From contig CAJXYU010000003.1 of NCBI GenBank assembly GCA_913063155.1, forward strand, positions 310,001 to 374,000: DNA of 64,000 bases, read 5' to 3'. This document shows positions 1 to 64,000 of the stretch, in pieces (positions within the stretch are counted from its first letter, which is position 1; each line of letters begins with the position of its first letter). Made by a program: the position numbers and the translations under genes. The DNA comes from an uncultured Desulfovibrio sp. GTDB lineage: Bacteria > Desulfobacterota > Desulfovibrionia > Desulfovibrionales > Desulfovibrionaceae. The notes below the pieces were generated by a model. The model searched no databases. It worked only from the letters and a program-made list of their open reading frames with translations, and had not been told where the DNA came from.

Positions 1-173
1 AAAGTGGTGGCTTGCGGATGGCCGTCGCAGAGGATAATCTCCACTGATCGCTGCCCGGCCACCTCCCGAACATGCCGCACCAGACCGTTGACGGCCTCCT
101 GTTCGTTCCAGACCGGCACCACGACGGATACCAGAGAAATTTTCTCGCCGCCCCCTGTTGTCTTCACGTGCAT
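1..173 (-). CDS. Family 2 glycosyltransferase, N-terminal part only
   Basis: The gene runs off the left edge of the window, so only 57 N-terminal residues are visible and it is absent from the ORF track. The translation starts MHVKTTGGGEKISLVSVVVP and continues VWNEQEAVNGLVRHV, the first beta strand and helix of a GT-A (GT2) nucleotide-sugar binding domain. The next strand reads EIILCDGHPQATT where most GT2 enzymes have VDGGSTDGT, which recalls the radical-SAM/selenodomain-associated transferase subgroup (TIGR04283). It is divergent from the PNPOx gene. GT2 is secure; the subgroup is a guess and the substrate is unknown. Confidence 0.7.
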   Translation of the reverse strand, partial: MHVKTTGGGEKISLVSVVVPVWNEQEAVNGLVRHVREVAGQRSVEIILCDGHPQATT

Positions 174-217
174 GGATGCTTAATAAACGCTTTGGGAAAA
201 TAATGAAAGGAGTGTGC

Positions 218-667
218 ATGAGAAAAGGAATCACCGACAACCCCGCCGCCGTCATCGAGATCCTCGAAAACGCCGACGTCCTCTGGCTGGCCCTGCACGA
301 TCGTGAAGGCTCCTACTCCGTGCCCGTGAACTTCGCCCACAAGGACGGGATCCTCTACGTGCACTCCGGCTGCAAGGGCCGCAAGTTCGAAGCCCTGTGC
401 AACGGCGCGCCCCTCTCTTTCAGTTGTGCCTCGTCCATGGAACCCAAAGATGGAGGCGACAGCGCCTGCAACTATGGCTACCGTTTCAAGACCGTAATCG
501 GTTTCGGGTCCCCGAAAAGACTGAAAGAGGACGAAGCGATCAAAGGTCTCGACACGCTGACCGTAAAATTCGCGGGCAAGTTGCTGCCCTACAAGGAAAA
601 GGCCCTGGCCGCCACGGCCGTGTTCGCCATCGACATCGCCAGCGCGACGGCCCGAATAAAGGATTGA
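218..667 (+). CDS. Pyridoxamine 5'-phosphate oxidase-family flavin-binding protein (NimA-like)
   Basis: A 149-residue single-domain split-barrel protein. The pattern ADVLWLALHDREGSYSVPVN followed by GILYVHSGCKGRKFEAL is typical of small FMN-binding PNPOx/NimA-like proteins, which reduce or bind small molecules with a flavin; some act on nitroimidazoles. The ORF track starts 60 bases earlier, but ATG 218 has a GAAAGGAG ribosome site directly upstream, and the extension would overlap the divergent glycosyltransferase start. It appears monocistronic. The family is well supported; the substrate is not known. Confidence 0.8.
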   Translation: MRKGITDNPAAVIEILENADVLWLALHDREGSYSVPVNFAHKDGILYVHSGCKGRKFEALCNGAPLSFSCASSMEPKDGGDSACNYGYRFKTVIGFGSPKRLKEDEAIKGLDTLTVKFAGKLLPYKEKALAATAVFAIDIASATARIKD

Positions 668-841
668 GCCGCTCCGTCCAAAAAAGAAATCATAAACCCG
701 ACCGCCCATGAACGCGCGGGCGCCAGACACGGAGAAAACCGCCGGGCGTATGGAGCAATACGTGAAAAGCTGTTTTTCCGACGCCTTACACAAACGTGCG
801 TTCAGGGCAGCCAACAAACCCGGAAGGAAATACAACCCGCA

Positions 842-1894
842 ATGAACACCGACACTCCGAAACTCCGTTCGTTCTCCAGCGACAACAACGCCGGAGCCCA
901 TCCTGAAATCATCAAGGCCGTCATGGAAGCCAATGACGGCTACATGCGCGCCTACGGCGAGGATCCCATCAGCGAGGCAGCCGACAAGCTGTTCAAGAAA
1001 CACTTCGGCGAACAGGCCCGCATCTTCTACGTGACCACGGGCACGGCCGCCAACGTGCTCGGCCTGCGCGCGGTCACCCGCACCTACAATTCGGTGATCT
1101 GCCCGGCATCGGCCCACATCAACGTGGATGAATGCGGCGCGCCCGAGGCCTTCGGCGGCACCAAGTTGGTGCCCATCCCCTCCCCGGACGGCAAGCTGAC
1201 CCCAGGCATGATCGCACCCTACATGGGCCATGTGGGCTTCGTGCACGCCAGTCAGCCCAAGGTCATCTCCATTTCCCAAAGCACCGAGGAAGGCACCCTC
1301 TACACGTTTGAGGAGATCGAGGCCATCGTGGACTTCGCCCGCGACCACGACCTGCTGGTGCACATGGACGGTGCGCGGCTGGCCAACGCCTGCGCGGCCC
1401 TGGACTGCTCCTTCTTCGACACCACCACCGCCCTGGGCGTGGATCTGCTCTCCTTCGGGGCCACCAAGAACGGCCTGATAATGGGCGAGGCCATCGTTTT
1501 CCTAAACCCGGAAATCGGCGAAGGCTTCGAATACATCCGCAAGCAGGGCATGCAGTTGGTCAGCAAGATGCGCTTTGTCTCCGCCCAGATGGAACGCTAC
1601 CTGCGCGACGACCTCTGGCTGAACAACGCCCGTCATGCCAACGCCATGGCCCGCAGCCTGGCCGAACAGGCAGGAGCGATCGACGGAGTGGAGATCCAGA
1701 GCACTGTGGAAAGTAACGCGGTCTTTGCACATATTCCACCTGCCGCCACGGAAATTCTGGAGAAAAAATATTACTTCTACGTCTGGAATGAACACTCGCA
1801 CACCCTGCGCTGGATGACCTCCTGGGCCACCACCGAGGCGGAAGTGGACGAATTTGTCGAAGATATCAAACAAGCAGTGGAGCAAGTCCGATGA
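842..1894 (+). CDS. ltaE: Low-specificity L-threonine aldolase
   Basis: A 350-residue PLP enzyme of fold type I that cleaves L-threonine or allo-threonine to glycine and acetaldehyde. The N-terminus carries the family phrase SFSSDNNAGAHPEIIKA, the cofactor region reads VHMDGARLANA, and the Schiff-base lysine is K209 in SFGATKNGLIMG. Length is normal for the family. A GGAAGG ribosome site lies upstream of ATG 842. It is the first gene of a four-gene operon and overlaps the LOG gene by ATGA, suggesting translational coupling. Cytoplasmic. Confidence 0.93.
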   Translation: MNTDTPKLRSFSSDNNAGAHPEIIKAVMEANDGYMRAYGEDPISEAADKLFKKHFGEQARIFYVTTGTAANVLGLRAVTRTYNSVICPASAHINVDECGAPEAFGGTKLVPIPSPDGKLTPGMIAPYMGHVGFVHASQPKVISISQSTEEGTLYTFEEIEAIVDFARDHDLLVHMDGARLANACAALDCSFFDTTTALGVDLLSFGATKNGLIMGEAIVFLNPEIGEGFEYIRKQGMQLVSKMRFVSAQMERYLRDDLWLNNARHANAMARSLAEQAGAIDGVEIQSTVESNAVFAHIPPAATEILEKKYYFYVWNEHSHTLRWMTSWATTEAEVDEFVEDIKQAVEQVR

Positions 1895-2481
1895 AGCTGA
1901 AACGTGTCTGCGTGTTCTGCGGATCCAATCCCGGCAATTCCCCGGCGTTCGCCGAGGCCGCCAAAAACCTGGGCCGCACCCTGGCCGAGCGTGACATCAC
2001 CGTGGTCTACGGCGGTTCCAGCGTGGGCCTCATGGGCCGCGTGGCCGACGCCGCGCTGGAAGCGGGCGGCGAAGTCATCGGCGTCATCCCCGAAAAGCTG
2101 CGGGCAAAGGAAATTTTCCATTCCGGCTTGAGCGAGCTGCACGTGGTGGACTCCATGCACGAGCGCAAGGCGCTCATGGCCGAGCTCTCCAACGCCTTCA
2201 TCGCCCTGCCCGGCGGCATCGGCACCTTCGAGGAATTCTTCGAGGTACTGACCTGGAACCAGATCGGCTACCACGAAAAGCCCTGCGGACTGCTGAACAT
2301 CAACGGCTATTACGCCAAGCTGGCCTCCTTCCTGGACGACGTGGTGAACCAGGGATTTCTGGTGCAGGACCACCGCAACATGGTGCTCACCGGCACCACG
2401 CCCGGAGAGCTTCTGAAGCAATTCACCGACTACGAAGCCCCGGAAGTGGAAAAATGGATCGAACTCAAGAAGCGGCTCTGA
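1891..2481 (+). CDS. LOG family protein (nucleoside 5'-monophosphate phosphoribohydrolase)
   Basis: 196 residues with a Rossmann-type fold. The N-terminal VCVFCGSNPGNSPAF and the signature PGGIGTFEEFFEVLTW match the LOG/YvdD family, whose members release free base from nucleoside monophosphates, AMP and cytokinin ribotides in characterised cases. PGGxGTxxE is the substrate-phosphate and catalytic motif. The start codon overlaps the stop of ltaE by four bases, and DUF1847 follows after 18 bases. Family assignment is firm; the physiological nucleotide is not visible from sequence. Confidence 0.9.
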   Translation: MKLKRVCVFCGSNPGNSPAFAEAAKNLGRTLAERDITVVYGGSSVGLMGRVADAALEAGGEVIGVIPEKLRAKEIFHSGLSELHVVDSMHERKALMAELSNAFIALPGGIGTFEEFFEVLTWNQIGYHEKPCGLLNINGYYAKLASFLDDVVNQGFLVQDHRNMVLTGTTPGELLKQFTDYEAPEVEKWIELKKRL

Positions 2482-2499
2482 CCGCCCAGGGATAATGAC

Positions 2500-3084
2500 A
2501 TGAAATGCGCCGAGTGCGAAAAACACGAATGCGCCAAGGGCAAGGACTGCACGCCCTTCAGGCGGGAGATGATCGACGCCTGCACGCGGGGCAGCGACGT
2601 CGAGCACATGATGCAGGTGGCCGACACGGTGGTTTCCGACTTCTACATGCAAAAGACCCGGGTCGAGGAAACCATCGAATTCATCAAGCGGATGGAGTAT
2701 GACAAGGTTGGGCTGGCCTTCTGCAAGGGGCTGGCCGACGAGGCGGCCACGCTGAATCGGGCGCTCAAAAACGCGGGCATCAAGGTTTCCTCGGCCTGCT
2801 GCAAGATCTGCGGCATCACCAAGGAGGAAATGAACATCCCGGTAAAGGGCGGAAAGGTCGCCGTGAGCTGCAACCCGGTGGGCCAGGCCGAAATCCTCAA
2901 CCGGGACAAAACCGATCTGAATATCGCTTTCGGCCTGTGCGTGGGCCACGACGCACTTTTCAACCAAGCGTCCGAAGCCCCGGTGACCACTCTGGTGGTC
3001 AAGGACCGGGTCCTCGGCCATAACCCGGCAGCCGCGCTCTATTCCGGTTTCTATGCGGCGCGGCTCAATGGAGGCAAGAAATGA
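2500..3084 (+). CDS. DUF1847 putative metal-binding protein
   Basis: 194 residues. The N-terminus has the paired-cysteine pattern KCAECEKHECAKGKDCTPF, and later segments carry SSACCKICGITKEEM and GLCVGHDALFNQ. This arrangement matches DUF1847 proteins of anaerobes, thought to bind metal but without known activity. A weak GGGATAA ribosome site precedes the ATG. It lies third in the ltaE operon and overlaps the DJ-1 gene by four bases, so the two are probably translationally coupled. The cysteine-rich character suggests zinc or redox metal binding, which is inference. Confidence 0.8.
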   Translation: MKCAECEKHECAKGKDCTPFRREMIDACTRGSDVEHMMQVADTVVSDFYMQKTRVEETIEFIKRMEYDKVGLAFCKGLADEAATLNRALKNAGIKVSSACCKICGITKEEMNIPVKGGKVAVSCNPVGQAEILNRDKTDLNIAFGLCVGHDALFNQASEAPVTTLVVKDRVLGHNPAAALYSGFYAARLNGGKK

Positions 3085-3632
3085 GCAAGACCGTACTCGT
3101 TCCCCTGGCGGAAGGTTTTGAAGAGGTGGAAGCCCTGGCCATCGTGGATGTGCTGCGCAGGGCCGGAGCCGAAGTGACCACGGCAGCCGTGGGCAAGAAC
3201 CGTCAGGTGACCAGCTCCCACAAGGTCACGGTCATCGCCGACGCCATGCTCGACGACTGCGACGGCTCCTACGACCTCATCGCCCTGCCCGGCGGCATTC
3301 CCGGAGCCAACAACCTGGCCGAATCCGCCAAGTTGGAGACCATGCTCAAGGAGCAGGACGAGGCGGGACGCCTTGTGGGGGCCATCTGCGCCTCTCCGGC
3401 CGTGGTCCTGCAGAAGCATGGACTCATCCGAGGCCGCAAGGCCACCTGTTATCCGTCCTTTGCCGACCAGCTGGAGCCCATCAGCCACAAGGCCGAACGC
3501 GTGGTGCAGGACGGCAACTTGATCACCGGCGCGGGCGCGGGCCCGGCCATGGAGTTCGGGGTGAAGCTGACCGAGGCGCTTCTTGGTGAGGAAGCCGCAA
3601 AGAGCGTCGGAGAAGCGATACTGGTAAAATAG
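3081..3632 (+). CDS. DJ-1/PfpI family protein (YajL/ThiJ-like)
   Basis: 183 residues, complete for the DJ-1 superfamily. The family motifs are VPLAEGFEEVEALAIVDVLR, containing the conserved acidic residue, LPGGIPGANNL, and the nucleophile elbow VGAICASPAVVL with the reactive cysteine. Members act on reactive carbonyls, for example as glyoxalase or in protein deglycation, or serve in oxidative stress response. It is the last gene of the ltaE operon and is followed after a few bases by a strong hairpin. The family is certain, the specific activity is not. Confidence 0.88.
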   Translation: MSKTVLVPLAEGFEEVEALAIVDVLRRAGAEVTTAAVGKNRQVTSSHKVTVIADAMLDDCDGSYDLIALPGGIPGANNLAESAKLETMLKEQDEAGRLVGAICASPAVVLQKHGLIRGRKATCYPSFADQLEPISHKAERVVQDGNLITGAGAGPAMEFGVKLTEALLGEEAAKSVGEAILVK

Positions 3633-3636
3633 CAAA

Positions 3637-3666
3637 AAGGCCATCTTTCTCCGGAAAGATGGCCTT
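3637..3666. terminator. Bidirectional intrinsic terminator
   Basis: A 13-bp stem (AAGGCCATCTTTC paired with GAAAGATGGCCTT) around a TCCG loop lies between the convergent DJ-1 and FmdE-like genes. On the minus strand the hairpin is followed by a T-rich run, so it should work best for the FmdE-like gene and also insulate the operon on the plus strand. Confidence 0.8.
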
Positions 3667-3690
3667 CGACTTCATGTCCGGGCGTTCCGT

Positions 3691-4332
3691 TCAGGGCATG
3701 GCCTTTTCCTCGAACATCCGGGAGCGATCCCACTCCAGCCAGTACTTCACCGCAACTTTTTCCAACTGTCTGAAATACTCCTGAGACTGAAAGCCATACT
3801 TTTGGGAAAGCTCCTTGATGGCCTGGCGCACGGCGTTGACGACCTCGGTTTTGGGCCGCATGTACACCCCCTTGTCATCATGAAAGAACTGGGCTTTCGG
3901 AGAGCCGATATTAGCGTTGCTGATGGTTCCCCGTCCAAGGCTCGCGCCGGTGGAAACCTGGAGCCCGTCGTTCAGACAGCTGTACGGGGGTGTCGTTCCG
4001 GCAAAGGAAACCACCCGAAGTTGATCAAACGGGGCATTGAGCACCTCGCGCGCCCGAACACCCATTTTCGCCCCGATGATGGACCAGAGCCCAAGATGGC
4101 GGTGCATCTCATTGGTCAGAAGCGTGGCCTTCCACTCCTCCAGGCCGTACCTGTCGATAATCTTCTGAACATAAGGCCCGACCGTTTCATTAAAGAGTGC
4201 AGGATCAGTGGGGTAGGATTTCAGACAGACCGCTTCGCGGGCATCGAAACCGCCGTGCGCACCGGCAGTTCCAGCCCCGGCGAAAAGAAAAACCAAAATG
4301 AAAAAAGTCAAAACACCAGATCTTTTTTGCAT
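3691..4332 (-). CDS. Exported FmdE-like domain protein
   Basis: 213 residues from the internal ATG at 4332, which directly begins a signal peptide (KRSGVLTFFILVFLFAGAG, cut near AHGG). The ORF track's longer start adds an N-terminus with no export logic. The mature part has HRHLGLWSIIGAKMGVRARE and NDGLQVSTGASLGRGTI, the layout of the FmdE domain (H-x-H-L, later Asp and T-G-x-x-L-G-x-G). Classical FmdE is a cytoplasmic subunit of formylmethanofuran dehydrogenase, but stand-alone exported versions occur in sulfate reducers with unknown roles. The C-terminal FmdE zinc ribbon is missing. Function unknown. Confidence 0.72.
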   Translation of the reverse strand: MQKRSGVLTFFILVFLFAGAGTAGAHGGFDAREAVCLKSYPTDPALFNETVGPYVQKIIDRYGLEEWKATLLTNEMHRHLGLWSIIGAKMGVRAREVLNAPFDQLRVVSFAGTTPPYSCLNDGLQVSTGASLGRGTISNANIGSPKAQFFHDDKGVYMRPKTEVVNAVRQAIKELSQKYGFQSQEYFRQLEKVAVKYWLEWDRSRMFEEKAMP

Positions 4333-4509
4333 ACCATTTCCATTGGTTATAGGTGAAAGGAAATGCCAGCCGGGAACAATTCTTCTACGCCAGTTCCAAC
4401 CAAAAGGCCAAATAAATAGTAACAAATCAAAAATCGTAACACCGCATAAGTAAAAAAAGACAAATCAGGAAAAACAAACGGAAAGAGAAGCTGGAGAACC
4501 CGGCAGGTG

Positions 4510-5250
4510 TCAAATTCCTTCAATCAACTCCGGCAAAATCTCTCCGGCCTTGCCGTGCAGGGCGAAATCCATGAATCCGGTATTGTGCGTCGGCTCCAGG
4601 TTGACCTCGATCGTCACGGCCCCGGCCCTCTTGGCCACATGCGCCAACGACGCGGCGGGCTGCACCACGCTGGAAGTGCCCACCACCAGCATCACATCCA
4701 CCTTGCCGACGGTGTCCAGGGCCGTGGACAAAATACCTGCCGGCAACTGCTCGCCGAACCACACCACGCCGGGTCGCAACAGGTGGCCGCATTTCGGACA
4801 GGCGGGCAGCGGCGGGAGTTCTTCGAGATTCTCCTCTTCGTGAACGCAGACCGTGCAACGCAGTCGCCACAGGCTGCCGTGCAGCTCCAGTACGTTTTCG
4901 CTCCCGGCCTTCTGGTGCAGGCCGTCCACGTTCTGAGTGATGAGCAACATCTCCGGCACCTGTTTTTCCAGGGCGGCCAAGGCGTAGTGGGCAGGATTGG
5001 GGTCGCACTTTTCAACCAGGGCGCGGCGCCAATTGTAGAATTCCCAGACCAGCTCCGGGGCGCGGAAAAAGGCCTCCGACCGGGCCAGTTCCTCGGCGCG
5101 ACGCTCCTTCCAGAGCCCGCCGTCGTCCCGGAACGTGGGCACGCCGCTTTCGGCGGACACCCCGGCTCCGGTAAGCACGGCAACACTGCGCGCCCCGCTC
5201 AAAAGCGCCTTGATGGTTTGCATCTTTGCGATCATGTTTTCAGCAATCAT
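4510..5250 (-). CDS. cobB: SIR2-family NAD-dependent protein deacylase (sirtuin)
   Basis: 246 residues with all sirtuin landmarks: the NAD site [15 protein letters not shown], the catalytic segment [12 protein letters not shown] and ELHGSLW (catalytic His), two zinc cysteine pairs (CTVC and CPKC), and [12 protein letters not shown]. Sirtuins remove acyl groups from lysines using NAD and yield nicotinamide and O-acyl-ADP-ribose. No clear ribosome site separates the first ATG from internal ATGs at residues 6 and 10, so the start is uncertain by a few codons. It is divergent from icd; sirtuins often regulate central carbon enzymes, but no link is shown here. Confidence 0.92.
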
Positions 5251-5292
5251 ATCAAATTCTTAAAACACACATTTCAAACAAGGGCAAACTCC

Positions 5293-5322
5293 TTGCGCTT
5301 CCGCCCCGCACATGGCTATAGT
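5293..5322 (+). promoter_or_regulatory. Candidate sigma-70 promoter for icd
   Basis: TTGCGC and TATAGT are separated by 18 bases, giving a plausible housekeeping promoter about 120 bases upstream of icd in the divergent cobB-icd gap. Judged only by consensus match. Confidence 0.4.
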
Positions 5323-5445
5323 GCGCTTCCCTTTTTGTAAATACAACACCACAAGCCAACTATCCGATAAGACAGGTGTGTCAAAAAGATTCGAGCAACA
5401 CAGCAATCGATCCATTTGAACCACCAGAAGGCAATGGAGGTCAGT

Positions 5446-6588
<1,143 letters not shown>

Positions 6589-6612
6589 TATTCCCGTTCG
6601 ACGGCATCATTC

Positions 6613-6645
6613 TCCCCCGTCGGTTGACCTGGAACCGGCGGGGGA
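6613..6645 (+). terminator. Intrinsic terminator after icd
   Basis: TCCCCCGTCGGTT pairs with AACCGGCGGGGGA (one G-T pair) and is followed by TTATT. It sits between icd and the LysE-type exporter start at 6660. Confidence 0.7.
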
Positions 6646-6659
6646 TTATTCATACTGGC

Positions 6660-7289
6660 ATGTTCGATACTACCCAGATCATCATGTTCTTCAGCGCTTC
6701 GGTCATCCTGGCCGTAACGCCCGGCCCGGACATCCTCTACGTGCTCACCCGCGGCATCACCCAGGGACGCAAGGCCGCCCTGTTCGCGGCGCTGGGCTTC
6801 AACATCGGGGTCATCGCCCACACCCTTTTCGCGGTCGTCGGACTGTCCGCCATCCTGCGCACCTCGGCTCTGGCCTACCAGTGCGTGAAATATGCAGGCG
6901 CGGCCTACCTCATCTACATAGGCATCCAGACATGGCGCAGCCGCAAACAGGTTTCCGTGGAAGGCAAGACGGACATCACCAGCCCCAAGGCCATCTTCAA
7001 GCAGACCATCATCGCCAACATTCTCAACCCCAAGGTGGCCCTTTTTTTCCTGGCTTTCCTGCCTCAGTTCGTGAACGCGCAGAACGGCAGCCCGGAAATA
7101 CAGATGATCGTGCTCGGGGCCTTGTTCATGGCGGCAGGTTTCTCGGTCTTCTCCATGGTGGCGCTCTTCTCGGGCCATATCGGGGACAAACTCCGCCGGA
7201 ACCCGCGCTTTGAATCGCGCATGAAGGCAGTGGCCGGCAGCGTGCTCGTGGCCCTGGGCCTGAGCCTGGCCCTGCCGGAAAACAGGTAG
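6660..7289 (+). CDS. LysE/RhtB family amino-acid exporter
   Basis: 209 residues with about six membrane segments. The N-terminal SASVILAVTPGPDILYVLTR is the LysE/RhtB signature (TPGP), followed by GRKAALFAALGFNIG and, after the polar loop, a segment FKQTIIANILNPKVALFFLAF with the conserved NPK. The start at ATG 6660 removes 12 polar residues of the longer ORF and places the first helix correctly; GGGGGA lies upstream. These inner-membrane carriers export amino acids such as homoserine, threonine or leucine; the substrate here is unknown. The next gene starts two bases after its stop. Confidence 0.88.
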   Translation: MFDTTQIIMFFSASVILAVTPGPDILYVLTRGITQGRKAALFAALGFNIGVIAHTLFAVVGLSAILRTSALAYQCVKYAGAAYLIYIGIQTWRSRKQVSVEGKTDITSPKAIFKQTIIANILNPKVALFFLAFLPQFVNAQNGSPEIQMIVLGALFMAAGFSVFSMVALFSGHIGDKLRRNPRFESRMKAVAGSVLVALGLSLALPENR

Positions 7290-7291
7290 CG

Positions 7292-7795
7292 ATGCCCGGC
7301 AAACTCGAAACCGCCCTCGCCTATCTCAAGGCGGCTCCCTGGCCGCACGGCGCGACCTTGGGCTCCCTGCTGCTGGTTGCCTTCCTCGGGGCAAACGGCT
7401 GGCTGCTTCTGGACGAAGGACACGAATTCGAGGCCGCAACACTGTGGTGCTGGGCTGCAGGATGGTTCGCGGTGGCCATATTCGCCATGGCCGACGGCAT
7501 CGCCCGACACCGCGAATACAGGCGCATCAAGGCCATGCTCCGAAAACACGGCTACAACGAACGCATCATGCGGCTGGTGGCCCGCTCCCGCTGCCAACGT
7601 GACGCGGCCATGCTCGCGGCCCGGGAATCGGGCTGCCGAGGACAGGCGGCCGACTATTTCAAAAGCCTGGGCTACCGCTGGTACCACGTTCTTCCGGACA
7701 CGGTGGTCCGCAACCCATTCGCCTTCCTCTCCCCGAATTTTCTGCGCACCTCTTTCCTGCCCGGCAAAAAACTCAGCCACGACAGGTACGTGTAA
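7292..7795 (+). CDS. Hypothetical membrane protein
   Basis: 167 residues, not recognised as a named family. Two hydrophobic segments (ATLGSLLLVAFLGANGWLLL and a second around residues 49-68, LWCWAAGWFAVAIFAMADG) are followed by a basic cytoplasmic-looking region with cysteines (ARSRCQRDAAMLAARESGCRGQ) and a conserved-looking tail rich in aromatic residues (YRWYHVLPDTVVRNPFAFL). It starts two bases after the LysE-type exporter, so the two are very likely co-transcribed. Function unknown. Confidence 0.65.
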   Translation: MPGKLETALAYLKAAPWPHGATLGSLLLVAFLGANGWLLLDEGHEFEAATLWCWAAGWFAVAIFAMADGIARHREYRRIKAMLRKHGYNERIMRLVARSRCQRDAAMLAARESGCRGQAADYFKSLGYRWYHVLPDTVVRNPFAFLSPNFLRTSFLPGKKLSHDRYV

Positions 7796-7898
7796 TTCCG
7801 TCACACGATATTCGCCTTTTCATCACGCAGGCCAGTGCCTCCTTCCCTATTCAAGAAAGTGAAGAAGACTCTCCAACCTCTTGCAGGAGGGAACGGAC

Positions 7899-8030
7899 AT
7901 GAAGCGCTTCGCTTTCGGAATCGCTCTTCTCTTCATCCTGGCGGCCCTTACGGCTCCCACACATGGCGGCAAGCATCTCACGAAAAGAAACAGGCCGCCC
8001 CAAAGGGCGGCCCTGATGAACGAAAAATAA
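7899..8030 (+). CDS. Small 43-residue secreted or membrane peptide (candidate)
   Basis: Too short for the ORF track. A perfect AGGAGG lies seven bases before ATG 7899. The peptide begins MKRFAFGIALLFILAALTAP, a basic start plus hydrophobic core like a signal peptide, then a short basic tail ending LMNEK. The 3' end is unusual because it contains the terminator stem of the convergent chemoreceptor gene (7993-8012). No homolog is recognised. The ribosome site and hydrophobic start support translation; the tail sequence could simply be terminator DNA that happens to be open. Confidence 0.4.
   Translation: MKRFAFGIALLFILAALTAPTHGGKHLTKRNRPPQRAALMNEK
7993..8012 (-). terminator. Intrinsic terminator of the 8.1-10.3 kb chemoreceptor
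   Basis: GGCCGCCC and GGGCGGCC form an 8-bp stem with a four-base loop. Read on the minus strand it is followed by TGTTTCTTTTCG, so it ends transcription of the MCP gene 105 bases beyond its stop. Confidence 0.65.
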
Positions 8031-8116
8031 ACGACTTTCCCTGCGAGGCAGGAACGCAGCCGGCGTGGCAAACGGCGTGTTCAGGTCATATGGGAAATAT
8101 CACTTGGCAGGCCCTG

Positions 8117-10309
8117 TTAGTTCCCGACTTTGAGTTCCTCCACCAGTTGTGAGAGCACCCGAGCCTGATCGGACAAACCCTGTATGTCCCTGGCCGACTG
8201 ACTGACACGGCCGGTGTTGTCACGGGCGATGTTGTTGATCTCATCCACGCTGCGGGTAATCTGTTCGGACGCGGCCGATTGTTCCTCGGCGGCTGCGGCG
8301 ATGGACTGAACCTGTGCAGCCGCTTCCTGGGCCATGCGCACGATCTCCTGCAGTTTCTCACCGGATTCATTGGATATATCAGTTGCACCGTTGATGGCGT
8401 CCACAGCCCTGTCCATGCCCTGCACGTTGAGCTGGGCCAAGTGCTGAATGCTCTGGATGTTCTCGCCCACTTCGCTGGTGGCGCCCATGGTCTTTTCTGC
8501 CAACTTCCGGACCTCGTCCGCCACCACGGCGAATCCTCGCCCGGCATCGCCTGCGCGGGCCGCCTCGATGGCTGCGTTGAGCGCCAGCAGGTTGGTCTGG
8601 TCCGCAATGTCGTTGATCACGTTCATGACCGCGCCTATGGCTTCGGACTGGGCCCCGAGCTTGTGCATGTTCTCCCGCAGCTCCATGGTCAGCTGTTGCA
8701 TGTTTGCCATGGCATCCACGGTTTCGGACACGAGATCAGCGCCTTCCAGGGCCTTGGACCGGGACTGTTCCGACTGCCCCGCGGCGTCCGCCGCATTGCG
8801 GGCCACCTCCAGCACCGTGGCGTTCATCTGCTCCATGGCCGTGGCCGCCTCGCGGATACGCTCCATCTGAATATCGTTGCTGCCGTTGATCTCGTCGCTC
8901 ATGCGGGCGATGACGCCCGTGGCCTGGTTGACATGATCGACCACGCCTTCCAGCCTCCCGGCTGCGGCAAGCATACCTTCGCGTGTGGCCGCTTCCGCGC
9001 GGGCCATGGCTTCCTCGGCCCTTTGCTGGGCCTCCCGGGCCGCAACGGCCTGTTCGCCGGCCTCGGCCTCCTTGACCTCCATACCCTCGATACTCTTCCT
9101 GAGGGTCGAAATCATGGTATTGAGAGCCCGTTGCATCAAGGAGGTTTCATCCGAACCCTCCGGAAAAAGCTGTACGTCCAGATTGCCTTCGGCCACCTCG
9201 TTGGCGGCTTCCATGGTTTCCCGCAGCGGCTTGACGATGATGCGGTTCAGGAACAGGCCCACCACCACGGCCAGGGCGATGCTGATCCCCAAACCGACGA
9301 GGATGGCAGAGTCGGCCAGGACCACGGCCCGGTCAAAGGACTTGTCGGCCAAAGCCAGCACCTCGTCGATCTGACCCACCATGCGGTCGCCGATGGTGTC
9401 GGCCTCCCGCTCCAGCCGGGCTATGCCTGCCAGCGCCCCCACATAACTGCGCTGGGCCCCCAGCATGGCGTCCGAAGCGGGGCCGAGCTTCTGCGTGTGC
9501 AGTTCCCGAAGCGCCATGGCCAGGGATCGCAGTTCCGGCACTTTTTTCTGACGCAGTTTGAGTACGGTGAGCCCTGCAACCTCGCCGCCGTCCAACAGGG
9601 CGTTGACCGCGGCAAGAAACGCCTTGTTCGCCTGATCGAATTCGATCACGGCCCGCTCCAGTTCCCGCTTGGTGGTGCTGCGGACAGCCTCTTCAAGCGC
9701 GGCCCGCAGTTCGGCCATGGCCACGCGGGATTCCATGATGGTATCCTGCCAGACCATCTCCTTGCCTAAAATACTATAGGGAGAAGCCCCGGAATCCAGA
9801 CGTTCGGTGATCTTGTCGCGAATCTTGCCGTCCAGGGCCAACGTACTTTGCTCAAACTCCTGGTCGGCCAATTCGAGCTGAGCCATGGCCTGCCTCCGGG
9901 CAATAGCCACGCTGGGCATGTTCTCGGCAAAGGAGTGAATCTGTTCCATACGGGGCTTGAATTCGCTGTCGAAAAACTTCCTGGCTTCCCCGGCACGGGA
10001 GCCGATATCAGTTCCGGCTTCGTCCATGATGCCCTGCGCCTTGGTATCGAAGGCCTGCGCCTGTTCCTCGTGTTTCTTCCAAAGCGCAATGATCTGGGTG
10101 TCCTTTTCGGCCCGCAGCATTTTCATGACCGAATCAAGGTCGCTCCGCACAGCCTGCTTCATGGTCCTGGCCGAGTCGAGCACAGTACCGGCTTCCACCA
10201 TGACCCGGTTACTGTTGAAAACGAAAACGCCGGTGACGGCGAACAGGATGATGATGACGGCAAACCCGCCCAGGATCTTCAGACCGATCCTGATGTCGGA
10301 TAACTTCAT
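8117..10309 (-). CDS. Methyl-accepting chemotaxis protein with large periplasmic domain
   Basis: 730 residues. TM1 spans about residues 12-30 and TM2 about 332-352, with a 300-residue mostly helical extracytoplasmic domain between them. A HAMP domain follows ([20 protein letters not shown]), then a long coiled-coil signalling domain with the hairpin tip [20 protein letters not shown] that contacts CheA/CheW. The end ([12 protein letters not shown]) lacks the aromatic pentapeptide seen in two other MCPs of this window. GGGGGC precedes the ATG. No che genes lie nearby. The ligand is unknown; the helical sensor resembles helical-bundle-type MCPs. Confidence 0.92.
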
Positions 10310-10359
10310 GAAGCCCCCTGCAGAAGTTGGAAATCAGTAAGGATGGTGCAGCATTAGCA

Positions 10360-10391
10360 ATCATATAAAAGCATTTGCAGCAAAAATTCAA
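10360..10391 (-). promoter_or_regulatory. Candidate promoter of the chemoreceptor gene
   Basis: On the minus strand TTGAAT (10391-10386) is followed after about 18 bases by TATATGAT, about 50 bases upstream of the MCP start. This implies the MCP has its own promoter, downstream of the terminator that ends the RNA candidate at 10476-10670. Consensus match only. Confidence 0.4.
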
Positions 10392-10475
10392 GCTGACGCG
10401 TTTCTGTGAAGAACCCCCTCCAGAAAAACCGATGCGACATATGTGCAGTCGTTTGGTTCGTTTTGCGAAATGCCA

Positions 10476-10670
10476 AAAAAGCCCCCCTGAAAAGGGGGCT
10501 TTGATCAAAGGCTTGCGTGCCGTGCGTTTCGGAAGCGTTCGTACGCCTCAGTACTTTCCACCTGCCGCACGGCCGCCTTCTCCGGTCCGGGACGATCTTC
10601 CGTGCGTTGCAAACGACAACGTCGCTGGGTCCAGCGGCCGTATCATTTCTCCGGCGACAAACGCTCCCTT
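10476..10670 (-). ncRNA. Candidate structured small RNA with intrinsic terminator
   Basis: In the 525-base gap between the MCP and glnS no convincing ORF is seen. Read on the minus strand, GGAGCGTTTG plus CGCC pair with GGCG plus CGAACGCTTCC to give a near-continuous 14-bp closing stem (10667 to 10531). Inside are an asymmetric open region and an 8-bp stem ACGGCCGC/GCGGCCGT. The RNA ends with AAAGCCCCC/GGGGGCTTT followed by six T, an excellent minus-strand terminator. Total length is about 190 nt. A closing stem, asymmetric bubble and long inner arm resemble 6S RNA in outline, but no 6S consensus could be checked. The segments CAACGCACGG, CCGTGCGG and AAACGCACGG allow alternative pairings. 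Seven GGA triplets are present, so a CsrA-binding RNA is another option. Confidence 0.45.
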
Positions 10671-10834
10671 ACACGATGCAGGCCTTCATTATTTTACAAC
10701 TTTCATAAAGCCCGGGCTCGTTGACCGCCCGGCGGAATTGCCGTATTTCCTGCACAGCGGAATTTATCACCGACAACCAACCACTCGGCACTCTATGCTT
10801 TCCGAGCACGAACGATACTGAAAAGGGAGTATGA

Positions 10835-12613
10835 ATGAGCAACCAGCCCGAGACCCCGGAAAAGGGCAAGGACTTCATCCGCCAGACCATCGACAAGGAT
10901 CTTGAAAGCGGCGCATACGACGGCCGCGTACACACGCGGTTCCCGCCCGAGCCGAACGGCTATCTGCACATCGGGCACGCCAAGTCCATCTGCCTGAATT
11001 TCGGCGTTGCCCGCGACTACCAGGGCGAGTGCAACCTGCGCTTCGACGACACCAACCCGGTCAAGGAAGACACCGAGTACGTTGATTCCATCAAGGAAGA
11101 CGTGACGTGGCTCGGCTTCGACTGGGAAGACCGCCAGTTCTTCGCCTCGGACTACTACCAATTCTTCTACGACGTGGCGGAACTGTTCATCCGAATGGGC
11201 AAGGCCTACGTGGACCATCTTTCCGCGGACGAGATTCGCGAATACCGGGGCACTCTCAAGGCCCCCGGCAAGAACTCGCCCTACCGCGACCGCGGTGTCG
11301 AGGAGAACCTGGAACTGTTCCGGACCATGAAGGGCGGCGGCATGAAGGATGGCGAATGCGTGCTGCGGGCCAAGATCGACATGGCCGCGCCGAATATCGT
11401 GCTGCGCGATCCGACCATCTACCGCATCAAGCATGCCCACCACCACCGCACCGGCGACGCGTGGTCCATTTACCCCATGTACGATTTCGCCCACTGCCTG
11501 TCCGACGCGCACGAAGGCGTCACCCACTCCATCTGCACCTTGGAGTTCGAAAACAACCGGGCCCTGTACGACTGGGTGCTGGACACCCTCATGGAAGGCA
11601 TGAAGGACGCATCCCTGTTCGCCGAGAATCCCGAATTCCTTGAATTCCTGAAAAGCAAACCCGGCTTCAACGCCCGGCCGCACCAGTACGAATTCGCCCG
11701 CCTGAACATCACGGGCACCGTGCTCTCCAAGCGCAAGCTCATCCAACTGGTGCAGGAAGGACACGTGGACGGGTGGGACGATCCGCGCATGCCGACCATC
11801 TCCGGACTCCGACGCAGAGGATATACCCCGGAATCCATCCGCGACTTCTGTGACCGTATCGGCGTGGCCAAGGCGGACAGCACCGTGGAGCACGCCCTGC
11901 TGGAATCCTGCCTGCGCCAGGATCTCAACGAACGCGCTCCGCGTTACCTGGGCGTCATGAATCCCCTCAAGGTGGTCATCGAAAACTACCCAGAGGATCA
12001 GGTGGATGAATTCGAGATGCCGCTGCACCCCGAAGACGAATCCATGGGCTCCCGCGTGGTTCCCTTCTCCAAGGTCATCTACATCGAACGCGACGACTTC
12101 ATGGAAGAGCCGCCCAAGAAATTCTTCCGTCTCGGACCGGGCCGCGAAGTGCGTCTGCGGTTCGCCTACTATGTGACCTGCACGGACGTGATCAAGGACG
12201 AGAACGGCGAAATTGTGGAACTGCGCTGCACCTACGACCCGGAAACCCGGGGAGGCTGGTCAAAAGACGGACGCAAGATCAAAGGAACCCTGCACTGGGT
12301 TTCCGCCGAGCATGCCGCGCCCGCCGAAGTGCGCCTGTACAACAGCCTGTTCACTGTGGACAATCCCAATGCGGCGGAGGAAGGCAAGACCTTTGTCGAC
12401 TACATCAGCCCCGAGTCCAAGGAAGTGCTCACCGAATGCCTGGTGGAACCGGCCCTCAAGGAAATGAAGCCGGGCACCCACTTCCAGTTCGAGCGCACGG
12501 GCTATTTCTGCGCGGACCTGCGGGACCACACCCCGGGCGGCACGTTGGTCTTCAACCGCACCACCACCCTGCGCGACACCTGGGCCAAGATCCAGAAGCA
12601 GATGAAAAAGTAA
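10835..12613 (+). CDS. glnS: Glutaminyl-tRNA synthetase
   Basis: 592 residues, class I aminoacyl-tRNA synthetase. The ATP-binding HIGH motif is in [17 protein letters not shown] and the KMSKS equivalent is [10 protein letters not shown]. The catalytic core is followed by the GlnRS-type beta-barrel anticodon-binding domains ([10 protein letters not shown] through [12 protein letters not shown]). It charges tRNA-Gln with glutamine directly, so this organism need not use the transamidation route for Gln. A GGGAG site precedes ATG 10835. It appears monocistronic, ending at a strong terminator. Confidence 0.96.
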
Positions 12614-12672
12614 TCAAAAGTCCAAACGAAAGGCCCGCCTTGAGCAAAAACGTTTTTCATAAATGTTGAAAA

Positions 12673-12703
12673 AAAATGGCCCCGACTTGGTCGGGGCCAT
12701 TTT
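12673..12703. terminator. Strong bidirectional terminator between glnS and ccdA
   Basis: AATGGCCCCGAC and GTCGGGGCCATT form a 12-bp stem with a three-base TTG loop, with A-runs on one side and T-runs on the other, so it can end both glnS and the convergent redox cassette. Confidence 0.9.
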
Positions 12704-12772
12704 CATTAATATTCAGATGCATGGGTTTGGCTGCGAATTCAGCTGGATTGCTCCGGCAGCATGGAAGTTCCC

Positions 12773-13480
12773 CTATGCCGCCGTAATAAATGATTGAGCG
12801 ATGAAATATAGCCCAAGAAGTCCGATCACCCCGCCAGCCAGACGGCGAAACAGCATCCCACTACGTTGCCATGCCGAATTGGCAAACAGTTTCTTGACCA
12901 TGGCGGTCGAACCACCCGCCACGGCGATGGGGATACAGTGCCCTATACCAAAAAGCACGATGAAAATGACGCCGGTAAAAATTTTTTCTTGTACGGTGAT
13001 AATGGCAAGGATGGGGGCGATAAAGCCAAAAGTACACGACCCGGACAGAACTCCGTAGGCAAGCCCGATGATGAATGCTCCGAGCATGCCTTTCACTTTC
13101 AGCTTGGACATCATCCCGCCGGACATGGAGCACTTGGCCACGCCAAGCATATCCAAGGCGACCCAGATGAGTATCAGTCCCACTACGATTGTCCAATAGG
13201 CCCCTACATCACCAAGCATGCGACCAAGGAGAGAACAAATAGTGCCAATTACCGCAATGGTGATAAACAGACCGAAGGTAAAGAGAAGAGCATACATTGA
13301 AGCCTGTCTTCCCTCGATAATCCTATCCTGCCCTGCAACATACCCGACGATAAGCGGGATGGATGCCAGATGGCAGGGGCTGAACAAAACGCTGACCATG
13401 CCCCAAAGAAAGCATCCCAACGCTCCGAGCAACACCCCGCCCGTCATCCATTGATTGATAAGGATGAATATCTGGTCCAT
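12773..13480 (-). CDS. CcdA/DsbD-type thiol-disulfide electron carrier, membrane
   Basis: 235 residues, about six membrane helices. Two conserved cysteine positions of the CcdA fold are visible: VLFSPCHLASIPLIVGY and LSGSCTFGFIAPILA. CcdA proteins carry reducing equivalents from cytoplasmic thioredoxin across the membrane to periplasmic thiol proteins. It is the last gene of the ArsR cassette, six bases after the exported thioredoxin, which is the natural periplasmic partner. A further cysteine, AKCSMSGG, lies in the central loop. Base composition of this block is visibly less GC-rich than its neighbours, suggesting transfer. Confidence 0.85.
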   Translation of the reverse strand: MDQIFILINQWMTGGVLLGALGCFLWGMVSVLFSPCHLASIPLIVGYVAGQDRIIEGRQASMYALLFTFGLFITIAVIGTICSLLGRMLGDVGAYWTIVVGLILIWVALDMLGVAKCSMSGGMMSKLKVKGMLGAFIIGLAYGVLSGSCTFGFIAPILAIITVQEKIFTGVIFIVLFGIGHCIPIAVAGGSTAMVKKLFANSAWQRSGMLFRRLAGGVIGLLGLYFIAQSFITAA

Positions 13481-13486
13481 ACGAAA

Positions 13487-13909
13487 CTACTTGATGCCAA
13501 GTTGGGTCAACTTCGCAATGATGCTTTCCTTATCCAGAAAGCCCACGTGACGGTACCGTTCATTGCCCTGAGCGTCGTAGAAGATTTGTGTGGGTATCGT
13601 GCCGACACCGTATTTGGACGCTTCCTCTCGATGCTCCCACACGTCGATAAATGCGATTGCGACTCTCCCTTCGTATTCTTTAGACAACTCTTCAATTATC
13701 GGCGTCATCATCCTGCAGGGAATGCAGGAGTGAGCACCGATGTCCACCATGGTGACCATCCCCTCAACCGGTAACTTTTGGGGAGCACCGGAAATCAAAT
13801 CAGATGCCGAGACCGAAGTATCCTTTTTCTGCGCCTCACAGGGGGAAGCAGTAAGGGTCATGCCCACAAGAATCAAACAGCAGGCCAGAATCGTAATTTT
13901 TCTTACCAC
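13487..13909 (-). CDS. Exported thioredoxin-family protein (CIPC active site)
   Basis: 140 residues. An N-terminal signal peptide (ITILACCLILVGMTLTASPC) could also be a lipobox-like start, with the cysteine in ASPCEAQ. The mature part has a thioredoxin fold with the redox pair in IGAHSCIPCRMMTPIIEEL and the cis-proline region VGTIPTQIFYDAQG. It lies six bases before ccdA in the same operon, so CcdA probably keeps it reduced in the periplasm. Its target is unknown. The neighbouring DGC and small thioredoxin genes suggest a complete cytoplasm-to-periplasm thiol relay. Confidence 0.88.
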   Translation of the reverse strand: MVRKITILACCLILVGMTLTASPCEAQKKDTSVSASDLISGAPQKLPVEGMVTMVDIGAHSCIPCRMMTPIIEELSKEYEGRVAIAFIDVWEHREEASKYGVGTIPTQIFYDAQGNERYRHVGFLDKESIIAKLTQLGIK

Positions 13910-13914
13910 GGATT

Positions 13915-14289
13915 TTATCCTTTGATGCGTTTGACTGCTTCCTCGACAACGATATTGATATGTTCCTGAGATGCCGGGGATTCCCCTTTTTTCAAACCGA
14001 GCGCATGGAGTTCAACATGCTCAAACTCCGAAAAACCAGCCTCCTCCAAAGTCTTGCGCGCACAGTTCAAAGGACAACCGTCAATGGCAATGATCTGGTC
14101 CGCGGCCTCGGTGCTTTTCACCATACCCGAAATTCGACCGCCGATCCCGGCCAGACAGAACATCTTGACCTTTCCCTGGCGAGATAATTCTCTGGCGGCC
14201 TGATCCGTCACTTCGCCGGCATCGGCGGCACCGGAACAAGAAAATACGAATTTCGGGGCTGTGCTACAGGAACAACTGCAAGTTGACAT
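13915..14289 (-). CDS. DGC-domain putative zinc-binding protein
   Basis: 124 residues. The N-terminus is STCSCSCSTAPKFVFSCSGA and the family signature is IAIDGCPLNCARKTLEEAGF, which defines the DGC domain (conserved Asp-Gly-Cys and further cysteines thought to bind zinc). No catalytic activity is established for the family. It lies 24 bases after the small thioredoxin and five before the exported thioredoxin. A GGAGATTC-type ribosome site precedes the start. Membership in an ArsR-controlled thiol operon hints at metal or metalloid handling; that is inference. Confidence 0.83.
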   Translation of the reverse strand: MSTCSCSCSTAPKFVFSCSGAADAGEVTDQAARELSRQGKVKMFCLAGIGGRISGMVKSTEAADQIIAIDGCPLNCARKTLEEAGFSEFEHVELHALGLKKGESPASQEHINIVVEEAVKRIKG

Positions 14290-14313
14290 GAGAGAATCTC
14301 CTTCTGTGAGAAT

Positions 14314-14544
14314 TTATTTCAACCAGTTGAGTACTTCTTTTTTACTAGGAGCCTTGCCGACAACCTTGACATCACCGTCTATGGCAACCGCCGGGGTTGA
14401 GAAAACCCCAAATGAAGCGATTTCCTGAAAATCGGTCACCTTGACGACTTCTGCGTCAACAGCAGCTTCGGTTACCGCTTCCTTGACGTTCCTTTCCGCT
14501 TCCGCACATTTAGGACAGCCTGGTCCCATCACCTGAATCTTCAT
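14314..14544 (-). CDS. Small thioredoxin/glutaredoxin-like redox protein (CPKC)
   Basis: 76 residues, the size of the MTH895-type small disulfide proteins. The active site is MGPGCPKCAEAERNV and the cis-proline loop is FGVFSTPAVAIDGD. These proteins are cytoplasmic and often encoded beside ArsR regulators and arsenical or metal permeases. A clear AAGGAG lies upstream of the ATG. It is the first structural gene after arsR, separated by a 219-base gap that may hold its own promoter. Reduction by thioredoxin reductase is expected, but no reductase gene is in the window. Confidence 0.88.
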   Translation of the reverse strand: MKIQVMGPGCPKCAEAERNVKEAVTEAAVDAEVVKVTDFQEIASFGVFSTPAVAIDGDVKVVGKAPSKKEVLNWLK

Positions 14545-14763
14545 AGCCTTCTCCTTATTTAGATACCTGCGTTGAACAAATAGACGACAAACAAAATGTC
14601 GTATCCGACAATACAGCGACGAATATTACGATCAGACGAGGGTTGAATACAATTGATATTCTCTTTGGATGCGGCCCCCTGCAATACTCCACCTGTATGG
14701 TTGAACGACATGCTCTCAAATTTATCATTTGGCATATTCGCCAACTGTTTGCAAAAAAAAAGA
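14545..14763 (-). other. Gap between arsR and the small thioredoxin gene
   Basis: 219 AT-rich bases. The overlapping minus-strand ORFs here (70-74 codons) resemble no family and lack composition support. The stretch contains TGTCGTATCCGACA (14597-14610), a palindrome with 5-bp arms, which could be an internal operator for the downstream cassette. No terminator was seen. Confidence 0.35.
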
Positions 14764-15084
14764 TCAACGCTTGTTAGCTTCAACCACAGATTCTATACAA
14801 TGAAAAAAATTTAGTATACACGGCACCTTAAGGCGATAATAGACTTGTTTTCCGCGGCGCTCGTCCTCCACAAGACCGGCTTTTTTCAGAACAGCTAAAT
14901 GCTTGGAGACGGTGGACATATCATACCCCACAAGTTCCTGAAGGTCACAAACGCAACGTTCCCCGCGCGAAAGCTCATCGATTATCATAAGCCTTGACGC
15001 GTGGGCCATGGCCTTCATAACCCTGGCACGCTCTTCAAACTGTTGTGGCATGATAATTTCTGAGTGCATTTCCTGACTCATCAT
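14764..15084 (-). CDS. ArsR/SmtB-family transcriptional repressor
   Basis: 106 residues, winged helix-turn-helix. The signature ASRLMIIDELSRGERCVCDL places a CVC pair at the helix-3 position used by ArsR to bind As(III)/Sb(III), followed by the recognition helix [20 protein letters not shown]. ArsR proteins release DNA when they bind metal or, in some members, when thiols are oxidised. It heads the redox cassette. No arsenic permease or reductase is adjacent, so the inducer may not be arsenic. Start could be ATG 15084 or a few codons later. Confidence 0.9.
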   Translation of the reverse strand: MMSQEMHSEIIMPQQFEERARVMKAMAHASRLMIIDELSRGERCVCDLQELVGYDMSTVSKHLAVLKKAGLVEDERRGKQVYYRLKVPCILNFFHCIESVVEANKR

Positions 15085-15093
15085 TTGACAATA

Positions 15094-15140
15094 ATACCAA
15101 ATAAACTGAATATCAAGTATTGGGTATACTCATATTTGGT
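15094..15140. promoter_or_regulatory. Operator-like inverted repeats upstream of arsR
   Basis: ATACCAAATA (15094-15103) faces TATTGGGTAT (15118-15127, one mismatch) and also a perfect partner TATTTGGT (15133-15140). AT-rich dyads of this kind just upstream of an arsR start are typical ArsR operators, so autoregulation is likely. Footprint not known. Confidence 0.5.
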
Positions 15141-15365
15141 CTGCCCGATCCTTTTAGATCGCTGCTCGGCAGAAACCGCAAAACAAAGCTCAAAGACACG
15201 TCGTAGTTTCCGTCACATTCCCTACGGTGCAACATTGGCGCGCTCTCATTTATGGCAGTTGGGCCTTGAGCGGACCTTTCTTTGGTTCAGCAAATTCACT
15301 TTCCGGATAACGACGACAATAAAGGCGGGGAAAATCACTCAGTTCACATTCGCTAACGATCGCCT
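15141..15365. other. Noncoding gap, nothing clear
   Basis: Between the arsR operator region and the Cys-rich hypothetical gene. Short ORFs here (for example 15250-15435 minus, which runs into the gene) look random. No hairpin with a T-run was found. Confidence 0.3.
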
Positions 15366-15743
15366 TTACTCCGCCGACGCATTCCTGCCCTGCCTCTCCT
15401 TGATTATCTGAATGATTTCCCGGTTGAAAGCGCATTCACAAAAGGCGTCGCAGCGCCCCAATTCATTCTTGTCCAGACAATATCCCGGGCAATCCTCTTT
15501 TCCGGTTCTCCTCTCGCTGTGTCTTTTCCCATGGTACAGGCTGAAGAAACTCTTGGCTTCCACCGCAAGCGTGGAACGGCAATCCGGTTTCATATGCGTA
15601 AAATAGAACAGACTCCATTCAAGACGCTCGAAATCCGCCAGGTAACCGTTTATCACGAGATCGGGGTCTGAGATGAAATCCTCAAGAGTCTCCCACCTTG
15701 TGGAACACATGGGACAAATTCTGAACGCATCATTGTCGGGCAT
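15366..15743 (-). CDS. Cysteine-rich conserved hypothetical protein
   Basis: 125 residues. The ORF track shows a much longer frame to 16586, but its upstream part overlaps queF in another frame and reads as noise. ATG 15743 has a GGAGGG site and gives MPDNDAFRICPMCSTRWETL. Cysteines come in pairs: CPMC near the start, KPDCRSTL in the middle, and a CX3CXnCX3CXC cluster near the end (EDCPGYC, RCDAFCECAF). The layout suggests zinc binding, perhaps a PilZ- or sensor-linked regulator, but no family is recognised for certain. Confidence 0.65.
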   Translation of the reverse strand: MPDNDAFRICPMCSTRWETLEDFISDPDLVINGYLADFERLEWSLFYFTHMKPDCRSTLAVEAKSFFSLYHGKRHSERRTGKEDCPGYCLDKNELGRCDAFCECAFNREIIQIIKERQGRNASAE

Positions 15744-15826
15744 CGGTGGTCCCTCCGGCTTGAGAGGTTTTGCCGGAATCATACGATAGACACGAAAATA
15801 AACAATTAGAAGCCGCAATGTGCCGG

Positions 15827-16330
15827 CTATGCGGTGTGCCGTCCGCTTTCCCGTTTCCATTCGGCAACCATGTCGCGCACCTGATCGATCATGGGGGAAT
15901 CCTGCTTGTAATGTTCCGCAAACACGTGCAAATAGGTGGCCCCGCGCGGGGTGAACAACCCTTTCACACGACACCAGTGCGGATCCAGGGCCTCCACGAA
16001 ATGATCGAGCATGGTGTTGGCAATGGTTTCCATAAACGACTGGTGATTCCTGTACGCGCCCATGTACAACTTGAAGCTCTTGGACTCGACGATGCTCTTG
16101 TCCGGAATATACTCGACCACGATAGTAGCGAAATCCGGCTGGCCGGTCTTCGGGCACAGGGAGGTGTACTCGGGGAATTCGATACTCACGATATACGGGC
16201 GATCCGGATAATTGTTCGGAAAGATTTCCAAAATTCCGACATGGGGGCCTTCCGTCACATACGTGGTCTCTCCGCCCTGCCCGAGGGTTTTCAGGTGATC
16301 CGTCTTGTCTTGGCTTTTCGTTCTTGTCAT
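15827..16330 (-). CDS. queF: NADPH-dependent preQ0 reductase (preQ1 synthase)
   Basis: 167 residues from ATG 16330, which has AAGGAG six bases upstream; the ORF track's start at 16453 adds 41 residues of unrelated sequence. This is the short, unimodular QueF type. The catalytic cysteine and QueF motif are in EYTSLCPKTGQPDFATIVVE, and ESKSFKLYMGAYRNHQSF is the NADPH/substrate strand. It reduces the nitrile preQ0 to the amine preQ1 in queuosine tRNA modification. The divergent neighbour is a queuosine-precursor transporter, so both steps of supply are together. Confidence 0.95.
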   Translation of the reverse strand: MTRTKSQDKTDHLKTLGQGGETTYVTEGPHVGILEIFPNNYPDRPYIVSIEFPEYTSLCPKTGQPDFATIVVEYIPDKSIVESKSFKLYMGAYRNHQSFMETIANTMLDHFVEALDPHWCRVKGLFTPRGATYLHVFAEHYKQDSPMIDQVRDMVAEWKRESGRHTA

Positions 16331-16488
16331 TTTCAGCTCCTTGGAATGGTCGCGCATTTTGACTTTTACGGTCACGGATGGCAAGTGTCGGATCGCTTGG
16401 CAATGGAACCGCCCGGGTCTTTTCGCCCGCCAGCGGAAGCTTACGCACAACACCTTTCGGACTGTTCATCCATGAGGAGAAACGTACA

Positions 16489-17133
16489 ATGGACACTTTC
16501 GAACGTAGGGCCCATACCCTGCTTGTCGGCCTGTTCCTGGGCGGACTGGTCAGCGCCGCCATCATTTCCAGCAAAATCATCACCATCTTCGGCGTTGCGG
16601 TGCCCGCCGGGGTGCTGGCCTATTCGATCACCTTTGCGGTGTCGGACATCGTAGGCGAGCTATGGGGACCGGAACGGGCCACCGACATGGTCGTGGCCGG
16701 TTTCGCAAGCCTCATCTGCGCCACCCTTCTCTGTTGGCTGGCCGTGCAGTGGCCGGCCGCCGGTTTCTGGACCAACCAAAAAGCCTTCGCCAGCGTCATC
16801 GGCAGCACGCCGCGCATAGTGGGCGCCTCACTGCTGGCATACGCGGTCAGCCAGAAGCATGATGTCTGGCTTTTCCATCTGCTGAAACGAAAATCATCCG
16901 GCCGCGCCCTGTGGCTGAGGAACAACCTCTCCACCGCCCTTTCCCAGCTCATGGACTCCGCCATCTTCATCACCGTGGCCTTCTGGGGCAGTCTGCCCGT
17001 TGGCGAACTCATCCTCGGCCAATGGGCCATAAAGCTGCTGATCGGCTTCTTGGATACCCCGGTGGTATACGCCGCCGTCGGACTGATCCGGTGGCGGACA
17101 ACCACTCCCACTGCATTGCATGCGCAGGCTTAA
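16489..17133 (+). CDS. Queuosine precursor transporter (YhhQ/VUT family)
   Basis: 214 residues with about six membrane helices, starting at ATG 16489 behind GAGGAG. Motifs GLVSAAIISSKIITIFG, FAVSDIVGELWGPERATDMV and NNLSTALSQLMDSAIFITVAF match the YhhQ (VUT, DUF165) family, which imports preQ0/preQ1-type deazapurines. The gene is divergent from queF, which strongly supports that role. The C-terminal helix ends with TPVVYAAVGLIRW. A 20-bp terminator stem follows directly. Confidence 0.9.
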   Translation: MDTFERRAHTLLVGLFLGGLVSAAIISSKIITIFGVAVPAGVLAYSITFAVSDIVGELWGPERATDMVVAGFASLICATLLCWLAVQWPAAGFWTNQKAFASVIGSTPRIVGASLLAYAVSQKHDVWLFHLLKRKSSGRALWLRNNLSTALSQLMDSAIFITVAFWGSLPVGELILGQWAIKLLIGFLDTPVVYAAVGLIRWRTTTPTALHAQA

Positions 17134-17151
17134 AAAACCTGCCGCAGAAAC

Positions 17152-17195
17152 GAAGAAAAGAAGGCTCTGCCGAAAGGCAGAGCCTTCTTTTCTTC
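17152..17195. terminator. Perfect 20-bp bidirectional terminator
   Basis: GAAGAAAAGAAGGCTCTGCC pairs perfectly with its complement across a GAAA tetraloop. It separates the transporter from the convergent heme-MCP gene and has A- or T-rich flanks on both strands. Confidence 0.9.
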
Positions 17196-17208
17196 ACACT
17201 CCTGTTCA

Positions 17209-19230
17209 TCAGGCGCGCATTTCCTGGATAAGCTGATCCAGTTCCCCGGCCAGACGGGCGAGTTCCGAGACCGCCTCGGCGGATCCGTTCATGATGCGGG
17301 CCGTTTCCATGGCGATGTTGTTGATCTCGTCCGTGGAACGGTTGATCTGCTCGGTGGTGGCGGACTGCTGTTCCGAAGCCGTGGCGATGGAACGGACATC
17401 GTCGGCGGAACGCTGTACCAACTCCACGATGGCCTGAAGGGTTTCGCCGGACTGCCCGGCCAGGTGGGTGCTGGCCTCCACGGCGGCCGAGGCGGCTTCC
17501 GTGCCTTCTATATTTATATTGATGGAATCCAAAATGGTGCCGATGGCGTTGCCGACCTCACTGGTGGCGCCCTGGGTTCGTTCCGCCAACTTGCGCACCT
17601 CGTCGGCCACCACGGCGAATCCGCGCCCGGCCTCCCCGGCGCGGGCAGCCTCGATGGCCGCGTTCAGGGCCAAAAGGTTGGTCTGGTCCGCAATCTCGTT
17701 GATCACCTGCACGACCTGCTTGATGGATTCGGCATGCTCGCCCAGGTCGGCCATGTTGCCCTTCAGGGTTGCAGCCTGTTCCTGCACCTTCCTGATGGCC
17801 TCGATGGATTGGACCACCACGTCCGCCCCCTCCAAGGCGTGAGCCTTGGCGTCGTCCGCCCCCTCGGCGGCCTGAGAAGCGCTACGGGCGATCTCGATGA
17901 CCGAGGCGCTCATCTGCTCCATGGCCGACGAGGTCTCTTCGGTGCGCTGGCGCTGCACTTCGGAACCGGTGCTGGCCTCGTCCACCTGGGCGGACAATTC
18001 CTCGGCCGCCGCGGCCAGAGAGGAAGCGATGGTCACGGCCTGCTCGGCCACATGGGCGATCTTCTCGTTCTGGCGCAATACCTCGGCTTGCTGCCGCTTG
18101 ATTTCAGTCAGGTCCGTATACAGGGTAAAGGCGCCTATGAGCTCGCCGTCCAAGTCGAAAAGCGGCGCGGTGTCGATCTTCAAATGACGGATTTCGTCCC
18201 GGCGGGTCCGCATGTCACGCTCAAGACCCAGTTCCGGTGTGCGATCGCGCTGGCATCGGGCCGTGGCCATATCCTCCCGCCTTTCATTGAACAGGAACTC
18301 ATCCACCCGCGTGCCGAAATAGTCCCCGGGCCTGCCGGAAATCTGGAGCAGGTCCAGCAACGGCTGGTTCACGAAGGAGATGCGCAGATCCGTGTCCGAA
18401 ACAATGAACGGCGTGGTCATGCTGTTGAGAATACCGTCCGAAAAGCCGAGCTTGGTCTTGAGTTCGCCCACCATACCGCCCAGATTCCGGGAAAGTTGCC
18501 AGAGTTCGTCCGCCCCCTGGACGCTGAAGTCCGTGCCGTAATCGCCCTCCATGACCCTGTCGCTGGCCCGGGCGATGTGCAGAAGCCGATTGATGACGGA
18601 CCTGCGTACGAAAAAGAGCACGGCCGCCACCAGCACCACCATGCCGACCACGGACATGCCGATGCCGGTCAGCGTGTTGGCATCGATATGGGCGATGCTG
18701 CCGCTCACATCCTGAATGACGATCATTTCGCCAAGGATGGGCTCGGAAGCGCCATGGCAATGATGGCACGACTTGGTGTTCCGCACGGACATGACACGGG
18801 CGAAAAACTCCTTGCCGTTGTCGCTGAAACGGATGTTGTCCGCCCCGGCCTCCTCAAGGCCCTTTTCCATCACGGCCAGAAGCCCATCATCGGTCCTGAC
18901 CGCGCTGAAGTCCTTGCGCACCGCGCCCAAGTCAGTACTGTAGGTGATGTTGCCCTTGTAATTGGTCATGTACAAAGCCACATCCCGATACTCCCTGGCC
19001 AGAAACGCAAACTGATCCTTGGTGCCCTCGTCGTCGCCCACCACCATGGGTTTCTCGATGGCATGACGCATGAGCCGGGAGACCCGTGTCATGTTGACGT
19101 CGAGTTGTTCCATGAATTCACTGTACTGCTCTCGGGCGTTGACAGCGGTGATGAAAGCGAAGACCACCACGGCAATGGCGGTCAAGAGAATGGAAATCTT
19201 GACGTTGAGATGCTTTTTGAACCAATCCAT
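17209..19230 (-). CDS. Methyl-accepting chemotaxis protein with covalent heme c site and PAS domain (DcrA-like)
   Basis: 673 residues. TM1 about 11-30 and TM2 about 188-208 enclose a periplasmic domain that carries a CxxCH heme-binding motif ([12 protein letters not shown], Cys155-His159). Then come HAMP (209-265), a PAS-like domain (about 270-380, [12 protein letters not shown] at its end) and the MCP signalling hairpin with [20 protein letters not shown]. DcrA of Desulfovibrio vulgaris is the established precedent: a heme c MCP that senses oxygen or redox potential. The gene starts 12 bases after the tetraheme cytochrome stop, in one operon. The C-terminus lacks an aromatic pentapeptide. 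Confidence 0.93.
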
Positions 19231-19242
19231 GGGGACGACCTC

Positions 19243-19701
19243 CTAATGCGCGCCGCTGAACATCAGCGGCCTGAAGTTGAAGTCGCCCATCCGCTCTTCG
19301 TTGTGGCAGACCTTGCAGTCCTTCACGACCGGAGTGCGTCTGATCAGTTCCGGATCACCGTCCTCGGCATGCAGAGCCCCTGGACCATGGCAGGTTTCGC
19401 AGCCCACGTCGGCCATTTCCGGCGTGGTTTCGTAACTGACAAAGCCTCCGGGCTTGCCGTATCCGGTGGTATGGCATTCAAAGCACTTTTCCGCCTCGTG
19501 AGGCTTGAGATCGGAAAGCATGATCTTCACGCTGTTCCAGGAATGTGCCTTTTTTGAATACTTCTCGTAGCTTGAATACTGCTCCTCATGACATTCCGCG
19601 CATTGCCCGGAGCCGATGAATCTGGGCTCCTGAGCAAATGCAGCTCCTGCCGACAGCCCAACCACAGCCGCCAGCAGGATGCACGCACACCTACTCGACA
19701 T
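19243..19701 (-). CDS. Periplasmic tetraheme cytochrome c
   Basis: 152 residues from ATG 19701, preceded by GGGGG, with a Sec signal peptide (SSRCACILLAAVVGLSAGA, cut near AFA-QEP). Four CxxCH sites are visible: CAECH (34-38), CFECH (73-77), CETCH (101-105) and CKVCH (129-133), so four c-type hemes are expected. Histidines in KKAHSWNS and LKPHEAEK may be distal ligands. The layout resembles the cytochrome c554 family. It lies 12 bases before the heme MCP, which suggests it passes electrons or redox information to that receptor; this is inference. Confidence 0.9.
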   Translation of the reverse strand: MSSRCACILLAAVVGLSAGAAFAQEPRFIGSGQCAECHEEQYSSYEKYSKKAHSWNSVKIMLSDLKPHEAEKCFECHTTGYGKPGGFVSYETTPEMADVGCETCHGPGALHAEDGDPELIRRTPVVKDCKVCHNEERMGDFNFRPLMFSGAH

Positions 19702-19924
19702 ACAACCCCCGATTGTTTTTGCCGCCATCCCTCAATGGGGCAAGACTCACCGCACGTCTGCGATGAAAATACACATAAGGTTTAATTCCTATATATATTA
19801 TACGAAAAGGTCAACAACAGTAGATTTTCCAACATGTTCCGAGAGCACTTTCTCCCAGGTGCTCCGAAAACGCCGCTTCTTCAGGTGCTCGTGAAAAATT
19901 TACACATAAAATATAATTTAGCCC

Positions 19925-19952
19925 TTGACATTGATTGATCGATCAATATATT
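19925..19952 (+). promoter_or_regulatory. Consensus sigma-70 promoter with operator in the spacer (tetR)
   Basis: TTGACA (19925-19930), a 16-base spacer and TATATT (19947-19952). The spacer holds TTGATTGATCGATCAA, including a perfect 12-bp palindrome TTGATCGATCAA, so a bound repressor would block RNA polymerase. Confidence 0.7.
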
Positions 19953-19963
19953 CATTTTTCAGA

Positions 19964-19983
19964 GATTGATTGACGAATCAATC
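19964..19983. promoter_or_regulatory. Second palindromic operator upstream of tetR
   Basis: GATTGATT-GACG-AATCAATC, perfect 8-bp arms, just downstream of the -10 box. It shares GATTGAT with the spacer palindrome, consistent with two sites for the TetR protein itself. The longer ORF start at 19966 would lie inside it, which favours ATG 20017. Confidence 0.65.
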
Positions 19984-20016
19984 GTCTCAGTCCGCTATAA
20001 AGGAAACGGCACGAAG

Positions 20017-20601
20017 ATGACGAAGAAAGACGCAATACTAGTGGCAGCGCAAGAGGCATTTGGTGAGCTTGGTTATTCAGGCACCACCATGAAAGACGTC
20101 TCCATGCGGGCCAATGTGTCTTTCGGTCTGGTCTCCCACTATTTTGGCAATAAACATGATTTGTTCCTTGCCGCTGGATTCGACGTGGTAGACCGCCTCA
20201 TCACAATCCTGAGACAAGCGACAGCGAGTGGAGCCAGCGGACTGGATGCGATCGAAAAATACATGATCGCGTATTTCGACTTCACCATCGAGCACCGGAC
20301 GACATTCCCGGTACTCCTGCGTTGCTCACCGTTCAGCCACATTGAGCCGGGTGTGGATGCGAGCAAGGTTGCAGTCAAGTTTCAGGACATGATCGATGCC
20401 TTGCGCGAGGCCGTTGCCCGAGGCATCGAAGATGGAACCATCAGGGAGGTCGCCATGGAGGAAACAGCCCTGATTATTTACGGCAATATCATCGGCGCCG
20501 TGAGAACCAAGCTCCTCACCCCTTACGACACCGACGAGATATATGCCGAAACCCTCAGGCACATTTTGCGCAGTCTCCGATGCAGCTCCTCGGCATCATA
20601 G
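20017..20601 (+). CDS. TetR/AcrR-family transcriptional repressor
   Basis: 194 residues from ATG 20017; the ORF track's earlier start at 19966 falls within an operator palindrome. The N-terminal helix-turn-helix reads DAILVAAQEAFGELGYSGTT and MKDVSMRANVSFGLVSHYFGNKHDLFLAA, typical of TetR. The C-terminal ligand domain is variable and predicts no ligand. Two palindromic operators overlap its promoter, so autorepression is likely. The only divergent neighbour is the tetraheme cytochrome/heme-MCP operon, whose upstream region shares this 315-base gap and could be a second target. Confidence 0.88.
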   Translation: MTKKDAILVAAQEAFGELGYSGTTMKDVSMRANVSFGLVSHYFGNKHDLFLAAGFDVVDRLITILRQATASGASGLDAIEKYMIAYFDFTIEHRTTFPVLLRCSPFSHIEPGVDASKVAVKFQDMIDALREAVARGIEDGTIREVAMEETALIIYGNIIGAVRTKLLTPYDTDEIYAETLRHILRSLRCSSSAS

Positions 20602-20644
20602 GGACGCAAGACAGCCTGGGGAGATAGACGACACCTACGTCACC

Positions 20645-20860
20645 CTTGGTTGCGGAAAACAAAGAGTTTTCCGGAGCCGTCTGAGGAAGATCGACACTCC
20701 TCCTCAGAATTGAACCGGGTCGGACACCACCTCCGACGGGATGCAGGATTGGACCGCAAACTGAACCTGCCCCAGACGTCCGCCCGAACGAGCCCGGAAG
20801 GTTCGCCCATCGACCGGGTATGCAGCAAGGGGGCCGCGAAAGCGGCCCCCTTGGCCTGTT
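20645..20860 (+). ncRNA. Candidate structured RNA: four hairpins plus intrinsic terminator
   Basis: No plausible ORF, but a run of perfect stems: GGAAAAC/GTTTTCC (20654-20672), CTGAGGA/TCCTCAG (20681-20707), GTCGGA/TCCGAC (20719-20737), CCCGG/CCGGG (20793-20818), then AGGGGGCCGC-GAAA-GCGGCCCCCT with a following CTGTTTTC (20826-20860). Only the plus strand has a T-run after the last stem, so the RNA should be plus-strand, either its own transcript or a 3' tail of tetR. It precedes the operator array and sigma-54 promoter. Not matched to a known RNA by eye. Confidence 0.5.
20826..20853 (+). terminator. GC-rich terminator stem
   Basis: CAAGGGGGCCGC paired with GCGGCCCCCTTG, GAAA loop, followed by GCCTGTTTTC. 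It ends the RNA candidate and any tetR read-through before the operator array. Confidence 0.75.
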
Positions 20861-20980
20861 TTCTGGGGCCTCGCCTCTTCCCCACCAGCCGATCTAAAGC
20901 GTTCATGCAACACATCCTCCAAAAACTATCTCTTTAAATTCAATGCATTAACAACAATCTTAACACTTTATTTATATTCG

Positions 20981-21047
20981 TGCGACACAGTGTCGCATGC
21001 GACACATTTACAGCAGCATGTCGCATTATAACGACACAATGCGACAC
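20981..21047. promoter_or_regulatory. TGCGACA/TGTCGCA operator array (probable activator sites)
   Basis: TGCGACAC-A-GTGTCGCA (20981-20997) is a perfect dyad. It is followed by TGCGACAC (20998-21005) facing TGTCGCA (21019-21025), and by ACGACAC (21031-21037) with TGCGACAC (21040-21047). The half-site occurs five times in 67 bases, plus one degenerate copy. The array sits about 90-155 bases before a sigma-54 promoter, the place where enhancer-binding activators bind. Confidence 0.65.
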
Positions 21048-21136
21048 TTTTCAAAATTGCATATACCATTGGGTGTCTCCATACAATGGCCTGGAATAAC
21101 GAGACTAAAAACTCCACACATCTTGTTTCCGATCTC

Positions 21137-21152
21137 TGGCACAGCCCTTGCT
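21137..21152 (+). promoter_or_regulatory. Sigma-54 (RpoN) promoter of the CII-like gene
   Basis: TGGCACAGCCCTTGCT matches the TGGCAC-N5-TTGC[A/T] consensus exactly, with the GG and GC dinucleotides 10 bases apart. The predicted start is about 21163, 58 bases before ATG 21221. Such promoters need an ATP-dependent activator bound upstream, which fits the TGCGACA array. Confidence 0.8.
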
Positions 21153-21220
21153 ATTTCCTGCTCCGTGAAGGGTGGTTAATGCATCGTGAAATGCCGATAC
21201 CAAAGAGCGGAGGGTGAGAC

Positions 21221-21529
21221 ATGTTTGGAAAAAGCGTTACCAAGGTTGTGCAGGACTGCATTCTCGACAGCGGCATCCAGGCCAAAGTCGTGGCCGAAAT
21301 GATCGGCAAGCCGTATTCCACGCTCATGCGTGAAATCAACCCTTTCGATTCCAGCGCCAAGCTCGGTGCGGAAACCCTGCTGGACATCATGAAAGTCACC
21401 AAGGACACCCGACCCTTGAAATTCATGGCCGCTGAAATGGGGTACTCTCTCGAGACCCTGAAAGCCGACAAGTCCGGTGAATACCGCATGAATTATTCGG
21501 AACAGTACGACTCTGCGGAAGCAGGCTAG
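21221..21529 (+). CDS. CII-like (CP76 family) small regulator, copy 1
   Basis: 102 residues. The core IGKPYSTLMREINPFDSSAK with LGAETLLDIMKVT matches the phage CII/CP76 (PF06892-like) helix-turn-helix family, in which many delta-proteobacterial chromosomal members have no prophage nearby. GGAGGG precedes ATG 21221. It lies directly behind a sigma-54 promoter and in front of the Cache lipoprotein and phosphorelay genes. A close paralog lies at 29825. The DNA target is unknown; its C-terminal 20 residues are polar and non-conserved between the copies. Confidence 0.75.
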   Translation: MFGKSVTKVVQDCILDSGIQAKVVAEMIGKPYSTLMREINPFDSSAKLGAETLLDIMKVTKDTRPLKFMAAEMGYSLETLKADKSGEYRMNYSEQYDSAEAG

Positions 21530-21536
21530 ACATTAA

Positions 21537-21554
21537 GGAGCCCTGCGGGGCTCC
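21537..21554 (+). terminator. Weak terminator or processing hairpin after the CII-like gene
   Basis: GGAGCCC-TGCG-GGGCTCC, followed by CGCTTGT rather than a strong T-run. It may only partly separate the CII-like gene from the sensor operon that starts at 21583. Confidence 0.5.
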
Positions 21555-21582
21555 CGCTTGTATTCGACCCGCAGGGGGCGCC

Positions 21583-22587
21583 ATGAGCAGGATTGCGGTT
21601 CTACTCATTCTCATCCTATGCGCGCTCTTCCCGGCCTGCTCCGGCGGTCCGACGAAGGACAGGATCGAACACGCCCGGGTCACCGCTTCCCGTCTGGCGG
21701 ACAACATCAACAACGACTTCTCTCCCATCCGCCGCAAAGTGGCGGAACAGGCCCAGGCCATACGGGACGTATACCTGAGCAGGCATACCATCCTGCCCAC
21801 GGTGGATGCCTCGAAATATCGCATTGCGGACAACGGAGTCATGTACAAGGCCGTATCGGACGGACGAGCCGCCCTGTTCGTTTCGGGGCACTCCCCCATT
21901 ACCCGGGAAGTCATGCAGGAGGCCTATTTCACCGAGGCCGTCGATGAAGCCCTGGAACGAATCTGCCGCGAACTTCCTGCCGTGGCCCAGGCATACTACA
22001 ACAGCGAAAACAACCTGAACCGCATTTACCCGCCGTTCGATGTGCTGGCCCAGTACGAGCCGCGCGTCAATTTCCGCGGCTTCAACTTCTATTACCTGGC
22101 AGACGAACGGCACAACCCCCGAAAAGGGCCGGTATGGGTGGCGGAACCCTATGTGGATCCGGCCGGAAGGGGGTGGACAGTCTCGGCCATCGCCCCGGTT
22201 TACGTGGACGGCAGGCTTAAGGGAGTCACCGGCCTCGACGTGACCGTCGGCAGCATCACGGACCGCTACATCACCCCCGACGACAGGAACATTCTGCTGG
22301 TGGATGGTGAGGGAGTCGTGGTCACCGGACACGAGGACTTCATCACCCTGCTTTCCCTGCCGCCGCTCACCGCCCACAAATACCTGACCACGGTCAAGCA
22401 GGACACCTACCGCAGGGACGACTATTCCCTGCTTAAAAGTAGATCCAAAGTCGTAAGAAATCTTGGAAAAGAGCTTCTGGGACGCATGTCGGACGAGGCG
22501 AACATCAACATCCGGGGCGGAACGCACACCATACTTTCCCTTAGAATCCCGGAACTGGGCTGGACTCTTTTGTATCTCGTGGAGTAA
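21583..22587 (+). CDS. Cache-domain lipoprotein, probable periplasmic sensor
   Basis: 334 residues. A signal peptide with lipobox LFPACSGG indicates lipid anchoring. The remainder has the double-PDC Cache layout: PPFDVLAQYEPRVNFRGFNF, WVAEPYVDPAGRGWTVSAIA, PVYVDGRLKGVTGLDVTVG and DRNILLVDGEGVV, as in periplasmic ligand-binding sensor domains. There is no kinase or output domain, so it probably presents a ligand-bound state to the hybrid kinase encoded 40 bases downstream. A GGGGGC sequence precedes the ATG. Ligand unknown. Confidence 0.8.
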   Translation: MSRIAVLLILILCALFPACSGGPTKDRIEHARVTASRLADNINNDFSPIRRKVAEQAQAIRDVYLSRHTILPTVDASKYRIADNGVMYKAVSDGRAALFVSGHSPITREVMQEAYFTEAVDEALERICRELPAVAQAYYNSENNLNRIYPPFDVLAQYEPRVNFRGFNFYYLADERHNPRKGPVWVAEPYVDPAGRGWTVSAIAPVYVDGRLKGVTGLDVTVGSITDRYITPDDRNILLVDGEGVVVTGHEDFITLLSLPPLTAHKYLTTVKQDTYRRDDYSLLKSRSKVVRNLGKELLGRMSDEANINIRGGTHTILSLRIPELGWTLLYLVE

Positions 22588-22626
22588 AGGATACAATATC
22601 AGGAATTGTATCCAGGAATAGCCACG

Positions 22627-24750
22627 ATGACCGAGAAACGACGCGCCAGAAAAAACCTCACACTTCCTTTCGGCAAAACCATAGCGCTTATGATGCTTTT
22701 GCTGCTGCTCTTTCTCGGGGCCAGCGCCTGGATCGTCTCGGACATCATCGCCAACACCACCAAAATACGTGAGGAGGGACTTTTCAAACAGACCCAGCGG
22801 GCCGGCCGGAATCTGGAATACCGCTACCGCATCTTCCTGGAGGACCTGACCAGCTTCATCAACCTGAAGCTCTTCGCCGATTTTTCCGAATGGGACCGGG
22901 AGGATACCGAAACAATGCTGCGCATCAAGCGCTTCTACGCCCGGCACCAGGACACCATCCGCCGGATCACCGTGCAAAACAACGACGGCAGATGGATCAG
23001 CGTCCACAAAACCCCCGAAAACTATTACCTGGTAAACAGGAACGATGCCCCGGGGAAACTGCTTTTCGACACGGTCACTCCCATGCTCCTCCGGGACAGG
23101 ACCTTGTTCCATTATGTGGAGCCCGTTCGCGGTGCGGACGGAGAGGTAAGCATGCGGGTCATTGTCAGCACCAGCCTGGCCGACATGTTCCTCTCCGAAA
23201 CCCAGAGCTTCTTCCTGGGCCCGGAAAGCTGGATGTGGCTCATCGATGACGACGGTGAGGTGCTCGACATGGTTTCCTCAGGGGGCGCCCGGGCCTCGGA
23301 CGGATTCTTCTCCCTGGGAAAAATACAGACCATCATCCATGACATAGGCCTTGGCTATGAAGGCATGCTCAGACACCGGATCAAGGGAGACAGCCCCATA
23401 GACGTGGTTTCGACCTACTACCCGATCCGCATTTTCGACAGTATTTTCGGCGTGGTTTTCTCGGTCAGCCGTCAGTCCGTCGCATCGGGTATCGTCAATG
23501 CGGCCCTCGCCCTGGGCGCGGCTTTCGTGGCACTGCTCATTCTGCACTCCGCAGCCTTCTTCATGACCCTGCGCCAAAGGAACCTCGCGGTGAAGGCGGC
23601 CGAGTCCGCCAACGAAGCCAAGAGCCGCTTCCTGGCCAACATGAGCCACGAGATACGCACACCGTTGAATACGGTGGTGGGCATGGCCCAACTGGTGGAA
23701 AAGGCTGAAGACCTTTCCGAGGAACACCGGGAAAACATGCGGCTGATCATGACCGCATCGGAAAACCTGCTCCAGATCATCAACGACATCCTCGACGTAT
23801 CCAAGGTGGAGGCGGGACAGCTCAAGATCATCAATGAGCCCGTCAACCTGCGCGCCTTGGTGTCCGAACTGACCGATATCCACGGCGTCCAGGCCAGGGC
23901 CAAGGGCATCGAGATCAAGAACCTGTTCCTGGATGTGCCGGAGTGGGTGGAGGTCGACCCGGTGCGCTTGCGTCAGGTGCTCATCAACCTGCTGGGCAAC
24001 GCCGTCAAATTCACGATCCAGGGATCGGTGATTCTGACCGTTTCCATGGCGCCGGGAACCCCGGCCCGGAACACGGCCATCATCCGTTTCGAGGTGACTG
24101 ATACAGGCGTCGGCATTCCGCAGGAAAAGATCGAAACCGTATTCCAGGCCTTTACCCAGGCTGACGGCTCCACGGCCCGGAAATTCGGGGGGACCGGCCT
24201 CGGTCTGACCATCGCGAACGGACTCATAAAGCTCATGGGAGGCGACGGCATCAACGTATCGAGCCACCCGGATGCCGGCAGCGTGTTCAGTTTCGAACTG
24301 CCGCTGCGCATCGCGGAACCGCCCACAATACAAGCGGAGGAAAAAGTGAGCGAACAGATCAGCGGACATTACCCGGACACCAGGATTCTTGTCGCCGAAG
24401 ACACGCGCATGAACCAGATTCTGTTGGAAAAGATCTTCGACCGCATTACCTTGGGAGGAGTGGACTACGTCAACAACGGACAGATGGCCCTGGACACGCT
24501 TCTGGACACGCCGGACCGTTACAATCTGGTGCTCATGGACATCCAGATGCCGGTGCTGGACGGGCTGTCGGCAACCCGCAAAATACGAGAGGCGGGCATA
24601 AGGACCCCTGTCGTGGCTCTCACCGCCCACGCCCGGCCCGAGGATCGCAGGCAGTGCATGGAATCGGGCATGAACGGCTTCATCGCCAAGCCCTACAAAC
24701 TGGAAAAGCTGCTCCAGGTCCTGGAAAAACATGCCTCGCACCCCACATAG
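22627..24750 (+). CDS. Hybrid sensor histidine kinase (periplasmic sensor, HisKA, HATPase, REC)
   Basis: 707 residues from ATG 22627, behind AGGAA (the track's start at TTG 22606 is less likely). TM1 about 15-40, a periplasmic sensor of about 250 residues, TM2 about 297-315. The phosphoacceptor is His341 in [15 protein letters not shown], the N-box NLLGNAVKFT and the G-boxes TGVGIP and GGTGLGLTIA form the ATPase, and a C-terminal REC domain has its acceptor Asp638 in LVLMDIQMPVLDG. A phosphorelay to a separate HPt is implied by the next gene. Confidence 0.93.
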   Translation: MTEKRRARKNLTLPFGKTIALMMLLLLLFLGASAWIVSDIIANTTKIREEGLFKQTQRAGRNLEYRYRIFLEDLTSFINLKLFADFSEWDREDTETMLRIKRFYARHQDTIRRITVQNNDGRWISVHKTPENYYLVNRNDAPGKLLFDTVTPMLLRDRTLFHYVEPVRGADGEVSMRVIVSTSLADMFLSETQSFFLGPESWMWLIDDDGEVLDMVSSGGARASDGFFSLGKIQTIIHDIGLGYEGMLRHRIKGDSPIDVVSTYYPIRIFDSIFGVVFSVSRQSVASGIVNAALALGAAFVALLILHSAAFFMTLRQRNLAVKAAESANEAKSRFLANMSHEIRTPLNTVVGMAQLVEKAEDLSEEHRENMRLIMTASENLLQIINDILDVSKVEAGQLKIINEPVNLRALVSELTDIHGVQARAKGIEIKNLFLDVPEWVEVDPVRLRQVLINLLGNAVKFTIQGSVILTVSMAPGTPARNTAIIRFEVTDTGVGIPQEKIETVFQAFTQADGSTARKFGGTGLGLTIANGLIKLMGGDGINVSSHPDAGSVFSFELPLRIAEPPTIQAEEKVSEQISGHYPDTRILVAEDTRMNQILLEKIFDRITLGGVDYVNNGQMALDTLLDTPDRYNLVLMDIQMPVLDGLSATRKIREAGIRTPVVALTAHARPEDRRQCMESGMNGFIAKPYKLEKLLQVLEKHASHPT

Positions 24751-24863
24751 GAAAACGAGGAAAAATCATTCCGTTCCTTTCCTTTTCGGGTTATACGATA
24801 TCATAGGCGCGAAGCTCGCCATGCGCCACGGTAATATTATTTCAAGCAAGGCAGGTGACAGCT

Positions 24864-25169
24864 ATGCTCAGAGAAATCTCCAGGAAATACTATACCGAGG
24901 AATTCCAGCTCGCCCCCACCGATGTGGACGACCTGATCAATGAAGCATTCACAACGCTGAACCGGAGCATCAAGGAATTCGAAAAGCTCTTTGCCGACGG
25001 CGACGATATGGCCGCCATCAGGGAGGCGGCCCACGCCATGAAAGGCAACCTGCTGAACATGGGGCTGGATGACCAGGCAGACATGGCCCTCAGCATTGAG
25101 CGCTCGGACAATACCGACACGGCACAGGACCACTTCTCCAATCTCAAGAAGGAATTGGAAGCATTTTAG
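24864..25169 (+). CDS. Stand-alone HPt phosphotransfer protein
   Basis: 101 residues from ATG 24864 (AGGTGA upstream; the track's GTG 24855 is less likely). The four-helix HPt motif is REAAHAMKGNLLNMGL, whose histidine receives phosphate from a REC aspartate. It sits between a hybrid kinase and a REC-PAS-PAS protein, exactly where a relay intermediate is needed. The domain has no catalytic activity of its own. Small size and single domain fit the family. Confidence 0.85.
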   Translation: MLREISRKYYTEEFQLAPTDVDDLINEAFTTLNRSIKEFEKLFADGDDMAAIREAAHAMKGNLLNMGLDDQADMALSIERSDNTDTAQDHFSNLKKELEAF

Positions 25170-25181
25170 GCGGGGAATCCC

Positions 25182-26450
25182 ATGGAAATCACACCTGAAA
25201 TCCTCGTCGTGGACGACCAGAAGTTCACCCACGTGCTCCTGAACAAGGCTCTCAAGGAACTGGGGGTGCACGTGGTTTCCGCCTTTTCCGGCCAGGAAGC
25301 CATCGACATTCTAGACGATCACGACCTCAGCGTCGTGCTTATGGATCTGCGCATGCCCGGCATGGACGGCATAGAAACCGCCAGGCACATCCGTAACGCC
25401 AAGCGCACGGCAGACCTGCCCATCATTTTCATCACCGCCGCTCAAGGCGACGAGGAACACGCCATGCGCGCCTATGAGCTGGGAGCAGTGGACTTCCTGT
25501 ACAAACCCGTCTCCGCGCCGGTGCTCAAGTCCAAGGTAGCCGTCTTCGTGGAGCTGTTCCGCAAACGGAAGGCCCTGCAGCAGCGCAGTGAGCAATACCG
25601 CGACGTGCTGGAGGCCATTTCCGAAGGACTGGTCACCGTGGACATGGACTGGAATATCGTGGAAGCCAACGACTCGGCCTGCCTCATGTTGGGGTATGGA
25701 TACGACCAGCTCTGCTCCATGAAACTGCCCGACGTCATGTTCCTTGAGCACGGCGACCTGCTCCAGGAAATCAACGAACTCATTGAGCAGAACGTCACCT
25801 TCCGGGTGGAGGCAAAGGCAAAGCGCCGCAACGACGCCGTGATCTGGGTTGAGCTCAGGGGCAGCATTTTCATGTACGGAGGGGCGCCGCACATCCTGGC
25901 GGTGACCCAGGACATCACCTTGCGCAAGGAGAACGAACTGGAGCTGCAGCAACACCGCGACCGCCTGGACAGCTTGGTGGAACAGCGCACAGAACAACTG
26001 CGATCCGCCATCGAGCAATTGCGCCAGGAAAACGACGTACGGCAAAACGTTGAGGCAGTTCTGGAAGAGCAGCTGGATTTCAGGCAGGGACTCATGAACG
26101 CCCTGCCCGACCCCATGTATTTCAAGGACAACAAAGGATTCTACCGAGCCTGCAATGATGCCTTCGCCTCCATATTCGGGCTCAGTGCCGAGGACATCAT
26201 CGGAAAAACCGCCCAGGACATCCACCCTTCTGACGTGGCCGCCATGCTCCAGCAAAAGGACAGCGAACTGCTTCAGTCCGGGCTGGCGCAACGCTTCTGC
26301 CTGCACGTCTACACCACGGATGGAGGCCGACGCCATGTGCAGCTGCACAGAGCCCTGTTCAGGGACAAGGACGGTCTTCCCGCCGGGATCGTCTCAGTGG
26401 TGATCGATGCGGACGAGGCTCTCCAACAGCCAAAGCCGTGCGTTCGTTAG
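25182..26450 (+). CDS. Response regulator with two PAS domains and no output domain
   Basis: 422 residues starting 12 bases after the HPt gene. REC domain 1-120 with acceptor Asp55 in VVLMDLRMPGMDG and the switch lysine in FLYKPVSAP. A PAS domain (about 140-255, EAISEGLVTVDMDWNIVEAN) is followed by a coiled coil rich in Q and E (about 255-300) and a second PAS (about 305-415, NALPDPMYFKDNKGFYRACN). No kinase, GGDEF, EAL or DNA-binding domain follows, so it probably signals by protein contact with kinases. Family members with this end are often sensory relays. Confidence 0.85.
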   Translation: MEITPEILVVDDQKFTHVLLNKALKELGVHVVSAFSGQEAIDILDDHDLSVVLMDLRMPGMDGIETARHIRNAKRTADLPIIFITAAQGDEEHAMRAYELGAVDFLYKPVSAPVLKSKVAVFVELFRKRKALQQRSEQYRDVLEAISEGLVTVDMDWNIVEANDSACLMLGYGYDQLCSMKLPDVMFLEHGDLLQEINELIEQNVTFRVEAKAKRRNDAVIWVELRGSIFMYGGAPHILAVTQDITLRKENELELQQHRDRLDSLVEQRTEQLRSAIEQLRQENDVRQNVEAVLEEQLDFRQGLMNALPDPMYFKDNKGFYRACNDAFASIFGLSAEDIIGKTAQDIHPSDVAAMLQQKDSELLQSGLAQRFCLHVYTTDGGRRHVQLHRALFRDKDGLPAGIVSVVIDADEALQQPKPCVR

Positions 26451-26666
26451 CTCTCTCCACCTTCCTTCTCCAATGGTAAACAGGGCCGTCCGGTTCCAGA
26501 TTCCATCCGGCTTACCGTCGGCGTTGCCCACAAACTGTGGGGGCGAGGACGTAATCCCTCAAATCCATTAAAATATAAAAGCCCACCCCTTTCCGCGGCG
26601 AAAATTCCGTGGCATTATATAGCATCCGTCATGTTACCCGATGGTGAAACCCACTCTGGAAGGTAT

Positions 26667-28964
26667 ATGCTCCACAAGGACACAACCAGACGCACCACCG
26701 CCCCCACCTCGTTGAGCCGCAAATTCAACCTTGCCCAACTCATCATCGTTTCCATCGTGGTGGCGGTCTTCACTTCGGCCATCATCATTCTCAGCGTCAT
26801 GCGCCAGGAGGAACACCTGGACAACCGCATAGCCGAGCTTTCCAGCCTGGCGGAAAGCAACCTGGCCACGTCCATCTGGCAGATGGATCAGAAAGCGGTG
26901 GGGGATTTCGTCAACGCCCTGTTCAAAGACGACAACATCATCTTCGCCCAGGTGTTGGCAGGCAACGACACCGTGGCCATCCGAGTCCGCAGGGGACACG
27001 AAACCCATGACATGAACTATTTCCGGAGAAACCCCAACTACCGCCCCTTGAATCTCCCTCTCCACAGATACGGCGAAAACATCGGAACCTTCAACGTGGT
27101 CTTCGCCCTTTCCCCCGTTCGGAGCGAAATCCTCTTCAGCGCCGGGATATACATGGCTCTGGCCGCGTCACTCATCCTGGTCATCAGTCAGACGAGCATC
27201 ATCTTCACAAGACGCTACATCTTCGACCGCCTCAAACGACTCGAAGACTCAGCCACCGCCATGGCCGACGGAGACCTGGAGGCCGACATCGACACATCGG
27301 CCCGGGACGAAATCGGCACCCTGGCCAGATCCTTCAGCGACATGCGCAACTCCATCCGACAACTCGTTCAGGACCTGCGCAAGGCCAACCGGAAACTGGA
27401 GAACTACAGCGCGGCCCTGGAAACGAGGGTCAAGGAACGCACCGAGGAACTGGGCGCCAAGAACAGGAGCCTGAACCAAGCCCTGCACGAGGTGCGCGAC
27501 GCCAAATACCAGGCCGAAGCGGCCAACGTGGCCAAGAGCCGGTTCCTGGCCAGCATGAGCCACGAGATACGCACCCCCATGAACGCCATCCTGGGTATGG
27601 CCGACGTACTCTGGGAAACCCGGCTGGACGATTCCCAGCGCAAGTACGTAAAGGTCTTTCGCTCCGCAGGCGAAAATCTTCTGGAGATCATCAACGACAT
27701 TTTGGACCTGTCCAAAATCGAGGCGGGGCACATGCATCTGGCTGACGAAGATTTCGAATTCGCCGACCTGGTAATGAGAGCCTGTGACGTCATGCGTCCC
27801 AAGGCCGAACAAAAAGGACTGACGCTGCGTTGCTCGGTTTCCGATAAGCTCCCACCGATCATGCGCGGGGACCCCATCCGCCTGCGCCAGATCATCGTCA
27901 ACCTCCTGGCGAACGCCGTAAAATTCACCAAGGAGGGCGAAGTGTCCTTCCATGCGGAACTCATGCAGGCCCCCCAGGACGTCTCCGGGAACGGAACCGT
28001 GAACGTCCAGATAGAGGTCCGAGACACGGGCATCGGCATTTCCCCGGAAAAGCTCTCCACCATTTTCGATGCCTTCACCCAGGCCGACGCCTCCACCACA
28101 CGGGAATACGGCGGCACCGGGCTGGGGCTGGCCATCTGCCGTCAATTGACGGGCATGATGCAGGGCAGGATATGGGCCGAAAGCAGACCGGGCAAGGGCA
28201 GCACCTTTTTCGTCACCGTACGGCTGCAGCGCGGCAGGGCCACCTCGGTCCTGACGGCCGCAGCTCCCAGAAACGGGGCGCAGGACATGCCTCCACGAAA
28301 AATTCTGCTGGTGGAAGATTCCGAATACAACGCCTTTGTCATCGAAACCTACCTCAAGGACACGCCCTGCGCGCTGACCCAGGCCGTCAACGGCGAGCAG
28401 GGAGTCGCCACCTTCATGGATGAAACCTTCGATCTGGTGCTCATGGACATGCAGATGCCGGTCATGGACGGCTACGAGGCCACCCGCCAGATTCGCCGAT
28501 TCGAAAAGGACACCGGCCGTTCCGGGACGCCCATCGTGGCGCTCACCGCCTATGCCCTGGAGGGCGACGCAGACAAAAGCCTGAAGGCGGGTGCAGACCA
28601 TCACCTCCCCAAACCGGTCAAGCGGGAGGCACTGCTGGAGTCCATCAACAGATTCTGTTCCGAAGACATCCTGCCGAGTGTGGATATCGAGGTGGACCCG
28701 GCCATGAAGGAAATGGCCGAACAGTTCGTGAAGGATTGCCGCACGCGCATCCGGGACGCGGCTCAGGCCCTGACCGGCGACGACTTTGCCACAGTGAGCT
28801 CCATCGGGCACAAATTGGCCGGAGAAGGAGGCTCCTTTGATTTCGATGAAATCGGACACATCGGAGTGCTCCTGAAACAGGCCGGTGACGACAAAGCCAG
28901 AGAACGGGCGGTAGAACTCCTGGAAGAACTCAAGACGTATCTGAACCACATAGAAATAACCTGA
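26667..28964 (+). CDS. Hybrid sensor histidine kinase with HAMP, REC and HPt domains
   Basis: 765 residues from ATG 26667, preceded by GGAAGG; the track's start at 26631 has no ribosome site, so the first 12 residues are doubtful. TM1 about 15-40, a short periplasmic sensor, TM2 about 160-185, then HAMP (about 190-240) and a coiled coil. Acceptor His299 is in [15 protein letters not shown], followed by HATPase with TGIGIS and [12 protein letters not shown] Asp594 is in [13 protein letters not shown], and HPt His715 is in [14 protein letters not shown]. It holds a full four-step relay in one protein. Confidence 0.93.
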
Positions 28965-29045
28965 TTCGAATTCACGGCTTGATTTTTTCTCTCAACAACT
29001 AATATTCTTGTGTAATAATAAATCTCTCAACAAACGGAGCACGCG

Positions 29046-29546
29046 ATGGAACAGGCCTATCTCTGTTGGGCGCACGGACTGGATGCCGATCCCTGGGGAG
29101 TGAAAAGCAAGGCCATGGCCGAGGAAGCCCGGAAAACGGGCCTGCAACTGGACGCATTGGATTTCCGGGGAATGGCCGACCCTGACCAGAGAGTGGACAA
29201 GATCATCGCCCACCTCAGGGACAAGCAAGGCCCAATCGTGCTGGCCGGTTCAAGCATGGGCGGCTACGTCTCTGCAGCCGCTGCCCAGGAGATCGAGCTG
29301 GCAGGCCTTTTTCTGGTGGCCCCGGCGTTCTACCTCCCCGGCTATAGGAAGCACGTTTTCTTCAACCTGCCTGACAAGATCGAGGTGGTGCATGGCTGGA
29401 AGGACGAGGTCATCCCGGTTGACAACTCCATCCGGTTCTCCAAGTTGCACAACGCTTCCCTGCATATTGTCAGGGGAGATCACCGCCTCTCGGGACTGGC
29501 GGATGAGGTAGCCGCACTCTTCGGCAGATTCCTGCACACGCTCTGA
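29046..29546 (+). CDS. Small alpha/beta hydrolase (YqiA-like esterase)
   Basis: 166 residues, compact alpha/beta fold. The nucleophile elbow is VLAGSSMGGYVSAAAA (Ser in GSSMGG), the acid is probably in GWKDEVIP, and the histidine is in GDHRLSG. These match the YqiA/UPF0227 family of small cytoplasmic esterases. The start follows ACGGAGC. It is independent of the kinase upstream (about 80 AT-rich bases lie between) and ends at a strong terminator. The substrate is unknown. Confidence 0.75.
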   Translation: MEQAYLCWAHGLDADPWGVKSKAMAEEARKTGLQLDALDFRGMADPDQRVDKIIAHLRDKQGPIVLAGSSMGGYVSAAAAQEIELAGLFLVAPAFYLPGYRKHVFFNLPDKIEVVHGWKDEVIPVDNSIRFSKLHNASLHIVRGDHRLSGLADEVAALFGRFLHTL

Positions 29547-29568
29547 TCCCTTTCCACAAGCGCTCTTG

Positions 29569-29610
29569 GCCGCACTCCGGATTTCAACAAGCCGGATGCG
29601 GCTTTTTTTT
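29569..29610 (+). terminator. Strong intrinsic terminator after the esterase gene
   Basis: GCCGCA-C-TCCGG pairs with CCGGA-TGCGGC (one bulged C), then TTTTTTTT. Confidence 0.9.
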
Positions 29611-29752
29611 AATCCTCTCCGTCCCACCAATACTTTTCAAACCGTTATAATTTTCCACATAAAAATACGGTTTCTGTTCCTAATACCGGTACCTTCCCGC
29701 CATGTTTACAGATTCGTCACCCGAGAGACGTACACTTTTTTCCTTATATTGA

Positions 29753-29782
29753 TTGACGCAAAATTCAAAATTCCATTACTAT
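29753..29782 (+). promoter_or_regulatory. Candidate sigma-70 promoter for CII-like copy 2
   Basis: TTGACG and TACTAT, 18-base spacer, about 45 bases before ATG 29825. Unlike copy 1, no sigma-54 consensus and no TGCGACA sites are seen here. Confidence 0.45.
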
Positions 29783-29824
29783 TGGAATAAGCCTCGAATT
29801 TTCAACACGTGGAGGATGGACAAA

Positions 29825-30139
29825 ATGTTTGAAAAGAGCCTCACGAAGAAAATGCAGGATGTTGTGTTGGAGGGCAAAATGCCCGCGAAGGAAGTTTGCT
29901 CAAAAATCAAAAAACCTTATTCGACCTTGCTCCGTGAACTGAATCCCTTCGACACCCATGCGAAGCTGGGTGCGGAAACGCTTTTCGAAATCGTCAAGGC
30001 AACTCGCAACGTTTCAGTGTTGGAATTTATGGCCGGGGAACTCGGCTATACGTTGCAACCATGCGAACGGCCCGCCCGGGCCACCCAACGGCTCATCGCC
30101 CCCAGTGAAAATCAAGAAGCCGTGCACGCTCCCCTGTAG
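29825..30139 (+). CDS. CII-like (CP76 family) small regulator, copy 2
   Basis: 104 residues from ATG 29825, with GGAGG just upstream; the track adds 24 residues of unrelated sequence. The core KKPYSTLLRELNPFDTHAK and LGAETLFEIVKAT is almost the same as in the copy at 21221 (KPYST, NPFD, AKLGAETL), while the tails differ. Same phage CII/CP76 helix-turn-helix family. It lies alone between the esterase terminator and the aldolase gene, behind a sigma-70-type promoter, so the two paralogs are under different control. Confidence 0.75.
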   Translation: MFEKSLTKKMQDVVLEGKMPAKEVCSKIKKPYSTLLRELNPFDTHAKLGAETLFEIVKATRNVSVLEFMAGELGYTLQPCERPARATQRLIAPSENQEAVHAPL

Positions 30140-30254
30140 GCTTGGACGGTCTTTATTTCGGATACTGAAATAATCGGGGATGCTTTGACTTTTCCCGGAG
30201 TTTCGTTTTATTGGGCGTGCACCGAGCATACTTATCACCCTAGGAGGAAGGGCT

Positions 30255-31523
30255 ATGTCCCAGAATAAATTCGAACAGGCCTTGGCCGTCGGTCGCCCGC
30301 CGAACGTCGTCAAGAATTTTCCCCATTCCAAAGCGCTGATCGTGAGCGGCAAAGTCATTGACCGCGCCTGCCTTGCAAAAGGCAAATGCATGACAATTGC
30401 GGCCAACGGTCGCAATATTTTTGTCATCGAAGGCACCCTGAAGGCCGCCCAGCGCGCCAATGCAGCCCTCATCATCGAAATCGCGCGCAGCGAATCCACC
30501 TACTGCCCCACCACCATGTGGAACCTGGCACGCCGCGTGGACTACCTCTGCAACAAGCTTGGCATCACCATCCCGGTGGCCATCCACGCCGACCACTATT
30601 TCATCAAGAAATGGGAAGACGTGGCTGAAGCAAAGGCGGAAATCCCGTCCCTGTTCGATTCCGGCGTCACCTCCATTGCTGTGGACGCCTCTCACATGCC
30701 CGACGACAACAACCTGCTGGCCAACATCGCTCTGGCTCCGGTCATCCCGACCTGGGCCGGCTACGAGACCGAGATCGGCGAAATCAAAGGCAAGTTCGGA
30801 CTATCCACCCCTGTGGAAGCCAAGTACCTTGTCCAGGGCCTCAACGCTCACGGACTCTGCCCGGACTGGATCGCCCTGAACAACGGCACCACCCACGGCA
30901 TAGAAGCCTCCGGCGAAGGCATTCAGGTGGCTCTGACCTCCGAGATTCACGAAGCCCTGAAGCCTTACGGAACCTCCGGCGCCCAGCACGGCACTTCCGG
31001 CAACGACTCCAATCGCCTGCGCGAAATCGCCGCCCAGACCAAGACCACCAAGGCCAACGTGGCCACGGCCCTGCAGATGATCGGCTGGGGTCTGAAGGTC
31101 AACGATTTCGGCAACGCCATCCTCACGGAGGACGGAAAATTCGACAAAGTCGTCGGCAAGGGCCTGAGCGAAGAACTCTGGACCGAAATGACAACCTGGG
31201 CCGATGAAAACGGCATTACCGGCGGCAACTACAAGAAACTCAACCTGCCTTTCGAACGCCGCTGGGAAGGTGAATCCGCCGAAGTGCGCGAACGCATGAG
31301 CAGGGAAGTCGAAGACTTCGTCTACAATCTGCTCGTCAACGTGTTCAACGCCGAAAACACAGCGGACTATGCCTACGACCTGCTCATCGAGGCCGGTTCC
31401 TACGATCTCGGTCCCAAGGCCGAGAAGTTTGAGAACCCCGCCGAATGGACTGAAGAAAAGATCCGGGCCAAGGCTGCGGAAATCGACACGGACAAAGGTC
31501 CGGCAGGCGACTGGGACGACTAG
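30255..31523 (+). CDS. Class II fructose-bisphosphate aldolase-type enzyme
   Basis: 422 residues. Zinc-binding HADH is in VAIHADHYFIKKWEDVA, and the second metal region is GIEASGEGIQVALTSEIHEA with NNGTTHG. This is the larger class II aldolase type that also occurs in other delta-proteobacteria; it cleaves fructose-1,6-bisphosphate to DHAP and glyceraldehyde-3-phosphate. GGAGGA precedes ATG 30255. A candidate promoter (TTGACT and TTATTG, 17 bases apart, 30185-30213) lies upstream. It is monocistronic, ending in a strong terminator. Substrate could be tagatose-bisphosphate. Confidence 0.85.
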   Translation: MSQNKFEQALAVGRPPNVVKNFPHSKALIVSGKVIDRACLAKGKCMTIAANGRNIFVIEGTLKAAQRANAALIIEIARSESTYCPTTMWNLARRVDYLCNKLGITIPVAIHADHYFIKKWEDVAEAKAEIPSLFDSGVTSIAVDASHMPDDNNLLANIALAPVIPTWAGYETEIGEIKGKFGLSTPVEAKYLVQGLNAHGLCPDWIALNNGTTHGIEASGEGIQVALTSEIHEALKPYGTSGAQHGTSGNDSNRLREIAAQTKTTKANVATALQMIGWGLKVNDFGNAILTEDGKFDKVVGKGLSEELWTEMTTWADENGITGGNYKKLNLPFERRWEGESAEVRERMSREVEDFVYNLLVNVFNAENTADYAYDLLIEAGSYDLGPKAEKFENPAEWTEEKIRAKAAEIDTDKGPAGDWDD

Positions 31524-31546
31524 ACGCCCCCCACGCTGAACAAGCG

Positions 31547-31580
31547 AACCGCCCGTGGCCAGCTCCGCGGGCGGTTTTTT
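31547..31580 (+). terminator. Intrinsic terminator after the aldolase
   Basis: AACCGCCCG paired with CGGGCGGTT followed by TTTT. Confidence 0.85.
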
Positions 31581-31777
31581 ATTGCAATTTCCTGCACATG
31601 ATTGCCGCCGAAGGAAGACGACGCAACTGTTCTTTCCGAAATCAGCGGTGCATCGGCTTCAGGAGCATTGATAAATTGAGTTAATTTTTTGCAAAACATC
31701 CCGCAGGCATGTAAAAAGTGTATAAGGTGATTCCGAATACTGGATTTCACCTTGCCCAACCATCTTCCGGAGGAAGC

Positions 31778-33172
31778 ATGAACTCTCTGAAATTCATACT
31801 CTTTTTCTATCTCTCGCTGATTCTCCCCGTTTCCGCGGCAGGCGCGGCGACCAAATCCCTGACCGTCACCATCTACAACAACGACCGGGCCCTGGTAAAC
31901 GAAATCCGCTCAATGGAGCTGCCCAAAGGCCAGGACCGCGTAGAATTTCTCGGCGTCCCCCAGACCATCGAGCCGCAATCCCTGCAAGTGCGCTCCATCA
32001 CCTCACCCAAGAACTTCCGTGTACTGGACATGAACTACGAATACGATCTGGTGGGCGCCAAGAGCCTGCTGGACCGTTACGTGGGCAAAGAGCTCTCCGT
32101 GGTCCTGCCAGACCCATCGGACGCCATGGCCCGCATGATCAAGAAGGGCACGCTCATCGCCAACAACGACCGGCCCATCTTCAAGATCGGCAACGAAATA
32201 TACGTGGGCGGCTATGACGCGGTGCTGCTGCCGAGTCTGCCCCAAGGCTTGCGAGCCAAGCCTGCCCTGGTCTGGCTGGTGGACAACAAAGGCCCGGCAG
32301 CCCAGGACGTGGAAGTCTCCTATCTGGCCCGAAAGATGGGCTGGCGCGCGGACTACGTGCTCAAGGTGGACCGCAACAATACTGAAGCGGGCCTGTCCGG
32401 CTGGGTGACCCTGACCAACAACTCGGGCATGGGCTTCGAAAACGCCGACCTCAAACTGGTGGCCGGAGACGTGCACCAAGCACCCACCCCCGCCCCGGCG
32501 TACCGGACCAAAACATTGATGGTGGAATCCGCCATGGGCGACGACGTGCAGGAAGAATCCTTCTTCGAATACCACCTCTACAGCCTGAACCGTCCGGTGA
32601 CCATCGCCAACAAACAGATCAAACAAGTCAGCCTGCTTCAGGCCCCCAAGGTGAAGGTGAAAAAGGAACTGGTCTGCGAATACCACGCCTACGGCAGTCG
32701 CAAAGGCATTGAAAAGCCGGACGTAAATGTGCTGCTCAAGCTCAGGAACGACAGCAAGTCCGGCTTGGGCATGCCCCTCCCCGAAGGCATCGTGCGCGCC
32801 TACCAGGAAAGCTCGGACGGCAGCGTGCTGCTCATCGGAGAGGACCGCATCGAACACACTCCCAAGGGCGAAGAGGTCAGCCTGACCATGGGCAAGGCCT
32901 TCGACGTCACTGTGGAGCGCAGTCAGACAAAATTCCAGAAGACCGGAAAAAACGCCTACGCCTTTGCCTGGAAGATTGAGGTGCGCAACGGCTCGGACAA
33001 GCCCGGCACAGTTCTGCTCAAAGAGTATCTTCCGGGCCAGTGGAAAGTGACAAAGGCAAGTCACCAGTTCCGAAAGATGAACACCGCCGGAATAGAATTC
33101 AAAGTACAGGCGCCACCCACCAAAGGCGGCAAGGCACTGATCATCACGTACGAGGCAGACATCACCGATTAG
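31778..33172 (+). CDS. Exported DUF4139-domain protein
   Basis: 464 residues from ATG 31778 behind GGAGGAAG; the first residues form a signal peptide (NSLKFILFFYLSLILPVSAA). The rest has beta-sandwich-like character with VTIYNNDRALVNEIRSMELP at the start and PGTVLLKEYLPGQWKV near the end, as in DUF4139 (mucoidy inhibitor A-like) proteins of unknown function. It may be a periplasmic or outer-membrane-facing beta protein. The following HAD gene starts 16 bases later, so they are likely co-transcribed with the trehalose genes. Confidence 0.8.
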   Translation: MNSLKFILFFYLSLILPVSAAGAATKSLTVTIYNNDRALVNEIRSMELPKGQDRVEFLGVPQTIEPQSLQVRSITSPKNFRVLDMNYEYDLVGAKSLLDRYVGKELSVVLPDPSDAMARMIKKGTLIANNDRPIFKIGNEIYVGGYDAVLLPSLPQGLRAKPALVWLVDNKGPAAQDVEVSYLARKMGWRADYVLKVDRNNTEAGLSGWVTLTNNSGMGFENADLKLVAGDVHQAPTPAPAYRTKTLMVESAMGDDVQEESFFEYHLYSLNRPVTIANKQIKQVSLLQAPKVKVKKELVCEYHAYGSRKGIEKPDVNVLLKLRNDSKSGLGMPLPEGIVRAYQESSDGSVLLIGEDRIEHTPKGEEVSLTMGKAFDVTVERSQTKFQKTGKNAYAFAWKIEVRNGSDKPGTVLLKEYLPGQWKVTKASHQFRKMNTAGIEFKVQAPPTKGGKALIITYEADITD

Positions 33173-33188
33173 CGATTCAGGAGGCAGT

Positions 33189-34400
33189 ATGACGATCCAG
33201 GCCATTGAACAGACGGAGCTCGTCACGCTCAAGGACTTTTACCGGCTCATGGAAGCCACCCGGGAAGTCCGTTTCGACGCCACCAAACGCATCGTCGCAG
33301 GGGAGGCGCCATCCGAAAGCACCGACACTTCGCTCAAGAACGCCTTAAGCGCCCTTGAAGCCGTCAAACTGGTGGGGGACAAACGCGTCCTTTCCCTTGA
33401 CGGTTCCAGGGAAATCGAGCTGGACCTGAGCTATGAAATCCACGAGGCCCGCAAGGACATCTTCTTTCTGGAGAACGGCGAAGAGGCCTTCATGGGCTAT
33501 CTTTCGGACCTGCACGACGGTTTTGCGGATCACGTTCGCCAGGGCCGGGAATACTTGGCCGGCCTGGATATCAACTGCTTCATCACCGACCGGGACGGTA
33601 CCGTGAACAACTATTGCGGGCGGTACCGTTCCTCCATCCAGTCCATCTACAACGCCCTGCTCCTGACCCGCTTCGCCCAACGCAAGGCAGAGAATGCGGT
33701 GGTGCTGACCTCCGCCCCCCTGGCCAACATCGGCCTGGTGGACATCAGCGTGGCGCCGGAGCGGATCATGTACTACGCGGGCTCCAAAGGCCGCGAGTGC
33801 ATCGACCTGGAAGGCCGGGTGCGGGCCTTCCCCGTGGAAACGGAGAAACAGGAACTGCTGGACAAGCTCAACGCGGTGCTGTCGGCCCTGGTCAAGATGC
33901 CGGAATACGAAAAATACTCCCTCATCGGATCGGGCCTGCAGTTCAAGTTCGGCCAGACCACCATCGCCCGCCAGGATATCAGCAACTCGGTGGACCCGGA
34001 TGAATCCAAGCAATTCCTCGGCCGTCTGGAAGAGATCGTCCGCGACCTCGACCCGAACGACACCAATTTCCGCATCGAGGACACCGGCCTCGACGTGGAA
34101 ATCATCCTGACCATCGAATCCGGGGACGAAGGCCCCAAGGACTTTGACAAGGGCGATGGCGTGAAATTCCTGAACACGGAATTCAACTTCGACATGTTTC
34201 ACGGACCCAACCTGATCTGCGGCGACACCGGAAGCGATGTTCCCATGCTCGAAGCGGCCATGGAAATGTCCAAGGAAACCAAGTCCGTGTTCGTGACCAA
34301 AAAGGAAGAACTGGCGACAAGAGTACAGGGTGTCTGCCCGGGCGCGCTCATCGTGCCCGAACCGGACATGCTCGTTACCATTTTGGGTACCCTGACCTAG
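33189..34400 (+). CDS. Trehalose-6-phosphate phosphatase-like HAD phosphatase
   Basis: 403 residues. Residues about 120-400 form a HAD fold of the Cof/TPP type: the nucleophile motif is CFITDRDGTVNNY and the Mg-binding motif IV is ICGDTGSDVPMLEAA. A 120-residue N-terminal extension precedes it, longer than classical trehalose-phosphatases. The gene is followed 39 bases later by a beta-phosphoglucomutase/GH65 fusion, supporting a role in alpha-glucoside phosphates. It would dephosphorylate trehalose-6-phosphate or a similar sugar phosphate; no synthase is in the window. Confidence 0.7.
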   Translation: MTIQAIEQTELVTLKDFYRLMEATREVRFDATKRIVAGEAPSESTDTSLKNALSALEAVKLVGDKRVLSLDGSREIELDLSYEIHEARKDIFFLENGEEAFMGYLSDLHDGFADHVRQGREYLAGLDINCFITDRDGTVNNYCGRYRSSIQSIYNALLLTRFAQRKAENAVVLTSAPLANIGLVDISVAPERIMYYAGSKGRECIDLEGRVRAFPVETEKQELLDKLNAVLSALVKMPEYEKYSLIGSGLQFKFGQTTIARQDISNSVDPDESKQFLGRLEEIVRDLDPNDTNFRIEDTGLDVEIILTIESGDEGPKDFDKGDGVKFLNTEFNFDMFHGPNLICGDTGSDVPMLEAAMEMSKETKSVFVTKKEELATRVQGVCPGALIVPEPDMLVTILGTLT

Positions 34401-34439
34401 ACGGGGTTCCGAACAGCAAGCAAACCTCGCGAGGCTGCC

Positions 34440-37400
34440 ATGGAACTGAAAGGCGTAGTTTTTGACCTGGACGGAGTCATCACCAGAACCGCGAAAGTCC
34501 ATGCCCAGTCATGGGAAGAAGCGTTCAACCAACTACTTAAACTTCGGGCGGAACAGGACAAGGTGCCTTTCCAGCCCTTTGACCGCATCCACGACTACCA
34601 CAACTACGTGGACGGCAAACCCCGCTTCGAGGGCGTCCTGAGCTTCCTCAAATCCCGCAACATTCAGCTCCCTCCAGGCACCCCCGAAGACGAACCGAGC
34701 CTGGACAGCATCTGCGGCGTGGGTAATCTCAAAAACGAAATATTCCAAGAGATTCTGCGCAGAGAAGGCCCCGAGGTCTTTCAAAGCTCGGTGGACATGG
34801 TCCACGAACTCATGCGGCGCGGCATCCAGGTGGCCATCGCCACCTCCAGCCGCAACTGCCAGCTGGTGTTGCAGCTCGCAGGCATGGAAGACCTGTTCGA
34901 GGTCAAAGTGGACGGCCTCGTTTCGGCCAAACTGGAACTCAAGGGCAAGCCCGACCCGGACATCTTCATCACTGCAGCCAAGGAACTGGGACTCACCCCA
35001 GGCCAGTGCATTGTGGTGGAAGACGCCATCTCGGGCGTACAGGCCGGCCGCGCGGGAAACTTCGGCATGACCCTGGGCGTGGCCCGCAATGTGGCGGGCG
35101 AGCTGCTCAAGCGGTTCGGCGCGGACATGGTGGTCACCGACCTTTCGGAAATCACCGTGGACGACATGATCGAATGGTTCGAGTCCGGCATGGCCACGGA
35201 CGACTGGTTTCTGACCTACAACGCATTCGATCCCGGTGATGAAAAACTGCGTGAGACCCTGACCACGGTGGGCAACGGCTACCTCGGTACGCGCGGCACG
35301 TACGAATGCGAAAACGCCTCCTACTACTTCTATCCCGGCACCTACATTGCGGGCATCTTCAACAAGGTGCCCAGCAAGGTGCAAGGACGCGAGATCTGGA
35401 ACAACGATTTCGTCAATTGCCCCAATTGGCTGCTGGTCGAGTTCAAAGTGGGCAACGGCGAATTCATGAGCCCCATGTCCATGGAAATTCTCAGCTACTG
35501 CCACAGCCTGAACATGCGCGAGGCGATCGTGGAGCGGCACATGGTGGTCAAGGACAAGGTGGGTCGTATCACGAGGGTTTCCAGCAAACGCTTCGTAAGC
35601 ATGTCGGATCCGCACCTGTGCGTACTCAAATTTGATTTCAACCCGCTCAACTATTCGGGAAAAATCACCATCCGCTCGGCCATAGACGGCAACGTCATCA
35701 ACGGAGGCGTGGCCCGCTACAGCTCACTGACCTCAAAGCACCTGAGCCGCGTGGCTGGGGGCAAGATCGGAGACGGCGCCTACCTGCACGTGGAAACCAG
35801 CCATTCCCGCTACCAAATCGTGACCACGGCTCGGACACAACTGCTCGAGAACAACAAACCCATGGCGCTCAAGAAACGGGTTTTCCAGGAAAAGGCAAAA
35901 GTTGTTGAGGAAGTGAAATTCATAGCCGAAGAAAACAACAGCTATTCCCTGGAAAAATTCGTGGACATCCGCACTTCGCTGGACCACGACGCAACTGAGG
36001 AACTTCAGGTTCAGGGAATGGAATCCCTGCAGGAGGTCAAGACCTTCCAGGGGGCGTACGGACCCCATATCCGCGCCTGGGCGGCCCTGTGGAACAAGGC
36101 CGACATCCGTTTGGACGGCGACCGCTTCGTGCAGCGCGTACTGCGGCTGCACACCTACCACCTGCTGGTGACCGCCAGCCCCCACAACATGCACATAGAC
36201 GCCGGCATGCCCGCGCGCGGCCTGAGTGGAGAAGCCTATCGCGGCCATATTTTCTGGGACGAAGTCTACATTCAGCCCTTCTTCGACGTCCACTTTCCCA
36301 TGGTATCCAAGGCCCTGCTCAAGTACCGCTTCAAAAGGCTGGATGCGGCCCGCACCTACGCCCGTGAAAACGGTTACCTGGGGGCCATGTACCCCTGGCA
36401 GACCGCGGACGACGGTTCCGAAGAAACCCAGGAAATCCACTACAACCCGGAATCCAAGAAATGGGGGCCGGATCTCTCCCGTCGCCAGCGCCACGTTTCC
36501 ATCGCCGTGTTCGTTAATGCCTGGCGTTATGTGGAAATGACCGGGGACCGTACTTTCCTCAAAAAATACGGTGCAGAGCTCATGCTCGACATCGCCCGGT
36601 TCTGGGGCGACATCGCCCAGTACGACGAAGACACCGGCAAGTATCACATCTCAGGGGTCATGGGGCCTGACGAATTCCATGAAAAGCTGCCCGGTGCAAA
36701 GGAAGCGGGGCTCAAGGACAACGCCTACACCAACATCATGGTGGTCTGGATAATGGAAAAGTCTCTGAGATTGCTCAAGGACCTGCCGCCCAAAGCCCTG
36801 GCCACTGTACGCAACCGCATCGGCCTGACCGACAAGGAAATCGAAAAATGGCAGGACATGACCACCAAGATGAATGTGATCATGACCGAGGACGGCATCA
36901 TCAGCCAGTTCGACGGCTACATGGCCCTCAAGGAACTGGATTGGGAAAGCTACAGGAAACGGTTCTACTCCATCCATCGCATGGACCGCATCCTCAAGGC
37001 CGAGGGCGATACCCCGGACAACTACAAGGTGGCCAAGCAAGCCGACGTGCTCATGACCTGGTACCTCATCGAACCGGGCGAGGTGGCCCGCATTCTCAAA
37101 CAACTCGGCTGCGAGGTGGACGACCCCGTCAAGCTGCTGCGACGCAATTACGACTATTACGAACAGCGCACCAGCCACGGCTCCACCCTGTCCAAGGTGG
37201 TTCATTCGGTCATCGCCGGCCACATCTATCCCAGCGACGTGGCCTGGGACTGGTTCATGGAAGCCATGCGCTCGGATATCTTCGATACCCAGGGCGGCAC
37301 CACCATAGAAGGCATCCACACCGGTGTCATGGCCGGGACTCTGGAAGTCATCAAGCAGGACTTCGCCGGCCTGGACCTGTCCGGCAAAACCGTGTCCATC

Positions 37401-37607
37401 AATCCGGATCTGCCGCCCCACTGGGAGTCCATGACCTTCAAGTTCTGCCACCGAAAGAAGTGGTATCACGTGACATTGACCCAGGACGTGCTCAACCTGT
37501 GCGTCTCCGGCAAGACCGGCAAAAGGGAGGTGCGCGTCAAAGTGGCGGGCAAGGTTCACCGGTTGCAACAGGACCTGCCCTTCGAGTTCCCCCTCAATGA
37601 AAAGTAG
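34440..37607 (+). CDS. Fusion of beta-phosphoglucomutase and GH65 disaccharide phosphorylase
   Basis: 1055 residues. The N-terminal domain (1 to about 235) is a HAD-type beta-phosphoglucomutase with FDLDGVITRTAKVHAQSW and VVEDAISGVQAG. From about 250 on it is a GH65 enzyme, with TVGNGYLGTRG near its start and the catalytic acid near Glu744 in GVMGPDEFHE. GH65 phosphorylases split trehalose, maltose, kojibiose or nigerose to glucose and beta-glucose-1-phosphate, which the fused mutase turns into glucose-6-phosphate. Substrate channelling is a fair inference. The neighbouring phosphatase-like gene favours trehalose. Confidence 0.9.
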   Translation: MELKGVVFDLDGVITRTAKVHAQSWEEAFNQLLKLRAEQDKVPFQPFDRIHDYHNYVDGKPRFEGVLSFLKSRNIQLPPGTPEDEPSLDSICGVGNLKNEIFQEILRREGPEVFQSSVDMVHELMRRGIQVAIATSSRNCQLVLQLAGMEDLFEVKVDGLVSAKLELKGKPDPDIFITAAKELGLTPGQCIVVEDAISGVQAGRAGNFGMTLGVARNVAGELLKRFGADMVVTDLSEITVDDMIEWFESGMATDDWFLTYNAFDPGDEKLRETLTTVGNGYLGTRGTYECENASYYFYPGTYIAGIFNKVPSKVQGREIWNNDFVNCPNWLLVEFKVGNGEFMSPMSMEILSYCHSLNMREAIVERHMVVKDKVGRITRVSSKRFVSMSDPHLCVLKFDFNPLNYSGKITIRSAIDGNVINGGVARYSSLTSKHLSRVAGGKIGDGAYLHVETSHSRYQIVTTARTQLLENNKPMALKKRVFQEKAKVVEEVKFIAEENNSYSLEKFVDIRTSLDHDATEELQVQGMESLQEVKTFQGAYGPHIRAWAALWNKADIRLDGDRFVQRVLRLHTYHLLVTASPHNMHIDAGMPARGLSGEAYRGHIFWDEVYIQPFFDVHFPMVSKALLKYRFKRLDAARTYARENGYLGAMYPWQTADDGSEETQEIHYNPESKKWGPDLSRRQRHVSIAVFVNAWRYVEMTGDRTFLKKYGAELMLDIARFWGDIAQYDEDTGKYHISGVMGPDEFHEKLPGAKEAGLKDNAYTNIMVVWIMEKSLRLLKDLPPKALATVRNRIGLTDKEIEKWQDMTTKMNVIMTEDGIISQFDGYMALKELDWESYRKRFYSIHRMDRILKAEGDTPDNYKVAKQADVLMTWYLIEPGEVARILKQLGCEVDDPVKLLRRNYDYYEQRTSHGSTLSKVVHSVIAGHIYPSDVAWDWFMEAMRSDIFDTQGGTTIEGIHTGVMAGTLEVIKQDFAGLDLSGKTVSINPDLPPHWESMTFKFCHRKKWYHVTLTQDVLNLCVSGKTGKREVRVKVAGKVHRLQQDLPFEFPLNEK

Positions 37608-37618
37608 AGGAACGCACG

Positions 37619-37644
37619 GAAACGGGAGCCGCGGCTCCCGTTTC
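37619..37644 (+). terminator. Terminator after the GH65 fusion
   Basis: GAAACGGGAGCC-GC-GGCTCCCGTTTC, 12-bp arms, followed by TCATG; its A/T ends make it usable on both strands. Confidence 0.75.
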
Positions 37645-37733
37645 TCATGTTCATCCAGGTGCTCAAAGTTCATCGAACCCCGCTGCCAAGGCAACGAGGG
37701 GGATTGAAGGGTGGAGGTTCCCGAAAGGGAACT

Positions 37734-37901
37734 CTACCGGAGGGTGTTGATATCGAGAGGCATTCCGCAGCATGGGCAGAGGCGGACTGCCGAAACGATC
37801 TTCTTGTCAGCAATCATGAAAATCGGATTACGGGCGGATTTGACGTTGCTGCCGTACCGAACCAAAACCATCTTCCCGCAAGTGCAAAAACGTTCCTGCA
37901 T
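37734..37901 (-). CDS. Small zinc-ribbon protein (55 residues)
   Basis: The ORF track lists a 93-residue frame, but ATG 37901 is preceded by AAAGGAG and gives a clean Cys-rich peptide: MQERFCTCGKMVLVRYGSN through LCPCCGMPLDI. The two pairs CTC and CPCC can bind one zinc ion. Unrecognised as a named family. A TTGACA/TATGAG promoter whose -35 box sits in a perfect palindrome lies upstream, and the adjacent S24 repressor gene has a similar site, so it may be controlled by that repressor. Confidence 0.55.
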   Translation of the reverse strand: MQERFCTCGKMVLVRYGSNVKSARNPIFMIADKKIVSAVRLCPCCGMPLDINTLR

Positions 37902-37963
37902 GACCTCTGCTCCTTTATGCTTCAAAGAAAGTTTTCTTTTCTCGTCAACCAACCATGCATCAC

Positions 37964-37992
37964 TCATAAACAGCCGATTGACATATGTCAAT
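37964..37992 (-). promoter_or_regulatory. Promoter with palindromic operator for the zinc-ribbon gene
   Basis: Minus-strand TTGACA (37992-37987), 17-base spacer, TATGAG (37969-37964). The -35 box lies within the perfect palindrome TTGACATATGTCAA (37979-37992), a good repressor site. Confidence 0.6.
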
Positions 37993-38041
37993 ATAAAATT
38001 GACATCGGTTAGCATAAAAATACAAAATTATTTTCGACAAT

Positions 38042-38067
38042 AAAAAAGGGCGGCTTCAGCCGCCCTC
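38042..38067 (-). terminator. Terminator of the S24 repressor gene
   Basis: GGGCGGC-TGAA-GCCGCCC on the minus strand, followed by TTTTTTATTG. Confidence 0.85.
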
Positions 38068-38089
38068 TCAAAGACATATGAAGAGGCCG

Positions 38090-38755
38090 TTACCGGTATT
38101 CCCGGCTGACCCAGAGCACCTTGCCGATGATGCGAACCGTGTTCAGTTCGTCGCCGGTCAAGTGAATGGGAGAATAATCCGTGTTGTCACTGTGCAGCAC
38201 CAGTGTGCCGGGCAGGCGTTCCACGCGCTTGACCATGACCGTGTCCTCCACGCCAACGGCGTACATACCGCCTGAAAGCACGTCGTTCTTGGACTGATCG
38301 ATAAGCACATCGTCACCTTCCCTCAGTTCGGGCTCCATACTGTTGCCCACCACTTCCATGATGACCATGTTGCGCGGGTTACCGCGGGCATGCAGCCATT
38401 CGGTGCGGAAGGAATGATACCCCTCGACGCTGCCTTCGGTCTCGAAGGAGCCGCCGCCCGCGCTCAGTCGGGCGCGCACCTTGGGGACGCGTTCATAACA
38501 CAGTCCTTCCTCATCCGCATGAGAGGAACCGGACCGGGCCTGTGGCTCTCCCCTGCCTGTCTCCAGCCAGATGGGATCGAGCTCGAACTTGGAAGCAAGA
38601 TCCAAAATCCAGCGCGGAGGCACGGAATCCTTTTTCTTCACCAGGGAAACCGCAGCCCTTCCCAGGCCCAGCACGCGGGCCAGGTCGGACTGGTTGCGGA
38701 TATTACTTGCCGAACGAAGCCGCTCAAAAAAACCGTCAAAACCGATGTTGCTCAT
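38090..38755 (-). CDS. S24-family (CI/LexA-like) autoproteolytic repressor
   Basis: 221 residues from ATG 38755 (the track adds 16 residues). An N-terminal helix-turn-helix (NQSDLARVLGLGRAAVSLVK) is joined to a C-terminal S24 peptidase domain with the nucleophile serine in VVGNSMEPELREGDDVLID and the catalytic lysine in DTVMVKRVERL. A cleavage-type linker lies around residues 70-100, rich in small residues. Such proteins self-cleave when RecA is activated or act as phage-type repressors. No prophage is visible, so this is a chromosomal stress repressor or a remnant. Operators resembling its own upstream site lie near the zinc-ribbon gene. Confidence 0.85.
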   Translation of the reverse strand: MSNIGFDGFFERLRSASNIRNQSDLARVLGLGRAAVSLVKKKDSVPPRWILDLASKFELDPIWLETGRGEPQARSGSSHADEEGLCYERVPKVRARLSAGGGSFETEGSVEGYHSFRTEWLHARGNPRNMVIMEVVGNSMEPELREGDDVLIDQSKNDVLSGGMYAVGVEDTVMVKRVERLPGTLVLHSDNTDYSPIHLTGDELNTVRIIGKVLWVSREYR

Positions 38756-38807
38756 TGTCGCTGCCTTGTTGTCTACTTGCAGTTGCCCATAAGTCAACCA
38801 CAAATAA

Positions 38808-38820
38808 ACACATGTGTCAA
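38808..38820. promoter_or_regulatory. Operator-like site upstream of the S24 repressor
   Basis: Minus strand TTGACACATGTGT, containing the palindrome ACACATGTGT (38808-38817). It shares TTGACAyATGT with the palindrome upstream of the zinc-ribbon gene, consistent with one repressor acting on both. A TATAAT (38832-38827) lies nearby on the same strand. Confidence 0.5.
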
Positions 38821-38952
38821 TATCGAATTATATTTTCGTCATCGTTGCATGCGGGAGGCAAGAGAAAGCCGGCCCGCAGCGTATTTGCAATACGGGCAAA
38901 CCTGGCTTTTCGTGCAGCAACAAAGCAGACGGGCTCTTATCGCAGCCTTGCA

Positions 38953-41139
38953 TTAAACCAGATCCTTGTAGTCCATAGCTGCGGCCGCCACTGACCGAAG
39001 CACGAAGGTCAGCTCCAGCCGCTCCAGGTCGGCGTATTCCAGCAGAACCTCGACTTCCTGACCGATAGTAAAAGCCCGGCCGGTGCGTTCGCCCACAAGC
39101 ATCTCCCGATGCGGCCAGTAGGCGTAGTAGTCATCGTCCATGCTGGAAAGCCGGATCATGCCTTCTGCCATTTCCTCCTTGAGTTCGACGCGAAAACCGA
39201 AATCCATGATCTGGGAAATGACGCCCATGAAGGTCTTGCCGACCTTGTTGCGCATGTAGAGGACGGAAAGACGCTTGTAGATTTCGCGCTCGGCTTCCAT
39301 GGCCGTCCGCTCGCGGCCGGAAAGATTGCCGGCGACCTTGTGCATCTTCTTGCCGCCGGGAATGGTCATGGGCGCGTCGCTGGTGCTCAAGGCGGTCTTG
39401 ACCAGCCGATGCACCACGAGATCCGCATAACGACGGATGGGCGAGGTAAAATGACAATAGCAATCCGAAGCCAGGCCGAAATGCCCCTCGTTGACCGGAG
39501 AGTACTTGGCCTGCTTCATGGACCGCAGCAACAGGCGGTTGACCACGAACTCGCGGGATGTTCCCTCCACCTTGTGAATGAGCTCCTGCAGGGCCTTGGG
39601 AGTCATGGACCTGGGCCGCTCAATGTCCGGGTCGGTCAGCTGCAGGAACCGGAACAGGTTCATGAGCTTTTCCTCGTCCGCATCCGGGTGGATGCGAAAC
39701 ATGCACGGCAGGCCCTCCTCCACCAGGAACCGGGCCACGGCCTCGTTGGCCGCGATCATGAATTCCTCGATGATCTGATGCCCGAAATGGCGGCGGGACG
39801 GATGGATGGCCTCGATCCTGCCGTCACCGGAAATTTGCGCCACGGGCTCCGGCAACTCGAATTCCAGGCTCCCGCGCTGACTGCGCAGGGTGTTGATCTT
39901 GCGGGCAAGCTCCTCACACAATTCCAGCATGGGCATCAGGCTCCCGTCGATGGCCGCACGGGCCTCAGGCTTTTTGTCCAGGACGGCGTCCCTGATCTGG
40001 GTATAGGTCAGCCGCGCATGGCTTCTGATGACCGCCGCGAACAACCGCGCGTTTTTGACCACACCCTTTGCGGACATGTCCATGACCACGCCCATGGAAA
40101 GACGCGGCACGTCGGGATTGAGGCTACACAGGCCGTTGGAAAGATTTTCCGGAAACATGGGCTCCACGGACATGGGGAAATAATAGGAATTGCCGCGCTC
40201 CAGGGCTTCGCGATCCAGCGCCGAGCCTTCGGGAACGTAGTGAGCCACGTCCGCGATGGCCACCCAGAGCTTGTAGCCCTTGCCGCTGCGCTCCACAAAG
40301 ACCGCATCGTCAAAGTCCCTGGCCGTTTCACCGTCGATGGTCACAAACGGGATGTTGCGTAGATCCTCGCGGCCCTCGAAATCCTCTTCGGAGGGCAGTT
40401 CGGGCAGCATCTCGGCCTCGGCCAACGCATCGGACTGGAACCGGGTGCGGATATTGTGATTGGACTTGACCAGGGCTTCCTGCACGCGCGCGTCGGTTTC
40501 CGGGCCCAGCTTTTCCACCAGCTCCCCTTCCCACATGAAACGGTCCAGCTGTTCTCCCGGCACACACTGGGCGATGTCTCCACGTTCCAGTTCCATGTCC
40601 GAGGGTGCAGTGACGATCATGCCGAAATCCAGTTTGGGATCGGTGGGCCGAGCCGCCCAATCGTTATCGCCCAGGGGCTTGAAGACCTTGACCGGCAACA
40701 ATTCACGGCCACGCTCCAGCACGCGGACGATGCGGCCCTCGGCGCTCTTCCTGCCCCGACGCTCGCTGATGACGGCGCAGGAAACGCGATCACCGTGCCA
40801 TGCGCCGCCCAGGTTCTTCTGATGAATGAAGATATCGTTGCGCCGCACGTCGTCCGGAATGACGAAGCCCATGCCCGACCGGGTCATTTCCAACCGTCCG
40901 GAAACAAGGTTCATGGCCCCGGCCAGACCGTATGCCCGACGGATGCGGATGAGTTTACCCGCACGCACCAGGTCCTTGAGCAAATCCTTGAGAGGGCGTT
41001 TGTCGGTCTTGCGGAGTTTCATGCGCCGGGTGATCTCGGCGCGGGAAAGGGGCTGACGGGCGTCCTTGAACAGCCTGAGCAGGCTTTCCGAAGTCAAGGG
41101 CATGCTCCGGGGCTGTTTCTTTCTAGTCTTGCGTGCCAT
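38953..41139 (-). CDS. rnr: Ribonuclease R (3'-5' exoribonuclease)
   Basis: 728 residues starting at ATG 41139, preceded by GGGGAGG; the track's extra 56 residues overlap lpxK and are not expected. Layout: an N-terminal winged helix/basic segment, cold-shock-like OB domains, the RNB catalytic domain (about 240-560) with FVTIDGETARDFDDAVFVE (metal-binding aspartates) and FTSPIRRYADLVVHR, and a C-terminal S1 domain (about 640-720). It degrades structured RNA processively. It overlaps lpxK by 17 bases. Confidence 0.93.
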   Translation of the reverse strand: MARKTRKKQPRSMPLTSESLLRLFKDARQPLSRAEITRRMKLRKTDKRPLKDLLKDLVRAGKLIRIRRAYGLAGAMNLVSGRLEMTRSGMGFVIPDDVRRNDIFIHQKNLGGAWHGDRVSCAVISERRGRKSAEGRIVRVLERGRELLPVKVFKPLGDNDWAARPTDPKLDFGMIVTAPSDMELERGDIAQCVPGEQLDRFMWEGELVEKLGPETDARVQEALVKSNHNIRTRFQSDALAEAEMLPELPSEEDFEGREDLRNIPFVTIDGETARDFDDAVFVERSGKGYKLWVAIADVAHYVPEGSALDREALERGNSYYFPMSVEPMFPENLSNGLCSLNPDVPRLSMGVVMDMSAKGVVKNARLFAAVIRSHARLTYTQIRDAVLDKKPEARAAIDGSLMPMLELCEELARKINTLRSQRGSLEFELPEPVAQISGDGRIEAIHPSRRHFGHQIIEEFMIAANEAVARFLVEEGLPCMFRIHPDADEEKLMNLFRFLQLTDPDIERPRSMTPKALQELIHKVEGTSREFVVNRLLLRSMKQAKYSPVNEGHFGLASDCYCHFTSPIRRYADLVVHRLVKTALSTSDAPMTIPGGKKMHKVAGNLSGRERTAMEAEREIYKRLSVLYMRNKVGKTFMGVISQIMDFGFRVELKEEMAEGMIRLSSMDDDYYAYWPHREMLVGERTGRAFTIGQEVEVLLEYADLERLELTFVLRSVAAAAMDYKDLV

Positions 41140-42292
41140 GGTCCTCCCCGGCGTTCTCGTCGTATTCGTGGCCGGAGTTGTTTTCCCCTGTGGCGGCTCC
41201 CATGACCGGGAGTTCCTGCACCAGGGTGTTGAAACGGCGGCTCCACCACGCGCCGAACTTGACCCGCTGGGCAAAGTACGACGGCCCGAAATCCACACGG
41301 GTGTCAAAAGCCCAAAAGTCGAGGGTACACATGGGGCCGAGCTTGACCGCGTCCTTCTGGGTGCAGAGGATAAACTTGGCTTTTTTGCGTTTGGCCGTGG
41401 CGATGATGTCCAGAACGTCGGTCTTGGTGTAGGTGTGGTGGTCCCGGTAGACCATGTGATCCACGGGCTTGTAATTGAAATACTTCACTGCCGCCCGGTG
41501 CACCTGTTTGGGGTCGCCGATGCCGGAGACCAACAGGAACGGCTCGCCGAAAAAATCCTTTTCGGACTTGCCTGTCAGCACCTGCACAAACCCTTTCGGA
41601 GACAGGGAAAAGCTGAACACAGGCCGGTTGTACTGCTCCAGGCGCTTATGGATATGCTCCCCGAGCTTTTCGAAATACTCGGGCGAACTCTTGATCATGA
41701 AGCAGTCCGCCCTGCGCAGGGCCGTGTAATCCTCACGCCAGGCACCTGCCGGGATGACCCTGTTCCAGTGCTGGGCCAGATCCGAGGGCCGCAGCAGCAC
41801 GATGTCGGCATGGCGCTTCACGGCCATATGCTGAAACCCGTCATCCAAGACCACCAGCCTGGGGTTGAAATGCTCGAAAAGCCACTTGCCGCCACGGGTG
41901 CGCACCGGGTCCACGACGATACGCGCCTCGGGGTATTCCTTGGCCAGCATCAGGGGCTCGTCCCCGGCCTCTTCCACCAGGTTGCCGGGTTGCACATGAA
42001 AAGGATAGGCGGCTGGCTTGGCGCGATAACCCCGGGTAAGAACCCCGGCCTCCAGGCCCCGATTGGCGGCCCATTTGAGCAGCCAGCCGGCCATGGGCGT
42101 CTTGCCTGTTCCGCCCCAACTGACATTGCCCACGGAAACGGTCACCGCCGGAGCCTCCCACTGGGGAAAGACTCCCCGTGCATACAAACGGGAACGCAAC
42201 CGCATGATCCTGGCATTGAGCCAGGCCGCGGGTGCGAGCAAAGGGCGAAAGCGCTGCTGAAGTTCTTCTACGGGGCGGTACTGCTTGCTCAT
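41123..42292 (-). CDS. lpxK: Tetraacyldisaccharide 4'-kinase
   Basis: 389 residues from ATG 42292; the track's extra 32 residues are dropped because they are noise read from the terminator hairpin. The P-loop is VGNVSWGGTGKTPMAGWLLKW, followed by LTRGYRAKP and LDDGFQHMAVKRHADIVLLR, all typical of LpxK. It phosphorylates the 4' position of the lipid A disaccharide at the inner membrane, so the organism makes LPS. It overlaps rnr at its 3' end. The C-terminus (SGHEYDENAGEDHGTQD) is acidic and poorly conserved. Confidence 0.93.
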   Translation of the reverse strand: MSKQYRPVEELQQRFRPLLAPAAWLNARIMRLRSRLYARGVFPQWEAPAVTVSVGNVSWGGTGKTPMAGWLLKWAANRGLEAGVLTRGYRAKPAAYPFHVQPGNLVEEAGDEPLMLAKEYPEARIVVDPVRTRGGKWLFEHFNPRLVVLDDGFQHMAVKRHADIVLLRPSDLAQHWNRVIPAGAWREDYTALRRADCFMIKSSPEYFEKLGEHIHKRLEQYNRPVFSFSLSPKGFVQVLTGKSEKDFFGEPFLLVSGIGDPKQVHRAAVKYFNYKPVDHMVYRDHHTYTKTDVLDIIATAKRKKAKFILCTQKDAVKLGPMCTLDFWAFDTRVDFGPSYFAQRVKFGAWWSRRFNTLVQELPVMGAATGENNSGHEYDENAGEDHGTQD

Positions 42293-42296
42293 AAAG

Positions 42297-42324
42297 AAAA
42301 AAGGGAGGCCCGAAGGCCTCCCGG
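42297..42324 (-). terminator. Terminator of the BI-1 gene
   Basis: GGGAGGCC-TTCG-GGCCTCCC on the minus strand, followed by TTTTTTCTTTAT. Confidence 0.85.
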
Positions 42325-42332
42325 ATTGCGCC

Positions 42333-43064
42333 TTATCTTCTGTCGCCCAAGAGTCTGAGCAACATGAGGAAGAGGTTGATGAAGTCAAGGTACAGGGTCA
42401 GTGCGCCCAGGATCGAGCCGCGCCTGATGGCTGCCGCGTCGTTCGGCATGACCTCGCCCATGGTCTTGAACTTCTGGGTGTCGTAGGCTGTCAGGCCGGT
42501 GAAAAGCACCACGCCCACGCCGGAAATGACGAAGCTCATCATGGAGCTCTGCAGGAAGATGTTGACCACCATGGCGATGACCATGCCGATGAGCCCCATG
42601 AACAACAGGCTGCCCCAGGAGGTCAGGTCCTTCTTGGTCATGAGGCCGTAGAGGCTCATGGCTCCGAACATGCCCGCGGTGACGAAGAAGGTGGTGGCCA
42701 CGGACTGGGCGGTGTACATGAGAAGAATCGGGGCAATGGTCAGGCCGTTCATGCCGCTGTAGAGCAGGAACAGGCCGGTGGCCGTTCCCGGATTCATTCT
42801 GGCCACGCGGGCGGAGAGGTAGAAAACCACCCCCAACTCGGCCAGGATCAAACCGTAGAGCACGAACGGCGTACCCTGCGTGCCTGCGGCAAAATCCACG
42901 TTGAGCAGCAGCCCCAAGGCGGCCGGGGTGCGGGTCACCCACCAGGCCAACACCGCGGTCAGGGCCAGACCTGCGCCCATCCAGGCGTAGATGCCGCGCA
43001 TGAAGGCGTTGACCACCTCCACATTGGCGGCACGACTCGGATAAGAATTCGTGTAATTGTTCAT
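42333..43064 (-). CDS. Bax inhibitor-1/YccA family membrane protein
   Basis: 243 residues with seven predicted membrane helices. The conserved core GLIGMVIAMVVNIFLQS, FTGLTAYDTQKFKTMG and the C-terminal GALTLYLDFINLFLMLLRLLG are standard for BI-1/YccA (UPF0005) proteins. Some bacterial members are pH-gated calcium leak channels, others interact with FtsH; the activity here is not known. It precedes lpxK but ends in a strong terminator, so it is not in that operon. AAGAGGAAT lies upstream of the start. Confidence 0.9.
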   Translation of the reverse strand: MNNYTNSYPSRAANVEVVNAFMRGIYAWMGAGLALTAVLAWWVTRTPAALGLLLNVDFAAGTQGTPFVLYGLILAELGVVFYLSARVARMNPGTATGLFLLYSGMNGLTIAPILLMYTAQSVATTFFVTAGMFGAMSLYGLMTKKDLTSWGSLLFMGLIGMVIAMVVNIFLQSSMMSFVISGVGVVLFTGLTAYDTQKFKTMGEVMPNDAAAIRRGSILGALTLYLDFINLFLMLLRLLGDRR

Positions 43065-43164
43065 TTGGATTCCTCTTAATCTTTTTTCAAAATTCGGTCG
43101 GGACCCTGAGTCCCGAATCTCTTAAATAATCAGCTTTCTCAGGCATGGCAAGGGAATCCGGAGG

Positions 43165-43184
43165 AAAAAGGCGGAGCTTCCGCC
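43165..43184 (-). terminator. Terminator of the yccF-like gene
   Basis: GGCGGA-AGC-TCCGCC on the minus strand, followed by TTTTTCC. Confidence 0.7.
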
Positions 43185-43262
43185 CCACGCTCGCCCCTGC
43201 CTGCCTTTTCCCGGCATGGACTATTGCGATCCCGTATCAATTTGGCGAAACAACAGTGACGG

Positions 43263-43721
43263 TCAGCCGCGGCGCATCCTGTCGACGTAATCCGCCGCAT
43301 TGCCCTGGCGGGCGGCCTCGGCCACCTCGTAGGGAACAACGGTTTTGCCGATGGGAGCAAGCGAAATGGAAGCCAGCTTGAGGTGCTGAATGCCGAAGGG
43401 AATGCCGATGATGGTAATGAAGCAGGCCACGGCCGAAAGCACGTGCCCGATGGCCAGCCACAGGCCGAAAAGCAGAAACCAGATCACGTTGCCGATGAAG
43501 CCGAAAGGACTGGTGCCGATATCCTCGCGCCCGGTGAGTTCGTCGCGTCCGATGATGGTGCGTCCGAACGGGAAGAACGAGAACCCGGCGATGACGAAGC
43601 AGGCCCGGCCCCAGGGGATGCCGATGATGGAGATGAACATGAGCAGCCCGGCCAGCGCCCAGCCGATGCCCATGAAGATGCCGCCGAAAATGAACCAGAT
43701 GAAGTTCAGGATCATGCTCAT
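43263..43721 (-). CDS. YccF (DUF307) membrane protein
   Basis: 152 residues with two internal repeats, each a helical pair: IWFIFGGIFMGIGWALAGLL ... IIGIPWGRACF and VIWFLLFGLWLAIGHVLSAV ... IIGIPFGIQHL. This duplicated arrangement with IIGIP(W/F)G is the YccF/DUF307 signature; inner membrane, function unknown. AAGGAG lies eight bases before ATG 43721. It appears monocistronic. Confidence 0.88.
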   Translation of the reverse strand: MSMILNFIWFIFGGIFMGIGWALAGLLMFISIIGIPWGRACFVIAGFSFFPFGRTIIGRDELTGREDIGTSPFGFIGNVIWFLLFGLWLAIGHVLSAVACFITIIGIPFGIQHLKLASISLAPIGKTVVPYEVAEAARQGNAADYVDRMRRG

Positions 43722-43881
43722 TGTTCTTGCTCCTTATGGATGAAGTGCTTTTTCAAAATTACAGTAACCCGAATCCGGGCTGTTCAGAAAGGTTTGAGTG
43801 CCAGCGCAGCATAGTGGGACAATACGCGAGAATCCGGCTTATCCGCGGCAACGAAGCAGACGAGCCTTTGTGGACTCCTCG

Positions 43882-44811
43882 TCAACTCAGGAAATCCCTG
43901 CCCCAACGGATCAGGTTGATGGTCACCAGCAGAGCGCCCTCCCAGCGGCGGACCTTCCAGCCCGTACGCAGGAAGATGAGCACCAGTCCGACCATGCCCA
44001 CCAGGACCATGAGACTGCCGCGCGCCTCTTCCGAAACGCCGAGCGGCCGCATGAGGCAGGTCAGGCCGAGCACGCCCGCGAAGTTGAAGAAGTCGCTGCC
44101 GATGAGGTTGCCCAGCAGCATGTCGTTGCGGCCCTTGACCGAAGCGGCCAGGCAGGTGACCAGCTCGGGCAGCGAAGTGCCCGCGGCCACGATGGTTACG
44201 CCGATGACCCAGGTGGAAACGCCCAGCGCCGTGGCGATGGCCGTGGCGGCCGTAACCATGAGATGCCCGCCGATGGCGATGCCGACAAAGCCGCCGAGAA
44301 GCAGGAACCAATCATACCATTTGGCCGCGCGCTCGGGCAATTCCTCCAACTCGTCCTCGCCCGGAGATTCCTTGAGCCGCGCCAGCCAGATCAGATACAG
44401 CGCCAGGGTGGCCATGAGCCCGAAGCCGAACAACCGGCCAAGCTCGCCCGTGAAGGACATGAGCAGGATGGCCACGCAGCAGCCGAAAAGCAGCAGGCCG
44501 TCCCGATAGACGAGCTTGCGGCCCGTGGGCAACGGCTTGATCATGGCCATGAGCCCGAGGATGAAACCCAGGTTGAAGATGTTGGACCCCACCACGTTGG
44601 ACAGGGAAATGGCTTCATGCCCTCTGAAGGCGGCGTTGACCGTGACCAGAAACTCGGGAGCGGACGTGCCGAAAGCCACGATGGTCAGTCCGATGACCAG
44701 CTCCGAAACATTGTACTTGCGTGCGATGAGCGAGGCCGAGGTGACGATACAGTTGGCGCCGCCCCAAAGCAGGACGACGGCCATGAAAAAGTAGAATATG
44801 TTTAAGGCCAT
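43882..44811 (-). CDS. CaCA-family Na+/Ca2+ (or K+) antiporter
   Basis: 309 residues from ATG 44811 behind AAGGAT; the track adds 12 residues. Ten or eleven membrane helices arranged as two inverted repeats with the alpha motifs VAFGTSAPEFLVTVNAA ... SNVVGSNIFNLGF and VAAGTSLPELVTCLAAS ... GNLIGSDFFNFAG. These acidic alpha repeats bind Ca2+ and Na+. It exports calcium from the cytoplasm in exchange for sodium. The gene stands alone downstream of the PP-loop gene; no regulation is visible. Confidence 0.93.
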   Translation of the reverse strand: MALNIFYFFMAVVLLWGGANCIVTSASLIARKYNVSELVIGLTIVAFGTSAPEFLVTVNAAFRGHEAISLSNVVGSNIFNLGFILGLMAMIKPLPTGRKLVYRDGLLLFGCCVAILLMSFTGELGRLFGFGLMATLALYLIWLARLKESPGEDELEELPERAAKWYDWFLLLGGFVGIAIGGHLMVTAATAIATALGVSTWVIGVTIVAAGTSLPELVTCLAASVKGRNDMLLGNLIGSDFFNFAGVLGLTCLMRPLGVSEEARGSLMVLVGMVGLVLIFLRTGWKVRRWEGALLVTINLIRWGRDFLS

Positions 44812-44876
44812 GAGTAATCCTTGTTTTCTTCTCACGCAGTAGTGCAATAGAGGCGGGAAGGAAGCAAGGGGTTATT

Positions 44877-45002
44877 TCAGTTCTCCGGCCCCACGCTTTC
44901 AGAACGCTCAAAAAGCACGGCCTGCTCCGTCATCGAGAATATCGGGACCGCTTGCTTTTGCGCGGCGCGCCGCACGTCCTTGAGCTCCTCGCCGCCTTGC
45001 AT
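44877..45002 (-). CDS. Small 41-residue hypothetical protein (candidate)
   Basis: A short frame directly after the PP-loop gene stop reads MQGGEELKDVRRAAQKQAVP and ends FERSESVGPEN. Codon use is GC-rich at third positions as in the neighbours, and the protein would be acidic-basic and soluble. No strong ribosome site is seen, but it lies only nine bases beyond the upstream stop codon, so coupling is possible. Too short for the ORF track. Not recognised. Confidence 0.3.
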   Translation of the reverse strand: MQGGEELKDVRRAAQKQAVPIFSMTEQAVLFERSESVGPEN

Positions 45003-45010
45003 CCCATCGG

Positions 45011-46090
45011 TTAATCGTGTTGTTCCAGTGCTTCGGCCAAAGCCTGTTTCCAGGGTTTGACCAGGTCCTGCTTGGGCTCCTGCCAGTCCACCGAGGTCTC
45101 GCGCCGGGGCTCCACCTCAAGTTCGACGATTTCGTCCCTGTGCGAAACGGACACCTTGACCGGCCGCCCCGTGGCTTCGAAATGCTTCACTGCCTTGGAT
45201 GCATAGGAGGCGGTCAGTTCGGCCGCCGCACGGATGGTCTCCCGATCCCATTCGCCCGCGTCCGTGGGACGCCCCAAACTCACGGGACCGGGGAAATCCA
45301 CGGTCTTGAAGAAATAGTCGGCGCTGCGGGCCAGCTTCTCCAGGCGCTTGTTTTCCACCTGCTTGCGGCCCATGGACAGCCAACGGTGGTCCGCCCAGAC
45401 CTGTCTGCCGACCTGCGCCACCACGAAGTCCATGGGATGCGGCGCGGCCTTTTCCTGCATGATCTTGATGAACCGTCCCGCCGCACTGGCCTCGGCCAAT
45501 ACGCACCCGCCTGCCGGCGTGGGAATTTCCGTGAAACCGTAACGTTCCCTGGCCATTTCCAGCTGCGGCTTCCGGGTGCGCCCCACAATGCCCATGAGCC
45601 TGTCGCGGTCCACCAGGCCGCTCTCTTCCATGGGAGTCGGCTCCAGTTTCAGGGCGCTCAAAGGCCGCAGCAGCACGTCCTGCACGTCCGCCTGTTTACG
45701 GATCAGGCTCATGGCGTCGCGGCGCTGGCTCATGGGCCGCTGCCCCATGACCTCGCCGGAAATGAGAAACTTCGCACCGTATTTTTCCATGAGGCTCTTG
45801 GCCTTGCGCAGCATCATGATCTTGCAGTCCACACAGGGGTTGAGCCATTTCCCGTAATTATGGGGTGGCCCTGACAGCATCATGTCCACGTAGTCCCGGC
45901 TGATGTTCACTTCCACGACATCAATGCCGTAGAGCTCCTTCCATGCGTCGAACTTGTGCGTCTTGCCGAAAAAAGGTGAGGTGAAATGCAGACCGAGCAC
46001 CGTCAGTCCCTGGTCCTGAATCAACTTCACCGCCAATATGGAATCCAGCCCGCCCGAAAGCAGAGCCAATGCGTCGTATTGTTTTGCCAT
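45011..46090 (-). CDS. PP-loop ATP-pyrophosphatase, tRNA thiolation-like (ThiI/MnmA-related)
   Basis: 359 residues. The N-terminal PP-loop LALLSGGLDSILAVKL and a CxxC-type pair in LNPCVDCKIMM identify an adenylating sulfur-transfer or tRNA-modifying ATPase of the ThiI/MnmA-related group. Further motifs are SGEVMGQRPMSQRRDAM and IPTPAGGCVLAEAS. Similar delta-proteobacterial proteins are annotated as thiouridylases; the exact tRNA position is not shown here. The C-terminal part (about 230-350) resembles an NFACT-R-like RNA-binding module. GGCGCATGG precedes the start. Confidence 0.75.
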   Translation of the reverse strand: MAKQYDALALLSGGLDSILAVKLIQDQGLTVLGLHFTSPFFGKTHKFDAWKELYGIDVVEVNISRDYVDMMLSGPPHNYGKWLNPCVDCKIMMLRKAKSLMEKYGAKFLISGEVMGQRPMSQRRDAMSLIRKQADVQDVLLRPLSALKLEPTPMEESGLVDRDRLMGIVGRTRKPQLEMARERYGFTEIPTPAGGCVLAEASAAGRFIKIMQEKAAPHPMDFVVAQVGRQVWADHRWLSMGRKQVENKRLEKLARSADYFFKTVDFPGPVSLGRPTDAGEWDRETIRAAAELTASYASKAVKHFEATGRPVKVSVSHRDEIVELEVEPRRETSVDWQEPKQDLVKPWKQALAEALEQHD

Positions 46091-46428
46091 GCGCCGTCCC
46101 TTACGCGAGGTTCAGGGGAGAGGCAAGGTCAAGCGCGAGCCTCTTCCGGGAAAAAGCACACGATTGCTCCCTGAATCAGTCGGTTGCACCTTCGCCCGGC
46201 CGCTTTTCCGCCTCAAGCTTACCGACATTGGCAGCCTCCTCTTCGGGCAAACCGGCAAACTCCCCGCCTGACCTATTTCCCACCGCGGTCAGCACTTTTT
46301 CACGCTTTTTAATTATAGCATTATAAATTCAAAATTCACTTTACGAACATCAAAGTTGGGGCAAATGTCGAATCAGGGAACATTCATCCGGCGCCCGGAT
46401 CATGCAGATGCATCAACAAGGAGTCGTT
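46091..46428. other. Gap upstream of the HBM-type chemoreceptor
   Basis: 338 bases, AT-rich near 46300-46350 (TTTTTAATTATAGCATTATAA). No ORF with support and no clear terminator; the short ORFs here read as noise. A promoter for the MCP is expected in the AT-rich part, but no close -35/-10 pair stands out. Confidence 0.35.
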
Positions 46429-48405
46429 ATGCTTAACAATCTGAAATTGGGAACAAAGCTCGGCATGGGGTTTGGACTCGTTTTGCTGCTGACGGCAGTG
46501 GTGGCTTTCATCGGATTCAACGGCATGAGCAATGTCGAGGATCGCGTCGACAAGGCCGATGACGTGAACAGGCTTGTCAGGTTCATCGTGGAGAGCCGTG
46601 TTCAGGAAAAGAACTACATGCTGCGCAAGGATGAGAAGCTGCTCACCACGCATGCCGACACCCTGAAACGACTTTACGAACAAACGGCTGCAACGAGCGA
46701 CAAGTTCGACCAGCAGATCAACAAGGACCAGATGGCCCAGGTGACGGCGGCGGTCAAGGAATACGAACAGGCATTTTCCGGATATATCGCCCTTGAAAAA
46801 GTGAAGAACAACGCGATGCGGGAGATGCGGTCCAACGCCCAGACGGCATTGGACGAAACCGAAGCTCTTCGGGCGGACCAGAAATCGGAATTCGCGAATC
46901 TCCTGGATTCGGGAATAGCCGGCAGGAGCGACCTTGAAGACAAGCTGCGCAAGGCGGACGACGCCAACCGCATCATAAAATGGTTTCTTGACGCCAGGAA
47001 GAACGAAAAGGAATTCATCATTTCCGGTGAAGAGAGCTACCTTGCGAAGAACCAGGAAAGCCTGAAGAACATTTTCGCTCTCGTTGAGGAACTGAAGCAA
47101 CGGTTTCGCAACCGATCGAACCTTGAACAACTCGACCGCATGGCCAACGCCTTGCGGCTCTACCAGGAAGAATTCCGTCAATTCACGGACAGCATGGCAA
47201 AGCAGAGCGAATCTGAAACCGCCATGGTGGCGGCCGCCCGCAGGGCGGACGAGGTCTGCCGCGCCGCACGGGCGGATCAAAAGGCAAAGATGTTGAACGA
47301 GATGACCAACGCAAACGTGACGAGCGGCATCACCGCAACCGCCGCACTCGCGCTGGGCGTAATCATCACGATTCTCTTGACCCGGGCCATCACTCACCCC
47401 GTTCGACAGGGCGTCTATTTCGCCAAAAGGCTGTCCGAAGGCGATCTCACGCAGACCATTGAGGTCTACCAAAAGGATGAGATCGGCATTCTGGCCGAAG
47501 CCCTCAGAAACATGAAGGACAGGCTGTCGGAAGTCGTTTCCGATGTTCAGTCGGCCACCGAAAATGTTGCGGCGGGAAGCGAAGAACTCTCCGCCTCTTC
47601 GGAATCCCTGTCCCAGGGGGCGACGGAACAGGCGGCGTCCATAGAAGAAGTTTCTTCTTCCATGGAGCAAATGGCGGCAAACATCAGCCAGAACGCGGCA
47701 AACGCCAAGGAAACCGATACACTGGCAGCCAAGGCCGCCTCCGACGCAAAGGAAAGCGGAACAGCGGTCGCCCAAACCGTCGAGGCCATGAAGAGCATCG
47801 CGGAGAAGATCTCCATCATTGAAGAAATCGCCCGCCAAACCAATCTTCTCGCTCTCAACGCAGCCATCGAAGCCGCCCGGGCAGGTGAGCACGGCAAAGG
47901 CTTCGCCGTAGTGGCGGCGGAAGTTCGACAGCTGGCGGAGCGTTCGGGAACGGCTGCGGCTGAAATCAGCGAGCTCTCCTCCACCAGTGTCGAGGTTGCC
48001 GAAAAGGCGGGAACAATGCTCCGGGAACTGGTTCCGGACATTGAAAAAACCGCTTCCCTGGTCCAGGAAATCACTGCGGCCAGTGATGAGCAGAATTCGG
48101 GCGCGACACAAATCAACCAGGCCATCGGCCAGCTCGACACGGTCATCCAGCAAAACGCCACCGCTTCCGAGGAGATGGCATCCACGAGCGAGGAATTGTC
48201 AGGCCAGGGCCAGCAACTCCAGATAACCATGTCTTTCTTTACCGTGAACGGCAACGGACACGGTAAACCCAAAAGGAGATTGGTGGCCACCACGACACCC
48301 GTTGGAGCGCTGCCCGCTCCGGCCGTCTCGGATCCCGGTGCGAGCACCCCGGGTCCTGAACTCCAAATGGGAGACGACTCCGAACAAAACTTTGAACGGT
48401 TCTAG
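46429..48405 (+). CDS. Methyl-accepting chemotaxis protein with helical sensor and C-terminal pentapeptide
   Basis: 658 residues from ATG 46429 behind AAGGAG; the track adds nine residues. TM1 about 11-29, a long helical periplasmic domain (about 30-290) of the helical-bimodular type, TM2 about 292-312, HAMP ([18 protein letters not shown]), then the signalling hairpin with [20 protein letters not shown]. The last five residues NFERF fit the CheR/CheB tether pattern x-[aromatic]-x-x-[aromatic] (E. coli NWETF) at the end of a 50-residue flexible linker. Ligand unknown. Confidence 0.92.
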
Positions 48406-48434
48406 GCCCAGCAGGATCGTTTGAGCGGGAGCCA

Positions 48435-48468
48435 GCGGGGAAAGCCTTTGAAGCAAGGTTTTCCCCGC
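48435..48468 (+). terminator. Terminator after the 46-48 kb MCP
   Basis: GCGGGGAAAGCCTT pairs imperfectly with AAGGTTTTCCCCGC, followed by TCTCTTT. Confidence 0.65.
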
Positions 48469-48657
48469 ATCTCTTTCCCCTTCCCTTCCAAGGCCTGCCG
48501 CCCGGCCCCCCATAACGCTCAAGCAGCCCCATAACCACCCATCCGATTTTTTTGAGCGCCGACATCCCGTATCCCCATATTGCCACAAGGCCTTTCGTGC
48601 GTTATGACGCACGGGATGGCATTGCCACCGTACGCAACCACGTACAAGGACACACAA

Positions 48658-49206
48658 ATGAAAATGGAAAGCTGCAGGAAGATAATCGCCGAAAGACTGA
48701 AATCATGCCGCAGGGAAAGAGGCATGAGCCTGGATGCGACAGCCAAGGCCACCGGAGTCTCCAAGGCCATGCTCGGCCAGATTGAGCGGCAGGAGTCGAC
48801 TCCGACGATCGCGACCTTGTGGAAGATAGCGACAGGACTGAATATTTCCTTTTCTTCGTTCTTTTTCAACGCGGTGCGGCCGATTTCCGGCACGGACATA
48901 TTTCCCGACGATCCCACCATGAACATACGGGTGATCTTTCCCTTCGACGCATTCACCCAGATGGAGATGTTCGAATTCACCCTGACGGAGCATCACCACC
49001 AGCGTTCTTCGGCCCATCAGGTCGGCGTCATTGAGCATATCGTCCCCCTGGAGGGAACCGTGGAGATGTATTACGATGGCGAATGGCGCCGCGTTTCCCC
49101 GGGAGAGGCCTTGCGCTTCCATGCGGACCAGCCTCACGAATACAGGGCGGTCACCGAGAAAGCCGTCTTCCAGAACATCCTCTGCTACGCGTACATGCAT
49201 AGCTGA
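48658..49206 (+). CDS. XRE-family regulator with C-terminal cupin domain
   Basis: 182 residues from ATG 48658 (AAGGA upstream; the track adds 26 residues). The N-terminal helix-turn-helix reads MSLDATAKATGVSKAMLGQIERQ, a typical XRE pattern. The C-terminal half is a cupin beta-barrel with VGVIEHIVPLEGTVEMYYDGE and FHADQPHEYRAV, as in sugar- or amine-sensing regulators of the HipB-cupin kind. The cupin ligand is unknown. It is followed by the transglutaminase gene on the same strand and may regulate it or itself. Confidence 0.85.
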   Translation: MKMESCRKIIAERLKSCRRERGMSLDATAKATGVSKAMLGQIERQESTPTIATLWKIATGLNISFSSFFFNAVRPISGTDIFPDDPTMNIRVIFPFDAFTQMEMFEFTLTEHHHQRSSAHQVGVIEHIVPLEGTVEMYYDGEWRRVSPGEALRFHADQPHEYRAVTEKAVFQNILCYAYMHS

Positions 49207-49296
49207 CCACGACCTCTCACGCCCTTTCCCCGGGCTTTCCGACTGCCGCATTTGGCAATGCCTCATTTTCAATACGACCAGTTCAGGAGTACCCCC

Positions 49297-50736
49297 ATGC
49301 GCCTCACTCTCTTCTGTCTTTCCATTCTAGCCACACTGCTGGGCGGCGGCACCGCCGTTCGAGCCATGGAGCTGAGCCTGAAGCCGCTGGAGGAATATGG
49401 GGCTCAGGCCAAAACTCCGGCCCAGAAAAAGCTGCTCAAATGGAAATGGAAACTCGTCAACGATGAATTTCCCTACACGGAAAAGCAGGCCCTCAAGGTT
49501 CTCGGGAAAGCCTACCCGGGCAAGCCTGAAAAAAAATTGAAGGCGTGGCTGGCGGAACCGGGCATGACTTATGTCCGAATCAAAGGAAAGAAACGATACT
49601 TCGTCAAGATCGTCGAGAACATCTGTTTTCGCCACCCCGACCTCATTCGCGCGGATATCAAAGGAAGCCGCCCGTTTTATGACCAACTCCAAGACATCGT
49701 CTTCGCTCCCGCACGGTCGAACTACCCGTCCGACTGGGCTCATCCCTATGTCAATCCGGTCACCTACCGAGGTAAAATCGCCATAAACATCCCACGTAAA
49801 AAACTCCCGAAGAAAGGGAAGTTCGAAGTATGGGCGCCGCTCCCCATAGCAACTTCGTCCCAGAAATGGCCGCGCGTGCTGAGCGTTGATCCTAAACAAT
49901 ACCTCACCACCGTGCCGCGCACCGACGGCGACATCGGGCAGATGCATTTCGCCTTCCCGCTCGAAAAGCTTGAAAAGGATCTCGCCATCACCGTCGAGTT
50001 CAGTTTCAGCCACTACCAGCAGCGTTTTCAGGTAGTCCCGGGCAAGGTGCTGCCATACCACAAGGGCAACCACGAATATCGGCAATATACGCGCTCCTTT
50101 GCCAACACCGCCTTCACTCCGGCCATCGGCGCCAAGGCCCGCGAGATCGTTGGAAGCGAAAAAAATCCGTATCTGGCCGCACAAAGGATCTACCGATACA
50201 TCGTGAACAACATTCCATACAGCCTTGTGCCGCACGGCACCGTGCAGATACTCGGCCTGCCCGAGTCGATCTATGTGCATCAAGGCGGCCATGGCGACTG
50301 CGGGGCTCAAAGCATGTATTTCTCGGCCCTGTGCCGGTCACTGGGCATTCCGGCGAGGTCCACGGGCGGCTATCAGGCAATCCCGGTCTTTTCCGGCACT
50401 CACTTCTGGGCCGAATTTTACGTGGAAGGCTACGGATGGCTGCCGGTGGATCCCACCGTGGCCGAAACAGCGGACTGGACCGACGAAATCAGCGAGCAAC
50501 AACGCCGCACGTTCAAGGACTTCTTCTTCGGCAACCTGGATCCTTATCGCTTCGTGATCCAGAAGGATGTGGACATTCCGCTCACCCCCAGGCCCTCCTC
50601 CGAGACGATTCTCGCTCCAGGCAGGCCCATGTTCGTGCTCCAGTCGCCCGTCGCCGTCTGCACCACCTGTTCGGACGATCCGTTGGAACTTGTGGAGCAA
50701 CACACCAGCATCACCTACGAGCCGGTTGACAAGTAG
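49297..50736 (+). CDS. Exported transglutaminase-like cysteine protease domain protein
   Basis: 479 residues from ATG 49297 behind CAGGAG; a signal peptide (RLTLFCLSILATLLGG) indicates export. The catalytic triad of the transglutaminase-like fold is visible: Cys in GGHGDCGAQSMYFSAL, His in SGTHFWAEFYVEG and Asp in WLPVDPTVAETADW. The N-terminal half (about 25-280) is a separate beta-rich domain. Such proteins cleave or cross-link cell-surface proteins or peptides. The gene follows an XRE-cupin regulator. The C-terminus has a CTTC pair that might form a disulfide. Confidence 0.8.
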   Translation: MRLTLFCLSILATLLGGGTAVRAMELSLKPLEEYGAQAKTPAQKKLLKWKWKLVNDEFPYTEKQALKVLGKAYPGKPEKKLKAWLAEPGMTYVRIKGKKRYFVKIVENICFRHPDLIRADIKGSRPFYDQLQDIVFAPARSNYPSDWAHPYVNPVTYRGKIAINIPRKKLPKKGKFEVWAPLPIATSSQKWPRVLSVDPKQYLTTVPRTDGDIGQMHFAFPLEKLEKDLAITVEFSFSHYQQRFQVVPGKVLPYHKGNHEYRQYTRSFANTAFTPAIGAKAREIVGSEKNPYLAAQRIYRYIVNNIPYSLVPHGTVQILGLPESIYVHQGGHGDCGAQSMYFSALCRSLGIPARSTGGYQAIPVFSGTHFWAEFYVEGYGWLPVDPTVAETADWTDEISEQQRRTFKDFFFGNLDPYRFVIQKDVDIPLTPRPSSETILAPGRPMFVLQSPVAVCTTCSDDPLELVEQHTSITYEPVDK

Positions 50737-50923
50737 CCTGGCGAAATGCGGGGAACCTTTTGAAAACCACCTTACGGGCCGACCATCGTACAAATACGAA
50801 TACGAAATACGCAGATGGTGGTGCGGCACCGGCCATGAAAGCAACACACTTGGCGCACCCAACACCAAAAGAACAAAACTATGGAATTAGAGAATATCCA
50901 AAAAAACGGAGCCCCATAAGAAT

Positions 50924-51238
50924 ATGTATTTTGAAATGAGGACATACACCATACGGACAGGCATGATTGCCGACTACATGAAACTTTTCGAAGAAGTGGG
51001 CTTGCCCATCATATCGCAGTATGCGGAACTTGTTGGGTATTGGTACACTGACATCGGAGAATTGAACCAAGTCGTCCATATATGGAAATACGACAGCTTG
51101 GACCAGCGGACCATCAGCCGCAAAAAACTCTATGAAGACGAGAAATGGCAGACAAAATTTCTGCCGGAAGCGATGCGCATGCTGGAAAAACAGGAAAATA
51201 AAATCATGCATGCCACCGGTTTTTCTCCAATACAATAG
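50924..51238 (+). CDS. NIPSNAP-family small protein
   Basis: 104 residues. MYFEMRTYTIRTGMIADYMK with a C-terminal QVVHIWKYDSLDQR matches the dimeric alpha-beta barrel NIPSNAP family, whose bacterial members have no settled function. The flanking DNA is AT-richer than elsewhere and the 187 bases before it contain no feature, so lateral acquisition is possible. A GGAG lies about 16 bases upstream of the ATG, rather far for a ribosome site. It lies between the transglutaminase and recA. Confidence 0.75.
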   Translation: MYFEMRTYTIRTGMIADYMKLFEEVGLPIISQYAELVGYWYTDIGELNQVVHIWKYDSLDQRTISRKKLYEDEKWQTKFLPEAMRMLEKQENKIMHATGFSPIQ

Positions 51239-51439
51239 AGCACAACTCCCGAATCCCTTACCGACGAAGAAATTCTGCAATAAAAACCGTTCCCGGACAA
51301 CTTCACGATCAGCCTCTTGTCGCCGGCCCGCCCCACCTCTCTCCTGTTGCCGACCGCAACACGATCTGCTATCGAGGGTAGTTGCTCATATGTCGTTGTC
51401 AAAACCCGGCTGAGACGCCGGTTCCCCGAAGGAGAAAAC

Positions 51440-52498
51440 ATGGCCAGGAAAGCTTCAAATCCTGAAGACCTGCGCAAGGAAGCACTCGGCACAGCCATCA
51501 CCACCATCGAACGCAAGTTCGGGAAGGGATCCATCATGCGCATGGACGACGCAGCGCTTACCGCGATCCCCACCATCCCCACCGGCTCCATAGGCCTGGA
51601 CATGGCCCTGGGCGTGGGCGGCATCCCGAAAGGACGCGTCATTGAGGTGTATGGCCCCGAATCCTCCGGTAAGACAACGCTGTCCCTGCATCTCGTGGCC
51701 GAGACGCAGAAGGCTGGCGGCACCGCCGCCTTCATCGACGCCGAACACGCGCTGGACCTGCAGTATGCAAAGCGCCTCGGCGTCAACACCGAAGACCTGC
51801 TCATCTCCCAGCCCGACTACGGCGAACAGGCCCTGGAAATCGCGGACCTGCTGGTGCGCTCCGGCGCCGTGGACATCGTGGTCGTGGACTCCGTGGCCGC
51901 GCTCATCCCGCAGGCCGAACTGGAAGGCCAGATGGGCGAAACCCAGGTGGGCGGCCAGGCGCGCCTCATGTCGCACGCCCTGCGCAAGCTCACCGGCTCC
52001 ATCCACAAGTCCAAGTGTTCCGTGGTCTTCATCAACCAGATCCGCATGAAGATCGGCATGACCGGCTACGGCAACCCCGAGACCACCACCGGCGGTAACG
52101 CGCTCAAGTTCTACGCATCCGTGCGCATGGACATCCGCCGCATCCAGACCCTCAAGGACAAGGACGAGTCCTACGGCATTCGCGCCCGCATCAGGGTCAT
52201 CAAGAACAAGGTGGCCCCGCCCTTCCGCGAGGCGCTGGTGGACATCCTCTACGGCACCGGCATGTCGCGCGAGGGCGAGCTGCTGGACATGGGCGTGGAG
52301 CTCGGCGTGGTGGACAAGTCCGGCGCATGGTACGCCTTCGGGTCCGAGCGCCTGGGCCAGGGCAAGGAAAACGTGCGGCAGTATCTGGTGGAGAACCAGG
52401 ACATTGCCGAACAGATAGAAGTGAAATTGAAAGAACACCTCGGCATAGGTCCTTCCTCTTCCGAAGAAGAGGGAACCCCTGAGGGGGCCGAGGCGTAA
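51440..52498 (+). CDS. recA: Recombinase A
   Basis: 352 residues from ATG 51440 behind AAGGAG (the track adds 41 residues). Walker [14 protein letters not shown], the Walker B strand [17 protein letters not shown], and DNA-binding loop region [14 protein letters not shown] are standard. RecA promotes strand exchange and, when bound to single-stranded DNA, triggers cleavage of LexA/S24 repressors; the S24 protein at 38.1 kb is a candidate client. No SOS box was recognised in the upstream 200 bases. The acidic tail [14 protein letters not shown] is family-typical. Confidence 0.97.
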
Positions 52499-52516
52499 TC
52501 ATATTACCCGTCGAGG

Positions 52517-52541
52517 ACGCCCCAGCTTCAAGCTGGGGCGT
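52517..52541 (+). terminator. Terminator after recA
   Basis: ACGCCCCAGCT-TCA-AGCTGGGGCGT, 11-bp arms, followed by TTCGTCGTCTTT. Confidence 0.85.
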
Positions 52542-52553
52542 TTCGTCGTCTTT

Positions 52554-52633
52554 ACCGCCTGTTGAAAATGGTCAGATTGCGGCGTTGCCGCGAAAAAAAG
52601 CTCCTGGCGCTCAAGCCATTTTGAACAGCCGGT
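52554..52633. repeat. Inverted-repeat element between recA and alaS
   Basis: ACCGCCTGTTGAAAATGG (52554-52571) and CCATTTTGAACAGCCGGT (52616-52633) are near-perfect inverted repeats (16 of 18 positions) around a 44-base core with a GCGGC-GTT-GCCGC hairpin. It looks like a dispersed palindromic repeat or a degenerate mini-element; whether other copies exist could not be checked here. Confidence 0.5.
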
Positions 52634-52672
52634 CGAGAAAGACAAATCTAGACAGTGAGAGAGTGTGACAAC

Positions 52673-55312
52673 ATGAAGGCCGCTGAAATCCGTAAACGTT
52701 TCCTGGAATATTTCAAAAAGAACGGACACGCCGAGGTGGAATCCTCGCCGCTGATCCCCAAGGACGACCCCACCCTGCTGTTCACCAACGCGGGCATGGT
52801 CCAGTTCAAGAAGCTCTTCCTGGGGCAGGAAAAGCGCGACTATTCCCGCGCCACCACCTCCCAGAAGTGCCTGCGCGTCGGCGGCAAGCACAACGACCTC
52901 GAAAACGTGGGCCGCACCGCGCGCCATCACACTTTCTTCGAGATGCTCGGCAACTTCTCCTTCGGCGACTACTTCAAGGAAGACGCCATCAAGTTCTGCT
53001 GGGAATTCCTGACCGAAGAGGTCGGTCTGGACAAGGACAAGCTCTACATTACCATCTATAAGGACGACGACGAAGCGGGCGAGCTGTGGCGGAAGCTCTG
53101 CGGCATCCCGTCCGAACGCATTTTCCGCCTGGGCGAGAAGGACAACTTCTGGTCCATGGGCGACACCGGCCCCTGCGGCCCGTGCTCCGAGGTCCACTTC
53201 GACCAGGGCGAGCACATGTGCTGCGGCGAACACTGCGGCATCGGCCAGTGCGACTGTGACCGCTACCTGGAAATCTGGAACCTCGTGTTCATGCAGTACG
53301 ACCAGGCCGAGGACGGCGTCCGCACTCCGCTCCCCCGCCCGTCCATCGACACCGGCATGGGCCTGGAGCGCATCGCCGCGGTCTGCCAGGGCGTCTACTC
53401 CAACTACGACACCGACCTGTTCCAATCCATCATCAAATACACCGCCGATCTGGGCGGCGTGGAATACGGCAAGGACTGCGACATCGACACGGCCCTGCGC
53501 GTCATCGCGGACCACAGCCGGGCCATCGCCTTCCTGATCCCGGATCAGGTGCTGCCCTCCAACGAGGGCCGCGGCTACGTGCTGCGCCGCCTCATCCGCC
53601 GCGCCTACCGCTTCGGCAAGCTCATGGGCCTGAAGCGCGCGTTCCTGTACAAGACCGCGTCCAAGGTCTGCGACGACATGGGCGCCCACTATCCCGAGCT
53701 GAACGAGCACCGCGACTTCATGGTCAAGGTGGTCAGGGAAGAGGAGGACCGCTTCGCCAAGACCCTGGACAAGGGCTTGGCCATGCTCGAAGAGGAACTG
53801 GAGGCGCTCAAGAAGACCAACGCCGCGCTGGTGCCCGGCGACATCACCTTCCAGCTCTACGACACCTACGGGTTCCCCATCGACATCGTGCGCGACGTGG
53901 CCGAAAAGCACGGCCTGGACGTGGACGAGCCCGGCTTCGATACACTGATGGCCGAGCAGAAGGAACGTTCCAAGGCCGCTTGGAAAGGCTCGGGCGAAAA
54001 GGACGTGGCCTCCACCTTCCAGGTGCTGCTCGAAGAATCCGCGACTTCCGATTTCACCGGCTACGACACCCTCACCGGCGAATCAACCATCACCGCCCTG
54101 CTGGACGTGGACGGCAAGCGCGTCGAGTCCCTGTCCGAAGGCGACAACGGCTGGCTGGTGGTTCAGGCCACCCCGTTCTACGGCGAGTCCGGCGGACAGT
54201 TGGGCGACATCGGGAGCATCGAGGCAGGTTCCGGCATGGCCGACGTGGCCGACACGGTCAAGCCGTCCCCGGCCCTGACCGGTCACAAGATTTCCGTCAC
54301 CCAGGGCGGCATTGCGGTGGGCGACACCGCCGCCCTCAAGGTGGACGCCGAAACCCGCACCGCCTCCATGCGCAACCACACCGTGACGCACCTGCTGCAC
54401 GCCGCGCTCAAGGAAGTGCTGGGCGACCACGCCAACCAGTCCGGTTCGCTTGTCGGCCCGGACCGGCTGCGGTTCGACTTCACCCACATCAAGGGACTGT
54501 CCGATGAAGAGATCGCCCGGGTCGAGGAGCTGGTGAACAAGGCCATCCTCGACAACCACGCCGTGGTGCGCGAGGTCATGAGCGTCGACGCGGCCCGCGC
54601 CAAGGGCGCCACCGCCCTGTTCGGCGAAAAGTACGGCAATGAGGTCTGCGTGGTGGAAGTGCCCGGCGTTTCCATGGAGCTGTGCGGCGGCACGCACCTG
54701 AAGACCACGGGTCAGGCCGGTTCCTTCGTGATCCTTTCCGAAGGCGGCGTTGCCGCGGGCATCCGCCGCATCGAGGCCGCCACCGGCTGGAACGCGCTCC
54801 GGCACCTGAACGAGCGACGCGCCGCCGTGGCCGAGACCGCCAAGCTTTTGAAGGCCAAGCCCGAGAAGCTGGCCGCCAAGGTCAAGGACCTCCAGAAGCA
54901 GGTCAAGGACATGCAGAAGGAGATGGAAAAACTTCAGGCCAAGGTCGCTTCCGGCGCGGGCAAGGACCTCATGAGCGAAGCCGAGGAGATCGGCGGCGTC
55001 ACTGTGCTGGCCACCAGCATCGAGGCCCCGAACATGAAGGTCATGCTCGACCAGATGGACAACCTGCGCTCGCGCATGGAATCCGGCATCATCTGCCTGG
55101 TCTCCGGGCACGAGGACGGCAAGGTGTCCGTGGCCTTGGCCGTGACCAAGGATCTGCACGGCCGGTTCAAGGCCGGTGAGTTGATCAAACCCGTGGCTGC
55201 CGAGGTCGGCGGTTCCGGTGGTGGTCGTCCGGACCTCGCCCGTGCGGGTGGTTCGGATGCCTCCGGCATCGACAAGGCGGTGGCCAAGCTCAAGGAGCTG
55301 ATCGCCGGTTAG
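52673..55312 (+). CDS. alaS: Alanyl-tRNA synthetase
   Basis: 879 residues from ATG 52673 (the track's GTG-type start at 52655 is six codons earlier). Class II core with [33 protein letters not shown], and [12 protein letters not shown]; then the editing domain with [16 protein letters not shown] and the zinc motif [10 protein letters not shown]; the C-terminal oligomerisation domain ends in [15 protein letters not shown]. It attaches alanine to tRNA-Ala and hydrolyses mis-serylated tRNA. Very high GC3 matches a highly expressed gene. The terminator follows directly. Confidence 0.96.
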
Positions 55313-55336
55313 TCACCGACTGACATATTAGAAATG

Positions 55337-55376
55337 AACCCGGCCGGCAGGAGCAATCCTGCCGGCCGGGTTTTGT
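55337..55376 (+). terminator. Terminator after alaS
   Basis: AACCCGGCCGGCAGGA-GCAA-TCCTGCCGGCCGGGTT, 16-bp arms, followed by TTGTTATTT. Confidence 0.92.
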
Positions 55377-55825
55377 TATTTCTCTTTCTTCTTCGGAGGT
55401 GGAGGAGTCTTTTCCCCTAACTGAATTCAAATAAATGCCCTTCCGGGCAATCAAGTGAAGTACAACCACCCGGCTATTTTGAGAACCATTTGAGGAAAGG
55501 GGTGAGGGAGGCGGCTCCGGGCCGCCCCTCCCTTTCCCCCTCTCCTGCGACCTCTCCCCCAATCCCTCCATACCGTACGAGAGCTGAGTGCAAACCTTGC
55601 AACGGACAAGCGGAATAAATGGAGTGGAAACCACAGGACTGTGCGAACAACCAAATCCTGCTGGACTCACGAATCATGGAAACGCACAGGCCGAGAGGTC
55701 AGAAAACAGCGGCGACCAGCGGGAGCGTCGCTGTTTTCTCCGAACGGACTGCAAGCGTTTCCTGATGAGAGAGTTGCGGGCCGGACGAGAGCAGGCCGTT
55801 TTTTTGCCTTCTTTTTTTGGGCCAG

Positions 55826-55869
55826 CAAAAAAAGAAGGTCGCCCGAGGGGGCGAAACCCCTGAGCGACC
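55826..55869 (-). terminator. Terminator of the acyltransferase gene
   Basis: On the minus strand GGTCGC ... GCGACC encloses AGGGG-TTTCGC-CCCCT and is followed by TTCTTTTTTTG, an efficient end about 90 bases after the stop. Confidence 0.75.
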
Positions 55870-55955
55870 AAGCTATTTCAATTGGTGCATGCGCGTCAGC
55901 GCACCCACCAAACAAGGCGGACACACCTCCCGCACCATTACTATATATAATAAAA

Positions 55956-57008
55956 TTACGGCGTCACCCGAACCGGCACCCCGGCCCACCTCTCACCAAT
56001 CCGCCGCTTGAGCATGGCCACGCCCGGCTCGAACAGACAATGCACCAGCACCGCCAGTGCGAGCGAGGTACAGAGAATCGTCCAACCGATGGGCTCTTCG
56101 AAAACCGCTTCGAATACGACGATGACGCTCAAATGCACCAGATAGAACGGATAGCTGATCTTACCGATGAGCCGGTCCCAACGGAACCGCCGAAACCAGC
56201 GGAAAACGAACGGCATGGACACCAAAGCCATGCCGGGCAGGAAATACGGCTCCATGACCTCGGGCACCTCGTCGGCAATGATGACCATGCATATCAGCCA
56301 GGCAAAGAAGAACAGGTCGTACACCCGAGCCCGCTCGGACAACGCCGTGTGCACCCGGTAAGCCAGGATGCCGCAGCCGAAAAGCCAGAACTCCAGCGGA
56401 AAGAACCGGGTGAAGAAGGTGTAGTCGCCGCCGCCCGCCAGCTTCACCCCGATCTTAAGGGCCATACTGGCGAGCACCAGACAAAGCAGTGTCCGGCTTC
56501 GCAGACGCACCAGAAACGGGGCCATGACGTAGAACAACAACTCCAGTGAAAGAGACCACGCCTGAGGCAACAAAGCCAGGGCCCACAACCCGTCGTGCGG
56601 CTCGGCCACGAACTGCAAACCGCCGTCCACGGCAGGCCCGAGACAGAAAAGCAGCTCCTGCCCGAACAGACAGACCGAAGTCCAGACCATGACCACGACC
56701 CCGGCCGGGTCCGCCAGCACGGCCCGCAACTTCGCGCCCGTGGACATGGGGTGGATGTCCGCGGACATGAGCAGCCCCACGCTGAGCAGCAGCGCGAACA
56801 CGTACATGGGATACAGCGTCAGGAACCGGCCGAGATAGAAATGGCGCCTGGACCGATAGGTGCGGTCCAGGATAAGCGCCATGTAGAAGCCGGAAATGGC
56901 GAAAAAGGTCAGGACCGCCTCGTGCCCGTCCACGATGAGCAAGTCCTCGTGAATGGGATTGTGCGAATGCAGAACGGCAACAGCCAACAAAAGCCGAATG
57001 ATACCCAT
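55956..57008 (-). CDS. Acyltransferase family 3 membrane protein
   Basis: 350 residues from ATG 57008 behind GGAG; the track adds 42 residues. Ten or so membrane helices in the acyltransferase-3 arrangement: the N-terminal AVAVLHSHNPIHEDLL with conserved His, then FYLGRFLTLYPMYVFALLLS and AWSLSLELLFYVMAPFLVR, and KISYPFYLVHLSVIVVFEAV near the end. Such proteins O-acetylate or otherwise acylate surface polysaccharides at the inner membrane. The acceptor is unknown. It stands alone, ending at a strong terminator. Confidence 0.85.
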   Translation of the reverse strand: MGIIRLLLAVAVLHSHNPIHEDLLIVDGHEAVLTFFAISGFYMALILDRTYRSRRHFYLGRFLTLYPMYVFALLLSVGLLMSADIHPMSTGAKLRAVLADPAGVVVMVWTSVCLFGQELLFCLGPAVDGGLQFVAEPHDGLWALALLPQAWSLSLELLFYVMAPFLVRLRSRTLLCLVLASMALKIGVKLAGGGDYTFFTRFFPLEFWLFGCGILAYRVHTALSERARVYDLFFFAWLICMVIIADEVPEVMEPYFLPGMALVSMPFVFRWFRRFRWDRLIGKISYPFYLVHLSVIVVFEAVFEEPIGWTILCTSLALAVLVHCLFEPGVAMLKRRIGERWAGVPVRVTP

Positions 57009-57369
57009 TGCCCACACTCCACCGCCAGGTGGCGGCCCTCTGTCGGAGGCGCGGCGTGCGCGCCCCGTCCTGTCCGAGAACGACTCCCCTTCCGGGGCCA
57101 GAAGAATATACTTGGCGACGATTCCGAAAGGCAATCGAAATCATGCGTATAAGGCCGCTCTTTCCTGAAGCTGTGAGAAATTTTCATTTCTCGCGAAAAA
57201 AAACTTTATTTTTCTCACCAACCGCGTTATTCAACCCGCCCGGACCAAGTGTTCGAAACCATATTTCTCTAGGTGAAACGGCATCCAACGACCCTTTGCG
57301 CAGCCGGACATCCCCGTCCCAACCCGTTCCTGGCAGCCCCGAGGCAGTTCGCAGCAGCCGCGTCATCGC
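57009..57369. other. Gap upstream of the rplM promoter
   Basis: About 360 bases between the divergent acyltransferase and the rplM promoter. AT-rich around 57180-57220 (GCGAAAAAAAACTTTATTTTTC). No ORF with support. An untranslated leader for the L13-S9 operon would lie further down, 57400-57432. Confidence 0.3.
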
Positions 57370-57398
57370 TTGACATGTGTGGACATTATCCGTAAATG
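57370..57398 (+). promoter_or_regulatory. Sigma-70 promoter of rplM-rpsI
   Basis: TTGACA, 17-base spacer, TAAATG, about 35 bases before ATG 57433. Consensus match only. Confidence 0.55.
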
Positions 57399-57432
57399 TC
57401 CCGTTCCAAGTTTGTGCAAGGAGCATTTTATT

Positions 57433-57861
57433 ATGAAGACATATAGCCCGACTCCCGAAGATGTCCGTCAGGACTGGTACGTCGTGGACGCAACCGACAA
57501 GGTTCTCGGCCGTTTGGCCACCGAGATCGCCAACTGCCTGCGCGGCAAGAACAAACCCGAATACGCCCACCACATGGATATGGGTGACTTCGTGGTTGTC
57601 ATCAACGCCGACAAGATCAAGGTGACCGGCGACAAGCTGAACAAGAAAATGTATTACAAGCACACCGGTTTCCCCGGTGGCATCAAGTCCAAGTCCCTGG
57701 GCGAGATGCTGGAGAAGAAGCCCGAGCTGGTGATCACCACCGCAGTCAAGGGCATGCTTCCCAAGAACCGCCTGGCACGCAAGCAGATCAAGAAGCTGAA
57801 AGTGTACGCAGGTTCCGAGCATCCTCACGCTTCCCAGCAGCCCAAAACCTTGGAATTTTAA
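57433..57861 (+). CDS. rplM: 50S ribosomal protein L13
   Basis: 142 residues from ATG 57433 (AAGGAG upstream). Motifs [20 protein letters not shown] and [20 protein letters not shown] are typical L13, with [21 protein letters not shown]. An early assembly protein of the large subunit. The pair rplM-rpsI is a conserved operon; rpsI starts 12 bases later. Confidence 0.96.
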
Positions 57862-57873
57862 GGGGAAGAGACC

Positions 57874-58263
57874 ATGAGTGATTTCAATTACGGCACCGGT
57901 AAAAGGAAAAACGGCATCGCCCGCACCCGTCTGTACGCTGGCTCCGGTCAGATCACCGTCAACGGCCGCCCGTTCGACGAGTACTTTCCGCGCAAGACCC
58001 TGCAGATGATCATCCAGCAGCCGCTGAAAATGACCAAGACCATCGACAAGCTCGACGTGAAGGTCACCTGCAACGGCGGCGGCGTGGCCGGACAGGCCCA
58101 GGCCGTCCGTCACGGCATTGCCCGCGCCCTGTGCGAGTTCGATCCGGAACTGCGCGCCGTGCTGAAGAAAGCCGGCCTGCTCACTCGCGACGCTCGTAAG
58201 AAAGAACGTAAGAAGTACGGCCTGCGTGGTGCACGCGCCAGCTTCCAGTTCTCCAAGCGTTAA
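57874..58263 (+). CDS. rpsI: 30S ribosomal protein S9
   Basis: 129 residues, full length. The N-terminal [17 protein letters not shown] and the C-terminal [20 protein letters not shown] ... FSKR are the S9 signature, with the tail reaching the decoding centre. GGGGAAG precedes ATG 57874. Second gene of the rplM operon; a strong terminator follows. Confidence 0.96.
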
Positions 58264-58292
58264 GCCGAGCGAAAGCCGCAATACGACTCTTC

Positions 58293-58320
58293 AAGGCCGG
58301 TACCTTCGGGTGCCGGCCTT
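58293..58320 (+). terminator. Terminator after rpsI
   Basis: AAGGCCGGTACC-TTCG-GGTGCCGGCCTT, 12-bp arms with one G-T, followed by TCGTCGTCGG. Confidence 0.85.
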
Positions 58321-58448
58321 TCGTCGTCGGTTACGGTCCTGTGTCCCGCCCGTCCTTTCCGGCGGAAAACCGAACCACAGAGTGACGGGAATATTATATT
58401 TTATGAACGTTCCTTGCCAGAAAGACCCATTCCCCCTATTATCCCGCC

Positions 58449-59711
58449 ATGGCTACGAAGAAGAAACCGCAACCACGACTGCTCTTTTCCGACGAACAAG
58501 GCCAGATTTACGACCACCCCGACCTGCTGCTGATGGTCCGCAGAGGCTCGGAGTTCGGCCTGCCCCGTCCCGATGAAATCATGCCGCTCCCGGCGGAAAG
58601 CGAATTTTTCATGCTCCCCGGCCGCCATGCCGTGGGCTACAACCAGGAAACCGGCGAGGTGGAAGTCATGGAGGAGCTCGGCGTGGCCGCGTTCGCCTGC
58701 CCGGGCAACACGGTCACCGGCATTGCCGCCTATGAATCCGACGCCGACGCCCAGCCGCTTCCCCTGCTCTCCTACGCCGCCATCGGCTATGCGGACGGCA
58801 AGTTCTGGGTCTGCGCCAAAAAGGTGGACACGGACAAGCGGCAGGTGTTCAACAACATCGCGCCGGATCGCGTGGAAGCCGGAGCGCACCAGCTCATGCA
58901 GGAAATGCCGGACAACCGGCTGGTGCATCACCTGGCGGGCTGCGCCCTGACCAACGGCTGTCCGGCGGCCAAGAACCTGGCCCTGGGCCGGTTCGAATGC
59001 CCGCTGCCCACCGCGCGCACCTGCAACGCACGCTGTGTGGGATGCATCTCGGAGCAGCCCGAGGATTCCGGGTTCCCCGCTCCCCAGTGCCGCATCTCGT
59101 TCACCCCCACGGCCAAGGAGATCGTGGACATCATGCGCCGCCACGAATCGCGCGAGCGCCGTCCCATCTTCTCGTTCGGTCAAGGCTGCGAGGGCGAACC
59201 CCTCACCGAAGTGGAACTGCTCGTGGAGGCCATCAAGGCCTACCGGCACGAGGGCGGCACCGGCACCATCAACATCAACACCAACGGCTCCCGGCCTCCG
59301 GCCATGCCCGCGCTCAAGATCGCCGGAGCCAACTCCATCCGGGTCAGCATGAACAGCGCCCGCAAAGAGACCTACGAGGCCTACTACCGGCCCAAGGGGT
59401 ACGGCTGGGACGACGTGCGCGAGACCATCTGCAAGGCGCACGAGGTGGGCCTGCACGTGTCGCTCAACCTGCTCTACTTCCCGGGCATCACCGACACCGA
59501 GCAGGAATTGGAGGCACTCATCAAACTGGGCGAGGAATGCCACTACGATTTCGTACAGCTGCGAAACCTGAACATGGACCCGGAGCTGTATCTCAAGCTC
59601 ATGAAACCTTTCGACTTCGGACCGTGCATGGGCTTCATGAACTTCAGGAAACGCCTCAAGAAGGCCCTGTCCTGGCTTGAATACGGATACTTCAACCCGT
59701 ATCTCGGGTAG
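58449..59711 (+). CDS. Radical SAM domain protein of unknown pathway
   Basis: 420 residues. A central radical SAM core carries the [4Fe-4S] site ARTCNARCVGCISEQPEDSG (CX3CX2C) preceded by a 180-residue N-terminal domain that itself has a CALTNGCPAAKNL pair. Downstream strands GEPLTEVELLVEAIKAYR and NTNGSRPPAMPALKIAGANS are typical of the TIM-barrel. The N-terminal extension is unusual and may bind a second cofactor or substrate. No neighbour suggests a pathway; it stands alone between rpsI and the DUF169 gene. Widely conserved in this family of bacteria, function unknown. Confidence 0.85.
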   Translation: MATKKKPQPRLLFSDEQGQIYDHPDLLLMVRRGSEFGLPRPDEIMPLPAESEFFMLPGRHAVGYNQETGEVEVMEELGVAAFACPGNTVTGIAAYESDADAQPLPLLSYAAIGYADGKFWVCAKKVDTDKRQVFNNIAPDRVEAGAHQLMQEMPDNRLVHHLAGCALTNGCPAAKNLALGRFECPLPTARTCNARCVGCISEQPEDSGFPAPQCRISFTPTAKEIVDIMRRHESRERRPIFSFGQGCEGEPLTEVELLVEAIKAYRHEGGTGTININTNGSRPPAMPALKIAGANSIRVSMNSARKETYEAYYRPKGYGWDDVRETICKAHEVGLHVSLNLLYFPGITDTEQELEALIKLGEECHYDFVQLRNLNMDPELYLKLMKPFDFGPCMGFMNFRKRLKKALSWLEYGYFNPYLG

Positions 59712-60027
59712 AAAATTTGAGGAAGGGGAAAAGGCCCGCCCAAGGCTTTCTCCCTTCCTCCAAACCGACTTCCTCCCACATTTCGGCTACAGTGAAGAGA
59801 CATGGACGCCATATGGCGAAGATGTCTCTTGAGAAAAAAATCACAAGACGAACCACACTCACCACCTCCTCCACCCTTTTAGACGAAAGAGAAAGTTCAA
59901 CATTTCACAAGCAAAAATTTTTCTCCCCTCACAAAGAGATTGTGATTATTGACACAAGGCCGTCGACCTCGAATCGCCCCGACTCCAGGCCGCAGCAGAA
60001 TACCTACCCCATCAGGAGAAACAAGCT
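59712..60027. other. Intergenic region with hairpin and possible binding site
   Basis: 316 bases. GAGGAAGGGGAAAAGG (59719 on) pairs loosely with GCTTTCTCCCTTCCTC and may be a terminator without a T-run. TTGTGATTATTGACACAA (59940-59957) is a nearly symmetric 18-base site of the Rex/Crp-Fnr kind about 70 bases before the DUF169 gene. No ORF is supported. Confidence 0.4.
59940..59957. promoter_or_regulatory. Candidate Rex or Crp/Fnr-type binding site upstream of the DUF169 gene
   Basis: TTGTGATTATTGACACAA, with outer TTGTG/CACAA arms perfect and inner positions off consensus. Confidence 0.35.
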
Positions 60028-60804
60028 ATGACTTACAAGGAAATGCAGGACGTGCTCATGAAGGAGCTGCGTCTCTATCACTACCCCGTCGCAGTCAAAT
60101 TTTTCTTTGATCAGGCCGAACTGGACGCCTTCCAGAAAGCCACCCCGGAAATCCACACGCCGATCAAGCCCATGACCTTCTGTCAGTGGGAGATCGCCGC
60201 GCGCATGTCGGGCCAGATAGTCTATTCCGACGTGGACGGCCTCGGCTGCGGCAACGCCAAATTCAGCTTCGGCTGGAAGGGCCTGGACGAGGCCGAAATC
60301 AAGGCCCACCGCAAATATGTCCGCGACCTGGATCAGGCCGAACGCTTCGTCAAAACCAAGACCCGCCTCCCGGAAGGCCTGCTGGGCGTCGCCGTGGCCC
60401 CCCTGGGCTCCGTCGACGGTCTCTACGAGCCGGACACCGTCCATTTCTACTGTGACAACATGCAGGCCTACCACCTGGCCGTGGACTACATGGCCGCCAC
60501 GGACACCCATCCGCTGCGCCCGAGCATCACCATGAACTCCTCGGCCTGCGGCGGCAACGTCTTCACCCTGGTGGAGCAGGAATTCAACATGCTCCCGGCC
60601 TGTTCCGGCAGCTACAACGCGGGCAAGACCGAGCGCGGCGAAATCAACGTGATCATCCCGGGCAAAAAGTTCGGCGCCGTCATGGACCGGCTCATGGAAC
60701 GCATCGAAGCCGCCAGCAGCTCCATCACCCGCCCCGGCGACGGCTTCCCCGGCGCGGACGTCTGCAAGAACTGCCCGCTGATCGTCTTCAAGAAAAACAA
60801 GTAG
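60028..60804 (+). CDS. DUF169 domain protein
   Basis: 258 residues. The family pattern is VAVKFFFDQAELDAFQ near the start, MTFCQWEIAARMSG, GNAKFSFGWKGL, and NSSACGGNVFTLVEQEFN with FPGADVCKNCPLIVFKK at the end; cysteines at CQW, SACGG and CKNC may bind a metal or cluster. DUF169 proteins are common in sulfate reducers and methanogens without a known role. CAGGAG precedes the ATG. Alone in its operon, with a terminator shared with the convergent MCP gene. Confidence 0.8.
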   Translation: MTYKEMQDVLMKELRLYHYPVAVKFFFDQAELDAFQKATPEIHTPIKPMTFCQWEIAARMSGQIVYSDVDGLGCGNAKFSFGWKGLDEAEIKAHRKYVRDLDQAERFVKTKTRLPEGLLGVAVAPLGSVDGLYEPDTVHFYCDNMQAYHLAVDYMAATDTHPLRPSITMNSSACGGNVFTLVEQEFNMLPACSGSYNAGKTERGEINVIIPGKKFGAVMDRLMERIEAASSSITRPGDGFPGADVCKNCPLIVFKKNK

Positions 60805-60837
60805 GAAGACCGGGACAGACCTCCCCTTCGACACGAA

Positions 60838-60871
60838 AAAACCGCCGCGCTCATGGAGTGCGGCGGTTTTG
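60838..60871. terminator. Bidirectional terminator between the DUF169 gene and an MCP
   Basis: AAAACCGCCGC and GCGGCGGTTTT form 11-bp arms around an 11-base loop, with A- or T-runs on both sides. It ends both convergent genes. Confidence 0.85.
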
Positions 60872-60885
60872 TTCATGCGGATCGC

Positions 60886-62916
60886 CTAGAAACGTTCAAA
60901 GGTGTCGTCTTCATCCATATCCATTTCAAGGGGAACGCCGTTGCCGGACGGTTCCTGCTCCTCCGCCCGGGGAAGAGCCCTCGGCACGCTTCCTCCGGTC
61001 CGCCTGTCGGTGGAACCTCCCATCTTGAAGAAAGCCATGGTCTTCTCGAGCTCCATGGCCTGTGTCGCCAACTGTTCCGCAGTGGAAGCGATTTCTTCGG
61101 AAGCACCGGCATTTGACTGGACAACGCTGTCGAGCTGCTGAAGGGCCGCATTGATTTCCGTAGCCCCTGTGTTCTGTTCGTTGCTGGCGGACGTGATTTC
61201 CTGAATCATCTCGGCTGTCTGCTCAATATTCGGGACAATGGAATCAAGCATTTTCCCGGCTCTGGTCGCCACCTCGACCGATTCGCCCGAAAGCTCGCTG
61301 ATCTCACTGGCCGCCTGACCCGACTTTTCCGCCAGCTTGCGCACTTCGGCGGCAACCACCGCAAACCCCTTGCCGTGCTCACCGGCTCGCGCCGCCTCAA
61401 TGGCCGCATTGAGCGCCAGCAGGTTGGTCTGCCGCGCAATTTCCTCGATAATGGAAATCTTCTCCGCGATCTGGGTCATGGAATCAACCGTCTGGCGGAC
61501 CGCCGCACCGCCTTCCTTGCCTTCGGCGGCGGTCTTGCGGGCAATGCCTTCCGTCTTCCCGGAACTCTCCGAATTCTGACTGATGCTCGAGGTCATCTGC
61601 TCCATGGCGGAAGACACTTCCTCCACAGCCGAAGCCTGCTCCGTGGCTCCCTGGCTCAGGCTTTCGGAGGAACTGGCCAGCTCCTCACTTCCGGAAGCTA
61701 CCGTGGCCGAGGCTTCCTGCACCTCGAGCACAATTTTGCGAAGCCTGTTGATCATGACGCCGAACGCATCGGCCAACTGACCGATCTCGTCCTTGCGGTC
61801 GACATCCAGGGTGACGGTGAAATCCCCCTGGGATAAGGACTGAGCCGCATCCACACTCTGCCGTATGACATTGGCGATACGCGAGGCGACAACCAGGGTC
61901 ACGAAGACGGATATTGCGATGAATGCGAGGGTGACGAGAATGTAGATCAGGATTGTCCGGCTTATGACTCCGTCGAGTTTTTCAAGGGCCGCCTCCACCT
62001 TGGTCACTTCCTTTTCACCCAGCTTGTCGATGCTGTCCCGCATGCTCGAAAAATTCGTGTCGCTTTCATTCAGCATGTCCACTTTCATGAGGTTCTTTTC
62101 AATATTGGTGCGGGTCAGGTCGACGACCTTCCGGCTCTGCGTCTCCCACGACGAGAAACGTTGTTCGAAGTCCGACCTCAGCCCGGCCGCCGCCGCTCCC
62201 ACGAGGTCGGCGCCGGCAAGAACCCTGTCACGGGTCTGCCCTATGTTTTCGGCGAACGAATCAGCCTGGGCATTGACGGTCTCGATGTCGGACGCGCGGG
62301 TGATGAGAAGCTGCGCCACGTACGCCTGGTAGGCATCCCGGTCCGCATTGAGCACCTTGGAAAGAGCCTGTTCCATCCGCCTGCGCTCGAAAGGGCTCAG
62401 GGCGGGATCAGCCAACCGCTTGTCTATCATCTCTCCAAGCATGTCTATGACGTCGCGCATGGAGCCGAAGGATTCCAAGGCGGCGACTTCCGCCTGGTCA
62501 CGCGCAAGATTGGCCTCAAGGGTCTGGGTGGAAAGTTCAAAAATGGTCGTATTGTTTTTCTTCCACTGTGCAAACCGTTCCTTGAAGACGCCGAGGTTGC
62601 TGATCATGTCCTGGGAAAAGCGCTCGGAAGGTCCCAGAATCCTGTCCCAGGTCTGCTGCAGGTTGTCGTCACTGCTTTCCTTGGCCGCCTCCAACGCATC
62701 CAGGGAGTTGGCGTCCAGAGCTTTCACGACGGCGGCCTGAGCCTGATAGGCGTCACGGTCCGCGTCGATCATGGTGGCGCGGTCCATATGCAGCGTATTC
62801 ATTCCGTCGATGTCGGAATCCATGGTATAGAAACTCGACAAGCCGACCATGAAAATGATGATGATGGCTGCAATGGGTAAACCAACCATGAGCAGCAACT
62901 TCCATTTGATAGACAT
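60886..62916 (-). CDS. Methyl-accepting chemotaxis protein with helical sensor and C-terminal pentapeptide
   Basis: 676 residues from ATG 62916, five bases after GGGAGGG; the track's 62961 start is less likely. TM1 about 9-28, a 290-residue helical periplasmic domain, TM2 about 318-340, HAMP, and the signalling hairpin with [20 protein letters not shown]. The last residues TFERF again fit the x-[aromatic]-x-x-[aromatic] CheR/CheB tether, on an acidic 45-residue linker. Close in plan to the 46.4 kb MCP, possibly duplicated. Ligand unknown. Confidence 0.9.
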
Positions 62917-63118
62917 CATGCCCTCCCATTTTAAATGGATGCTTTTGCTCCATCCTACCAACTTGTGGGATTCAATCCATTAGAATCATTTCCTTTGGAA
63001 CTGGGCCGAAATCAAAACGACGGAACACCACATCGAGCATAAAAAATAACCCGGTGGACATGAAACGATATTTCAAGCTACTCAGGTAGACACCTCATTT
63101 CTTGCTCAGAGAGGGCCC

Positions 63119-64000
63119 ATGAAGCGTTTTTTGCTGATCCTTATGGTCATAATCGGAATATTGAGCGCAGGGATCGCGTCGGCGGCGCAAAAAAAAGTGC
63201 TCGTCATCCACAGTTATCACACTGGCTTGCCCTGGGTCGAACAGTGCAACCACGGAATAACCAGTACACTTTCCGGCATTTCCGAACTGAAATACATCTA
63301 TCTCGACACCAAAAGAATCCCCGGCTCCAAATTCCAGGAAAAGGCGGATGCGGCGATGGCGGTCTTCAGGAAATTCAAGCCGGAGGTCGTCATGCTCGGC
63401 GACGACAATGCTCTGAAGCTGCTGGGATCCCGCATTGCCGAAAGCGGAACGCCGATCGTCTTTTTCGGCATCAACAACAATCCCCGGAAGTATTTCGGCA
63501 CGATCCCCGACAATGTCACCGGCGTACTCGAAAGAGTCCCGCTCTTTCCCTGGATCCGCCTTCTGAAGGAAATCATTCCGTCCGCCGAGAAAGCGCTTGT
63601 GCTCATGGACGACAGCCCCACGGCACAGGCGATCATCGATGTCACTTTCGGGGACAGGAAAAATGTTTTTCTGGAAGGAGTGTCCGTCGGCTACAGCGTG
63701 GCCTCGGACTGGGCACAGTGGCGGCAGATCGTCTTGAAAACGGATTCCTACGACTTCATCACCATACCGGTATTCCATGCACTGAAGGGCGCAGCCGGCG
63801 AACATACCCCCGCCCTGGAAGTGATCCGTTGGACCTCGGCCCACAGCCCTGTCCCGGTATTCGCATACCAGGACTACGCCGTCAGCGATGACGGAGCGGC
63901 CGGTTCCTACGTCATCTACGGGGAAGCACATGGCCGACTTGCCGCGCAAATGGTCAGAACCGTCCTTGAAACGGGCCCCTCCCACATGCCTCCGATGGAA
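63119..64000 (+). CDS. ABC-type periplasmic substrate-binding protein, truncated by the window
   Basis: 294 residues without a stop; the gene runs off the right edge and is missing from the ORF track. ATG 63119 starts a signal peptide (MKRFLLILMVIIGILSAG) followed by KKVLVIHSYHTGLPWVEQCN and VVMLGDDNALKLLGSRIAES, the ABC_sub_bind (PF04392-like) fold. In this bacterial group such domains often precede sensor kinase modules, so the visible part may be either a solute-binding protein or the sensor end of a larger kinase. The following gene is not visible. Confidence 0.75.
   Translation, partial: MKRFLLILMVIIGILSAGIASAAQKKVLVIHSYHTGLPWVEQCNHGITSTLSGISELKYIYLDTKRIPGSKFQEKADAAMAVFRKFKPEVVMLGDDNALKLLGSRIAESGTPIVFFGINNNPRKYFGTIPDNVTGVLERVPLFPWIRLLKEIIPSAEKALVLMDDSPTAQAIIDVTFGDRKNVFLEGVSVGYSVASDWAQWRQIVLKTDSYDFITIPVFHALKGAAGEHTPALEVIRWTSAHSPVPVFAYQDYAVSDDGAAGSYVIYGEAHGRLAAQMVRTVLETGPSHMPPME

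Follow-up and report, generated by a model that had tools for sequence, protein, structure and literature searches.

The CII-like regulator gene CII-A, located in the 64-kb window analysed here (the whole stretch, positions 310001-374000 of contig C3 in G000, the Pseudodesulfovibrio-like genome of a sulfate-reducing bacterium), appears with good support to be preceded by a sigma-54 promoter and by an upstream array of the kind bound by enhancer-binding proteins (EBPs). The reader of this array is most likely EBP-X, a PAS-containing EBP encoded in trans, an assignment that rests on genomic association (Table 1).

Table 1. Features of the CII-A locus and related loci (window positions unless a contig is given).
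Feature	Position	Strand	Remark
TetR-family gene	20017-20601	+	conserved neighbour on the upstream side of CII-A; not the proposed activator
Upstream array	20981-21046		five exact TGCGACA/TGTCGCA half-sites
Array boxes, in order	20981-20987, 20991-20997, 20998-21004, 21019-21025, 21040-21046	+, -, +, -, +	all exact
Palindrome TGTCGCATGCGACA	20991-21004		middle box pair of the array
Sigma-54 promoter TGGCAC-AGCCC-TTGCT (TGGCACAGCCCTTGCT)	21137-21152	+	transcript start predicted from the consensus at ~21162
CII-A	21221-21529	+	102-aa CII-like (PF06892) HTH regulator, a small chromosomal relative of phage CII
dCache lipoprotein, hybrid kinase, Hpt and RR-PAS block	21583-26450		between CII-A and the conserved hybrid kinase
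CII-B	29825-30139	+	paralogue of CII-A, 46% identity
EBP-X	G000:C2:553022-555862		948-aa PAS/AAA+/Fis EBP on another contig
CII-like loci with EBP gene upstream, other genera			L241, L254, L262 (g28); L242 (g24); L243 (g23); L244, L263 (g38)

CII-A scores 43.2 bits against Pfam PF06892, above the curated family cut-off of 26, with a match that spans profile positions 4-82 of 146 and leaves the C-terminal part of the profile unmatched. The predicted fold is a helical HTH bundle (mean pLDDT 80, residues 83-102 at low confidence), and phage 186 CII (6vli, 6vmh) was among the top matches of a fold search in which none reached E <= 0.001; a search of solved structures by sequence returned no meaningful relative. 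With the CP76-family CII regulators of phages (PF06892; 186 CII, PDB 6vli/6vmh) CII-A shares its above-cut-off Pfam match, but it differs from them in being chromosomal, in its TetR and histidine kinase neighbours, in its sigma-54 promoter and in matching the profile only partially. Of the 36 genomes that represent the genus, 35 have the gene (the lone exception, G214, is 82% complete), and as a query it matched 120 of the 199 sampled genomes of the family. A viral origin was considered for CII-A and set aside, with a single IMG/VR relative (47% identity) and a weak match to PHROG 101 (CII-like activator). The paralogue CII-B is syntenic across the genus at 3-15 kb from CII-A, and its upstream region carries a sigma-70-like TTGACG element instead of a sigma-54 promoter or boxes, neither of which was found there.

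The promoter before CII-A had been proposed in a preliminary description of this DNA as a TGGCAC-N5-TTGCT match. TGGCACAGCCCTTGCT is the sole exact TGGCAC-N5-TTGCW in the window, and with up to one mismatch two sites were observed where 2.75 were expected; because in 64 kb a sigma-54 match has no significance by itself, conservation was used as the test. All 34 distinct orthologous CII-A promoters (34/34) have TGGCA and TGCT unchanged, and with them the GG and GC expected of a sigma-54 promoter, in the form TGGCA-N6-[TA]TGCT; the spacer is variable, and the element lies 66 to 97 bases before the ATG. On the strength of this invariance the CII-A promoter is taken as real, and the proposed match exceeds chance. 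The leader from the predicted start to the ATG would measure ~58 nt.

The array boxes, which lie ~92-157 bp upstream of the -24 element, are likewise borne out. The whole window contains nine boxes against 9.6 expected by chance, and five of the nine fall within 66 bp. Over the 34 distinct CII-A promoters, exact boxes at -265 to -140 total 133, compared with a mean of 2.3 and a maximum of 10 in 200 shuffles; the same promoters contain none at -140 to 0 and one at -420 to -265. Loss of the array or the promoter in close relatives that keep the gene, named in advance as refuting the proposal, was looked for, and both were kept in all 34 promoters. Box-to-box distances peak near 10, 20, 30, 40, 50 and 60 bp, with a period of ~10.25 bp and in all orientation combinations, so that the array has the repeated, conserved and helically phased sites, ~80-200 bp upstream of a promoter, by which an EBP upstream activating sequence is recognised. 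Such phasing would be the expected look of an enhancer read from one helix face, and an array of this turn-by-turn, mixed-orientation design would inform how EBPs assemble on enhancers. TGTCGCATGCGACA occurs exactly once in its own genome, as the palindrome of the CII-A array, and a search for further copies with up to two mismatches gave eight sites, one of them exact, against four for a control pattern. As for TGCGACA clusters before CII-like genes elsewhere, they are present in the 34 promoters of the genus; CII-like proteins of other genera with 62-68% identity have no TGTCGCA-type boxes upstream.

The activator had been said to lie outside the window, correctly, and the likely candidate is found on a different contig. 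EBP-X comprises a degenerate receiver-like domain, PAS repeats, a Sigma54_activat domain with GAFTGA and a Fis HTH. The genome has 39 PF00158 matches, and the box scan covered the stretches around them, ~3.5 Mb lying outside this direct-type cluster scan. One further cluster emerged, four exact TGTCGCA boxes in 38 bp, which begins 17 bp from the EBP-X stop codon. About 1e-7 clusters of this kind would be expected under uniform placement, a figure that becomes less extreme if the boxes arose by tandem duplication, as they could have. Boxes also stand beside EBP-X in the sister genome G148; none were found there in the remaining members of the genus, and no clear sigma-54 promoter was found adjoining the EBP-X boxes. 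One EBP-X ortholog per genome was present in 17 of the 17 genus genomes searched, the nif-minus G185 included, and the recognition helix GIHRATLYR is invariant among the genus orthologs. As most other EBPs may be universal in the genus too, presence alone does not single EBP-X out.

Starting from features read in the sequence (promoter, array, conservation, phasing, the EBP-X box cluster and the adjacency of EBP and CII-like genes in other genera), we infer a circuit, considered reasonably probable, in which CII-A is switched on via its sigma-54 promoter by an array-bound Fis-type EBP, most likely EBP-X. CII-A would be transcribed from a strict sigma-54 promoter; the EBP would bind the TGTCGCA half-sites, about one per helical turn, on a single face of the DNA, and its AAA+ domain would remodel the sigma-54 RNA polymerase at the promoter. 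The PAS domains of EBP-X are predicted to sense a signal that turns CII-A on, and CII-A, as a second-tier transcription factor, would in turn regulate further targets. An orphan class of chromosomal CII-like genes would thereby gain a testable upstream input, and the naming of a candidate activator and a target locus opens the circuit to direct testing.

Among 24 loci read around CII-like genes outside the genus, seven carry an EBP gene immediately before the CII-like gene and on its strand; six of these have a sigma-54-like promoter in the intervening sequence, which in L244 is degenerate. The sigma-54 call is weaker in g23 and g38 because the -12 element there reads TTGAT, not TTGCT. The EBPs of L241 and L254 (g28) and L242 (g24) have EBP-X as their best match in the genome of the window (52-60%, against ~40% for the next); the best-match comparison covered these three, and the EBP of L262 (g28) ends in the same type of HTH. 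In all three g28 intergenic regions the sigma-54 promoter is preceded by a TGTCGCTACA-type site, which shares the TGTCGC core of the array boxes. The EBPs of g23 and g38 belong to another class, whose best matches in the genome of the window are L037, L032 and L031. Since EBP genes stand beside CII-like genes in other genera, sigma-54-linked CII-like genes are a recurrent arrangement, and the genus of the window probably differs from those genera in that the EBP is detached and acts in trans. A tentative generalisation, possible rather than probable, is that phage CII-type HTH proteins were domesticated in Desulfovibrionaceae and serve sigma-54 circuits as second-tier regulators, with at least two EBP classes fronting CII-like genes and Pseudodesulfovibrio using a PAS-EBP in trans through an orientation-tolerant half-site array of about one site per helical turn. 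At L228, L230, L238 and L240, the EBP-X homologue is followed by a different palindromic array, of the TGTGGCG or the TGTGTCA type, and by a sigma-54 promoter; the gene that comes next is symporter-like or thioredoxin-like.

The array might instead serve the same sigma-54 switch while being read by an unlinked EBP other than EBP-X, which we regard as rather unlikely but the most serious of the alternatives. The 39 PF00158 matches, most of which lack known targets, leave room for such a protein, and EBP-X was assigned by association, from a box cluster in two genomes only; against this, no other scanned EBP neighbourhood has a box cluster, and in g28 and g24 homologues of EBP-X are linked in cis to CII-like genes. 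Improbable, by comparison, is the reading in which CII-A (or CII-B) itself occupies the TGTCGCA boxes to control its own promoter while some EBP acts elsewhere. Phage CII proteins bind repeated half-sites, and CII-A is an HTH protein that always co-occurs with the array; however, the boxes beside EBP-X in two genomes have no CII-like gene seen there, arrays with sigma-54 promoters after EBP-X homologues precede non-CII genes, and the 62-68% identical CII-like proteins of other genera do without such boxes. That the array is the operator of the upstream TetR regulator and not an enhancer is hardly credible: TetR proteins bind short palindromes and the TetR gene is a conserved neighbour of CII-A, but a different repeat, TTGATTGATCGATCAA, lies upstream of the TetR gene, and an EBP is the better fit for half-sites that recur turn by turn, in either orientation, as far upstream as an enhancer.

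NifA was followed as activator from a palindrome shared with nifH, which would make CII-A part of the nitrogen-fixation response. In g38 genomes TGTCGCATGCGACA precedes the sigma-54 promoter of nifH, the genome of the window carries TGTCGGAAACGACA at -184 of its own nifH, and out of its 14 TGTCGN4CGACA sites only those of CII-A and nifH are at enhancer distance from a TGGCAC-type promoter. Yet G185, G203, G204, G207 and G217, which have neither nifH nor a NifA ortholog, keep the promoter and the boxes, and most nifH promoters of the genus have no such palindrome. The CII-A array therefore does not co-occur with NifA as a site of the NifA regulon would; NifA is not needed, and the candidate, now very improbable, was rejected. 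The array resembles the NifA upstream sites at nifH in the same bacterial family, where TGTCG-N4-CGACA stands ~115-125 bp upstream of a sigma-54 promoter in some genomes, but it consists of several phased half-sites and persists without NifA. NifA sites elsewhere read TGT-N10-ACA. In three g38 loci (L051, L053, L054) the exact TGTCGCATGCGACA comes 114 bp before the sigma-54 promoter of nifH and is probably a NifA site of the TGTCG-N4-CGACA type, not of the TGT-N10-ACA type.

EBP-X remains the preferred reader, and comparable circuits are known from the same family. In D. vulgaris Hildenborough, EBPs use upstream sites to act on sigma-54 promoters, whether of regulators or of small transcripts lying downstream, with DVU0744 acting on DVU0682 and DVU0653 on an unannotated downstream target (PMC4641369, PMC3333781). 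The EBP-type upstream sites at sigma-54 promoters are shared with these regulons, while the CII-A case differs in its CII-like target, its array of up to seven half-sites and its unlinked candidate EBP. CII is not named in the text of PMC4641369 or PMC3333781, and the unannotated target downstream of DVU0653 may be a related CII case (PMC3333781, PMC4641369). The preliminary description had held the arrangement to be undescribed, and no description of sigma-54 control of CII-like genes was found in the open-licence literature; it is not unique, as at least four other genera have sigma-54-linked CII-like genes immediately after an EBP gene.

The placement of CII-A beside a phosphorelay, also remarked on earlier, is half right: the phosphorelay is real, but the dCache to RR-PAS block of 21583-26450 was seen beside CII-A in L004 and partly in L005, and in none of the other loci checked. 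Most of the genus has CII-A followed by a hybrid kinase homologous to that at 26676-28961. On the other side, the TetR gene lies ~1.1 to 1.6 kb upstream of CII-A in L004-L012, and the TTGATTGATCGATCAA-type repeats at 19900-20000 of the window, upstream of that gene, are likely its own operator. A conserved ~40-aa ORF (MFTNLT...QDW...NS), not seen in the window, occurs ~0.4-0.5 kb upstream of CII-A in L008, L011 and L012, between the TetR gene and an RNA-like element. This element, at 20711-20862 between the TetR gene and the array, lies in an intergenic region where an Rfam search gave nothing over the gathering score; it is conserved in 32 of the ~34 upstream regions checked, with the motifs CACCTCC and GGACCGCAA, a stem that covaries and a hairpin resembling a terminator.
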